From the NCBI GenBank assembly GCA_018818265.1, contig JAHISN010000023.1, forward strand, positions 1 to 34,494: a stretch of DNA of 34,494 nucleotides, written 5' to 3'. This stretch comes from Patescibacteria group bacterium (GTDB lineage Bacteria; Patescibacteriota; 4484-211). Under the pieces are notes generated by a model. That model saw nothing but the letters and a program-made list of their open reading frames with translations, was not told the DNA's origin and ran no database searches. Both the position numbers and the translations under genes were made by a program. The first letter of the stretch is position 1. Each line of letters begins with the position of its first letter. Of the stretch, positions 1-34,494 are shown piece by piece.

Positions 1-303
1 AACTTGAGTAGTGGTGAAGAACGGTCCGCGCTCATCGGCGCTGATTTTAGACTCATTTTTGCCAACCGTTTTGTCATTGCCAGTAATTCTTTTCATTGCG
101 TTTTCTGCTAATTTAAGGGAGCGTTTAAAAGAAAAAAGATAACTAATTGAACCGCTTGATAGGGTCGGCAGTATTGCCAGAAGGAAGAGCATCGCTAACA
201 GGCTCAGCGTGTATTTGTCCACATGAATACGGTTAGGAAAGAAAGTGTAGCCGAGAAGATAGACAAGAGTAACTAGTGTAAGTAGAAATTCTATTTTAAG
301 CAC
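1..303 (-). CDS. hypothetical membrane protein, C-terminus truncated by window edge
   Basis: Open minus frame from a GTG at 303 to the window edge (VLKIEFLLTLVTLVYLLGYTFFPNRIHVDKYTLSLLAMLFLLAILPTL...), two hydrophobic segments; not in the ORF track because it is partial. Confidence 0.55.
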   Translation of the reverse strand, partial: MLKIEFLLTLVTLVYLLGYTFFPNRIHVDKYTLSLLAMLFLLAILPTLSSGSISYLFSFKRSLKLAENAMKRITGNDKTVGKNESKISADERGPFFTTTQV

Positions 304-329
304 TTTATAAAGTATAGCATAAATTCACT

Positions 330-1490
330 TTAGAACAGGGCAAAGATTTCATAGACGATTCCTCCTGCAAATACCAAACACATTAATACCAATAGCGGCA
401 GAGAAAGGTTTAAAGCGAAGGGAGGTTCTTTTTCACCCACTTTTCTGGCTTTAAGGTAAATTAGAATAATGAGAATGCCAGTCAGACCGCCCATAATACC
501 GCCGGTAATCCCAAGTATTTTAACAAAATCACGCGCACCTAGCAAAAAAAGAACTAGTGGTGGTGCAAAACTTAACCCCCACGATAAAAGCGATGACATA
601 CGGAAATCCCGATAGAACATCTCCTTAAGCACATAGCCGAGAATAAGAAAGGAAGAGAACATTGCCAAAACACCCAATAAGGCGCCAATTTTAATAATGC
701 CTGTTGGTAGAAACTGAATTAGGCCAGGAATAGCATCTGGCGAAGTTGTTTTTCCACAAATGCCTACAACTGTTAGCGTAAATAACAAATAAATTAGTGC
801 GGGGATTAGCGTTCCCCAGACAACGGCTTTTTTCAGCGATGTATGCTTGTTGCGCAAGAGCTCTTCCATTTCGGGAATTACCGTACTGCCGCTGAGAGCA
901 AAAAAAATCACTCCGTAGGGAGCTAATGCCACCATCAGATTATCTGTACCTCCCACTAAATTGTTTTTGGAAAAGTGAGGCAGACCCAGAAAAGTTATTA
1001 AAAGAATAAGAATAACAATACCGGGAACAATGATAGATTCCATTTGAGATACTTTTTTTAAACCTAGGATCACACCAATCGCGGCTAAAGCGAAGATAAG
1101 AAGACCAAAAATAATGTCAGTTCCGGAAGTGCCCAGCAGTAAGGTTAGAAATTTGCCAGTTTGTGTAGTATAGGCCAAAATAGCTCCGTAAGCGCCGGTG
1201 ATAAGGGATAAGAAAGCCAGAAAAGTGCCTATTCGCCCAAGATAGAGCCGGCCGTAACCGGTTAGTTGATGATCCCCCGGTGTGCGTAGGATAACTTCGG
1301 CGTAAGCAAGGTTTATCAACAATGTGACTCCAGTGAGAAATAGTAAGTAGAAAATTCCCAGTGGCAAGCCGGCATGGGTCACAGCGTAGGGAATACCAAA
1401 AATACCAGCGCCGATAACAGCGCCTATCTGCAGAAGAATTGCGCGAGGGAATTTACCTTTCACACAAGTTAGGGTAGCACACCAACACAA
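330..1490 (-). CDS. amino acid permease (APC superfamily / aromatic amino acid permease-like)
   Basis: 386 aa, about 11 hydrophobic helices, QIGAVIGAGIFGIPYA N-terminal permease signature; true start probably downstream of the first Met. Confidence 0.8.
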   Translation of the reverse strand: MCWCATLTCVKGKFPRAILLQIGAVIGAGIFGIPYAVTHAGLPLGIFYLLFLTGVTLLINLAYAEVILRTPGDHQLTGYGRLYLGRIGTFLAFLSLITGAYGAILAYTTQTGKFLTLLLGTSGTDIIFGLLIFALAAIGVILGLKKVSQMESIIVPGIVILILLITFLGLPHFSKNNLVGGTDNLMVALAPYGVIFFALSGSTVIPEMEELLRNKHTSLKKAVVWGTLIPALIYLLFTLTVVGICGKTTSPDAIPGLIQFLPTGIIKIGALLGVLAMFSSFLILGYVLKEMFYRDFRMSSLLSWGLSFAPPLVLFLLGARDFVKILGITGGIMGGLTGILIILIYLKARKVGEKEPPFALNLSLPLLVLMCLVFAGGIVYEIFALF

Positions 1491-1511
1491 AACAAATCAA
1501 CAGGGGGAATG

Positions 1512-1643
1512 CTAAATGCCTTTAAAGAAGCGCATTTTCTTTTTTGTACGATCGGGAGTTGAAGAGGTTTTCCCCCTTTTTATTTTCCTGGAAGCCATGG
1601 AAACCTTTTCCACAACTTTCTCTAAATCACTCTTGTTGTCGGC
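1512..1643 (-). pseudogene. truncated duplicate of the 3' end of the YtxH-like gene at 3121-3528
   Basis: Reads ADNKSDLEKVVEKVSMASRKIKRGKTSSTPDRTKKKMRFFKGI* on the minus strand, near-identical to the C-terminus of 3121-3528; in-frame TAG directly upstream of the homology. Confidence 0.8.
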
Positions 1644-1761
1644 ATGCTATTGCAAAATGGGTTACTGCTTTCCCTGTTGCACTGAGACGTGGTATGTTAT
1701 GAAGCATAGCTTAGCCTAAAGGAGTAATGGATCTTCCGCTATAATTACTCCCACCCCAAAT

Positions 1762-3114
1762 ATGCACTACGGACTTGACTTCGGTACAACTAACTCAGCT
1801 ATTGCCATAAAACGTGATGACGTGGGAAATGTAGTTGTTGTCCCCGTAGATCCGCTTGCTGTGGGTCAGCAAATAATGCGCTCTCTACTGTATGTCAGAA
1901 AAAGGAAGATGCGACGTTTTGTGGGGCTTAGCGCTGTTCAAGAATACTTGCACGATAGTCGGAGTCGTAAACCAGCACGATATAAAGTTTTTGATACTGG
2001 CAGAAAAACTATTATCCGGATTCCAACTGGCCAGGGGGATTTCTGGAATTATGAAACTGATATTACTTATCGCGAAGATATTAACAAGCCCGGGCAATTA
2101 ATTCAGGCTTTAAAGACTTCCCTGAGAGAGGGGTTTGCTACGCAAATTGATCTTTTCGGAGAGAAACTTTCGCTGGAGGAGTTGATTGCTGTAATTTTGA
2201 GACAGATGAAAGAAACGGCGGATAATTATCTCGGTCGCCCGATTAATAAAGTTACTTTAGGAAGGCCAGTCCACTATGATAAGAAATCTAATGACCTTTA
2301 TATTGAAGAGCGTATGCGGCAAGCAGCAAAGTTAGCAGGGTTCACCCAAATTAGTTTTGTTCCCGAACCGGTAGCGGCCGCCTACGATTATTTGCAATCA
2401 CGCAAGTGTAAAGAAGATATTAAGATATTTGTTTTTGATTTTGGTGGTGGGACATTAGACTTTTGTTTGATGAACTCAAAACAGAATTCATCTCGTGTAA
2501 TAGCTACTGACGGCCTATCTATTGGTGGCGACCTTTTTAATGAGTTGATCATGTTGCATAAGGTTAGCCCTAATTTTGGAACTGAGCTGAATTACGGGCC
2601 AAAGCAATTACCTATGCCAGCTGGTCTTAAGCAAGGATTAAAGAAATGGTACGAAATTCAAGCCTTAAAATCACCTAACTTAAGTAAGTTCTTGAATGAA
2701 GTTGTGTCTCAGGTAAACGAACCGCGCTTGATTCAGAACTTAATTACTCTAATTGATTATGACTTAGGTTTTGAACTCTTCGAAGCTCTTGAAAAATCTA
2801 AAGTTGAGCTGTCAACTATGACAGAATCGGTTATTTCTTTTCATCAACATGACATAAATTTGGAGATCCCGATTACACGAGAGGAATTCGAAAAATTTAT
2901 TGGACCTAAAGTCAGTGAGATTGAGGTAAGTATCAATAATCTTTTTAGAAAGGCTGATCTTGAACCAGACGATATCGCCGTAGTTGTGTGTACAGGGGGA
3001 GCTTCATATACACCACTTATCCAATCTCGTTTGCGCAAGATTTTTACCAAGAGTAATATTGTTTACCACAACGTTTTTCAGGGAATCGCAGCCGGATTGG
3101 CTAGGGTTGAATAG
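1762..3114 (+). CDS. Hsp70-family (YegD-like) ATPase-domain protein
   Basis: GLDFGTTNSAIAI, FVFDFGGGTLDF, VVCTGGASYTPLI actin/Hsp70 ATPase motifs; short C-terminus without an evident substrate-binding domain. Confidence 0.85.
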   Translation: MHYGLDFGTTNSAIAIKRDDVGNVVVVPVDPLAVGQQIMRSLLYVRKRKMRRFVGLSAVQEYLHDSRSRKPARYKVFDTGRKTIIRIPTGQGDFWNYETDITYREDINKPGQLIQALKTSLREGFATQIDLFGEKLSLEELIAVILRQMKETADNYLGRPINKVTLGRPVHYDKKSNDLYIEERMRQAAKLAGFTQISFVPEPVAAAYDYLQSRKCKEDIKIFVFDFGGGTLDFCLMNSKQNSSRVIATDGLSIGGDLFNELIMLHKVSPNFGTELNYGPKQLPMPAGLKQGLKKWYEIQALKSPNLSKFLNEVVSQVNEPRLIQNLITLIDYDLGFELFEALEKSKVELSTMTESVISFHQHDINLEIPITREEFEKFIGPKVSEIEVSINNLFRKADLEPDDIAVVVCTGGASYTPLIQSRLRKIFTKSNIVYHNVFQGIAAGLARVE

Positions 3115-3120
3115 GGAAGT

Positions 3121-3528
3121 TTAAATGCCTTTAAAGAAGTGCATTTTCTTTTTTGCACGATCGGGAGTTGGAGAGGTTTTCCCCTTTTTTATTTTCTTGG
3201 TAGCCATGGAAACCTTTTCCACAACTTTCTCTAAATCAACCTTCTTGTCGGCAACTTTATCACCAACTTCATCGGCAACTTCGTGGACGACTTTGTCGGC
3301 CACCGTAGCGAGATGTTCCAATTTCTCTCGGTAATTGCAGGCAATGTCTTGAGATGTTTTCAGGGCATTATCCAGATTATCTTTAATTTTTCCACCCTTT
3401 TTTTTTAGTTCTTTGCGGAGTTTTTCGCCCGACTTGGGTGTATAAAGCAAAGCGGCCACTGCTCCCGCCGCCGCTCCAATAAATGCCCCTGTTAAGAATG
3501 TTTTGAAATGAGATTTTTCTTTATACAT
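3121..3528 (-). CDS. YtxH domain-containing protein
   Basis: FLTGAFIGAAAGAVAALLYTPKSGEKLRKELK is the typical YtxH N-terminus, followed by an amphipathic Lys-rich tail. Confidence 0.85.
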   Translation of the reverse strand: MYKEKSHFKTFLTGAFIGAAAGAVAALLYTPKSGEKLRKELKKKGGKIKDNLDNALKTSQDIACNYREKLEHLATVADKVVHEVADEVGDKVADKKVDLEKVVEKVSMATKKIKKGKTSPTPDRAKKKMHFFKGI

Positions 3529-3531
3529 AAG

Positions 3532-3822
3532 TTAGTTATCCTGTTCTTCTTGCTCTTCTCCCCTAATTATTTCCCATACTCTCTTGCCAATCATTGCGAG
3601 GGATAGGGTGTCTTTAATTTTCCCCAATGTTTCAGTAATCTGTACTGCCCCATTCGCAACGCCATCAGTGATTACCTCAACATCCAAAAGGATTTTGTTA
3701 GTTCGTTTAACACTCTCGCGCAGTTCTTTGAAGACGAAATAAACCTGAGCACCGATTACCGTGAGCGTGGTGCCCAGAAGAATAATCATAATGATGAGTA
3801 GGGTTTGAACAGTAGAAGTCAT
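3532..3822 (-). CDS. small membrane protein (DUF948-like)
   Basis: N-terminal TM helix plus coiled region; adjacent to the YtxH gene in the same orientation. Confidence 0.6.
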   Translation of the reverse strand: MTSTVQTLLIIMIILLGTTLTVIGAQVYFVFKELRESVKRTNKILLDVEVITDGVANGAVQITETLGKIKDTLSLAMIGKRVWEIIRGEEQEEQDN

Positions 3823-3864
3823 GGACAGTGATTAATATAAAGTTATCATGGCATACACCTCTCG

Positions 3865-4503
3865 TCAAGTTCCAGTTTCTACCACTTCCACCTGCCTTTT
3901 AACGATAGTTTCTTTCCCGGCCTTACTGTAGGCAATAATTGTTAGGTGATTTACTCCTGGCTGTAAACCTACGGCCACGGCAAACGCGCCTTTTTCTTGC
4001 ACTTCTGCTTCTTGGCCATTGATTAACAATCTTACACCAATGTCTGTCTGGCCGGTTACCTCAACATAGTTTTGATAAAGTGTTGACTGATCGGTAGGAC
4101 TTGTTACTATCAGGAACGGTTTGCCTGTATAATTGCGGTATTGCCAGAATAAGAGAACGAAAAAAACAAGAATGGTTAATGAAATGGCCGTTCCCACCAA
4201 AATATTGGGAGTAAAGGAAAAAGATCTCTTTTTAAGCGGTTGGGGAGGGGCGGCGGCGACTAGTTTTTGCTGACGATAATCGCGGCGGAAAAGAGCCAGA
4301 GCTCGTTCTTCGTCAATATTAAGGAACTGAGCATAACGGCGAACAAACCCTTTGAGATAGACTTCAGCTGGCAGGGCTCGGTAATCGTCTCTTTCTAAAG
4401 CCAGCAAGAAATTAGTAGTTATCGACAACTGATCGGCGGTATCTTTAACAGAAAGCTTCTTTTTTTGACGGGTTTCTTTAAATAGTTGGCCAATTGTGTT
4501 CAT
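3865..4503 (-). CDS. RodZ-like helix-turn-helix membrane protein
   Basis: GQLFKETRQKKKLSVKDTADQLSITTNFLLALERDDY.. HTH, KGFVRRYAQFLNID, single TM, C-terminal Ig-like domain. Confidence 0.8.
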   Translation of the reverse strand: MNTIGQLFKETRQKKKLSVKDTADQLSITTNFLLALERDDYRALPAEVYLKGFVRRYAQFLNIDEERALALFRRDYRQQKLVAAAPPQPLKKRSFSFTPNILVGTAISLTILVFFVLLFWQYRNYTGKPFLIVTSPTDQSTLYQNYVEVTGQTDIGVRLLINGQEAEVQEKGAFAVAVGLQPGVNHLTIIAYSKAGKETIVKRQVEVVETGT

Positions 4504-4623
4504 GAGAAGAAGTTAAAAGTTAAAAGTCCAAAGTTAAAAATGAACATAAGAATTGGCAATTAATTGTTTCGTGTAAGAGATTTAACTCGCTAATTACTAG
4601 TTACTAGGGTTTTGTGAGTGTAA

Positions 4624-6840
4624 TTAGCTTGAGGCTTTTCCCAGATATTCCTGTGCCCGAACGGCATAAACTTCACGAGGCTTGGAGCCATCCCGAGGGC
4701 TAATAACACCTCTTTCTTGCAATTCATCCAGTATGCGTGCCGCTCGGGCGTAACCAATGCTTAGCCGCCTTTGCAGCAGAGAGGCAGAGGCTCGTTTGTG
4801 GTCAAGTATTATCTGCACTGCCTCGGAGAATAACGGGTCGTCCGGTTCATCATGCACGGCTGTTTTGGAAATTTCATCTTCCATAGTATCTTTAGCGTTT
4901 TCTTCCCCTTTAAACAGGGTCTCGCCATAACCAATGTTCTCTGTCCGTATAAAATCAAGCAAATCCTTAATTTCTTTTTGGGAAACAAATACTCCCTGAA
5001 TACGGGTTGGTTTAGCCAAGTCGGGTGGCAGATAGAGCATATCTCCCTTACCAAGCAGCTTCTCCGCTCCAGTAGTGTCGATAATTACTCGCGAGTCCGT
5101 ACTAGAAGAGACATTTAGGGCTATGCGCGCGGGGATGTTAGCTTTAATTAGGCCGGTAATGACATCAACACTTGGTCTCTGAGTAGAAAGAATTAGATGT
5201 ATGCCGGTTGCTCGCGACATCTGCGCAATGCGGCAGATTAATTTTTCAATTTCATTGGCGGCAAAAGCCATGATGTCAGCCAGCTCATCGACAATAATAA
5301 TTACATGTGGTAGGGAGTGATGAGAACGTATTTGATTGTAACCACTTATATTTCTTACTCCTGCCGCCTGCAGTTTTTCATAGCGACTTTCCATTTCTGC
5401 CACAGCCCACTTTAGTGCAGTGATAACTTTTTCTGCTTTTGTAATTACTGGTGTTAGCAAGTGGGGAATCCCGTCGTATAGTGTTAATTCAACGCGTTTA
5501 GGGTCTATAAGTATGAGTTTTAAGTCATCGGGTGAGCACCTAAACAGTAGTGTGTTAACAAAGGTATGAAGTAGCACAGATTTGCCGCTGCCGGTTGCGC
5601 CTGCAATGAGCATGTGCGGCCAGCGGTTAACGCTGGCTGTAATAGTCTTCCCGCCGACATCAAGTCCGAGAGGGATTGTTAACTTCGACTTGGCGTTTTG
5701 CATCGGTTCTGATTCCAGAACTGATCGCAAGGAAACCAATGATGCCGTCTGATTTGGCACTTCTACTCCCACAAGTGAGCGTCCCGGGATGGGAGCTTCA
5801 ATACGCACTGTGCCTGTGGGTGTCGCTAAAGCAAGCGCAAGATCATTCTGCAGTGAGGTAATGCGGGAAATCTTGGTTTCCTCGGAAATCTTTAAAGCAT
5901 ACTGCGTTACCGCGGGGCCGAGATTAACTTCGGCTACTTCGGCTTCCATACCAAAACTCTTCAGTTTTTGTGTGATTGTTGCAATATTGCTTTGAATATC
6001 GCCCCGCTCGGCTGGTCGGTCCACTTCATCAGAAAGTAAAGACAAGGGGGGGTATTTCCATTCTATAGATGGGACATTTCCGCTGGGATGAATACTGTCT
6101 GTTTCTTTTTCCCCCGCGGTAATATCAGGAGATTGTTCTTCTTCAACAGAGATTTGTTCGTCCATTGTCTTAGCCTTTTCCCTCTCGGGATGTTTTTCAT
6201 ACTCGCCACCAATTATTTTGGGTTCCATGGCCGGTTCTTCCGGTCTTGCTTCCGGATTTTCTGTGATTACTATTTCCTTTGCCGCGCTAATCTGCTTTCT
6301 CTTGAGCAGTTCGACCCAGCCTTCGGTACGCTTATATAGCCAAACAGTTAAGGCTTGAGGAATTTTGATTATCCAACCTAAAAATTCCTTCCATGGCCAG
6401 TTAAAAATTACTTTAAGTGATGCCAGCATCAGCGCTGAGAAAACAAAAAACGCTCCTGTGGGAGTAAATCCCCTTTTTGATGTCTGGGCCAGAAAAGTGC
6501 CAAACTCGCCAGCGGCATTACTGGAAAAAAGACCTGTTGCTCCCAGGGCTCCAATTAGAAACATCAACAAACCAACAAGTGAACGTAAATTTATCTTTTT
6601 ATTCTCGAAACCGGCGAGATAGAGGCCAGCTACTATTGAAATGACGGGGAACAGCAAAACTCCCCAGCCTAAAAGATTGTTAAGTGTGTCTGCAAAACCG
6701 TTGAGTATTGATCGGGTAAGGCCTAGAATTGAGAACAGGGCCAAAAGTCCCATTGTTACCAATAAGAAGGCTAAGAGCAAATTAAGAGAGGGTTTTTTAA
6801 GCTTTAATTTAAATTTACGGCGCCGTTTTGTTCTAGCCAT
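4624..6840 (-). CDS. ftsK: DNA translocase FtsK/SpoIIIE
   Basis: Four N-terminal TMs, Walker A AGATGSGKSVLLH, IIIVDELADIM, STQRPSVDVITGLIKANIPARIAL, C-terminal gamma winged helix. Confidence 0.95.
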   Translation of the reverse strand: MARTKRRRKFKLKLKKPSLNLLLAFLLVTMGLLALFSILGLTRSILNGFADTLNNLLGWGVLLFPVISIVAGLYLAGFENKKINLRSLVGLLMFLIGALGATGLFSSNAAGEFGTFLAQTSKRGFTPTGAFFVFSALMLASLKVIFNWPWKEFLGWIIKIPQALTVWLYKRTEGWVELLKRKQISAAKEIVITENPEARPEEPAMEPKIIGGEYEKHPEREKAKTMDEQISVEEEQSPDITAGEKETDSIHPSGNVPSIEWKYPPLSLLSDEVDRPAERGDIQSNIATITQKLKSFGMEAEVAEVNLGPAVTQYALKISEETKISRITSLQNDLALALATPTGTVRIEAPIPGRSLVGVEVPNQTASLVSLRSVLESEPMQNAKSKLTIPLGLDVGGKTITASVNRWPHMLIAGATGSGKSVLLHTFVNTLLFRCSPDDLKLILIDPKRVELTLYDGIPHLLTPVITKAEKVITALKWAVAEMESRYEKLQAAGVRNISGYNQIRSHHSLPHVIIIVDELADIMAFAANEIEKLICRIAQMSRATGIHLILSTQRPSVDVITGLIKANIPARIALNVSSSTDSRVIIDTTGAEKLLGKGDMLYLPPDLAKPTRIQGVFVSQKEIKDLLDFIRTENIGYGETLFKGEENAKDTMEDEISKTAVHDEPDDPLFSEAVQIILDHKRASASLLQRRLSIGYARAARILDELQERGVISPRDGSKPREVYAVRAQEYLGKASS

Positions 6841-7133
6841 AGGACTGTTACAAAATTGATAATATTAATAATTGTTATGTAAGTTTCTAATTTTCAAACA
6901 GAGCGCATCATTATCCCAGTAATCGATACTTTGAAAATTATAACATTGAAGATTTATTGGTCTATGTAAAAACCCGGCACATACCACTCTTTTAGGGTGG
7001 TGTCGCCATCTGTTCGAGATGGTGACAATAGCAATTTACGTATAAATGCAAGGCATTTGTACTAATTATAGCAAATATCAGGGCGCATTTCTTTTGTGTT
7101 TCTGGACTGTTTCTGATAGAATGATGGGGAGAG

Positions 7134-7355
7134 GTGGTGATAATAATGATCATAAAAATTGTTGAACTCGTGGGAACTTCCACGGAAAATTTTGGTGAGG
7201 CCGTGGAAAATGCTGTCCAACGAGCTTCGGGTACAGTACGCAATGTTTCGGGCGTGGACATTCTGAAATTTTCTGCCAAGGTAGAAGACGGTAAAATTTC
7301 CGAATACCGTGCTAATGTTAAAATAGCTTTTGTCGTTGAAAACGTTGAGCAGTAA
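7134..7355 (+). CDS. dodecin family protein
   Basis: KIVELVGTSTENFGEAVENAVQRASGTVRNVSGVDILKFSAKVEDGKISEYRANVKIAFVVE matches the dodecin pattern. Confidence 0.9.
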   Translation: MVIIMIIKIVELVGTSTENFGEAVENAVQRASGTVRNVSGVDILKFSAKVEDGKISEYRANVKIAFVVENVEQ

Positions 7356-7369
7356 GTTATTTTAACTGG

Positions 7370-8317
7370 ATGTTAGATATACTATCTATCGGCCATGCAA
7401 CAATAGACTTTTTTTTGGAACTGGACCCGGAGACAGCGCCGCTTGTCTGGTCTAAAACTAAAAAAGATTCGTTTGTTTGTTTAGACTTTGACGATAAGAC
7501 GCCAGTTCGAAGTGCTCATTGGTCTGTAGGAGGCAATGCTGTCAACAGCGGTATTGGGTTTGCCCGTTTGGGTTTAAACACAGCTCTGGTTTCCGAGGTT
7601 GGGGATGATGAGTGGGGGCGCGTAATACAACGCACGATCGAACAGGAAAAGCTTGGCCTGGAGCATTTTTTTGTCAATACAGGTCAAGTTACAGACCTTT
7701 CTGTAATCCTCAATTTGCATGGCCAGCGAACTATCCTTTCTTATCACTACCCGCGTGAATATCAGTTTCCTAAGGAACTGCCCTCCACCCGGTGGGTATA
7801 CTTAACCTCACTTGGAGAAAGGTTTCCCGGTTTCCATCTAAAACTGCTTTCCCGTTTTCACGACTCCTTTAAACTGGCCTACAATCCCGGCGTTCATGAG
7901 TTGCGGGCTGGCCTAGAAGCAAATATCAAAATTATTGAAAAATGCACGGTGCTTTTGGTCAATCGCGAGGAGGCAGGCACATTCTTAGGGCAACGTCCGG
8001 CAGAGGTTACCGAAGGTTTACTTAAAAGTCTTTATGATCTTGGTTCAAAGATCGTAGTTATTACCGATGGCAAGAATGGAAGTTTTGCGTATGATGGGCA
8101 GGCCTTTTACCGTCAACAAATTTTCCCCACAGAATTTATTGAGGCGACGGGAGCTGGCGATGCTTTCGCGGCGGGATTTTTAAGTGCTCTGGTTTATGGA
8201 GAAGGCACAGTCGAAGCACTGCGTTGGGGAACTGCAAACAGCTCTTCGGTAATTCAGTATATTGGATCTACGGAAGGGTTGTTGACGGGAGAGGAAATGA
8301 AGGGGAAAATAACTTGA
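7370..8317 (+). CDS. PfkB-family carbohydrate kinase
   Basis: GGNAVNSGIGFARLGL and C-terminal EATGAGDAFAAGFLSAL PfkB signatures. Confidence 0.9.
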   Translation: MLDILSIGHATIDFFLELDPETAPLVWSKTKKDSFVCLDFDDKTPVRSAHWSVGGNAVNSGIGFARLGLNTALVSEVGDDEWGRVIQRTIEQEKLGLEHFFVNTGQVTDLSVILNLHGQRTILSYHYPREYQFPKELPSTRWVYLTSLGERFPGFHLKLLSRFHDSFKLAYNPGVHELRAGLEANIKIIEKCTVLLVNREEAGTFLGQRPAEVTEGLLKSLYDLGSKIVVITDGKNGSFAYDGQAFYRQQIFPTEFIEATGAGDAFAAGFLSALVYGEGTVEALRWGTANSSSVIQYIGSTEGLLTGEEMKGKIT

Positions 8318-8399
8318 CTAATTTAACTTTGGAAATGTTTGAATATTCTAGGATTGAAACCCGTTTGACGGGTCAAGCATACGGATTTCGAAAATTACC

Positions 8400-9209
8400 A
8401 TGAAGATCCTCTTTTTAGGTGACATCGTTGCTAGCCTTGGCCGGCAGACTGTTAATCACGTTCTTCCTAAGCTGAAGGAGGAGGAAGGTATTGATTTGGT
8501 TTTCGCTAACGCGGAAAATCTTGCTGGCGGGCGAGGGGTAACACAAGATACGCTTTACGAGATGCTTGATGCCGGGGTTGATTACTTTACCAGCGGCAAT
8601 CATGTTTTCCATGTGGAAGGCTGGAAGGAGGTACTTGAAGATCAAAGCTGTCGTTTACTCCGGCCGGCTAACTACCCCGAAGATATTCCTGGCCGTGGAT
8701 ATGCAATTGTCCGTGATGCAGAAGACAGGAAGGTTTTACTCATCAGTCTGATGGGTAGAGCCTTTTTCGGTCCCGCGACGGCACGGACAGTACGCTGTCC
8801 TTTTGCGGTTATCGACAAAATCCTATCTTTGCACGAAAACGATGATCTTGAAGCTATAGTAATTGATTTGCATACTGAGGCTACCTCGGAAAAACAAGCC
8901 TTAGGTTTCTATGTTGATGGCAGGGTTTCTCTACTTGTGGGTACTCACACACACGTGCCAACAGCCGATGCCCGTTTATTGCCCAGAGGTACGGCTTACG
9001 TAACTGATGTGGGTATGATCGGTTCGTCAGATTCGGTTCTGGGAGTAAAGAAGGAAATAATTTGGAAGCTGATGCGTTATCCCTATCCCCAGCGTTTTGA
9101 GTGGGTTAAAAGGCCGCCCGCGGTCTTTCAGTCGGTTTTAGCTGAGACAGAAGGTAATAGAAAGAGCGAGAGTATTAAAAGGCATGATGTTATTTTAAAA
9201 ACACTGTAA
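8400..9209 (+). CDS. YmdB-like / TIGR00282 family metallophosphoesterase
   Basis: MKILFLGDIVASLGRQ, FANAENLAGGRGVT, SGNHVF, VGTHTHVPTADARLLPRGTAYVTDVGMIG. Confidence 0.92.
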   Translation: MKILFLGDIVASLGRQTVNHVLPKLKEEEGIDLVFANAENLAGGRGVTQDTLYEMLDAGVDYFTSGNHVFHVEGWKEVLEDQSCRLLRPANYPEDIPGRGYAIVRDAEDRKVLLISLMGRAFFGPATARTVRCPFAVIDKILSLHENDDLEAIVIDLHTEATSEKQALGFYVDGRVSLLVGTHTHVPTADARLLPRGTAYVTDVGMIGSSDSVLGVKKEIIWKLMRYPYPQRFEWVKRPPAVFQSVLAETEGNRKSESIKRHDVILKTL

Positions 9210-9225
9210 GAAAGGCATAAAACTA

Positions 9226-9254
9226 TTGACATGCGAATTTAGGTTTGATATACA
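9226..9254 (+). promoter_or_regulatory. sigma70-like promoter upstream of HU
   Basis: TTGACA (9226-9231), 17-bp spacer, TATACA (9249-9254). Confidence 0.75.
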
Positions 9255-9295
9255 TTAGAAATACGAGAGATGAGAGAGTATTTAAAAAAAACACT

Positions 9296-9370
9296 ACCAC
9301 GAAAGAAATTTGCCGAAGGCAAATTTCAACGTGGTTCAATTCAGCCACGGATAAATTGTGTAACAATTTA
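9296..9370 (+). promoter_or_regulatory. structured 5' leader of the HU mRNA (three consecutive hairpins)
   Basis: GAAATTTGCC-GAA-GGCAAATTTC (9305-9327); CGTGGTT-loop-AGCCACG (9330-9349); TAAATTGT-GTA-ACAATTTA (9352-9370); alternative ACCACG (9296-9301) with CGTGGT (9330-9335). Confidence 0.65.
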
Positions 9371-9399
9371 CCCGCACTCATTGAAGGGGGGTGAAGTAG

Positions 9400-9672
9400 A
9401 TGACTAAAATTGAAGTAGCAGAAGCAATTGCAGAGCGTACTGGTATGACCAAAAGAGCCGCCGCTGATGCCCTTAATGCCTTTGTCGATGTTGTTGGTGA
9501 GACTTTGGCTCGTGGCGAGAAAGTTACCGTAACGGGATTTGGCACTTTTGTTGTTCGCAGACGCGCAGCCAGAATGGGTAGAAACCCCCAGACCGGTGAG
9601 CCTCTCCACATTCCGGCTCAGAACTCACCAGCTTTCCGTGCTGGTACCGGCCTGAAGGATATGATCAGGTAA
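9400..9672 (+). CDS. HU family DNA-binding protein
   Basis: MTKIEVAEAIAERTGMTKRAAADALNAFVDVVGETLARGEKVTVTGFGTFVVRRRAARMGRNPQTGEPLHIPA. Confidence 0.97.
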   Translation: MTKIEVAEAIAERTGMTKRAAADALNAFVDVVGETLARGEKVTVTGFGTFVVRRRAARMGRNPQTGEPLHIPAQNSPAFRAGTGLKDMIR

Positions 9673-9856
9673 TCTTTTGTCTAAATGTGTACTGCGACGT
9701 TGATTTTTAGAAAGATATCTTTCTTTAGGTAAGAACATGAGCGTTGCAATATGCACTGACGAAAGGTAAATCTTCTCACAGTTATCATGCCGAAGCTGTC
9801 GCGTTGAATGGGATTTGCCTCGGACTGACAGTTACTACTGGTTGAGAAGGTAAGTT

Positions 9857-9879
9857 TAACCCGCCTTTATGGCGGGTTA
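9857..9879. terminator. convergent hairpin terminator candidate between HU and the RodA-like gene
   Basis: TAACCCGCC-TTTAT-GGCGGGTTA; 9-bp stem; weak U tracts on both sides. Confidence 0.55.
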
Positions 9880-11040
9880 GCTTTGGTGGCTAACGACGCT
9901 TTCTACTAGTCCAACCAAAGCCAAGGCAGTTACTAAAGAACTGCCTCCATAACTAATAAATGGTAGAGGTATGCCGGTAATAGGTAGAAGTCCGATATTC
10001 ATACCGATATTAACTGTAAATTGTACTAAAAACATTGCCAATATCCCGCCAATTATAGTTTTTCCAGTATGGTTCTTAGTCTGATTCAAATTTATTAATA
10101 ATCGCCAGAAAAAAAGTACATAAGCAAAAAGCAATATCAAACAGCCAGCAAATCCTTGTTCTTCAGCAAACGTGGCAAAAATAAAGTCGGTGTGCTGATC
10201 AGGCAAAAATCTTAGATGTGATTGTGTTCCTTGTCCCCACTGTCTTCCCCAAACTCCGCCCGCGCCGATAGCAATGGTTGCTTGAATAGCATTGTAGCCG
10301 GAACCCAGTGGGTCTTGTTGCGGATTTGCGAAACTAGTCAGCCTTACTTTTTGGTAATCACTCAGCCGCATATATGCCAACGGAGCAAGGAGTAGGGCAA
10401 TCAATATCAATGCGATCAGGGGTTTTGGGTCTTGCAGACCAAACCAGAGAATAAATAGCCATACGGCCCCAAATAGAAGGACTGATCCTAAATCTGGTTC
10501 CATTAAAATCAGTCCCAGTATAGGTATTAGCAGGAGTAAGGCCAAAATAGTTAGTTTTAAGTCACTTAAACGTTTTTGTCCCCATTGCAAGAAAAAAGCA
10601 AAGAATAAGATTAAGAGAGGCTTAGCAATTTCTGAAGGCTGGATTTGATAACCGCCAATTTCGAACCAACGTACCGAGCCGCGTACTGAGTCGCCCAAAA
10701 TCAAAACTGCCCCCAAAAGACCCAATATAGTCGGGAAAAAAAGAGGAGCAACAAATCCCAATAGACGATAATCAGTCGAAGTGAGGGTGACCATGAGGGC
10801 AAAACCAATAATTAGCGCCAGAATTTGTCGATTGACGATATCGCCAACAATGCCTTGTCCGGCTATTTGCACACTATGCTGAGTGAACAAGCCTATGGCA
10901 ATTAATACACCCGCCAGAGCCACTAGCCAAAAATCAAAGCGGGAGAGTTTGGTCTGCAAGTCGGAGAAAAGATTATTCATTTCTGTTCTAATGTTACCAC
11001 TAGAATTACGGAGAAAACTACCGATACTCCTTGAGAACAC
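9877..11040 (-). CDS. RodA/FtsW family SEDS protein (RodA-like)
   Basis: Multi-TM; VRGSVRWFEIGGYQIQPSEIAKPLLILFFAFFL, HTDFIFATFAEEQGFAG, GIPLPFISYGGSSL. Confidence 0.93.
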   Translation of the reverse strand: MFSRSIGSFLRNSSGNIRTEMNNLFSDLQTKLSRFDFWLVALAGVLIAIGLFTQHSVQIAGQGIVGDIVNRQILALIIGFALMVTLTSTDYRLLGFVAPLFFPTILGLLGAVLILGDSVRGSVRWFEIGGYQIQPSEIAKPLLILFFAFFLQWGQKRLSDLKLTILALLLLIPILGLILMEPDLGSVLLFGAVWLFILWFGLQDPKPLIALILIALLLAPLAYMRLSDYQKVRLTSFANPQQDPLGSGYNAIQATIAIGAGGVWGRQWGQGTQSHLRFLPDQHTDFIFATFAEEQGFAGCLILLFAYVLFFWRLLINLNQTKNHTGKTIIGGILAMFLVQFTVNIGMNIGLLPITGIPLPFISYGGSSLVTALALVGLVESVVSHQS

Positions 11041-11881
11041 CTTCCAGGTCTATCCCCCCTAGTGGGCGAGAGACGAGAGGTCCTTCGGTAAGAGTCAGAA
11101 GCGCGTTTTCGTAGGTTTGTTTTTCTTTCCTGTAAAATACCCCGATGGGGATCTTGTCGCCCCATTCTAAAGCCCTTTCGTAAGCCTCAAGGCGATTATC
11201 CGCTTGATAATTACTTATTTCCTCCAGTTTATAAAGTCTTTTCCTGAAATACTCGACTGTGTTCAGCTTATTAAAGCTGATACAGGGCTGAAGAATATCG
11301 ACAATTGCTAATCCTTCGTGTTGGTGGGCTTTAATAATAATGTCGGTTAGATGTAGTATATCGCCGGAGAAACTGCGAGCGGCAAATGTCCCTCCATTTG
11401 CAATAGCCAAAGCTACGGGATTAAGTGGTTCTTCAATAAGGCCTTGCGGTGAAGTTTTAGTTTTATCGCCTTTCTCGGTAGTAGGTGAGGCCTGCCCGGT
11501 GGTCAAGCTATAGCGCTGGTTATTAAAAAGTAAACAAGTCAAATTAATATTGCGTCTGAGAGCATGTAGGAAGTGATTGCCGCCCTCGCCTAAAAAGTCG
11601 CCATCACCGGATATGACAAAAACGTTTAAGTCGTGATTAGCTAGTTTAGCCCCTTGGGCTACAGCTAAGGGACGCCCGTGCAGGCCCTCGAAGTGATTGG
11701 TTTCAATGAAGTTGACCATGTGGCCATGACAACCAATGCCTTCAACCAAAAGAATTTTATGAGACGGCAGGCTCAGCTTTTCAAAAGCCTTTTTAAGAGC
11801 CGACAAAATACCGAAGTTGCCGCACCCGGGACACCAATTTGGTTTGTGGAGTATGTTGTGGTTGGAGAGATTGTCGGTCAT
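11018..11881 (-). CDS. 2-oxoacid:ferredoxin oxidoreductase beta subunit
   Basis: WCPGCGNFGI, ISGDGDFLGEGGNHFLHALRRNINLTCLLFNNQRYSLTTGQASPT TPP-binding signature. Confidence 0.92.
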   Translation of the reverse strand: MTDNLSNHNILHKPNWCPGCGNFGILSALKKAFEKLSLPSHKILLVEGIGCHGHMVNFIETNHFEGLHGRPLAVAQGAKLANHDLNVFVISGDGDFLGEGGNHFLHALRRNINLTCLLFNNQRYSLTTGQASPTTEKGDKTKTSPQGLIEEPLNPVALAIANGGTFAARSFSGDILHLTDIIIKAHQHEGLAIVDILQPCISFNKLNTVEYFRKRLYKLEEISNYQADNRLEAYERALEWGDKIPIGVFYRKEKQTYENALLTLTEGPLVSRPLGGIDLEGVLKEYR

Positions 11882-11892
11882 CTGACTTTTGA

Positions 11893-13677
11893 CTAAACTA
11901 ACGACTTCACCCTATTCACTATCTCACTAGGATAAAATGGCCTTCCATCATACTTTAACAACTTCTCTTTTATCTCAATTCCCGTTTTTTCGCGAATTAA
12001 GCCAGCCAAAGCGGCATCAAAATTCCCCTCTACATCCAATATTTTTTTCGATTGATTCAAAACTTTCGTTACCGTCTCTAAGGGGAAGGGAGTTAAATAA
12101 ACAAAGTGCAGGAAATTGGTAGGAATACCGGCGGCGGTAAGCATTTTCTGGGCCTCCAGAATCGGCCCTTTAGTTGTACCCCAGCCAACAACTGTTAGGG
12201 GGGCTTGGGGGGGGCCATAGAGCCGAGGCTGGGGCAGTTCTTTATCTAGATGCTTAAGCTTCATTTGTCGCTTGTTCATCATCGCAATTCTGATTTTGGA
12301 ATCTTCTGTAGAAAAACCAAATTCGTCATGTTCGTCACTGTTAGCGCGGACAGTTATATTAGCCGTCCCCGGAAATGCTCGCGGACTGATGCCATCTTTC
12401 GTAAATGCATATCGTCCGTACTTGGAGCTGTCGGATTGACTTTCTTTGTGGATTTTACCCCGCTCAATTTTTACTCCCTGATAATCAAACACTTCCGTAG
12501 ATTCGTGTGATTCGGAAAGTAATTTATCAGTAAGAATGATTACTGGTAACTGATACTTTTCGGCGAGGTTAAGCGCATTAATAGTAACCTCAAATGCCTC
12601 AGCCACATCGCCCGGCGCTGCTATTACGCGCGGGAAGGTTCCCTGATGGGCGTGAAGGGTAAAACGCAGATCTCCCTGTTCTGTCCAGGTCGGCACACCC
12701 GTAGCCGGGCCGGGGCGCTGAGCATTCACGATTACCAATGGTGTTTCTGTCATACCGGCTAAGCCTAGGCCTTCCGTCATTAAACAAAAACCGCCGCCGG
12801 AAGTTGCCGTCACTGTCCGGACACCGCTATAAGCTCCGCCAATGGCCATATTTACGGCAGAGATCTCATCTTCTGTTTGCACGACTACTAATCCTAGTTC
12901 CTGTGCCCATTCAGCTAGACTGTGCAAAATAGAACTGGCCGGGGTCATTGGATAAGCGGGAAAGAATTTGACTCCGCCGGATACGGCGCCGAGCGCGATG
13001 GCCTCGTTGCCGGTGAGCAGTAAGCGGCTGTCTTGGTGCGGGTGGGGTAGGGGAGGTAGGGGAGTTAGGGAAAGCAGTTTGACGCTCGGATAATTTTTCT
13101 TAAAATGATCATAGCCGGCGCGGGCAACCTTTATATTCTGTTTGATAATTTCCTCGCCTTTATTGGCGAACTGATCAGAAATTATCCCAGCTAAAATGTC
13201 AAAGTCGTAGTCAACTAGCGCAATGGTTGCTCCTAGCGCAACATTATTCATCATGATTTCCATGGCCTCATGTTTCTTTATTATTTCGCGCAAAGGAATA
13301 TTGATAAGACGCAATTTCTTATCTGTAGGGTCAACCAAATTAAAATGCCTGCCGTCGTAAATAACAGCCGCGTGGGGTTTAAGCTCACTAATGTGCAAAT
13401 CAAAGGTTTCCTTATTGAGGGCTACCAGGATATCTACGTCAAGTACTTGAGAACGTACTTTTTCGGAGCTGATGCGCGCCTGATAACAGTTGTGACCGCC
13501 GCGGACTAGTGAGGGATATTCGTCATAACTAAAAACGTGGTACCCGCCGCGCACGAAGGCTTTTGATAAATTTAGTCCGGCGCTTTTAATACCCCACCCG
13601 GCTTCACCGCCGATTTTCCAGGTAAAGTCAACGGAACTGCTCTTAGAGGGTTCAACTTTAAAAAATTGGGCAGACAT
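11893..13677 (-). CDS. 2-oxoacid:acceptor oxidoreductase alpha subunit with fused N-terminal gamma domain
   Basis: N-term GGEAGWGIKSAGLNLSKAFVRGGYHVFSYDEYPSLVRGGHN (gamma); FFPAYPMTPASSILHSL, QTEDEISAVNMAIGGAYSGVRTVTATSGGGFCLM (alpha). Confidence 0.92.
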   Translation of the reverse strand: MSAQFFKVEPSKSSSVDFTWKIGGEAGWGIKSAGLNLSKAFVRGGYHVFSYDEYPSLVRGGHNCYQARISSEKVRSQVLDVDILVALNKETFDLHISELKPHAAVIYDGRHFNLVDPTDKKLRLINIPLREIIKKHEAMEIMMNNVALGATIALVDYDFDILAGIISDQFANKGEEIIKQNIKVARAGYDHFKKNYPSVKLLSLTPLPPLPHPHQDSRLLLTGNEAIALGAVSGGVKFFPAYPMTPASSILHSLAEWAQELGLVVVQTEDEISAVNMAIGGAYSGVRTVTATSGGGFCLMTEGLGLAGMTETPLVIVNAQRPGPATGVPTWTEQGDLRFTLHAHQGTFPRVIAAPGDVAEAFEVTINALNLAEKYQLPVIILTDKLLSESHESTEVFDYQGVKIERGKIHKESQSDSSKYGRYAFTKDGISPRAFPGTANITVRANSDEHDEFGFSTEDSKIRIAMMNKRQMKLKHLDKELPQPRLYGPPQAPLTVVGWGTTKGPILEAQKMLTAAGIPTNFLHFVYLTPFPLETVTKVLNQSKKILDVEGNFDAALAGLIREKTGIEIKEKLLKYDGRPFYPSEIVNRVKSLV

Positions 13678-13785
13678 AAATTATGTACTAGTTATCACAG
13701 ACTAACATAGATTTGAGGATTGAAACAAGAGTTAAATTTATTGCAGGTAGACGTGAAATCCTGCAAATTATTCTTTAGCCCAACT

Positions 13786-14358
13786 TCATACGCGGTCTGC
13801 CTGAGGAAAAACAAAAGGATTTTCTTCAAGCCTTCTTTTAAATTCCGCAAGTAAGCCTGGCTCGAGCCGGTATGTTATGCCTTTCCCTTTCTTCTCTTGG
13901 TATTCATGCCAGTGATTATTGAACCATTCAAAAATTTGCTGGCGATGTGCCCTGGCAAAGTCCGGGTCAATGTGAGCGCGTCTATCTACTGCAATCATTT
14001 GCCCCCAACCATCATCTTCGTAAGTGGTAAATGTTTTTTCGGGAACATCAATGCCGAGATCGGACAAATAGGTCCTTATTTTACGACCATTCCCATTTTT
14101 CAGGGGGTGACAAATTAGGAACCACGAGGCGATAGTCCACGGATCTGCTTCAGGGATATGCTTTAGCAGATCCCTCGCGCATACTGTGCTGTATATGTGA
14201 GAACCATTCTCGGCGCAGTAGAAGCCAAGGCAGCGATTTTCGAAAGGAGGAGCCTGAGCCAAAATCTCCCGCATTTTGCCTACAGGCTCACTTTCCTTGT
14301 TCTCGATTTTATCCGGTGGGTTAGTTTCCGCTCGTCTTAAAACGGGTAATTTCAACAT
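13786..14358 (-). CDS. divergent Fic-like protein
   Basis: WTIASWFLICHPLKNGNGRKIRTYLSDLGI resembles HPFx(D/E)GNGRxxR with N at the acidic position; codons checked on the reverse complement. Confidence 0.5.
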   Translation of the reverse strand: MLKLPVLRRAETNPPDKIENKESEPVGKMREILAQAPPFENRCLGFYCAENGSHIYSTVCARDLLKHIPEADPWTIASWFLICHPLKNGNGRKIRTYLSDLGIDVPEKTFTTYEDDGWGQMIAVDRRAHIDPDFARAHRQQIFEWFNNHWHEYQEKKGKGITYRLEPGLLAEFKRRLEENPFVFPQADRV

Positions 14359-14912
14359 AGATATTCAAATTCTGAAACTTCCTCAAGAGTTTCCACTTGA
14401 ACCTTACCGTCAGCATGGGTAACTTTAACTTTTTTAGCCGAGAGGATTTTGTCTGATTCAATTTTGGGAATAATCCAGTTATATGCTGGCCTCTGCGGAT
14501 CATAATGCCCGGTATCCTCATCATCCGGGTGGAGGCTTTGTGCTTCAACTCGCGCGCGATAGACGACAAAAGTTGCATGTTTCGGTAATGTTGCCCTCCT
14601 TCCCGGGGAAATCTCTTCTCCCGGATGTGCCTGTAGTCCTGGCGGCAGATGTACTGAGAAGGCTTCTGCAACTGCTACGAATTCATTTGTGGAAACGTAG
14701 ACATGTGGGGCAAGCCCTGGATATATTTCCCTTCTCTGCACCTCATCGGTTGAATCAATCAAAGTTTCATGAAATATGTCAATTCCTTTGGGAAATTTTT
14801 CAGCATCCTCTCGTGACTGTAAGAGTTCACCTTGTTCTGGAGAATAACTTGCTGTTTGTGTTTCCGTAGTCTTGGGAGCTAATTTCTCATGCATTAGTGA
14901 AATTATAAACAA
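14352..14912 (-). CDS. hypothetical protein overlapping the start of the Fic-like gene
   Basis: 186-aa ORF, 7-bp overlap with the downstream ORF implying co-translation; no recognised domain. Confidence 0.65.
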   Translation of the reverse strand: MFIISLMHEKLAPKTTETQTASYSPEQGELLQSREDAEKFPKGIDIFHETLIDSTDEVQRREIYPGLAPHVYVSTNEFVAVAEAFSVHLPPGLQAHPGEEISPGRRATLPKHATFVVYRARVEAQSLHPDDEDTGHYDPQRPAYNWIIPKIESDKILSAKKVKVTHADGKVQVETLEEVSEFEYLC

Positions 14913-14992
14913 TCTTTAGTAGAGGGTCAAATTATAGCGTAAGCCAAAAATCACCTTGTGCAGAATAGTCGTTTCGGGTTAAAATGGTTGTA

Positions 14993-16408
14993 ATGTCTGG
15001 TGAAAAGACAACTACGCCAAACACATCAATTGAAGCTTCTGTTTCTCGAGAAGTTGTACTTCGCCGCGATGTGGAACGGATGCTTGAAGCTAGGGGCAAC
15101 AACGACCATATTTCTTATCTTGCCCGTTATGTACTTTCGCAAAGCGGCGAAACGGAGCCGTCTGGCTTTGAGGGGGCGGATATCTTAATAGACAGAGATT
15201 TATCTCATTCCAGCCTTTTCAAATTCGCTTTGAGTGAATTTAGCGCTCTATCCCCAGTCTATGAATGGGAAATAGTGGGTTACGACATGGATGAGGCAGT
15301 GTACGATAAAAGATTTTGTAGTCCTATGTTCGATGTGCAAGCTCGAGAGTTTATTATTAAATATGCGGATAAGCTCAGAGAACAATATCCAGAAGTGGTT
15401 GGTTTTATAGAAAGGATTGAAAGTCCTCAAACAAAACGGAAGCTTTTGTTAATTCGCGGGGACAGCAGGCCGCCATTTCTTAGGGCCTATGACTTAGATA
15501 CTGCTGAAAGTGTTTCGGAAGAAGCAATCACAGAACATCGGGACGACATTTTAGAGTTATTAGAAGCTACTGAAGGGAGGGCGCTTATCTGTGCTTCCAG
15601 ACTTTTAGGCAAAGAAGTTTCCCCGACGGATTTAGATGTCTTTTGGCCGCCTGAGCTTTCTCAGCTTGCTGTGGAAAATCTTTCGCTAATAAACAGAGTG
15701 GAGGTTTTAAGCTTTATTGGGAGAATGGGGCCTAACCTTATCCCTGAGGTACAAGAAGACAAACTTTATATTGGTGATGGCATTGTGTCAGAAGATAGCA
15801 TTGTTGGAGAAATAAGCGATTTCGTTCTCGGTCATGCAGAAGCGTTTACTCCCGATGTTCTGGCATTAATTTTAAAGGTCCCCAAAGAACAAATTACAGC
15901 CGGTGTAACTGATGCTATTTTAGCATCTTTAGTTGTTCATGAGGACAGGGATGTATTTCTTAGTCAACGAGGGCATGATAAAGCAGTAACGGTCTTAGGA
16001 AGTTTTCGCGGTTATGAATCTTGCCAGAAGACAGAACATAGGCTTTTAGACGAAATGCGTGACGAGAAAGCTGTGGTCCTAAAACTAAAGTATCCGGACG
16101 GTAAAAGTGTTATTTTGGGAGTGAAGTTTACAGAGATGATTTTAGCCGTTTGTTTAGAATCCAGCGTGAGCGATTTTCCTACTCAAACATCGTACCTGCC
16201 GATAGCGCAAACTCTTAGATGGCTTAGGGAGCTGAGAGAGAGCGGGCAGGTTTATCATGAAGTGGATGTGAGCGACACCAAATTATCTCGTCAAGTCTGG
16301 GCGGTTAACCGAAGAGCGGTTTATGGCGAAGAGGAGTGGGCTGAATTGCTGGAAATAGCTGAAAAGGCTGAGCAAGAGGCAAGGGCATCGGTATCGGGGA
16401 AGAATTAG
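14993..16408 (+). CDS. hypothetical protein, divergent from the Fic-like pair
   Basis: Long ORF (track start 14984; second ATG 14993 preferred because the -10-like TTAAAAT overlaps the first ATG); no recognised domain. Confidence 0.75.
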   Translation: MSGEKTTTPNTSIEASVSREVVLRRDVERMLEARGNNDHISYLARYVLSQSGETEPSGFEGADILIDRDLSHSSLFKFALSEFSALSPVYEWEIVGYDMDEAVYDKRFCSPMFDVQAREFIIKYADKLREQYPEVVGFIERIESPQTKRKLLLIRGDSRPPFLRAYDLDTAESVSEEAITEHRDDILELLEATEGRALICASRLLGKEVSPTDLDVFWPPELSQLAVENLSLINRVEVLSFIGRMGPNLIPEVQEDKLYIGDGIVSEDSIVGEISDFVLGHAEAFTPDVLALILKVPKEQITAGVTDAILASLVVHEDRDVFLSQRGHDKAVTVLGSFRGYESCQKTEHRLLDEMRDEKAVVLKLKYPDGKSVILGVKFTEMILAVCLESSVSDFPTQTSYLPIAQTLRWLRELRESGQVYHEVDVSDTKLSRQVWAVNRRAVYGEEEWAELLEIAEKAEQEARASVSGKN

Positions 16409-16494
16409 GGCCATACTGGGGGCGGACAATTCAGAGGTTAAATAACAACATTGTCGCAGTTGACTTGGAGTTTCTTTATGATAAAATAGGTTTC

Positions 16495-17481
16495 ATGGTA
16501 AATAAGACAGAAAAATTCTTTGGCGTTACAATTATAATCTTGGCTGGTTTGCTCGCGGGGTCAATTTATACCAAAGGATTTGGTTCAGTGGGAGATAAAT
16601 TATTTAATAGAAATATTTCCTACGATGAAGCCAAGGAAAAAGTTATCGCCTATGCGGTGGCAAATTTTAATATTCCCCAAGATGATATTTCGGTTTCAGA
16701 AGTTAAAGAGGAAAATGGCCTTTATAAACTTAGTCTCAAGGTCCAAGGGCAAGATGCAGAAAGCTACTTAACTGCAGACGGAAAGCTTTTCTTCCCCTAT
16801 GCTTACGATATCCAAGAATCGCAAGTTGCCGGTACGGAGACAGAAGCTTCATCTTCGACCCCGCAGGATATTCCCAAGAGCGCTAACCCTGAAGTAATGC
16901 TTTTTACTATGTCGTTTTGCCCTTACGGTAATGTCGCCGAAGATGCGATTAAGCCCGTAGCTGAAGCCCTTGGCAATGTCGTAGAAATTGAACCGCATTA
17001 TGTAATTTACAGTGATTATGCAACTGGCTATCCGGACTATTGTTTGGATGAAGCTAATCAACTTTGTTCTATGCACGGTATTAACGAACTTAACCAAAAC
17101 ATCCGTGAATCTTGTGTTTATGAACTTAGCAAAGCTAAATTTTGGGATTTTCTTTTCCAGATTAACCAACAATGTAGTGTTAATAACGTAGAGACCTGCT
17201 GGGAAGGTGTGGCTAAAAGTCAAGGGCTTGATACTACAGCAATTTCCAGTTGTGCTCAAAATAAGGGTGAGCAATTTTCTCAAGCTGACAAATCCCTTAA
17301 CGAGGAATATGCAATCAGCGGTTCGCCAGTCTTACTTATAAACGGGGTTATTTATGAAGGCGCTCGTACGCCAGAAGATTATAAAAATGCGATTTGCTCG
17401 GCTTTTATCACTCGCCCGCAGGAATGCGAAGCCCAATTGGAGAATAATGCGCAAGCCGCTCCTGCAGGAAGTTGTGAGTAG
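16495..17481 (+). CDS. membrane-anchored DsbA-like / thioredoxin-fold protein
   Basis: N-terminal TM then VMLFTMSFCPYGNVAEDAIKPV and cis-Pro ISGSPVLLINGVIYEGART; ATG at 16495 preferred over 16465. Confidence 0.8.
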   Translation: MVNKTEKFFGVTIIILAGLLAGSIYTKGFGSVGDKLFNRNISYDEAKEKVIAYAVANFNIPQDDISVSEVKEENGLYKLSLKVQGQDAESYLTADGKLFFPYAYDIQESQVAGTETEASSSTPQDIPKSANPEVMLFTMSFCPYGNVAEDAIKPVAEALGNVVEIEPHYVIYSDYATGYPDYCLDEANQLCSMHGINELNQNIRESCVYELSKAKFWDFLFQINQQCSVNNVETCWEGVAKSQGLDTTAISSCAQNKGEQFSQADKSLNEEYAISGSPVLLINGVIYEGARTPEDYKNAICSAFITRPQECEAQLENNAQAAPAGSCE

Positions 17482-17513
17482 GGAAGTTTAAAGTTTAAAA
17501 TTCAAAGTTCACT

Positions 17514-17942
17514 ATGCCACCAAATACTCCCAGTAAGAGAACCATTCTTCTCATTGAAGACGATGTTTTTGTTAAAGATCTTTATGAGCGCACACTCAAG
17601 CGCCGTGGTTATCGGGTTATAGTGGCAGAAGATGGAGAAATGGGTCTGGAAGCGGCTCATGCTCGTGCTGACGAAATAGAACTGGTATTGCTTGATATTA
17701 TGCTGCCTAAAGTAAATGGGATTGAGGTTCTAAAGAAACTAGTCGAAGACGGTTTAACAAAGAAATTTACCGTGGTTTTGATTACAAATTTAGGGCAGGA
17801 ATCAATTATTAAAGAAGCGTTTGATATTGGCGCCCGGGGCTATATGCTTAAAGCCCGTTTGTTGCCACGCGAGATTGTCGATAAGGTCGACGAGTTTTTC
17901 CAAACCGGTGTTTTTCCTGTGAGTGAGGCGAATGGGCTATAA
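17514..17942 (+). CDS. CheY-like response regulator receiver protein
   Basis: TILLIEDDVFVKDLYERTL, VLLDIMLPKVNGIEVLKKL, GYMLKA receiver motifs; no output domain. Confidence 0.93.
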   Translation: MPPNTPSKRTILLIEDDVFVKDLYERTLKRRGYRVIVAEDGEMGLEAAHARADEIELVLLDIMLPKVNGIEVLKKLVEDGLTKKFTVVLITNLGQESIIKEAFDIGARGYMLKARLLPREIVDKVDEFFQTGVFPVSEANGL

Positions 17943-18512
17943 TCACTTCCGGCCAATGGGGTCAACTTCGGAGAGCAAAACACCTTCGGTAATGAGTCCT
18001 TTGGGTCTAAAGATTGTTTCTAATTCTGTTTCTATTTCCTTTTCGATTGCTTTACGGTGGTTAGTAGTTACCTCACTAAAAGTGTGATTGGCAATAACGG
18101 AACGAGTACGTGAGCGCGATACTGGCCGCACGATCTTAGAAACAAATCGTTCCCCCACGTTTTCCCACAAAACAGGAAGCATATTTTTGTTGATTTTAAA
18201 AAGGATTGTTCCTTCAACTGTAATAAGTTTATTGTCCCTTGTAACAGCATTAATTGCCTCGTCCCCAAACATTTCGGCGTGTGATAAATCTATTTCCTTG
18301 GAGATGTTATATTCCAAAGTTTGGGCGTTAAACAATTTGGCAACTTGCCAAAAAGGAATCTTGAGGTGTAATCCGGGACCCCAGACCTTTGGTAATACTC
18401 CCCGACCACGATCATAAACACAAGCCACATGCCCGGGAGGTACGGAAATAAAAAATCCGCCTACAACCTCGTCAACTAAAATGGAAACTACCAGTTTATC
18501 AAACATAAGCAA
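17943..18512 (-). CDS. SPFH/prohibitin (band 7) family protein
   Basis: VPPGHVACVYDRGRGVLPKVWGPGLHLKIPFWQ, VTRDNKLITVEGTILFKI, EIETELETIFRPKGLITEGVLLSEV. Confidence 0.88.
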   Translation of the reverse strand: MLMFDKLVVSILVDEVVGGFFISVPPGHVACVYDRGRGVLPKVWGPGLHLKIPFWQVAKLFNAQTLEYNISKEIDLSHAEMFGDEAINAVTRDNKLITVEGTILFKINKNMLPVLWENVGERFVSKIVRPVSRSRTRSVIANHTFSEVTTNHRKAIEKEIETELETIFRPKGLITEGVLLSEVDPIGRK

Positions 18513-18686
18513 TCGGCCTATAGCTGTTAGTTTCTAGTCCCGAGCCAGCTAATAAGCTAATGAAGCTAGAAAGCTAACGAAGCTTGTTAGCTATATTCTT
18601 AATCCCTTACATTCTACTCTGTACAACCCAATTTGTAAAGCCAACACAATTCTATGATAAAATTAGTTACAGACTAGCTGTCGACT

Positions 18687-18744
18687 GGCTCCGCCAAAGG
18701 CGGACAGGTGTGCGGCTCCGCCAGGGGCGGACAGGTGTGTGGCT
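18687..18744. repeat. 27-bp tandem repeat, 2 copies plus GGCT, each with a TCCGCC-nnn-GGCGGA hairpin
   Basis: GGCTCCGCCAAAGGCGGACAGGTGTGC / GGCTCCGCCAGGGGCGGACAGGTGTGT. Confidence 0.85.
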
Positions 18745-18749
18745 ACTCT

Positions 18750-19520
18750 ATGCGCAAATTTCGCAAATCCAACAAGAAATATCAATTTAAATCTCCTGCT
18801 GTTAAATCTAAGGTGAGCGAACGGGAGAAGAAAGCCTACTCCAAACTGGTACTGGCATTTGTTTCCTTAGTCGCTTTTTCCGTCTTGATTTATCTCAAGG
18901 GCATTGATTTCATTGCGCTCTATAGCGCTTTTTGGCGACCGGAAACAGAGATTCCAATAACTCCGGCGCCAGTATCGCATCTTTTAATCCCAGAGGTTTA
19001 TGCGCTACCTTCGGCAATCAAGGAAGATCAGTCCCTTAGAATCAGCGGGACCGCAACAGCGGGAACCAAGGTGGTGATTACTGTTAACGATACGGAAACA
19101 GCCTATCTATTAGCCGATGCGCAAGGAAACTTCGAGGTTACTATTGAAGACGAACTTAAAGAAGGGGAAAATATAATTAGTGCTTTTAGTACTGATAATC
19201 AGGATAATTACAGCCACCCGTCTCCAGTTCAAATCGTAGCTTTGGATACCCGTCCACCGGAATTGGAACTAGAATACCCGCAGGACCAGGAAATTATTAA
19301 TCAGAAAAATAATGTTATTAGGATTCGCGGCCATACCGAGTCGTCAAAGATTACCGTAACTGTGAACGGCTATCGCGCCATTGTTGACCTTGAAGGTAAT
19401 TTTTCCTACGCCTTATCGTTAGCTGACGATGAAAATCAGATTAAAGTTGTTGCCAAAGATGAAGTTGGTCATGAGACGGAAGTGGAGAGGGTGGTGATAT
19501 TTGAGGGAGAGGACAGCTAG
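18750..19520 (+). CDS. membrane-anchored protein with Ig-like (glucodextranase B / Big-like) repeats
   Basis: Start at MRKFRKSNKKYQFK (18750) rather than 18708, which lies in the repeat; one TM, then LRISGTATAGTKVVITVNDTE and IRIRGHTESSKITVTVNGYRA repeats. Confidence 0.75.
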   Translation: MRKFRKSNKKYQFKSPAVKSKVSEREKKAYSKLVLAFVSLVAFSVLIYLKGIDFIALYSAFWRPETEIPITPAPVSHLLIPEVYALPSAIKEDQSLRISGTATAGTKVVITVNDTETAYLLADAQGNFEVTIEDELKEGENIISAFSTDNQDNYSHPSPVQIVALDTRPPELELEYPQDQEIINQKNNVIRIRGHTESSKITVTVNGYRAIVDLEGNFSYALSLADDENQIKVVAKDEVGHETEVERVVIFEGEDS

Positions 19521-19611
19521 ATAGCTTGGTAGCTTCGTTAGCTTCTAGGGTGTAGTAGCGCAATTTATTGCGCGTTTTTGAGCGCATTGAATTATGGAAA
19601 ATTCATGCGAT

Positions 19612-19670
19612 ATAGGGTTTAACCCTATTACTACTTGAAATATCAAATGTTAATAGGGTTAAACCCTATT
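19612..19670. repeat. two copies of palindromic ATAGGGTTnAACCCTAT
   Basis: 19612-19628 (T centre) and 19652-19670 (A centre); the second reaches the stop codon of 19670-21022. Confidence 0.85.
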
Positions 19671-21022
19671 TAATCCAGAAGGCAATTCCCTTTAACCGCA
19701 ATAAAAGTTGTCCCTTGACAAGTATTGTCTGTAGGCGGACAGGCGCGACCTGTCTCAACCAGGGCAATTATCACCCAAAACACCAGGGCCAAATCGTTCT
19801 TAAAATACGGAACATCAACTAGTCCGTGCGCCAGGCAGTAAATTAGAGCGGCTAGAATCCCCCAGTTAATTTTACTCTTATTTCCCTTTTTCAATTCTCT
19901 ATAAAAAACCAGCGCAATGATTCCAATTATGGCTGTTAGTCCCAGTATTCCCGTTTCCGTCCAGAAATTGAGAACAAAATTGTGCGGATATTCCAGCGGC
20001 TCGGCGTCACAGGTATAGTACTGCGTGCTGTATAGCTCTTTGAATCCTGAAAGACCAGCCCCCAGCATAGGATTGTCTTTGAGAAGATTAACTGTTCCTT
20101 CCCACACACACAGGCGCGTCAACCCTGTTCCTCCCGGCCGCACCCAGGGATTGGCAACCTGAGGGGTTAGTTTGGGAATTATAGAGAGCAGGACAAAATG
20201 GCTGATCAGATAGAGCATTGCGCCAGTAATAATCAGCTTGCGAAGTAGTTTAAGAGACAAGAATCTGGCCGAAACCAAAAAGGCTATACTAACACCCAAT
20301 CCAACTAATCCTCCGGTGGATTTGGTGAGAATTAAAACGAAGGTTATTAAAATCAACACTAGGCCTTCAAATATCCGAGGCTTGCCTTTCCTGATAATCT
20401 TTCTATTCTTGGCAGAACTTCGTACCGCACATAGGGGCGGCCCCTTTGAAGGGGCCGCCCCTATTTCTAGTGCTAGTAGAAGCGCAATTATCGGCCCTAT
20501 ATACAGTGCAAGGGCATTCCCGCTATTGAACGTGGCGTGGGCGCGGCCACCAGTGGCTTCGTGTATAGCAAAAACTGGCCATTTAAACAAAATCTGCGAG
20601 ATACCTATTAGAGATAACCATAAAGCTGCACAAGTTAATGCCCAGATAATTTCTTTTCTCTTAATTATTCCACGTTTCAAACAATCGGTCAGAACATAAA
20701 AGAAAATAATCGGCTCAATAAAGTAAGCCTTAAAAATTCCCAAGCCCGCACGTAAGTCGGGGGTTTTGAAAAGCGAGATGATACAAGCAAGAAGCAAAAA
20801 TAGGGTTAAACCCTGAAAAGGGTTTAACCCTGTTTCAGCCGAGTCCGAGAAAGACTTTCCCTTCCCCATTCTAAAAACCAACCAAATCAATACTGTTAAT
20901 CCGATCAAATGTTCCAACAGCGTCGTCGGCAACCCCCAGTATGACCAGCGAATGATATAGAGGGGGGAGAGGAATATAGTCGTGAAAATTGAGATTTTTA
21001 GTAATTGCGATAGTGTTTTCAT
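19670..21022 (-). CDS. O-antigen ligase / Wzy-like polymerase
   Basis: Multi-TM protein with GGTGLTRLCVWEGTVNLLKDNPMLGAGLSGFKELY and EYPHNFVLNFWTETGILGL; contains in-frame palindromic elements. Confidence 0.82.
   Translation of the reverse strand: MKTLSQLLKISIFTTIFLSPLYIIRWSYWGLPTTLLEHLIGLTVLIWLVFRMGKGKSFSDSAETGLNPFQGLTLFLLLACIISLFKTPDLRAGLGIFKAYFIEPIIFFYVLTDCLKRGIIKRKEIIWALTCAALWLSLIGISQILFKWPVFAIHEATGGRAHATFNSGNALALYIGPIIALLLALEIGAAPSKGPPLCAVRSSAKNRKIIRKGKPRIFEGLVLILITFVLILTKSTGGLVGLGVSIAFLVSARFLSLKLLRKLIITGAMLYLISHFVLLSIIPKLTPQVANPWVRPGGTGLTRLCVWEGTVNLLKDNPMLGAGLSGFKELYSTQYYTCDAEPLEYPHNFVLNFWTETGILGLTAIIGIIALVFYRELKKGNKSKINWGILAALIYCLAHGLVDVPYFKNDLALVFWVIIALVETGRACPPTDNTCQGTTFIAVKGNCLLD
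20432..20465. repeat. 34-nt perfect inverted repeat inside the CDS
   Basis: ATAGGGGCGGCCCCTT-TG-AAGGGGCCGCCCCTAT: 16-bp stem, 2-nt loop. Confidence 0.9.
20802..20831. repeat. two AGGGTTnAACCCT palindromes inside the CDS
   Basis: 20802-20814 and 20819-20831; encode GLNPFQGLTLF on the minus strand. Confidence 0.85.
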
Positions 21023-21245
21023 TTATTTAATCTCTGGATTGTTTTCAGAAATGTCAAATTAAAAATGTCTAATGCCAAAACAATGCCAAAATCCTAATGT
21101 CAAACGAGCGGTTCTGGAAGCTATTTGTCATTAGTCATTAGGGTTTTTTTAGACACCCGCCTAGGCCCGCTTCGACCCGCTCCGACTCGCGGGGTGAGGC
21201 TGGTTTTGCATTTGATATTCATAGAGCAATCGAACAATAATATTT

Positions 21246-22877
21246 CTAGGAGAAACTGCTATCTAAGCCATACGTAATTCCCAAGACGATCCACATCCAC
21301 TCCATCACCCACGGGTAAAATAGAGAATTAACAAACAGCGAGTGGACAAATAATGTGGGGATGGAAACAACGATTGTTAATAATAAGGCTTGAGACAAAC
21401 TAATCGATTTTGAATTTTTGATTTTCACTTTTAACCCGCCTAGCGGCGAGACGAGCTTTTCACCACGAAAAGCTTCGCTACGTGGCATGCTTTTAACTTT
21501 TAACTTGCGTAACCGCAACACCGACTCCAGCCAAATAGAACTATATAGTAGTAGGTATGAAATAAGCCCAAAAATACCCGTCGTTGCCCAAACAAAGAGC
21601 AGTGATGAGTCCGCGCCGGCGCCTGCATGCCCGCTAACTTCGGACAGTCCCTTCGCATTGCGAAAGTAGCCATAATGTTCTTGGGCGTACCTAAAGGAAT
21701 TGAAGCCAACTCCGGTGAGCCAGTTATCTTTAACAATTTCACCTGTCTTCAGCCAATCTTCAACGCGAGCCCTTGCCGTAATATCTAATTCCAAAGCGCC
21801 CACAACCCTCGTCCGTACGCGGGGGACAAAAAGAAATGCTAGAACAGCAAGCACGAAAAACACAACCAGTAACTTGCGAGATTTAAGTATTCCCAGGCTG
21901 ATAACAGCAACAGCGAATGCCAAATAGGTACTGCGAGAGAAAGTGAGAAGACAGCAGACAGCTGACAGTAGGCAGCTGACGAGTAACCATTGACCATCTT
22001 GCCACGTTAATCCGCCAGCAGCGGATTTTACGTGGTGACCTTTGACCATTGACACTGTACTGACACGCTTCAGCGTGTTATCTTCTTGGGTAACAGACTG
22101 AAGTCTGTCAGTACAGGCCAGCTTCTCCCAGACTGGACTGACAAGGACGTCAAACGTCCCATGGCTTCCACGCGATGCCGCATGGCGTCGCAGCTTGTTA
22201 CTATTTCGGGTAAGCAGCAATGACACCGCCAGAACAAAACCTAAAATCAGAAAAATCCCTGCAAAGTTGGGATCAAAAAATGTAGAAAGCAAACGGTAAT
22301 AGTGCGGGTCCCAGCCGTGCTGGATGTATTTAGAAAAATCTGGAAAGAGGAGAAATTGGACAAGCCCGAGGAGAGAGAAGATTGTTATGGAAAGAAGAAG
22401 ATAACTCGAAATCCGTAAAGCGTAATTCGTAATTCGTAATTCATTACTCATAATTCGCGCTTCGTTTTTATCTAAAGCAGTTTCACCCGCACTCAATTTC
22501 GTTTCATTTCCTTCCTTAACTACAGAAAACACAATCGGGTACAGAAAGGCATACTGCACCCATCGCCACCAATAGAGACCGCTAACAATAAACTCGGCTA
22601 TACCTAGCCAGCGAAAACTATTCAATAAACTTAAGAAACTTATTGCCGTAAATAGCAGGATCAAACCGCTAAATGGAGGAAGGTCTAATTTCTTTCTAAT
22701 CGCCAATTGCCGTGTGAGCCAGATAAAAATTAAGAAGGGGATAAGCAAATCGTTATAATAAACGGTTATGTCAGGCAGATTTACCAATCCCAGAGGAATC
22801 TTGGAGAATTGGCCTAGAGGCAAGACTAAGATAAGAATGTATAGTAACAACTTTTCTAGCTTCATGCTGTCTCCCAT
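21246..22877 (-). CDS. O-antigen ligase / Wzy-like membrane protein
   Basis: Multi-TM; TFSRSTYLAFAVAVISL and TGEIVKDNWLTGVGFNSFRYAQEHYG; long repeat-derived loop. Confidence 0.82.
   Translation of the reverse strand: MGDSMKLEKLLLYILILVLPLGQFSKIPLGLVNLPDITVYYNDLLIPFLIFIWLTRQLAIRKKLDLPPFSGLILLFTAISFLSLLNSFRWLGIAEFIVSGLYWWRWVQYAFLYPIVFSVVKEGNETKLSAGETALDKNEARIMSNELRITNYALRISSYLLLSITIFSLLGLVQFLLFPDFSKYIQHGWDPHYYRLLSTFFDPNFAGIFLILGFVLAVSLLLTRNSNKLRRHAASRGSHGTFDVLVSPVWEKLACTDRLQSVTQEDNTLKRVSTVSMVKGHHVKSAAGGLTWQDGQWLLVSCLLSAVCCLLTFSRSTYLAFAVAVISLGILKSRKLLVVFFVLAVLAFLFVPRVRTRVVGALELDITARARVEDWLKTGEIVKDNWLTGVGFNSFRYAQEHYGYFRNAKGLSEVSGHAGAGADSSLLFVWATTGIFGLISYLLLYSSIWLESVLRLRKLKVKSMPRSEAFRGEKLVSPLGGLKVKIKNSKSISLSQALLLTIVVSIPTLFVHSLFVNSLFYPWVMEWMWIVLGITYGLDSSFS
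22002..22186. repeat. cluster of hairpin elements inside the O-antigen ligase-like CDS
   Basis: 22002-22035 hairpin; 22056-22080 and 22091-22115 inverted 25-bp copies; GGACGT-CAA-ACGTCC; 22165-22186 also found at 31723-31744. Confidence 0.85.
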
Positions 22878-22917
22878 TTTACCACTCTATAGATTTTAAC
22901 CCTGAATGCTCTTAAAT

Positions 22918-22947
22918 AGGGTTTAACCCTATTCAGGGTTAAACCCT
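22918..22947. repeat. two AGGGTTnAACCCT palindromes
   Basis: 22918-22930 and 22935-22947; extra half-site AACCCTGAA near 22898. Confidence 0.85.
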
Positions 22948-23012
22948 GTTTCTAACTCTTTACGACTCTATAGAAATTTTCAGACCTGTTTGGTAAAATA
23001 AGTTTGGAACTC

Positions 23013-23088
23013 GCCGCCCTAGCTCAACTGGTAGAGCAATGGTATCGTAAACCATAGGTTATCGGTTCAATTCCGATGGGCGGCTCCA
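23013..23088 (+). tRNA. tRNA-Thr (CGT), CCA encoded
   Basis: GCCGCCC acceptor, GCTC/GAGC D-stem, ATGGT-ATCGTAA-ACCAT anticodon arm, ATCGG-TTCAATT-CCGAT T-arm, GGGCGGC-T-CCA. Confidence 0.95.
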
Positions 23089-23092
23089 TCTT

Positions 23093-24346
23093 ATGCCATT
23101 TAGAGCTTATTCCAAACACCACACAATTTCCGAGCATCACTTTAAGCTCACCGAGTCAGGCGCTCTCTATCTGACCCATGCCATCCGCAGCTTTGCTCTT
23201 TCTCTCGTTGGTATCTTTATACCTATCTTTATTTTTACTCTGCCAAATAAAATAATTTTCATTTCAGATACAATACTCAACAACATTATCTGGGTCCTGC
23301 TTTTTTTTGGAATCCGATCCTTAACTGCATGCATAGCCACATTCCTTTTCAGCCGCTTAATGTTTCTCAAACTGCATCTTAAAAAATCAATTCTTGTCAG
23401 CGTATTTTTAGCATCACTGCAACTGCTTTCACTCATCTCTGTAGAACATTTCTTAGACACCGGCCCATCAACATGGAGCTTAGTAGTTCTCCTAGCCGGC
23501 ATTATCAACGGCACGGCTGTATTTTTTTACTGGATACCTTTTCATATCTTTTTTGCCCGCAAGGCTGATACCGGGGATAAAAAGTTTGGACGAGAGACAA
23601 GTCTGCGCTATGTGGTCAACCAAATGGCTAGTGTGGCCGGGCCACTTGCGGGCGGGCTGATTATTTCACATTTCGGGTATGACCCTCTCCTTATTTCCAG
23701 TATTCTTCTGTTGATTATCTCCGCCATCCCAGCCTTGATTAGTATTGACGAGCGCCAGCACCACGAACACAACCCCGTACATATTATTAAAGAATATATA
23801 TTAAGTCGCCGTTTTCGTAAAACGACTCTTGCTTTTACCGGAAGTGGTATTGAGGCAGTTATCTATGCGGCGCTTTGGCCTATTCTCGTATATATCGTTT
23901 TGGAAAACTTTACCAAAATTGGTGCTCTTACCTCTTTGTCTATTTTAATTTCTTCCTTAGCTGTACTCTGGGTAGGTAAATTGACCGATCGAAAAGGACC
24001 TAAGCTGATTCATAGAATCGGCGTCTTTTTTAACACCCTGTTCTATCTGCCGCGGATGTTCCTAACCACCGCCCCGGTAGTTTATACCCTGGACATTTTT
24101 GACCGTTTAAACGGAACCTTATATGGCTTGCCTTTTATGTCGATAGCCTACGAGAGAGCCCGAGAATTAGGAACTTCTGACTTTATTATCTATCGAGAGC
24201 TGAGTATTCACTTCCCCATGGCCATAACCGCCGGCTTTTGCATCTTGCTTCTATTTTTGCTGCCACACTGGCAGTGGTTGTTCCTGCTTGCCGCCGTAGG
24301 TTCGGCAATGACTTATCTTATGAGTGTGGACTTGGAGAGAAAATGA
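23093..24346 (+). CDS. MFS-like multi-pass transporter
   Basis: About 12 hydrophobic helices over 417 aa, RETSLRYVVNQMASVAGPLAGGLII, VGKLTDRKGPK. Confidence 0.75.
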   Translation: MPFRAYSKHHTISEHHFKLTESGALYLTHAIRSFALSLVGIFIPIFIFTLPNKIIFISDTILNNIIWVLLFFGIRSLTACIATFLFSRLMFLKLHLKKSILVSVFLASLQLLSLISVEHFLDTGPSTWSLVVLLAGIINGTAVFFYWIPFHIFFARKADTGDKKFGRETSLRYVVNQMASVAGPLAGGLIISHFGYDPLLISSILLLIISAIPALISIDERQHHEHNPVHIIKEYILSRRFRKTTLAFTGSGIEAVIYAALWPILVYIVLENFTKIGALTSLSILISSLAVLWVGKLTDRKGPKLIHRIGVFFNTLFYLPRMFLTTAPVVYTLDIFDRLNGTLYGLPFMSIAYERARELGTSDFIIYRELSIHFPMAITAGFCILLLFLLPHWQWLFLLAAVGSAMTYLMSVDLERK

Positions 24347-24352
24347 AGCACC

Positions 24353-24452
24353 GCGGGCTTACCAGCCTCGCCTAGCGAGTCTAGGCACACCCGCGGTGTC
24401 TTCTCTTGCTTTGGCGGAGCTGACCTGCCTCGCCTGCGGCGACGCAAGGCGG
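24353..24452. repeat. GC-rich palindromic intergenic repeats downstream of the MFS gene
   Basis: CACCGCGGG...CCCGCGGTG inverted repeat; CCTGCCTCGCCTGCGGCGACGCAAGGCGG at 24424-24452 matches (reverse complement) the element in the split tRNA at 33576-33604. Confidence 0.7.
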
Positions 24453-24507
24453 ATGAGATTGATGCTAGAGCTATGTAGTATTACGTAGCGCGGGGCTTCT
24501 TAACTAA

Positions 24508-26313
24508 CTACTCTCCGCGGATAGCTTCTACAGGGCTGATGTTAGAGGCATTGGTTGCGGGGATAATAGAAGTTATAGTCGTTATTATAAAAAGAACAAC
24601 ACTGTAGATAGCCAAAGCGGACCAGTTGATATTGGAGAAAACACTTAATTCTGTCGGATTAACAACACTAAATGATTCCTGAATAGTTTTGCTGATAAAT
24701 GAGTTGAACCAAACACTCAGCGGTTTTGCCAGGGCTAAATTCATTAGCACCCCGCCCAAAACACCTGCTAAATATCCAACAACAGTATAAAGTACTGCCT
24801 GGATTATAAACACCAGTTTAATATCGTTTTTTGTTGCTCCAATGGCTCTAAGAATCCCAATTTCCTTTTTACTCTCGGCAATGAATTTGCCCATAGTAAA
24901 AATAACAATGATTATGCTTAGCGCTATATACGCGACTACCGAAGCAGTTGAAACTATATTAAGTGTAGATTTTAGTTCTTCAAAAACATCCATATCGCTC
25001 AAATCGTGATAGGCATAACCCAGTTTATTTAAATCTCCGATTACCTGTCCACGGGCATCTATCTTGTTAATTTTGATCAAGAGGATCTCACCATTTTGAA
25101 CACTAAATTCATATACATTGGGATCTTGATATTCACCAATTACATCGGAACTACCCTCCCCAAATGGCATTACTGATTCCTCAGTTTCTTCTCTCGCTAT
25201 CTCTATAACCAAACCCGGGATTGTGTAACTATCGCCTTGTTGAGTATCTCTCGATATTCTTATGCCGCCGCCAAACCGCCCTAACGCAGTTGCGCCCGCG
25301 CCGCCAGTTAATTCTAAGCCATCATATTCCAGGCCGGAAAAAGTACTACCCAAAATATCCAAAGGCAGAGCTACTTCAGTGCGGGCGTTAATCTGACGCT
25401 GGATATACTGCCGCATTAGCTCATCAACAAAATCTTTGGGGACAAAGACATTGCGGTTTGATTCGGATTCGATAATTCCTACGATTTTAAAAGTATATTC
25501 AAGAGGGGTAGTTATTTTTTCGTAGTTCCAATATTGGGAAATTTCATCTTGCCGCTCTCTTTCTTTTTCGTCTATTGCTTCTTGGGTTAGTTTTCTAAAA
25601 ACCATTCCGGCCTGTGTCATTTCTGTCTCGTAACTTTGCATTTTGGGCAAATCGCTAAAGCGAATAATTATTTCTTTCCCCAGCAGTTGGTTTTTGTCAT
25701 ATTCAATACTTCTGCTTTTAATGGGAGAAGAGTTTTGCATAGCCGCGGGGTCTCCTCGTCCCATTGAGCTTCGAGCAATAGCAATTTCATCCTGGCCGCC
25801 CCAGTCCTCATACACTTCTATAAAGCTGTTAGCGTTTAAAACTATTGGTATGGGTTCATCAGGAATATAGGAGAAATTCTGATCGGTATACAGGCCGGCT
25901 ACCTCGCTATCCAAGGGAGTTAGGCGACTAATTGCCAATAAGAGATTTTCTACCAAGTCTGTCGTCACAGCGTCATTTATTGGCGCAGGAGCTAATATTT
26001 GCGTATCGGCGACATTGTCTATTGCTTCGATAACGGCAATGTCATTTTCTGTGTAATATAGGTCTTCAGGGCTAAAACCAAAACCATGGGATGAAAACTG
26101 CTCGGTATCTTTCTTTAGCTCAATGAGGGTGTTCTGTTCTTCTATGGTGCCAAAGATACTAATCTTCGCGGCCTCATGGATATTGGATACCTGGCTAGAA
26201 ATAACAATGATTAAAGATACAAGCAGAGCGATGGGGACTATCAAAAACAAAGCCCTGGAGCGATGCCTCTTTAGTTTTTTAAAATTGATTTGGATGTTGT
26301 AGTTGAGTTTCAT
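24508..26313 (-). CDS. ABC transporter permease (FtsX/MacB-like)
   Basis: N-terminal TM, large extracytoplasmic domain, three C-terminal TMs, SKKEIGILRAIGATKNDIKLVFIIQA and ISPVEAIRGE. Confidence 0.9.
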   Translation of the reverse strand: MKLNYNIQINFKKLKRHRSRALFLIVPIALLVSLIIVISSQVSNIHEAAKISIFGTIEEQNTLIELKKDTEQFSSHGFGFSPEDLYYTENDIAVIEAIDNVADTQILAPAPINDAVTTDLVENLLLAISRLTPLDSEVAGLYTDQNFSYIPDEPIPIVLNANSFIEVYEDWGGQDEIAIARSSMGRGDPAAMQNSSPIKSRSIEYDKNQLLGKEIIIRFSDLPKMQSYETEMTQAGMVFRKLTQEAIDEKERERQDEISQYWNYEKITTPLEYTFKIVGIIESESNRNVFVPKDFVDELMRQYIQRQINARTEVALPLDILGSTFSGLEYDGLELTGGAGATALGRFGGGIRISRDTQQGDSYTIPGLVIEIAREETEESVMPFGEGSSDVIGEYQDPNVYEFSVQNGEILLIKINKIDARGQVIGDLNKLGYAYHDLSDMDVFEELKSTLNIVSTASVVAYIALSIIIVIFTMGKFIAESKKEIGILRAIGATKNDIKLVFIIQAVLYTVVGYLAGVLGGVLMNLALAKPLSVWFNSFISKTIQESFSVVNPTELSVFSNINWSALAIYSVVLFIITTITSIIPATNASNISPVEAIRGE

Positions 26314-26354
26314 TCAATGAAGCCCCTCGCTTAGCGGGGCTGGCAGGCCCAATT

Positions 26355-27095
26355 CTATCTATGGTTATTTACCAAGGCGCCCTTGTCAACATGAAAAGAT
26401 GTATCAAATTTTTTGCCTAACTTCTCATCATGAGTGACTAAAATAATATTTACCCCGCGTTCATGTACAGCATCAAATATTTCAATAACCTTATTGGCAT
26501 TATCTTTATCCAAATTACCGGTGGGTTCATCGGCAAGAAGTAGTTGAGGATTATTGACTAAGGCCCTAGCAATAGCCACCCTCTGCATTTCTCCTCCCGA
26601 CATTTCGTTGGGATAATGCTTCATGCGATGTTTCAAGCCAACCATTCCCAATAGTTCCATTGCTCTTTTTTCTATATCTTTCGGGGTTTCGCTGGATATT
26701 TTCGCTGGCAGGATAACATTTTCCAAGGCGGTAAGATAGTCTTGTAGATAAAAGAACTGAAAAACAAAACCAATAGTTTTGTTTCGGAAAGCGGAAAGTT
26801 CTTTATCATTTAATTCATTTAATAACTGCCCATTAATAGAAACTTTACCGGAGGTAGGATTATCTAATCCTCCCAGAATATGGAGTAAAGTTGATTTGCC
26901 CGAACCCGAAGGACCAATCACGCAAAGGCTTTCCCCATTATCCAAGTCAAAAGAGAGATCTTTTAAGACAATGGTTTGGGTATTACCCTTTCCATATATT
27001 TTTGTAAGATTTTCCACTCTAATCAGTTTGTTCACGACATCAATAATACAATACCAGCTGCTGTTTTCTTTCAAATCAACCCGTCGAGCTGACAT
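26355..27095 (-). CDS. ABC transporter ATP-binding protein (LolD/MacB family)
   Basis: Walker A GPSGSGKSTLLHILGG, MSGGEMQRVAIARAL, LLADEPTGNLD; native start likely inside the ORF near NKLIRVENL. Confidence 0.93.
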   Translation of the reverse strand: MSARRVDLKENSSWYCIIDVVNKLIRVENLTKIYGKGNTQTIVLKDLSFDLDNGESLCVIGPSGSGKSTLLHILGGLDNPTSGKVSINGQLLNELNDKELSAFRNKTIGFVFQFFYLQDYLTALENVILPAKISSETPKDIEKRAMELLGMVGLKHRMKHYPNEMSGGEMQRVAIARALVNNPQLLLADEPTGNLDKDNANKVIEIFDAVHERGVNIILVTHDEKLGKKFDTSFHVDKGALVNNHR

Positions 27096-27182
27096 TAATC
27101 ACATTCGTAGGGGCGGGCCTCTTCAAAGGCGGGGTTATAATCTGTTCGCAATGAAATAGTGCCTTTGGGTTTGGAGTAAGAA

Positions 27183-27209
27183 AACACCACCCTGTTGCGG
27201 GGTGGTGTT
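27183..27209 (-). terminator. rho-independent terminator of the lipoprotein gene
   Basis: 10-bp stem AACACCACCC / GGGTGGTGTT, 7-nt loop; minus-strand tail TTTTCTT. Confidence 0.75.
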
Positions 27210-27241
27210 CTGTAAAACTTTTTTGTGTCTAGTATTCAACA

Positions 27242-27733
27242 CTACTGCCCAAGCTTATAGTGCATTAGCCAGTTTAGGCCCCATTCTATGGAAATAATCG
27301 CCCCTGCTGGTGATACAATAAAGCGGTCACCAATCTTCGTTTCCTGCCAGGCAGACTCACTCGTACGGTATGTGCCCGTCTGCTCGTCAGTTGTTTCCCA
27401 TTGATAGAAAAACAGGCGGTGGGTCACCTTGACAGACCCCTGGGGCTGAGGACAATTGATCACTTGCCCTTTCTCCCCCCAGGAACTGGCCACGCCATCC
27501 CCGCCTTTAAAAATACCGCGGTCATACTCAACGCGACATTCCCAAGTTAAAGCAATGACAGTAATTATCGTTGCTTCCGGGTATTCCTCGCGGACCAGGG
27601 CGAGCCGTTCTTGCTCGCCTAAATCCTCAGCCGCCCAGGCGGATGGTTCTGTTTCGGGAGGTGAAAAAAATTCACAACCCAGAATCAGCATTAAAGCAAC
27701 CAGGTACACGATAACTCTCAGGCTTTTTCTCAC
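27242..27733 (-). CDS. hypothetical lipoprotein
   Basis: Signal peptide with lipobox LILGC. Confidence 0.7.
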   Translation of the reverse strand: MRKSLRVIVYLVALMLILGCEFFSPPETEPSAWAAEDLGEQERLALVREEYPEATIITVIALTWECRVEYDRGIFKGGDGVASSWGEKGQVINCPQPQGSVKVTHRLFFYQWETTDEQTGTYRTSESAWQETKIGDRFIVSPAGAIISIEWGLNWLMHYKLGQ

Positions 27734-28166
27734 GAACTTCTCCTTTTCTTTGTGTGTGTGCTAGGATTATAAACTCAGAAATCTAATACATCCCATGTAG
27801 CTTTACGGGCATTGTACTATCCTGTGGCCCGATAATAGCATAAAGCCACTCGGATAGCAATTTGGGGTGGGTAGTGAGTTCATATATGATCCAGCGGTGA
27901 TGATTTATTTAATAACTTCAAAGTCTTTGATATTAAGTTAACTCTTTGGACCGACATTTGTATCATATTTGTATGCAGGTGTCGGTGTCTCTAGGAGCAG
28001 TCAGGCGTGCCCTTCCCTATCGGGCGGGGAGTCAAAAAAATAGCACCCTCGGGCGCGGAAGAATATGACGAGTCACTTGCACACAGCTGTGTACTGCAAC
28101 CAACCTGTCGTTTGTTCTCCGCACCTTTGGGCGCTTATTTCCTTTGCACTTATTAGTAGTTTATTC

Positions 28167-28427
28167 TTAACGCCAGAACTGCCACCACGGCTTGCTCTCT
28201 TTGTACAATTCCTGCGCTCCGGCGACCACTTCTTCACCGACAAATCTGGTTGACTTACTACCCTGTCGGACGATCTTGGTAATACGGACAAAGCAACCTG
28301 TTGAGCCGGGCGGCCTGCTAACGGTAGCCATGGCTTTTACATAATAGTCACCTCGCCCTCCTTCGTACTCGACATCGTCGCCGACTTTCAGATCTTTCAA
28401 GCCATCATAACCAATGCATTTTGGCAT
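28167..28427 (-). CDS. hypothetical small protein
   Basis: 86 aa, well-placed AGGAGA upstream of ATG; DLKVGDDVEYEGGRGDYYVKAMATVSRPPGS. Confidence 0.6.
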   Translation of the reverse strand: MPKCIGYDGLKDLKVGDDVEYEGGRGDYYVKAMATVSRPPGSTGCFVRITKIVRQGSKSTRFVGEEVVAGAQELYKESKPWWQFWR

Positions 28428-28556
28428 TATGCCTCTCCTTTGAGTTTTGTTCTAGGTGCAAGATTTTCTAGTGAATCCTACGTGCTTCAGGATTTTTATT
28501 ATACCCTAAAAACCACCCACTTGCAACCCTATCGGACTTGTGCATGGAGGGTGAAC

Positions 28557-28931
28557 TTAGTACGGACGGATAGTGGAAATCTCTTTAATATCTTTGAAGT
28601 GTTTAATATTAAGCGTGGCTAGGTCTTGCCCTAAAACTAGTGCCGTGGCGGCAATAAACGCATCGGGAATTCCTAGGCGCGACTTGTGAAAATACTTGCC
28701 ATACAGCATGTAAGCCTGATCAGAAATCTCTTGGGTAACCGGCATTATTTTAACCTCGGCACTTTCTAAAAACTTTTCCAGCTTGGGAATATCCCGTTTC
28801 TTTGGCAGACCGGCAATAATTTCCATGACGACTAATACTGATGTTACTAATTCCGTTTTGTTTTGAAAAAAATCTTTTGCTTTGGGATTACCTTTAAGAA
28901 AATCTATAAAGAGGTTGGTGTCAACAAGCAT
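28557..28931 (-). CDS. PIN-domain (VapC-like) toxin
   Basis: MLVDTNLFIDFLKGN, RLGIPDAFIAATAL, LATLNIKHFKDI. Confidence 0.92.
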   Translation of the reverse strand: MLVDTNLFIDFLKGNPKAKDFFQNKTELVTSVLVVMEIIAGLPKKRDIPKLEKFLESAEVKIMPVTQEISDQAYMLYGKYFHKSRLGIPDAFIAATALVLGQDLATLNIKHFKDIKEISTIRPY

Positions 28932-28942
28932 AATGATTTGGT

Positions 28943-29224
28943 CTATTTGCGAGCCCAGGAGGTTTTTCTATAATCTGCGGCTAACGCCGCGGCGGTCTTT
29001 CTCTCGTTTTTCAATAGACCAAATAAGGATAGATTTAGTTTTTTCTTACCAGGTAATACCTTTTCTTTTGCGGGGTAAAACTTAACAACTTTGGCGACGG
29101 GGATATTTCTTTTTGCGATAATAAAAGATTTATTATTGAAATACACGCTATCCACAAGCTTGGAAAGTTCTTTCCTGACGCTGGAAATATCAACAATGGG
29201 CTCCAAACCAAGGTTATTATACAT
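28943..29224 (-). CDS. Phd/YefM-like antitoxin
   Basis: VDISSVRKELSKLVDSVYFNNKSFIIAKRNIPVAKVVKF, directly upstream of the PIN toxin. Confidence 0.85.
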   Translation of the reverse strand: MYNNLGLEPIVDISSVRKELSKLVDSVYFNNKSFIIAKRNIPVAKVVKFYPAKEKVLPGKKKLNLSLFGLLKNERKTAAALAADYRKTSWARK

Positions 29225-29264
29225 AATTGTACTTAATTGTACGGATATACAAAGCCAATGTCAA
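29225..29264 (-). promoter_or_regulatory. promoter and candidate operator of the toxin-antitoxin operon
   Basis: Minus strand TTGACA (29264-29259), 17-bp spacer, TACAAT (29241-29236); direct repeats AATTGTAC at 29225-29232 and 29235-29242. Confidence 0.7.
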
Positions 29265-29292
29265 GCGGCAGAATTTCTAAGAAGCTTCAAAT

Positions 29293-29341
29293 AGGGTTCA
29301 ACCCTCAAATAGGGTTCAACCCTCAAAGAGGGTTGAACCCT
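29293..29341. repeat. three 18-bp-period copies of AGGGTTSAACCCT
   Basis: 29293-29305, 29311-29323, 29329-29341. Confidence 0.9.
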
Positions 29342-29370
29342 AATAAGATTAGCGTCATTGAGGGGGAACA

Positions 29371-29832
29371 TTACCGCATACAACCGCCGCCGCGAATTTT
29401 CTCTCGGCTTTTAAATCCCATGTCCATGCCGCGTACACCATATTCGCGTAAGGCATCAAAGTCAATGCCGCTTTCCTCGGCCCAGCCCTGCCATTCTTCC
29501 CTCAATTGCTGGTGCCTTTCCCTCATTTCTTGTTTCTTCTCCATAAGCGTTTGCCTCTGATCTTCGGTTATGACTCCGTCAGCTACCGCCTCGCCGAGAT
29601 TTTCTTCCATCTTTTCTCTCATTAATTCCTGACGTTTCTGAAAACGTTCTTGACGGAAATTGTCCATAACTCCCTGGACTTCATCGGCATTAAGACCAAA
29701 CTGATCGGCAACTCTGTCAGTAAGGGACAGGCCTAAATTATCAGTCTGCGCTTTTGCAGTAGTGGCCCATAGACCGCCAACTGTTAGAACCGAAATCGCC
29801 GCTATGGCAATTATTGTTTTTTTTGTCTTCAT
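29371..29832 (-). CDS. secreted small Glu/Arg-rich protein (DUF2680-like)
   Basis: Signal peptide MKTKKTIIAIAAISVLTVGGLWATTAKA; charged helical body; start placed at 29832 after GGGGGTGAT. Confidence 0.65.
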   Translation of the reverse strand: MKTKKTIIAIAAISVLTVGGLWATTAKAQTDNLGLSLTDRVADQFGLNADEVQGVMDNFRQERFQKRQELMREKMEENLGEAVADGVITEDQRQTLMEKKQEMRERHQQLREEWQGWAEESGIDFDALREYGVRGMDMGFKSREKIRGGGCMR

Positions 29833-29856
29833 CTTTATCACCCCCTCAATGAGGCT

Positions 29857-29878
29857 CCCAGCAGTAATTACTGCTGGG
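29857..29878. repeat. 22-bp perfect palindrome in the leader of the 29371-29832 gene
   Basis: CCCAGCAGTAATTACTGCTGGG. Confidence 0.9.
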
Positions 29879-30114
29879 TCAGCCGAATTGAGCCCTGTAC
29901 CGATCGGCAGCGGCTACTGCCGGGCTGGTATCAGGGGCTCTATATCTAATACACCCACCGCAAATTTTTCTTTCAGAAGATTTTAAAAGAGGCTTCGTAA
30001 AGAGGTATAAGCATATTTTATCTGGGATTATTGAAATATAGCTATAGTGACCGAAAATATATTTCGGTAATCCCTTGATGCAGCACTCTTTGCCGCGGTC
30101 ATGGTAGACGTGGC

Positions 30115-30144
30115 GCGGCGCTGAAGCGCCGCCGCTACAGACAT
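30115..30144. repeat. REP-like hairpin element
   Basis: GCGGCGCT-GA-AGCGCCGC followed by CGCTACA-N5-TCATGG. Confidence 0.8.
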
Positions 30145-30180
30145 TCATGGAAGCGCTATAAAAAACGTGTCGAATCTGTT

Positions 30181-30681
30181 TTGCGGGAACTTTATTGCAA
30201 AGTCATAATTATCAAAACAATAGAAGTAGCAATTATGACTGGATTTCGTGATAAAATTAACCTGCTAGTTGATCTTTTGATGAATAAGAAATTCTGTGTT
30301 TCCAGTCAAAACCGCTATCAGCTGATTGATATTACTCCCCAAGTGGAGAAAATTGTTGTGGAGAGTAAAGTTGACAATGGTTTGTGTTTGGTTTTTGTGC
30401 CGCATTCCACGGCGGCGGTTATTCTAACGGAGAGCGAGGAGGGTTTAAAAAATGATTGGTTGGCGGTCTTAAAAAGACTCGTTTCCGGATTCGCTTTCCT
30501 TCATGATCGGATTGACAACAACGCCGACTCACATATACTTTCCGGTCTTTTGGGGCAGGGGAAAACTTTAGCGATTGAAAAAGGCAAGCTGATCCGAGGT
30601 ACGTGGCAGCAGATATTCTTAGTTGAACTTGATGGTCCCAGAAAACGAAGCGTGATTGTTGCGCTTTCGCGCTCACATTGA
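30181..30681 (+). CDS. YjbQ / UPF0047 family protein
   Basis: YQLIDITPQVEKIV, GLCLVFVPHSTAAVILTE, DNNADSHILSGLLGQGKTLAIEKGKLIRGTWQQIFLVELDGPRKRSV; true start probably 30235 or 30280. Confidence 0.88.
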   Translation: MRELYCKVIIIKTIEVAIMTGFRDKINLLVDLLMNKKFCVSSQNRYQLIDITPQVEKIVVESKVDNGLCLVFVPHSTAAVILTESEEGLKNDWLAVLKRLVSGFAFLHDRIDNNADSHILSGLLGQGKTLAIEKGKLIRGTWQQIFLVELDGPRKRSVIVALSRSH

Positions 30682-30781
30682 ACAAACACTGGATGTTTAT
30701 TGGCGACCTCATTATGACGAATTCTCGTGTAAGATAGAAGTTAACCCTGAAACAGCGAGCAGCCCTATTACTTGAGGGATT

Positions 30782-31669
30782 ATGTCGCATAATATTATTT
30801 CAATTTCCAATCTCTATAAATCTTTTGGTTCTACAGAAGTTCTTCATGATCTGTCTTTTGAAGTGGAAGAAGGAGAAATCTTTGCTTTCCTGGGAGCTAA
30901 TGGTTCCGGGAAAACCACGACAATTCGTTGTTTGCTGGGGATATGTAAGGCTTCCAGTGGAGAGCTTCTAATTGATAATCAGCCTTTTGATTACTCTTTA
31001 ACCTCTATGCTCGGATATCTTCCGGAAGAACGAGGTTTGTATACTACTTCGCGGGTTTTGGAAACAATGGTATATTTTGGCGAAATCAAAGGGCTAAACA
31101 GAAAAGAAGCAACCAAGCGTGCATATGAATACCTGGAACGGGTGGACTTACTAGATAAATCAAATACTGAAATTAAGAAACTTTCTTCTGGGCAACAGCA
31201 AAAGATTCAACTTGGTATTACCATTATCAACCGCCCTCGGTTACTTATTCTTGATGAGCCAACTAAAGGACTGGATCCGGTTAACCGCTCTTTGCTTATG
31301 AATATGCTAACGGAGTTGAATAAAGCCGGTTCTACAGTTGTCTTTATTACGCATCAGATGGAAGAGGTGGAGAAAATTGCCGATCGCTTGGTTATGATTA
31401 AAGAAGGCAGAGGCATCCTGTATGGTAATGTTGACGAAGTCAAACGTCAGTTTGGTATTAATACGATTCACCTCAACTACCGCGGGGATTTACCAGAGAA
31501 CAGTCAACTTTACACTTTTACTACTCAAAATCATTTTGCCGAAATTACCCCGCAGAAAAATATTACCTCAGAAGCAATAATAAGATTTCTTTTAGAGAAA
31601 GATATTAAAATTAGTAAATTTCAAATTGCTGCTCCGTCATTACAGGAGATTTTTATAAAAGTCTCGTAG
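30782..31669 (+). CDS. ABC-2 transporter ATP-binding protein (NatA-like)
   Basis: FLGANGSGKTTTIRCLLG, LSSGQQQKIQLGITII, LLILDEPTKGLDP. Confidence 0.93.
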   Translation: MSHNIISISNLYKSFGSTEVLHDLSFEVEEGEIFAFLGANGSGKTTTIRCLLGICKASSGELLIDNQPFDYSLTSMLGYLPEERGLYTTSRVLETMVYFGEIKGLNRKEATKRAYEYLERVDLLDKSNTEIKKLSSGQQQKIQLGITIINRPRLLILDEPTKGLDPVNRSLLMNMLTELNKAGSTVVFITHQMEEVEKIADRLVMIKEGRGILYGNVDEVKRQFGINTIHLNYRGDLPENSQLYTFTTQNHFAEITPQKNITSEAIIRFLLEKDIKISKFQIAAPSLQEIFIKVS

Positions 31670-31722
31670 GATCGTAGCACTCGCTAATCAAATTTGTCTA
31701 GTATTCTAATGTAGCGGCTAGA

Positions 31723-31814
31723 CTTCCACGCGATGCCGCATGGCTGTCGTAGCCTAGCGACTTAATAATGTGATCTCTCCTGATGCGGGTCTAAAGACCC
31801 GCCGCTACAAGTGC
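31723..31814. repeat. REP-like elements between ABC ATPase and permease genes
   Basis: CTTCCACGCGATGCCGCATGGC (31723-31744, exact match to 22165-22186); GCGGGTCT-AA-AGACCCGC (31785-31802) followed by CGCTACA-N5-TCATGG. Confidence 0.8.
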
Positions 31815-31866
31815 TCATGGACGGGATGTTAATTGGGAATATAGCAAATTTGTTTGTGATTATTAA

Positions 31867-33090
31867 ATGAAAAGAAATACAATTTTACTCGTAGCCAAGA
31901 GAGAATATATTAAAACTGTTCGCAAACCTTCCTTTTGGATTGCCACTTTAGCATTTCCTATTCTTATTCTCATTGTTAGTTTTGTTTCCGGATATTCGGC
32001 GCAGAGAGTGGAAGAGAAAATTAAACAAGAAGCTAAAGAGGCAAAACTTATTTTGATAGTCGATAAATCCCGGATTATTGATATGCAGATTCTTCTGCCT
32101 CCTTTTGAGCAGATAGAACTAGACAAGCTGGAGTTTGGGATAGACAGGGTAAAAACCAACGAGGCCGATGCCCTATTTGTTTTTCCTGAGGACATCCAGC
32201 AATCTCAAGTGATTTCAATTTATGCTCAGGATGATGGGTTAATAAATCGCGGCAAATACAACGATACCGCACGCCAACTGTTAAAACAAAGCCTTTTACT
32301 TGGATTGGAAGATGCAAACAAAATTAATCTTTTTAACCAAGAGCTCAAGATTCAATCAACGCACTTTAAAGATGGTCAAGAAATTAGTGATAGGTTGGAG
32401 GACTTTATTGTTCCGGCAGCTTCTGTAATCTTGTATTTTGTCCTTGCTTTTCTGGGAAGCAACTTTTTGTTGATGAGTGTTTCCGAAGAGAAAGAAAACC
32501 GCGTTATCGAAATTATACTTTCCATTATGAGTCACAGGGAGATCATCTGGGGGAAAATAGTCGGGTTGCTGGGAGTTATTTTCACGCAAGTGATCGTGCT
32601 TTTAATTTTAGGGGGAGCAATTTTTTGGTTTTCACGCGACAGTCTGCCGTTTTCTATTGACTGGTCCCTAATTCCGATTGATCCCGTTCAAATACTTATC
32701 AGTTGTTTTTATATTATCTGCGGCTTTTTAACTATTGCCACTGCAATGGTGGGTGTGGGTTCGGCAATGCCAACTTATAAAGAGGCCCAAAGTTTTTCGT
32801 CATTCTTTATAATGCTGTCAATTTTCCCTATATATTTTGCTGCTCTTATCTTACAGGAACCAAATGGGCCAATCGCTATGGTTACCAGTTATTTTCCCTT
32901 TACTGCCCCGCTGATTTTGTTGATCCGCAACGCCTTAGGGGCTTTGTCTTTATGGGAGACTTTTGTAAGCAGTGTTATCCTTTTAGGGTATGTTGCCGCT
33001 GGGTTTTATTTTTCCTTCAAACTCTTCGAATTTGGCTCACTGGAATACAGCCAAAAACTTTCCCTAAAACGTCTGTTTCAGAGAAGGTAA
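31867..33090 (+). CDS. ABC-2 type transporter permease (NatB-like)
   Basis: N-term AKREYIKTVRKPSFWIATLAFPILI, EEKENRVIEIILS, six TMs. Confidence 0.9.
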   Translation: MKRNTILLVAKREYIKTVRKPSFWIATLAFPILILIVSFVSGYSAQRVEEKIKQEAKEAKLILIVDKSRIIDMQILLPPFEQIELDKLEFGIDRVKTNEADALFVFPEDIQQSQVISIYAQDDGLINRGKYNDTARQLLKQSLLLGLEDANKINLFNQELKIQSTHFKDGQEISDRLEDFIVPAASVILYFVLAFLGSNFLLMSVSEEKENRVIEIILSIMSHREIIWGKIVGLLGVIFTQVIVLLILGGAIFWFSRDSLPFSIDWSLIPIDPVQILISCFYIICGFLTIATAMVGVGSAMPTYKEAQSFSSFFIMLSIFPIYFAALILQEPNGPIAMVTSYFPFTAPLILLIRNALGALSLWETFVSSVILLGYVAAGFYFSFKLFEFGSLEYSQKLSLKRLFQRR

Positions 33091-33092
33091 CG

Positions 33093-33168
33093 TGGAGCGG
33101 CGAAGGGGGCTCGAACCCCTGACCTTCTGCTTGGCAAGCAGACGTTCTACCAACTGAACTACCGCCGC
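33093..33168 (-). tRNA. tRNA-Gly (GCC), CCA encoded
   Basis: GCGGCGG acceptor, TCTGC-TTGCCAA-GCAGA, AGGGG-TTCGAGC-CCCCT, TCGCCGC-T-CCA. Confidence 0.95.
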
Positions 33169-33278
33169 AAAAAACCAAATCGGCTCGTATTGCACCTGTC
33201 TGAAGCCATTAGACTGTTCTACCAACCCCAGAACTATCTGCAAAGCTTCGCTTTGCTGATTTTGTTTTAGTACAGTGC

Positions 33279-33355
33279 TGGTGGGTTCGGGAGGACTTGA
33301 ACCTCCGACCTCCTGGATGTAAGCCAGATGCTCTAGCCAACTGAGCTACGAACCC
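33279..33355 (-). tRNA. tRNA-Val (TAC), CCA encoded
   Basis: GGGTTCG acceptor, TCTGG-CTTACAT-CCAGG, GGAGG-TTCAAGT-CCTCC, CGAACCC-A-CCA. Confidence 0.95.
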
Positions 33356-33409
33356 TGTACGCACCCTCCAATTTTAACAGAAAAAAGTGCTGTGGTAAAA
33401 TGAAGCGGC

Positions 33410-33476
33410 GGGTCCGTAGCTCAATGGTAGACCTGCCTGCCGGTTTACCCGCCTCTGGAGGGCAGGCAGGGCAGTT
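33410..33476 (+). pseudogene. 5' portion of a split or disrupted tRNA (acceptor + D-arm), interrupted by a hairpin element
   Basis: GGGTCCG-TA-GCTC-AATGGTA-GA | 39-nt hairpin 33432-33470 | GCAGTT(GC); removing the hairpin restores the D-stem GAGC. Confidence 0.7.
33432..33470. repeat. GC-rich hairpin element inside the tRNA 5' half
   Basis: CCTGCCTGCC ... GGCAGGCAGG, 10-bp perfect terminal stem. Confidence 0.85.
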
Positions 33477-33551
33477 GCTCCGTTAGCTCAGTGGTAGAGC
33501 AGTTGCCTCTTAAGCAATTGGCCGCAGGTTCAAATCCTGCACGGAGCACCA
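33477..33551 (+). tRNA. tRNA-Lys (CTT), CCA encoded
   Basis: GCTCCGT acceptor, GCTC/GAGC, TTGC-CTCTTAA-GCAA, GCAGG-TTCAAAT-CCTGC, ACGGAGC-A-CCA. Confidence 0.93.
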
Positions 33552-33570
33552 GGAAATTCAATGATTTGTT

Positions 33571-33627
33571 GCGCGCCCGCCTTGCGTCGCTACGGCGAGG
33601 CAGGTTCGACTCGCGCCGGGCCCACCA
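33571..33627 (+). pseudogene. 3' portion of the split or disrupted tRNA (T-arm + acceptor + CCA), interrupted by a hairpin element
   Basis: GCGCG | element 33576-33604 | TTCGACT-CGCGC-CGGGCCC-A-CCA; CGGGCCC pairs with GGGTCCG at 33410-33416. Confidence 0.7.
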
Positions 33628-33708
33628 TGTCGTTCCCACTGTCGTTCGCGAACGACGTGGGTTCGCGAACGCCGCGGCCTGCCATATACTTCCTTATCTT
33701 CTCTAAGG

Positions 33709-34488
33709 TTAATCAATTGAATGAGCTTTGCCCTGTTGTTTAATTATTGAAGAAAGCGCGCCTTTACGATACCCGCAGTATTCGCAATCCATGTTTTCTT
33801 GTGGGATTTGGTCGGAGTCCAAGCATTTTTTAAGTTTTATAATTATGGGTTCTACCCAAGAATCGTCCCCCTTATAGGGAATAAGTAGTAATTTGAATTC
33901 TAATCTTGCATCGAATTTGGGGCGGTTGCGTCCGGCATTGGCGTAAACAAAGTAGCCAGTATCGGAAACTTTAAAGCCATTCTGGCGGAAAATCCACTGA
34001 TAAATTTCTATTTGCCTTTTATATCCCTGTTTATATTGATCGTCTAGAGAAATCTTTTTGTTGGTGCTGGTAGATTTATAATCTACAATAATTAATTCCT
34101 TGGTTGGATTTTGCCAAACATCATCAATAATGCCGCAGATTTCCAGGTTGGTTTTTTGGTGCAAACAGGATGTCCCTTTATAATTGTACATATCATCGCG
34201 CCATACACGCAGGTCGGGATGATCAAAAGGAATGGCATCAATGTCGTATTCTTTCATTAGTTCATGTTTCTCGCCATTTTTACGGAGCAGGTCAAATTCA
34301 TTTTTTAGCAGGGTATCCACGGCGGCATTAAGTGTAAAGGCGGGAAAGTCGGGCCTTTTTATCCCCAGGCGCCGGTCCAGATAGAAACAACGGGGACATT
34401 GTGAGAAAAGGTCAATTTTTGAGCGGCTAATACGGTAGGGTTCGGAAGAGTTGGGTGTGTACAGATTTCTTTTTCTTTTGTAAAACAT
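33709..34488 (-). CDS. PD-(D/E)XK superfamily nuclease (RecB/Cas4-like), standalone
   Basis: SRSKIDLFSQCPRCFYLDRRLGI, GIIDDVW...LIIVDYKST, C-terminal CEYCGYR. Confidence 0.85.
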   Translation of the reverse strand: MFYKRKRNLYTPNSSEPYRISRSKIDLFSQCPRCFYLDRRLGIKRPDFPAFTLNAAVDTLLKNEFDLLRKNGEKHELMKEYDIDAIPFDHPDLRVWRDDMYNYKGTSCLHQKTNLEICGIIDDVWQNPTKELIIVDYKSTSTNKKISLDDQYKQGYKRQIEIYQWIFRQNGFKVSDTGYFVYANAGRNRPKFDARLEFKLLLIPYKGDDSWVEPIIIKLKKCLDSDQIPQENMDCEYCGYRKGALSSIIKQQGKAHSID

Positions 34489-34494
34489 GGGTGA

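Follow-up and report, generated by a model that had tools for sequence, protein, structure and literature searches.

Known Palindromes in Coding Sequences

For the most part, palindromes in coding sequences have been regarded as a peculiarity of Rickettsia, apart from scattered intragenic REPs elsewhere. The Rickettsia elements (RPEs; Ogata et al. 2000, 2002) are approximately 105–150 nt long according to the reviews in PMC2229807 and PMC10969869; those of R. conorii analysed in PMC3733652 have a CGTC end. The palindromes described below resemble them in being fused in frame within unrelated conserved protein genes (PMC2229807, PMC10969869), in forming several families in one small genome and in their presumed tolerance at loops. 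The differences concern size, sequence and genetic surroundings. The units found here measure 24–62 nt and lack the CGTC end, so neither the tag nor the length of an RPE is present; their sequence families are unrelated to RPEs, and two of the families are accompanied by RAYT genes.

The second related system is represented by GTAG-REPs, BIMEs and REPINs together with RAYT genes. A hairpin of 20–26 nt whose 4-nt head remains unpaired, inverted pairs and stem covariation are shared with the elements studied here, and Y1/RAYT genes are flanked by two of the families (A and B) in this genome as well (PMC3733652, PMC3116915). Intragenic REPs had been listed before (PMC3733652) for DNA-repair genes such as uvrB of R. 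conorii, for DNA ligase and for tRNA synthetases. Unlike GTAG-REPs, the core element of the present locus (element C) carries GTAC in place of GTAG and has no RAYT gene adjacent to it, and the in-frame copies in this genome appear unusually widespread in core genes. PMC3733652 names a number of phyla with GTAG repeats; Patescibacteria, the host group here and the one to which genome size and gene content also point, are not among them.

Two further systems should be mentioned. The protein-coding palindromic repeats of Wolbachia (Ogata 2005), as far as they are presented in PMC2229807, are also in-frame coding palindromes outside Rickettsia, although in another host. Inverted repeats within protein-coding genes are known from nematomorph mitochondria too (PMC6649704); those are perfect palindromes, both arms of which encode conserved residues, whereas the copies described here constitute dispersed, diverged families in unrelated genes. 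In-frame insertion of the RPE type and intragenic GTAG-REPs are already known kinds. No report of coding palindromes or REP insertions in Patescibacteria was found in the open-access literature searched, and the sequence families, the host lineage and the breadth of the phenomenon appear to be new.

The Insert in the O-Antigen Ligase-Like Gene

The window, i.e., the whole stretch of 34,494 nucleotides that was analysed, contains an ORF (21246–22877, minus strand) assigned to the Wzy_C (O-antigen ligase-like) membrane proteins (543 aa; Pfam PF04932, E=2.9e-17). Its orthologues in three genomes of the same family (G001–G003) show 53–67% identity per aligned segment. Compared with the orthologues, the ORF carries an in-frame insertion of ~213 nt (71 aa) at ~21987–22199. 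The preliminary description had placed a cluster of hairpins at 22002–22186 and had proposed alignment with orthologues as a check; the loop is real, and the alignment makes it slightly larger. About 71 residues are without counterpart in each of the ten related proteins aligned, three of which come from the same-family genomes, while both flanks align and the conserved Wzy_C motifs are kept. The insertion is lineage-specific.

The ORF is open across the whole insert with no internal stop, as had been claimed. The reading frame used contains no stops, and the other five frames contain 2–4 each. Folded as RNA, the insert reaches -85.4 kcal/mol (z = -5.07), and none of 200 shuffles was equally stable. 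The Rfam search of the window returned tRNAs only, so the insert falls under no known RNA family; phage records gave no match.

When the region was compared by BLAST with the complete genome (1.19 Mb in 89 contigs, 11 short contigs being masked), the insert DNA resolved into a mosaic of three separate dispersed families and heptamer tracts. Hairpin family E, CCACGTTAATCCGCC..GCGGATTTTACGTGG (CCACGT..ACGTGG, 22001–22035), is supported by its fold and by diverged copies on contigs C72, C65, C57 and C58. It is followed by the heptamer tract TGACC(T/A)TTGACCATTGAC (22036–22053), which separates it from the inverted pair of element C (22055–22116). A hairpin GGACGT-CAA-ACGTCC (22145–22159) belongs to no clear family and has one weak partial match elsewhere. 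Palindrome family D, GGCTTCCACGCGATGCCGCATGGC.. (palindrome TTCCACGCGATGCCGCATGGC, 22163–22194), occurs at ~24 genome loci. The flanking hairpins noticed earlier are present, but the elements at 22001–22035, 22055–22116 and 22163–22194 represent three separate families and not one.

A genuine conserved domain or functional insertion, the hairpin-forming DNA being incidental, could also leave a loop that is in frame and open within an otherwise conserved protein. This explanation is extremely improbable: the same dispersed repeats of which the loop is built also occur in unrelated genes and in intergenic DNA. As to the identity of the loop, a conserved protein domain was rejected, since all ten related proteins are without it.

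Two other inserts interrupt the same ORF. Hairpin family G (KLKVKSMPRSEAFRGEKL, 21456–21507, minus strand) is missing from the orthologues; it occupies nine genome loci, five of them in frame in ORFs, including those of LeuRS, 5'-3' exonuclease and TopA. The TAATTCG heptamer tract found by TRF at 22402–22457 (minus strand) encodes NELRITNYALRIS, and the orthologues are shorter there.

Element C: Copies, Covariation and Distribution

The first arm of the inverted pair (22055–22080, plus strand; GTAC-TGACACGCTTCAGCGTGTTA core at 22057–22080) and the second (22091–22116, minus strand) are 26 nt each, 85% complementary and separated by a 10-nt spacer, forming a REPIN-like pair. The 25-nt pattern of the arms has two matches in the window, and no match appeared in 100 shuffles. 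The arms differ at four stem positions with pairing preserved; both the location of the pair and the compensatory nature of its differences had been correctly recognized in the preliminary description.

The genome-wide covariance analysis proposed there extends this result. Element C is a 24-nt REP-type unit, GTAC-TGACNNNCTTYAGNNNGTTA, dispersed in 20 genome copies when up to three mismatches are allowed. Across these copies, 98.3% of the stem cells are paired, double-sided changes occur in 25 cells, and the covariation score is 0.442; pairing, double-sided changes and score were reached by none of 500 shuffles. Sliding the stem partner abolishes the covariation signal. The pattern search with two mismatches gave 21 matches in the genome against one for the reversed control.

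The features characteristic of REP/REPIN elements (a palindrome of 20–40 bp, many dispersed copies, conserved pairing) are all observed in element C, and its inverted pairs on contigs C61, C29, C57 and C84 provide the larger hairpin. Its location is mainly extragenic: of the 20 copies, 4 are situated clearly within ORFs of 150 aa or more, vs 65% expected from random 30-nt sites. The earlier comparison with the peptide-encoding palindromes of Rickettsia holds for the kind of insertion and for the different sequence family, and the core of the insert is structurally of the REP/REPIN rather than the RPE type (inverted pair, unpaired 4-nt head). The head tag is GTAC, with C, A or T and never G in column 4. 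Element C is assigned to neither GTAG-REPs nor RPEs, because the GTAG tag is absent, as are the RPE tag and length.

In the same-family genomes G001–G003, the two-mismatch pattern search gave no matches. Of the 19 other genomes searched in all, three have one or two scattered imperfect matches, with no convincing copy. Two single matches in the genome-contig scan have no inverted partner, and one of them lies inside an unrelated protein-coding gene; these were taken as chance.

RAYT Genes

Two Y1/RAYT-like genes were found in the genome, on contigs C21 and C10. The C21 gene (L107, G000:C21 2466–3700) scores above the cut-off of NCBIfam REP_Tyr_transpos (REP-associated tyrosine transposase). 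GTAG-tagged family A elements lie all around it, and its own frame contains REPs and a copy of family D. The C10 gene (G000:C10 25011–25835) is RAYT-like, its score remaining under the NCBIfam cut-off (46.9 of 80). Triple units of family B (AGGGTTNAACCCT) stand symmetrically on both sides of it, and another copy lies inside its ORF.

Families A and B thus show the RAYT association of GTAG-REPs, and element C does not: six RAYT protein queries, run against the unmasked contigs, found no RAYT gene next to its copies. The mobiliser of element C may act in trans, may be extinct or may be located on a masked short contig.

Palindromes in Other Genes of the Genome

At least seven palindrome families were found in frame inside conserved genes. 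The housekeeping and core hosts include ValRS, IleRS, PheT, LepA, RecR, TopA, UvrB, TsaD (which carries a copy of element C itself), MnmA and Elp3. ATP-dependent DNA ligase, KsgA, ArgRS, 5'-3' exonuclease, asparagine synthase-like and glycosyltransferase genes are further in-frame hosts. In total, in-frame repeats are present in no fewer than twelve conserved housekeeping genes, and the RPE-like mode of insertion suspected from a single gene proves to recur throughout the genome.

In all ten insertions checked, in eight proteins, the repeat overlaps a segment missing from a solved (PDB) homologue; 10–50 residues are added, the alignment breaking or gapping at the repeat, and the loop positions are deduced from these alignment gaps. 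Both inserts of LepA are missing in relatives, whose ORFs are mostly 585–650 aa and whose matches break at both insertion points. In UvrB, a triple unit of family B is read as NRVQPSNRVKPSNRVEP. Predicted peptides across the inserts include LQSVTQEDNTLK and the UvrB segment VQPSNR. The frame in which family B is read varies (GLNP.. and NRVQPS..); this speaks against selection for one particular peptide and also weakens the case for a conserved domain in the Wzy_C protein.

For families A, B, C, D and F, 8–28% of the loci are situated clearly within ORFs of this size, far below the 65% given above; such a pattern would result if coding insertions were mostly purged. Family B2 (GGGGCNGCCCC) has no such depletion (16 of 26 loci inside), its short one-mismatch pattern admitting chance GC-rich matches. 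The 12-mer island method also catches lysine-rich coding repeats (23.6 kb in the Markov control vs 58.6 kb observed), and for this reason the conclusions rest on family-specific counts.

The frame is open and stop-free in all examined insertions except LeuRS. These open frames bear on another explanation, in which the mature protein is without the inserts, either because they are cut out of the transcript or because the ribosome skips them as in the case of the mitochondrial byp elements. The great stability of the RNA hairpins and the presence of insertions in genes expected to be essential would suit such a process. Open, stop-free frames would be needless under it, the ORF depletion suggests a cost at the DNA or protein level, and neither a splicing nor a bypass signal was observed; removal or bypass is considered very unlikely.

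The only leucyl-tRNA synthetase gene found (LeuRS; L135, G000:C49 9251–11912, minus strand) is interrupted. It consists of two overlapping ORFs, the reading frame shifting at a heptamer tract (AAGTCAAAAGTCAAAAGTTAAAG), and the C-terminal ORF additionally has an in-frame palindrome insert. The interruption may represent a real frameshift, recoding or an assembly error.

The inserts could also mark a decaying gene or an assembly artefact, i.e., a non-functional ORF. Compatible with this are the three separate inserts in a gene that is not universal, a genome that looks metagenome-derived (judging by its contigs) and the frameshifted LeuRS. On the other hand, the same families stand in frame in genes that are universally conserved and whose domains are intact, the Wzy_C motifs persist in the host ORF, and frames and covariation are preserved at many loci, unlike in an artefact. 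Decay or artefact is therefore quite unlikely.

Proposed Origin of the Insert

It is highly probable that the loop is a pile-up of selfish palindromes of the REP/REPIN type and heptamer tracts, which were kept only where they were in frame in tolerant loops, and which would be translated. Hairpin elements in single-stranded form could insert during replication, their mobility being possibly provided by single-strand HUH (Y1/RAYT) chemistry, as the two RAYT-like genes suggest. Insertions breaking the frame or hitting structured parts would be purged. The survivors would be those in frame, stop-free and located in loops or linkers, where they would be translated as an extra peptide. This peptide is probably functionless and the insertion near-neutral. 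The same process would have decorated many housekeeping genes of the genome.

A more active role could be imagined: composite modules made of palindromes and heptamer tracts would insert with a preference for linkers between domains, via a single-strand DNA mechanism, and would continually supply new linker peptide to core enzymes instead of being passive survivors. This proposal draws on the composition at C57:1021–1104, where the order of the insert (hairpin E, heptamers, REP C) is repeated; it is considered unlikely.

A compact genome that combines many families and RAYT genes with at least ten clean insertions in structurally solved proteins offers a strong natural experiment. It makes testable in what way selfish DNA contributes protein sequence, which loops can accommodate insertion and whether REP/RAYT systems are the driver. 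It is also a warning that an unusual loop in a protein of such a genome may represent mobile DNA and not an adaptation.

Other Repeats in the Window

The neighbouring Wzy_C ORF (19670–21022) has two in-frame palindromes of its own on the minus strand, one of family B2 (AGGGGCGGCCCC pair, 20431–20472) and one of family B (AGGGTTTAACCCT pair, 20789–20833). Intergenic arrays of the AGGGTTNAACCCT family are located near ORF ends at 19612–19669, 22895–22951 and 29287–29342, where they might possibly serve as terminators.

A 14-nt tandem tract (GACAGTAGACAGCT, 21950–21985, minus strand; TRF and sequence) borders the insert and encodes the hydrophobic peptide LVSCLLSAVCC. Heptamer-type tandem tracts, of which those at 21950–21985 and 22402–22457 lie in the window, are present on many contigs and encode in-frame peptides of period 7 (for example NELRITNYALRI and LVSCLLSAVCC). 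One such tract appears to span a portion of a membrane helix.

What the first reader, a model, noticed from the sequence alone, without database searches (positions are those of the whole stretch)
33410..33627. Two halves of one tRNA gene flank a complete tRNA-Lys, each half interrupted by a GC-rich hairpin
Seen in sequence: 33410-33416 GGGTCCG and 33617-33623 CGGGCCC pair over all 7 acceptor positions (one G-T wobble), and the 3' part carries discriminator A and CCA. The 5' half runs GGGTCCG-TA-GCTC-AATGGTA-GA, then a 39-nt hairpin, then GC; removing the hairpin gives GAGC, completing the D-stem, and the next bases (GCAGTTGC) match the same region of the neighbouring tRNA-Lys. In the 3' half, GCGCG (33571-33575) is separated from TTCGACT-CGCGC by 33576-33604; removal restores a perfect T-stem. 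The second insert is supported independently because nearly the same sequence occurs at 24424-24452, although its 5' boundary is uncertain by 1 nt. Inference: palindromic elements inserted into a tRNA gene and the anticodon arm was replaced by, or separated by, a whole tRNA-Lys. It may be a decayed pseudogene, split halves, or an RNA-level excision system. I could not reconstruct an anticodon arm, so function is unproven.
Basis: partly seen in the sequence, partly recalled or inferred. Interest (0 to 1): 0.85.

Follow-up and report, generated by a model that had tools for sequence, protein, structure and literature searches.

The report
tRNA replaced inside its own gene
In a Patescibacteria genome a lysine tRNA gene sits inside the two dead halves of another lysine tRNA gene, and the same layout recurs at other tRNA genes in these bacteria, often with a small GIY-YIG nuclease gene, which suggests little-described selfish DNA that breaks tRNA genes and supplies a replacement.

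Summary
Lys(CTT) halves at 33410-33431/33471-33478 and 33571-33575/33605-33627 flank a complete, different tRNA-Lys(CTT) at 33477-33551. Each half carries a GC-rich hairpin insert. With the inserts set aside, the halves match an intact tRNA-Lys(CTT) of another genome of the phylum at 29/30 and 26/27 aligned bases. A mechanical scan of 93% of the genome found such paired halves at three loci only, and none in a reversed control. The halves are most likely not a working split tRNA.

The explanation lies outside the window. This genome and its relatives carry many small GIY-YIG ORFs. In 35 of 81 sampled loci one lies within 600 nt of an intact tRNA, always on the same strand. In many, the far side of the ORF holds a hairpin-interrupted fragment of the same tRNA. 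At least three further loci (L181 Val, C28 Ala, L215 Phe) share the window layout.

Best reading: GIY-YIG homing-type elements invade tRNA genes, bring a replacement, and leave palindrome-disarmed halves. The window is a copy that has lost its ORF. Mobility and cleavage are inferred, not shown. No description was found in the paper library searched.

The parts
33391..33401 (+). TGTGGTAAAAT, promoter -10-like motif of the tRNA-Lys locus; the outer 5' half starts 8 nt after it
   Evidence: Sequence. The same motif precedes the intact Lys in relative G002 (TGTGGTAAAATAAATCGGTAAGTGCTCCG). Inference, no transcription data.
33410..33431 (+). outer tRNA-Lys 5' half, first part: acceptor 5' strand, D-stem and D-loop (GGGTCCGTAGCTCAATGGTAGA)
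   Evidence: With 33471-33478, 29 of 30 bases match intact tRNA-Lys(CTT) of G011, plus one 1-nt gap
33432..33470 (+). palindromic insert 1 in the D-stem of the dead half
   Evidence: Hairpin -21 kcal/mol; 97% copy at G000:C55:559-596(-), inside a dead tRNA-Ser 5' half
33471..33478 (+). outer 5' half resumed: end of D-stem and anticodon stem 5' strand (GCAGTTGC); last two bases shared with the inner tRNA
33477..33551 (+). inner intact tRNA-Lys(CTT), the only Lys-CTT found in the genome sequence read
   Evidence: ARAGORN, Rfam RF00005 77.5 bits; 94% and 89% identical orthologues in G001 and G002 of the same family
33552..33570 (+). 19-nt spacer; no recognisable anticodon 3' arm
33571..33575 (+). 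outer 3' half, T-stem 5' strand (GCGCG)
33576..33604 (+). palindromic insert 2 in the T-arm of the dead half
   Evidence: Hairpin -15.3 kcal/mol; about 90% match at window 24423-24452(-)
33605..33627 (+). outer 3' half: T-loop, T-stem 3' strand, acceptor 3' strand, A, CCA
   Evidence: With 33571-33575, 26 of 27 aligned bases match the G011 tRNA-Lys(CTT)
24423..24452 (-). second copy of palindromic insert 2, between ORFs

Best explanation
33410-33627 is the footprint of a tRNA-replacing element. A tRNA-Lys(CTT) gene at its own promoter (outer type, GGGTCCG/CGGGCCC) was opened in its anticodon arm and now surrounds a complete tRNA-Lys(CTT) of different sequence (inner type), which serves as the Lys-CTT gene. 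The displaced halves are dead and are broken further by palindromes. The agent is inferred from comparable loci to be a small element coding for a GIY-YIG homing-type endonuclease. It cuts a tRNA gene, is copied in by recombination, and brings a replacement 5' part, 3' part or whole tRNA, so the host keeps a working tRNA. In the window the nuclease gene has been lost. Shown: the anatomy; the same anatomy with the ORF at other loci; clustering of the association on the protein tree. Inferred: cleavage of tRNA genes, homing, direction of events, and that this particular locus ever held the ORF.
For: Outer halves are one tRNA-Lys(CTT), and paired halves are rare in the genome. Own genome: 15 GIY-YIG hits, of which one is UvrC-like (455 aa) and about 12 lie beside intact or broken tRNAs: C10 intact Pro-ORF-broken Pro; C33 broken Ser-ORF-broken Ser-intact Ser; C70 broken Ser-ORF-intact Ser-ORF-Ser 3' end; C28 outer Ala halves (G3:U70) around ORF, Ile and Ala. 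Relatives: 35 of 81 loci have an intact tRNA within 600 nt, all 35 on the same strand. Of 20 loci with a tRNA downstream, 11 score above all or all but one of 76 controls for a fragment of that tRNA upstream of the ORF, and three more rank behind two or three. L181 has Val halves around ORF + a different complete Val(GAC); L215 (same family as the window) has Phe halves around ORF + a complete Phe whose acceptor stem differs. Protein tree: 31 of 44 tRNA-associated on one side, 3 of 35 on the other; 13 label changes against 25.7 shuffled, 0 of 500 as low. Relative G002 with no small GIY-YIG hit: 0 of 33 tRNAs have a fragment of themselves within 1 kb; G001 2 of 35; own 6 of 48; reversed control 0. 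Precedent: phage GIY-YIG SegB cleaves inside tRNA genes and drives tandem tRNA-segB repeats (PMC13096335).
Against: There is no GIY-YIG ORF in the window locus. Syntenic Lys in G001 and G002 is of inner type, so the outer type is not obviously the ancestral gene here, and the order of events is uncertain. Many inner tRNAs elsewhere equal the remnant sequence, so it is unclear why the nuclease would spare them. Some tRNA-adjacent ORFs show no detectable remnant. The G002/G001/own contrast is small. Palindrome enrichment in remnants was judged on 23 hand-read remnants.
Confidence: 0.6

Rival explanations
1. Plain duplication and decay: tandem tRNA-Lys genes rearranged by unequal recombination and deletion, leaving halves around one survivor. 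Mobile palindromic repeats then landed in the dead parts. No nuclease element took part at this locus.
For: No ORF at the locus. Palindromic repeats are common between genes (2.1 hairpins per kb outside ORFs). G001 has a broken Lys 5' copy beside an intact Lys with no ORF between them. C32, C55 and C74 show similar ORF-less cases.
Against: Getting one tRNA cleanly between the two halves of another needs several precise deletions, yet the layout recurs with an ORF inside at L181, L215 and C28. Many remnants are otherwise identical to the intact copy, which is not typical of slow decay.
Confidence: 0.28
2. The outer halves form a functional tRNA after RNA-level removal of the hairpins and the inner tRNA (split or intron-containing tRNA).
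For: Acceptor and T-stem pairing is intact after removal, and point decay is nearly absent.
Against: No anticodon 3' arm can be found. No intron family matches the locus, whereas the genome's real intron, in tRNA-Asn at C69, scores 81 bits. Comparable remnants elsewhere lie beside intact copies. A bacterial splicing machinery for such inserts is not known (own knowledge).
Confidence: 0.04
3. Footprint of a tyrosine-recombinase island that used the tRNA anticodon loop as attachment site.
For: tRNA genes are classic integration sites and anticodon-loop attachment sites are known (own knowledge).
Against: Such integration restores a hybrid tRNA from the native 5' half and island 3' half; here the intact tRNA shares neither acceptor strand with the halves. 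The genes flanking the tRNAs are an ABC transporter and a PDDEXK nuclease; the genome's three integrase hits lie on other contigs.
Confidence: 0.05

Closest known systems
SegB, free-standing GIY-YIG homing endonuclease of T-even phages (PMC13096335)
   Same: Small-domain GIY-YIG nuclease beside tRNA genes; reported to cut inside tRNA genes and to create tandem tRNA-segB repeats
   Different: Phage-borne, in phage tRNA arrays. In the passages read, no interrupted tRNA halves around a replacement tRNA were described. Here the setting is bacterial chromosomes.
Fungal mitochondrial mobile ORFs (mORFs), e.g. Allomyces atp6 and Glomus atp6, atp9, cox2, nad3 (PMC3630166)
   Same: A homing endonuclease gene (GIY-YIG in atp9) invades a gene, carries a replacement end of that gene, and leaves the displaced native end as a remnant
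   Different: Protein genes of mitochondria, C-terminal replacement only. Here tRNA genes of bacteria, with replacement of the 5' part, 3' part or the whole gene.
Insertion sequences in rRNA genes of CPR bacteria (PMC11270868)
   Same: Same bacterial group, structural RNA genes invaded by homing-endonuclease elements, including GIY-YIG ones that are not introns
   Different: rRNA genes, mostly introns with LAGLIDADG nucleases; the main text does not mention tRNA. No displaced halves.
Bacterial group I introns in tRNA genes (PMC3984707)
   Same: Anticodon-region invasion of tRNA genes
   Different: Self-splicing restores the tRNA. No intron match at the window locus; one exists in tRNA-Asn at C69.

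Membership tests
GIY-YIG homing-element footprint (SegB-like / mORF-like) | GIY-YIG endonuclease gene at the locus | tested here: not met
   No GIY-YIG ORF among one search hits on C61. Met at comparable loci. The window is therefore described as working like, or deriving from, such an element, not as a complete member.
GIY-YIG homing-element footprint (SegB-like / mORF-like) | Displaced part of the target gene beside a replacement part | tested here: met
   Outer Lys halves around inner Lys
GIY-YIG homing-element footprint (SegB-like / mORF-like) | Site-specific cleavage of the uninvaded gene and copying into it | not testable with these tools
   Needs biochemistry and genetic crosses
GIY-YIG homing-element footprint (SegB-like / mORF-like) | Empty site in relatives | tested here: inconclusive
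   G002 has an intact Lys without halves at the same place, but of inner type
Group I intron in tRNA | Catalytic intron core | tested here: not met
   Rfam scan at permissive threshold shows no intron at 33360-33700
Split / permuted tRNA | All arms encoded in the pieces, including the anticodon arm | tested here: not met
   No anticodon 3' strand in 33552-33570 pairing with the 5' strand
tRNA-integrated genomic island | Integrase and attachment repeats restoring a hybrid tRNA | tested here: not met
   Inner tRNA acceptor differs from both halves; no integrase hit on this contig

The most novel reading that the evidence does not exclude
Natural 'home and rescue' elements: a GIY-YIG nuclease breaks an essential tRNA gene while the element supplies a complete tRNA of the same isotype with altered sequence (Lys in the window, Val in L181, Phe in L215, Ala in C28), so that the tRNA gene itself is exchanged between lineages; the displaced copy is disarmed by a palindrome.
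Probability: 0.25. Interest if true: 0.85.

Novelty: new variant of a known kind. Interest (0 to 1): 0.6.

Why it matters
If the reading holds, Patescibacteria carry chromosomal selfish elements of a few hundred bases whose target is the tRNA gene set and which persist by rebuilding the gene they break. That would explain many tRNA fragments in these genomes and give a route by which tRNA genes are replaced in reduced genomes, a bacterial tRNA counterpart of fungal mitochondrial mORFs. It is testable: the proteins are under about 110 aa, the predicted targets are single tRNA genes, and intact and invaded versions are both available.

Tried and rejected
Search for a hidden tRNA-Glu(TTC), which ARAGORN does not list: nothing found. 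Named genome collection scan with one GIY-YIG protein: only three hits, but two carry the same anatomy. Phylum-wide pattern search for an intact outer-type Lys: only G011 among 287 genomes, so its origin stays open. Literature searches for tRNA-replacing GIY-YIG elements or tRNA-borne palindromes in CPR found none; the library lacks most subscription papers and preprints. The idea that palindromes protect the element from its own nuclease was considered and not adopted, because the intact copy often keeps the same sequence uninterrupted. Cutting tRNA intervals out of the tyrosine-recombinase idea: rejected on anatomy and lack of an integrase nearby.

Full report
Observation. The window is contig C61 of a Patescibacteria-like genome (1.19 Mb, 89 contigs; the group is inferred from GIY-YIG relatives named Patescibacteria and Candidatus Woesebacteria). 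The sequence at 33410-33627 is as described. A complete tRNA-Lys(CTT), 33477-33551, lies between a 5' half and a 3' half whose acceptor strands pair 7/7. Each half holds a GC-rich hairpin. ARAGORN and Rfam see only the inner tRNA.

The halves are one gene. Without the inserts they align to an intact tRNA-Lys(CTT) of genome G011 of the same phylum at 29/30 and 26/27 bases. The inner tRNA differs in acceptor and T arms but is nearly the same in the D arm and anticodon 5' strand. Inner-type Lys is the type in the same family: 94% in G001 and 89% in G002, next to tRNA-Val as here. The outer type is uncommon: the strict pattern was found in 1 of 287 genomes.

Not chance. In 1.11 Mb of the genome, paired halves outside intact tRNAs occur at the window, at C28 and at C69; the reversed sequence gives none. 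C69 is a tRNA-Asn with a group I intron (RF00028, E 4.5e-21), the only Asn tRNA seen. C28 has two 5' halves and one 3' half of an outer tRNA with a G3:U70 pair, the tRNA-Ala hallmark (own knowledge), around a GIY-YIG ORF, tRNA-Ile and tRNA-Ala(TGC).

The wider pattern. Broken tRNA copies occur beside intact ones at many loci of this genome, and small GIY-YIG ORFs sit with them. C10 reads intact Pro, ORF, then a Pro remnant with a D-loop hairpin. C33 reads Ser remnant with a 20-nt palindrome, ORF, another remnant, intact Ser. C70 has ORFs on both sides of an intact Ser with remnants beyond. In relatives the same reading frame family shows the same anatomy: Ile L197, Ser L198, Tyr L185, Asp L180, Cys L174, Ser L188, Gly L238, Phe L215, Val L181. 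L181 and L215 have both halves of an outer tRNA around ORF plus a complete, different tRNA of the same isotype: the window layout with the ORF present.

Numbers. Of 81 sampled GIY-YIG loci (long UvrC-like frames left out), 35 have an intact tRNA within 600 nt, all on the ORF's strand. For 20 with a tRNA downstream, the 500 nt upstream of the ORF were tested for a fragment of that tRNA: 11 rank first or second against 76 other loci, three more third or fourth. On a protein tree the association is clustered: 31/44 against 3/35, 13 changes against 25.7 in shuffles. Caveats: few columns, weak deep support, and loci were taken from a list ordered by E-value, not at random. In G002, where the family search gave only a UvrC-like hit, 0 of 33 tRNAs have a fragment of themselves nearby; G001 2 of 35; own genome 6 of 48. 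That contrast is in the expected direction but small.

Hairpins. Of 23 hand-read remnants 13 contain a strict hairpin (6-bp perfect GC-rich stem), against 2.1 hairpins per kb outside ORFs, which predicts about three in their 1.5 kb. In L215 and L238 the palindrome sits at the same place in the 5' and the 3' remnant, so there it was present before, or copied with, the rearrangement. Remnants are otherwise often identical to the intact tRNA. Whether the palindromes are part of the mechanism or secondary is unresolved.

Mechanism. Shown: anatomy, recurrence, co-orientation, tree clustering. Inferred: the ORFs are homing endonucleases that cut tRNA genes; recombination copies the element in; the replacement keeps the tRNA supply; the window lost its ORF. 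Precedents are SegB, which cuts in tRNA genes and makes tandem tRNA-segB repeats (PMC13096335), and fungal mitochondrial mORFs that replace the end of the gene they invade (PMC3630166). The CPR rRNA insertion study does not mention tRNA (PMC11270868).

Verdict. The window locus is a scar, most likely of a tRNA-replacing GIY-YIG element (0.6). The individual locus is modest; the recurrent system behind it is the interesting part, and I found no description of it in the library searched, which is incomplete.

Noticed in passing
G000:C69:8952-9321 (L134): tRNA-Asn(GTT)-like gene interrupted in the anticodon loop by a group I intron (RF00028, 81 bits); no other Asn tRNA was found in the genome sequence read.
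   Followed up: partly
G000 genome: No tRNA-Glu(TTC) among the tRNAs found; only Glu(CTC). It may lie in unassembled sequence or be interrupted.
   Followed up: partly
window 19612-19669, 20798-20836, 22914-22952, 29289-29345: A different, AT-rich palindromic family (AATAGGGTTTAACCCTATT type) in several copies between genes.
   Followed up: no
window 1505-1644 and 3114-3253: 140-nt direct repeat, 91% identical, at both ends of the ORF 1762-3114.
   Followed up: no
window 22165-22186 and 31723-31744: 22-nt identical repeat CTTCCACGCGATGCCGCATGGC, 9.6 kb apart.
   Followed up: no
L038 1100-1500 (G001 Lys locus): Broken tRNA-Lys 5' copy with an insert in the D-loop that contains TCAATGAGGTCC...GACCGAATTAGTCCGCC, a repeat also inside tRNA-Ser remnants at G000:C33 and C55.
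   Followed up: partly
G000:C84:7676-7969(-) and C70:5360-5653: Near-identical GIY-YIG ORF plus tRNA-Ser 3' end at two places; at C84 no intact tRNA-Ser lies beside it, as if the element had moved.
   Followed up: no
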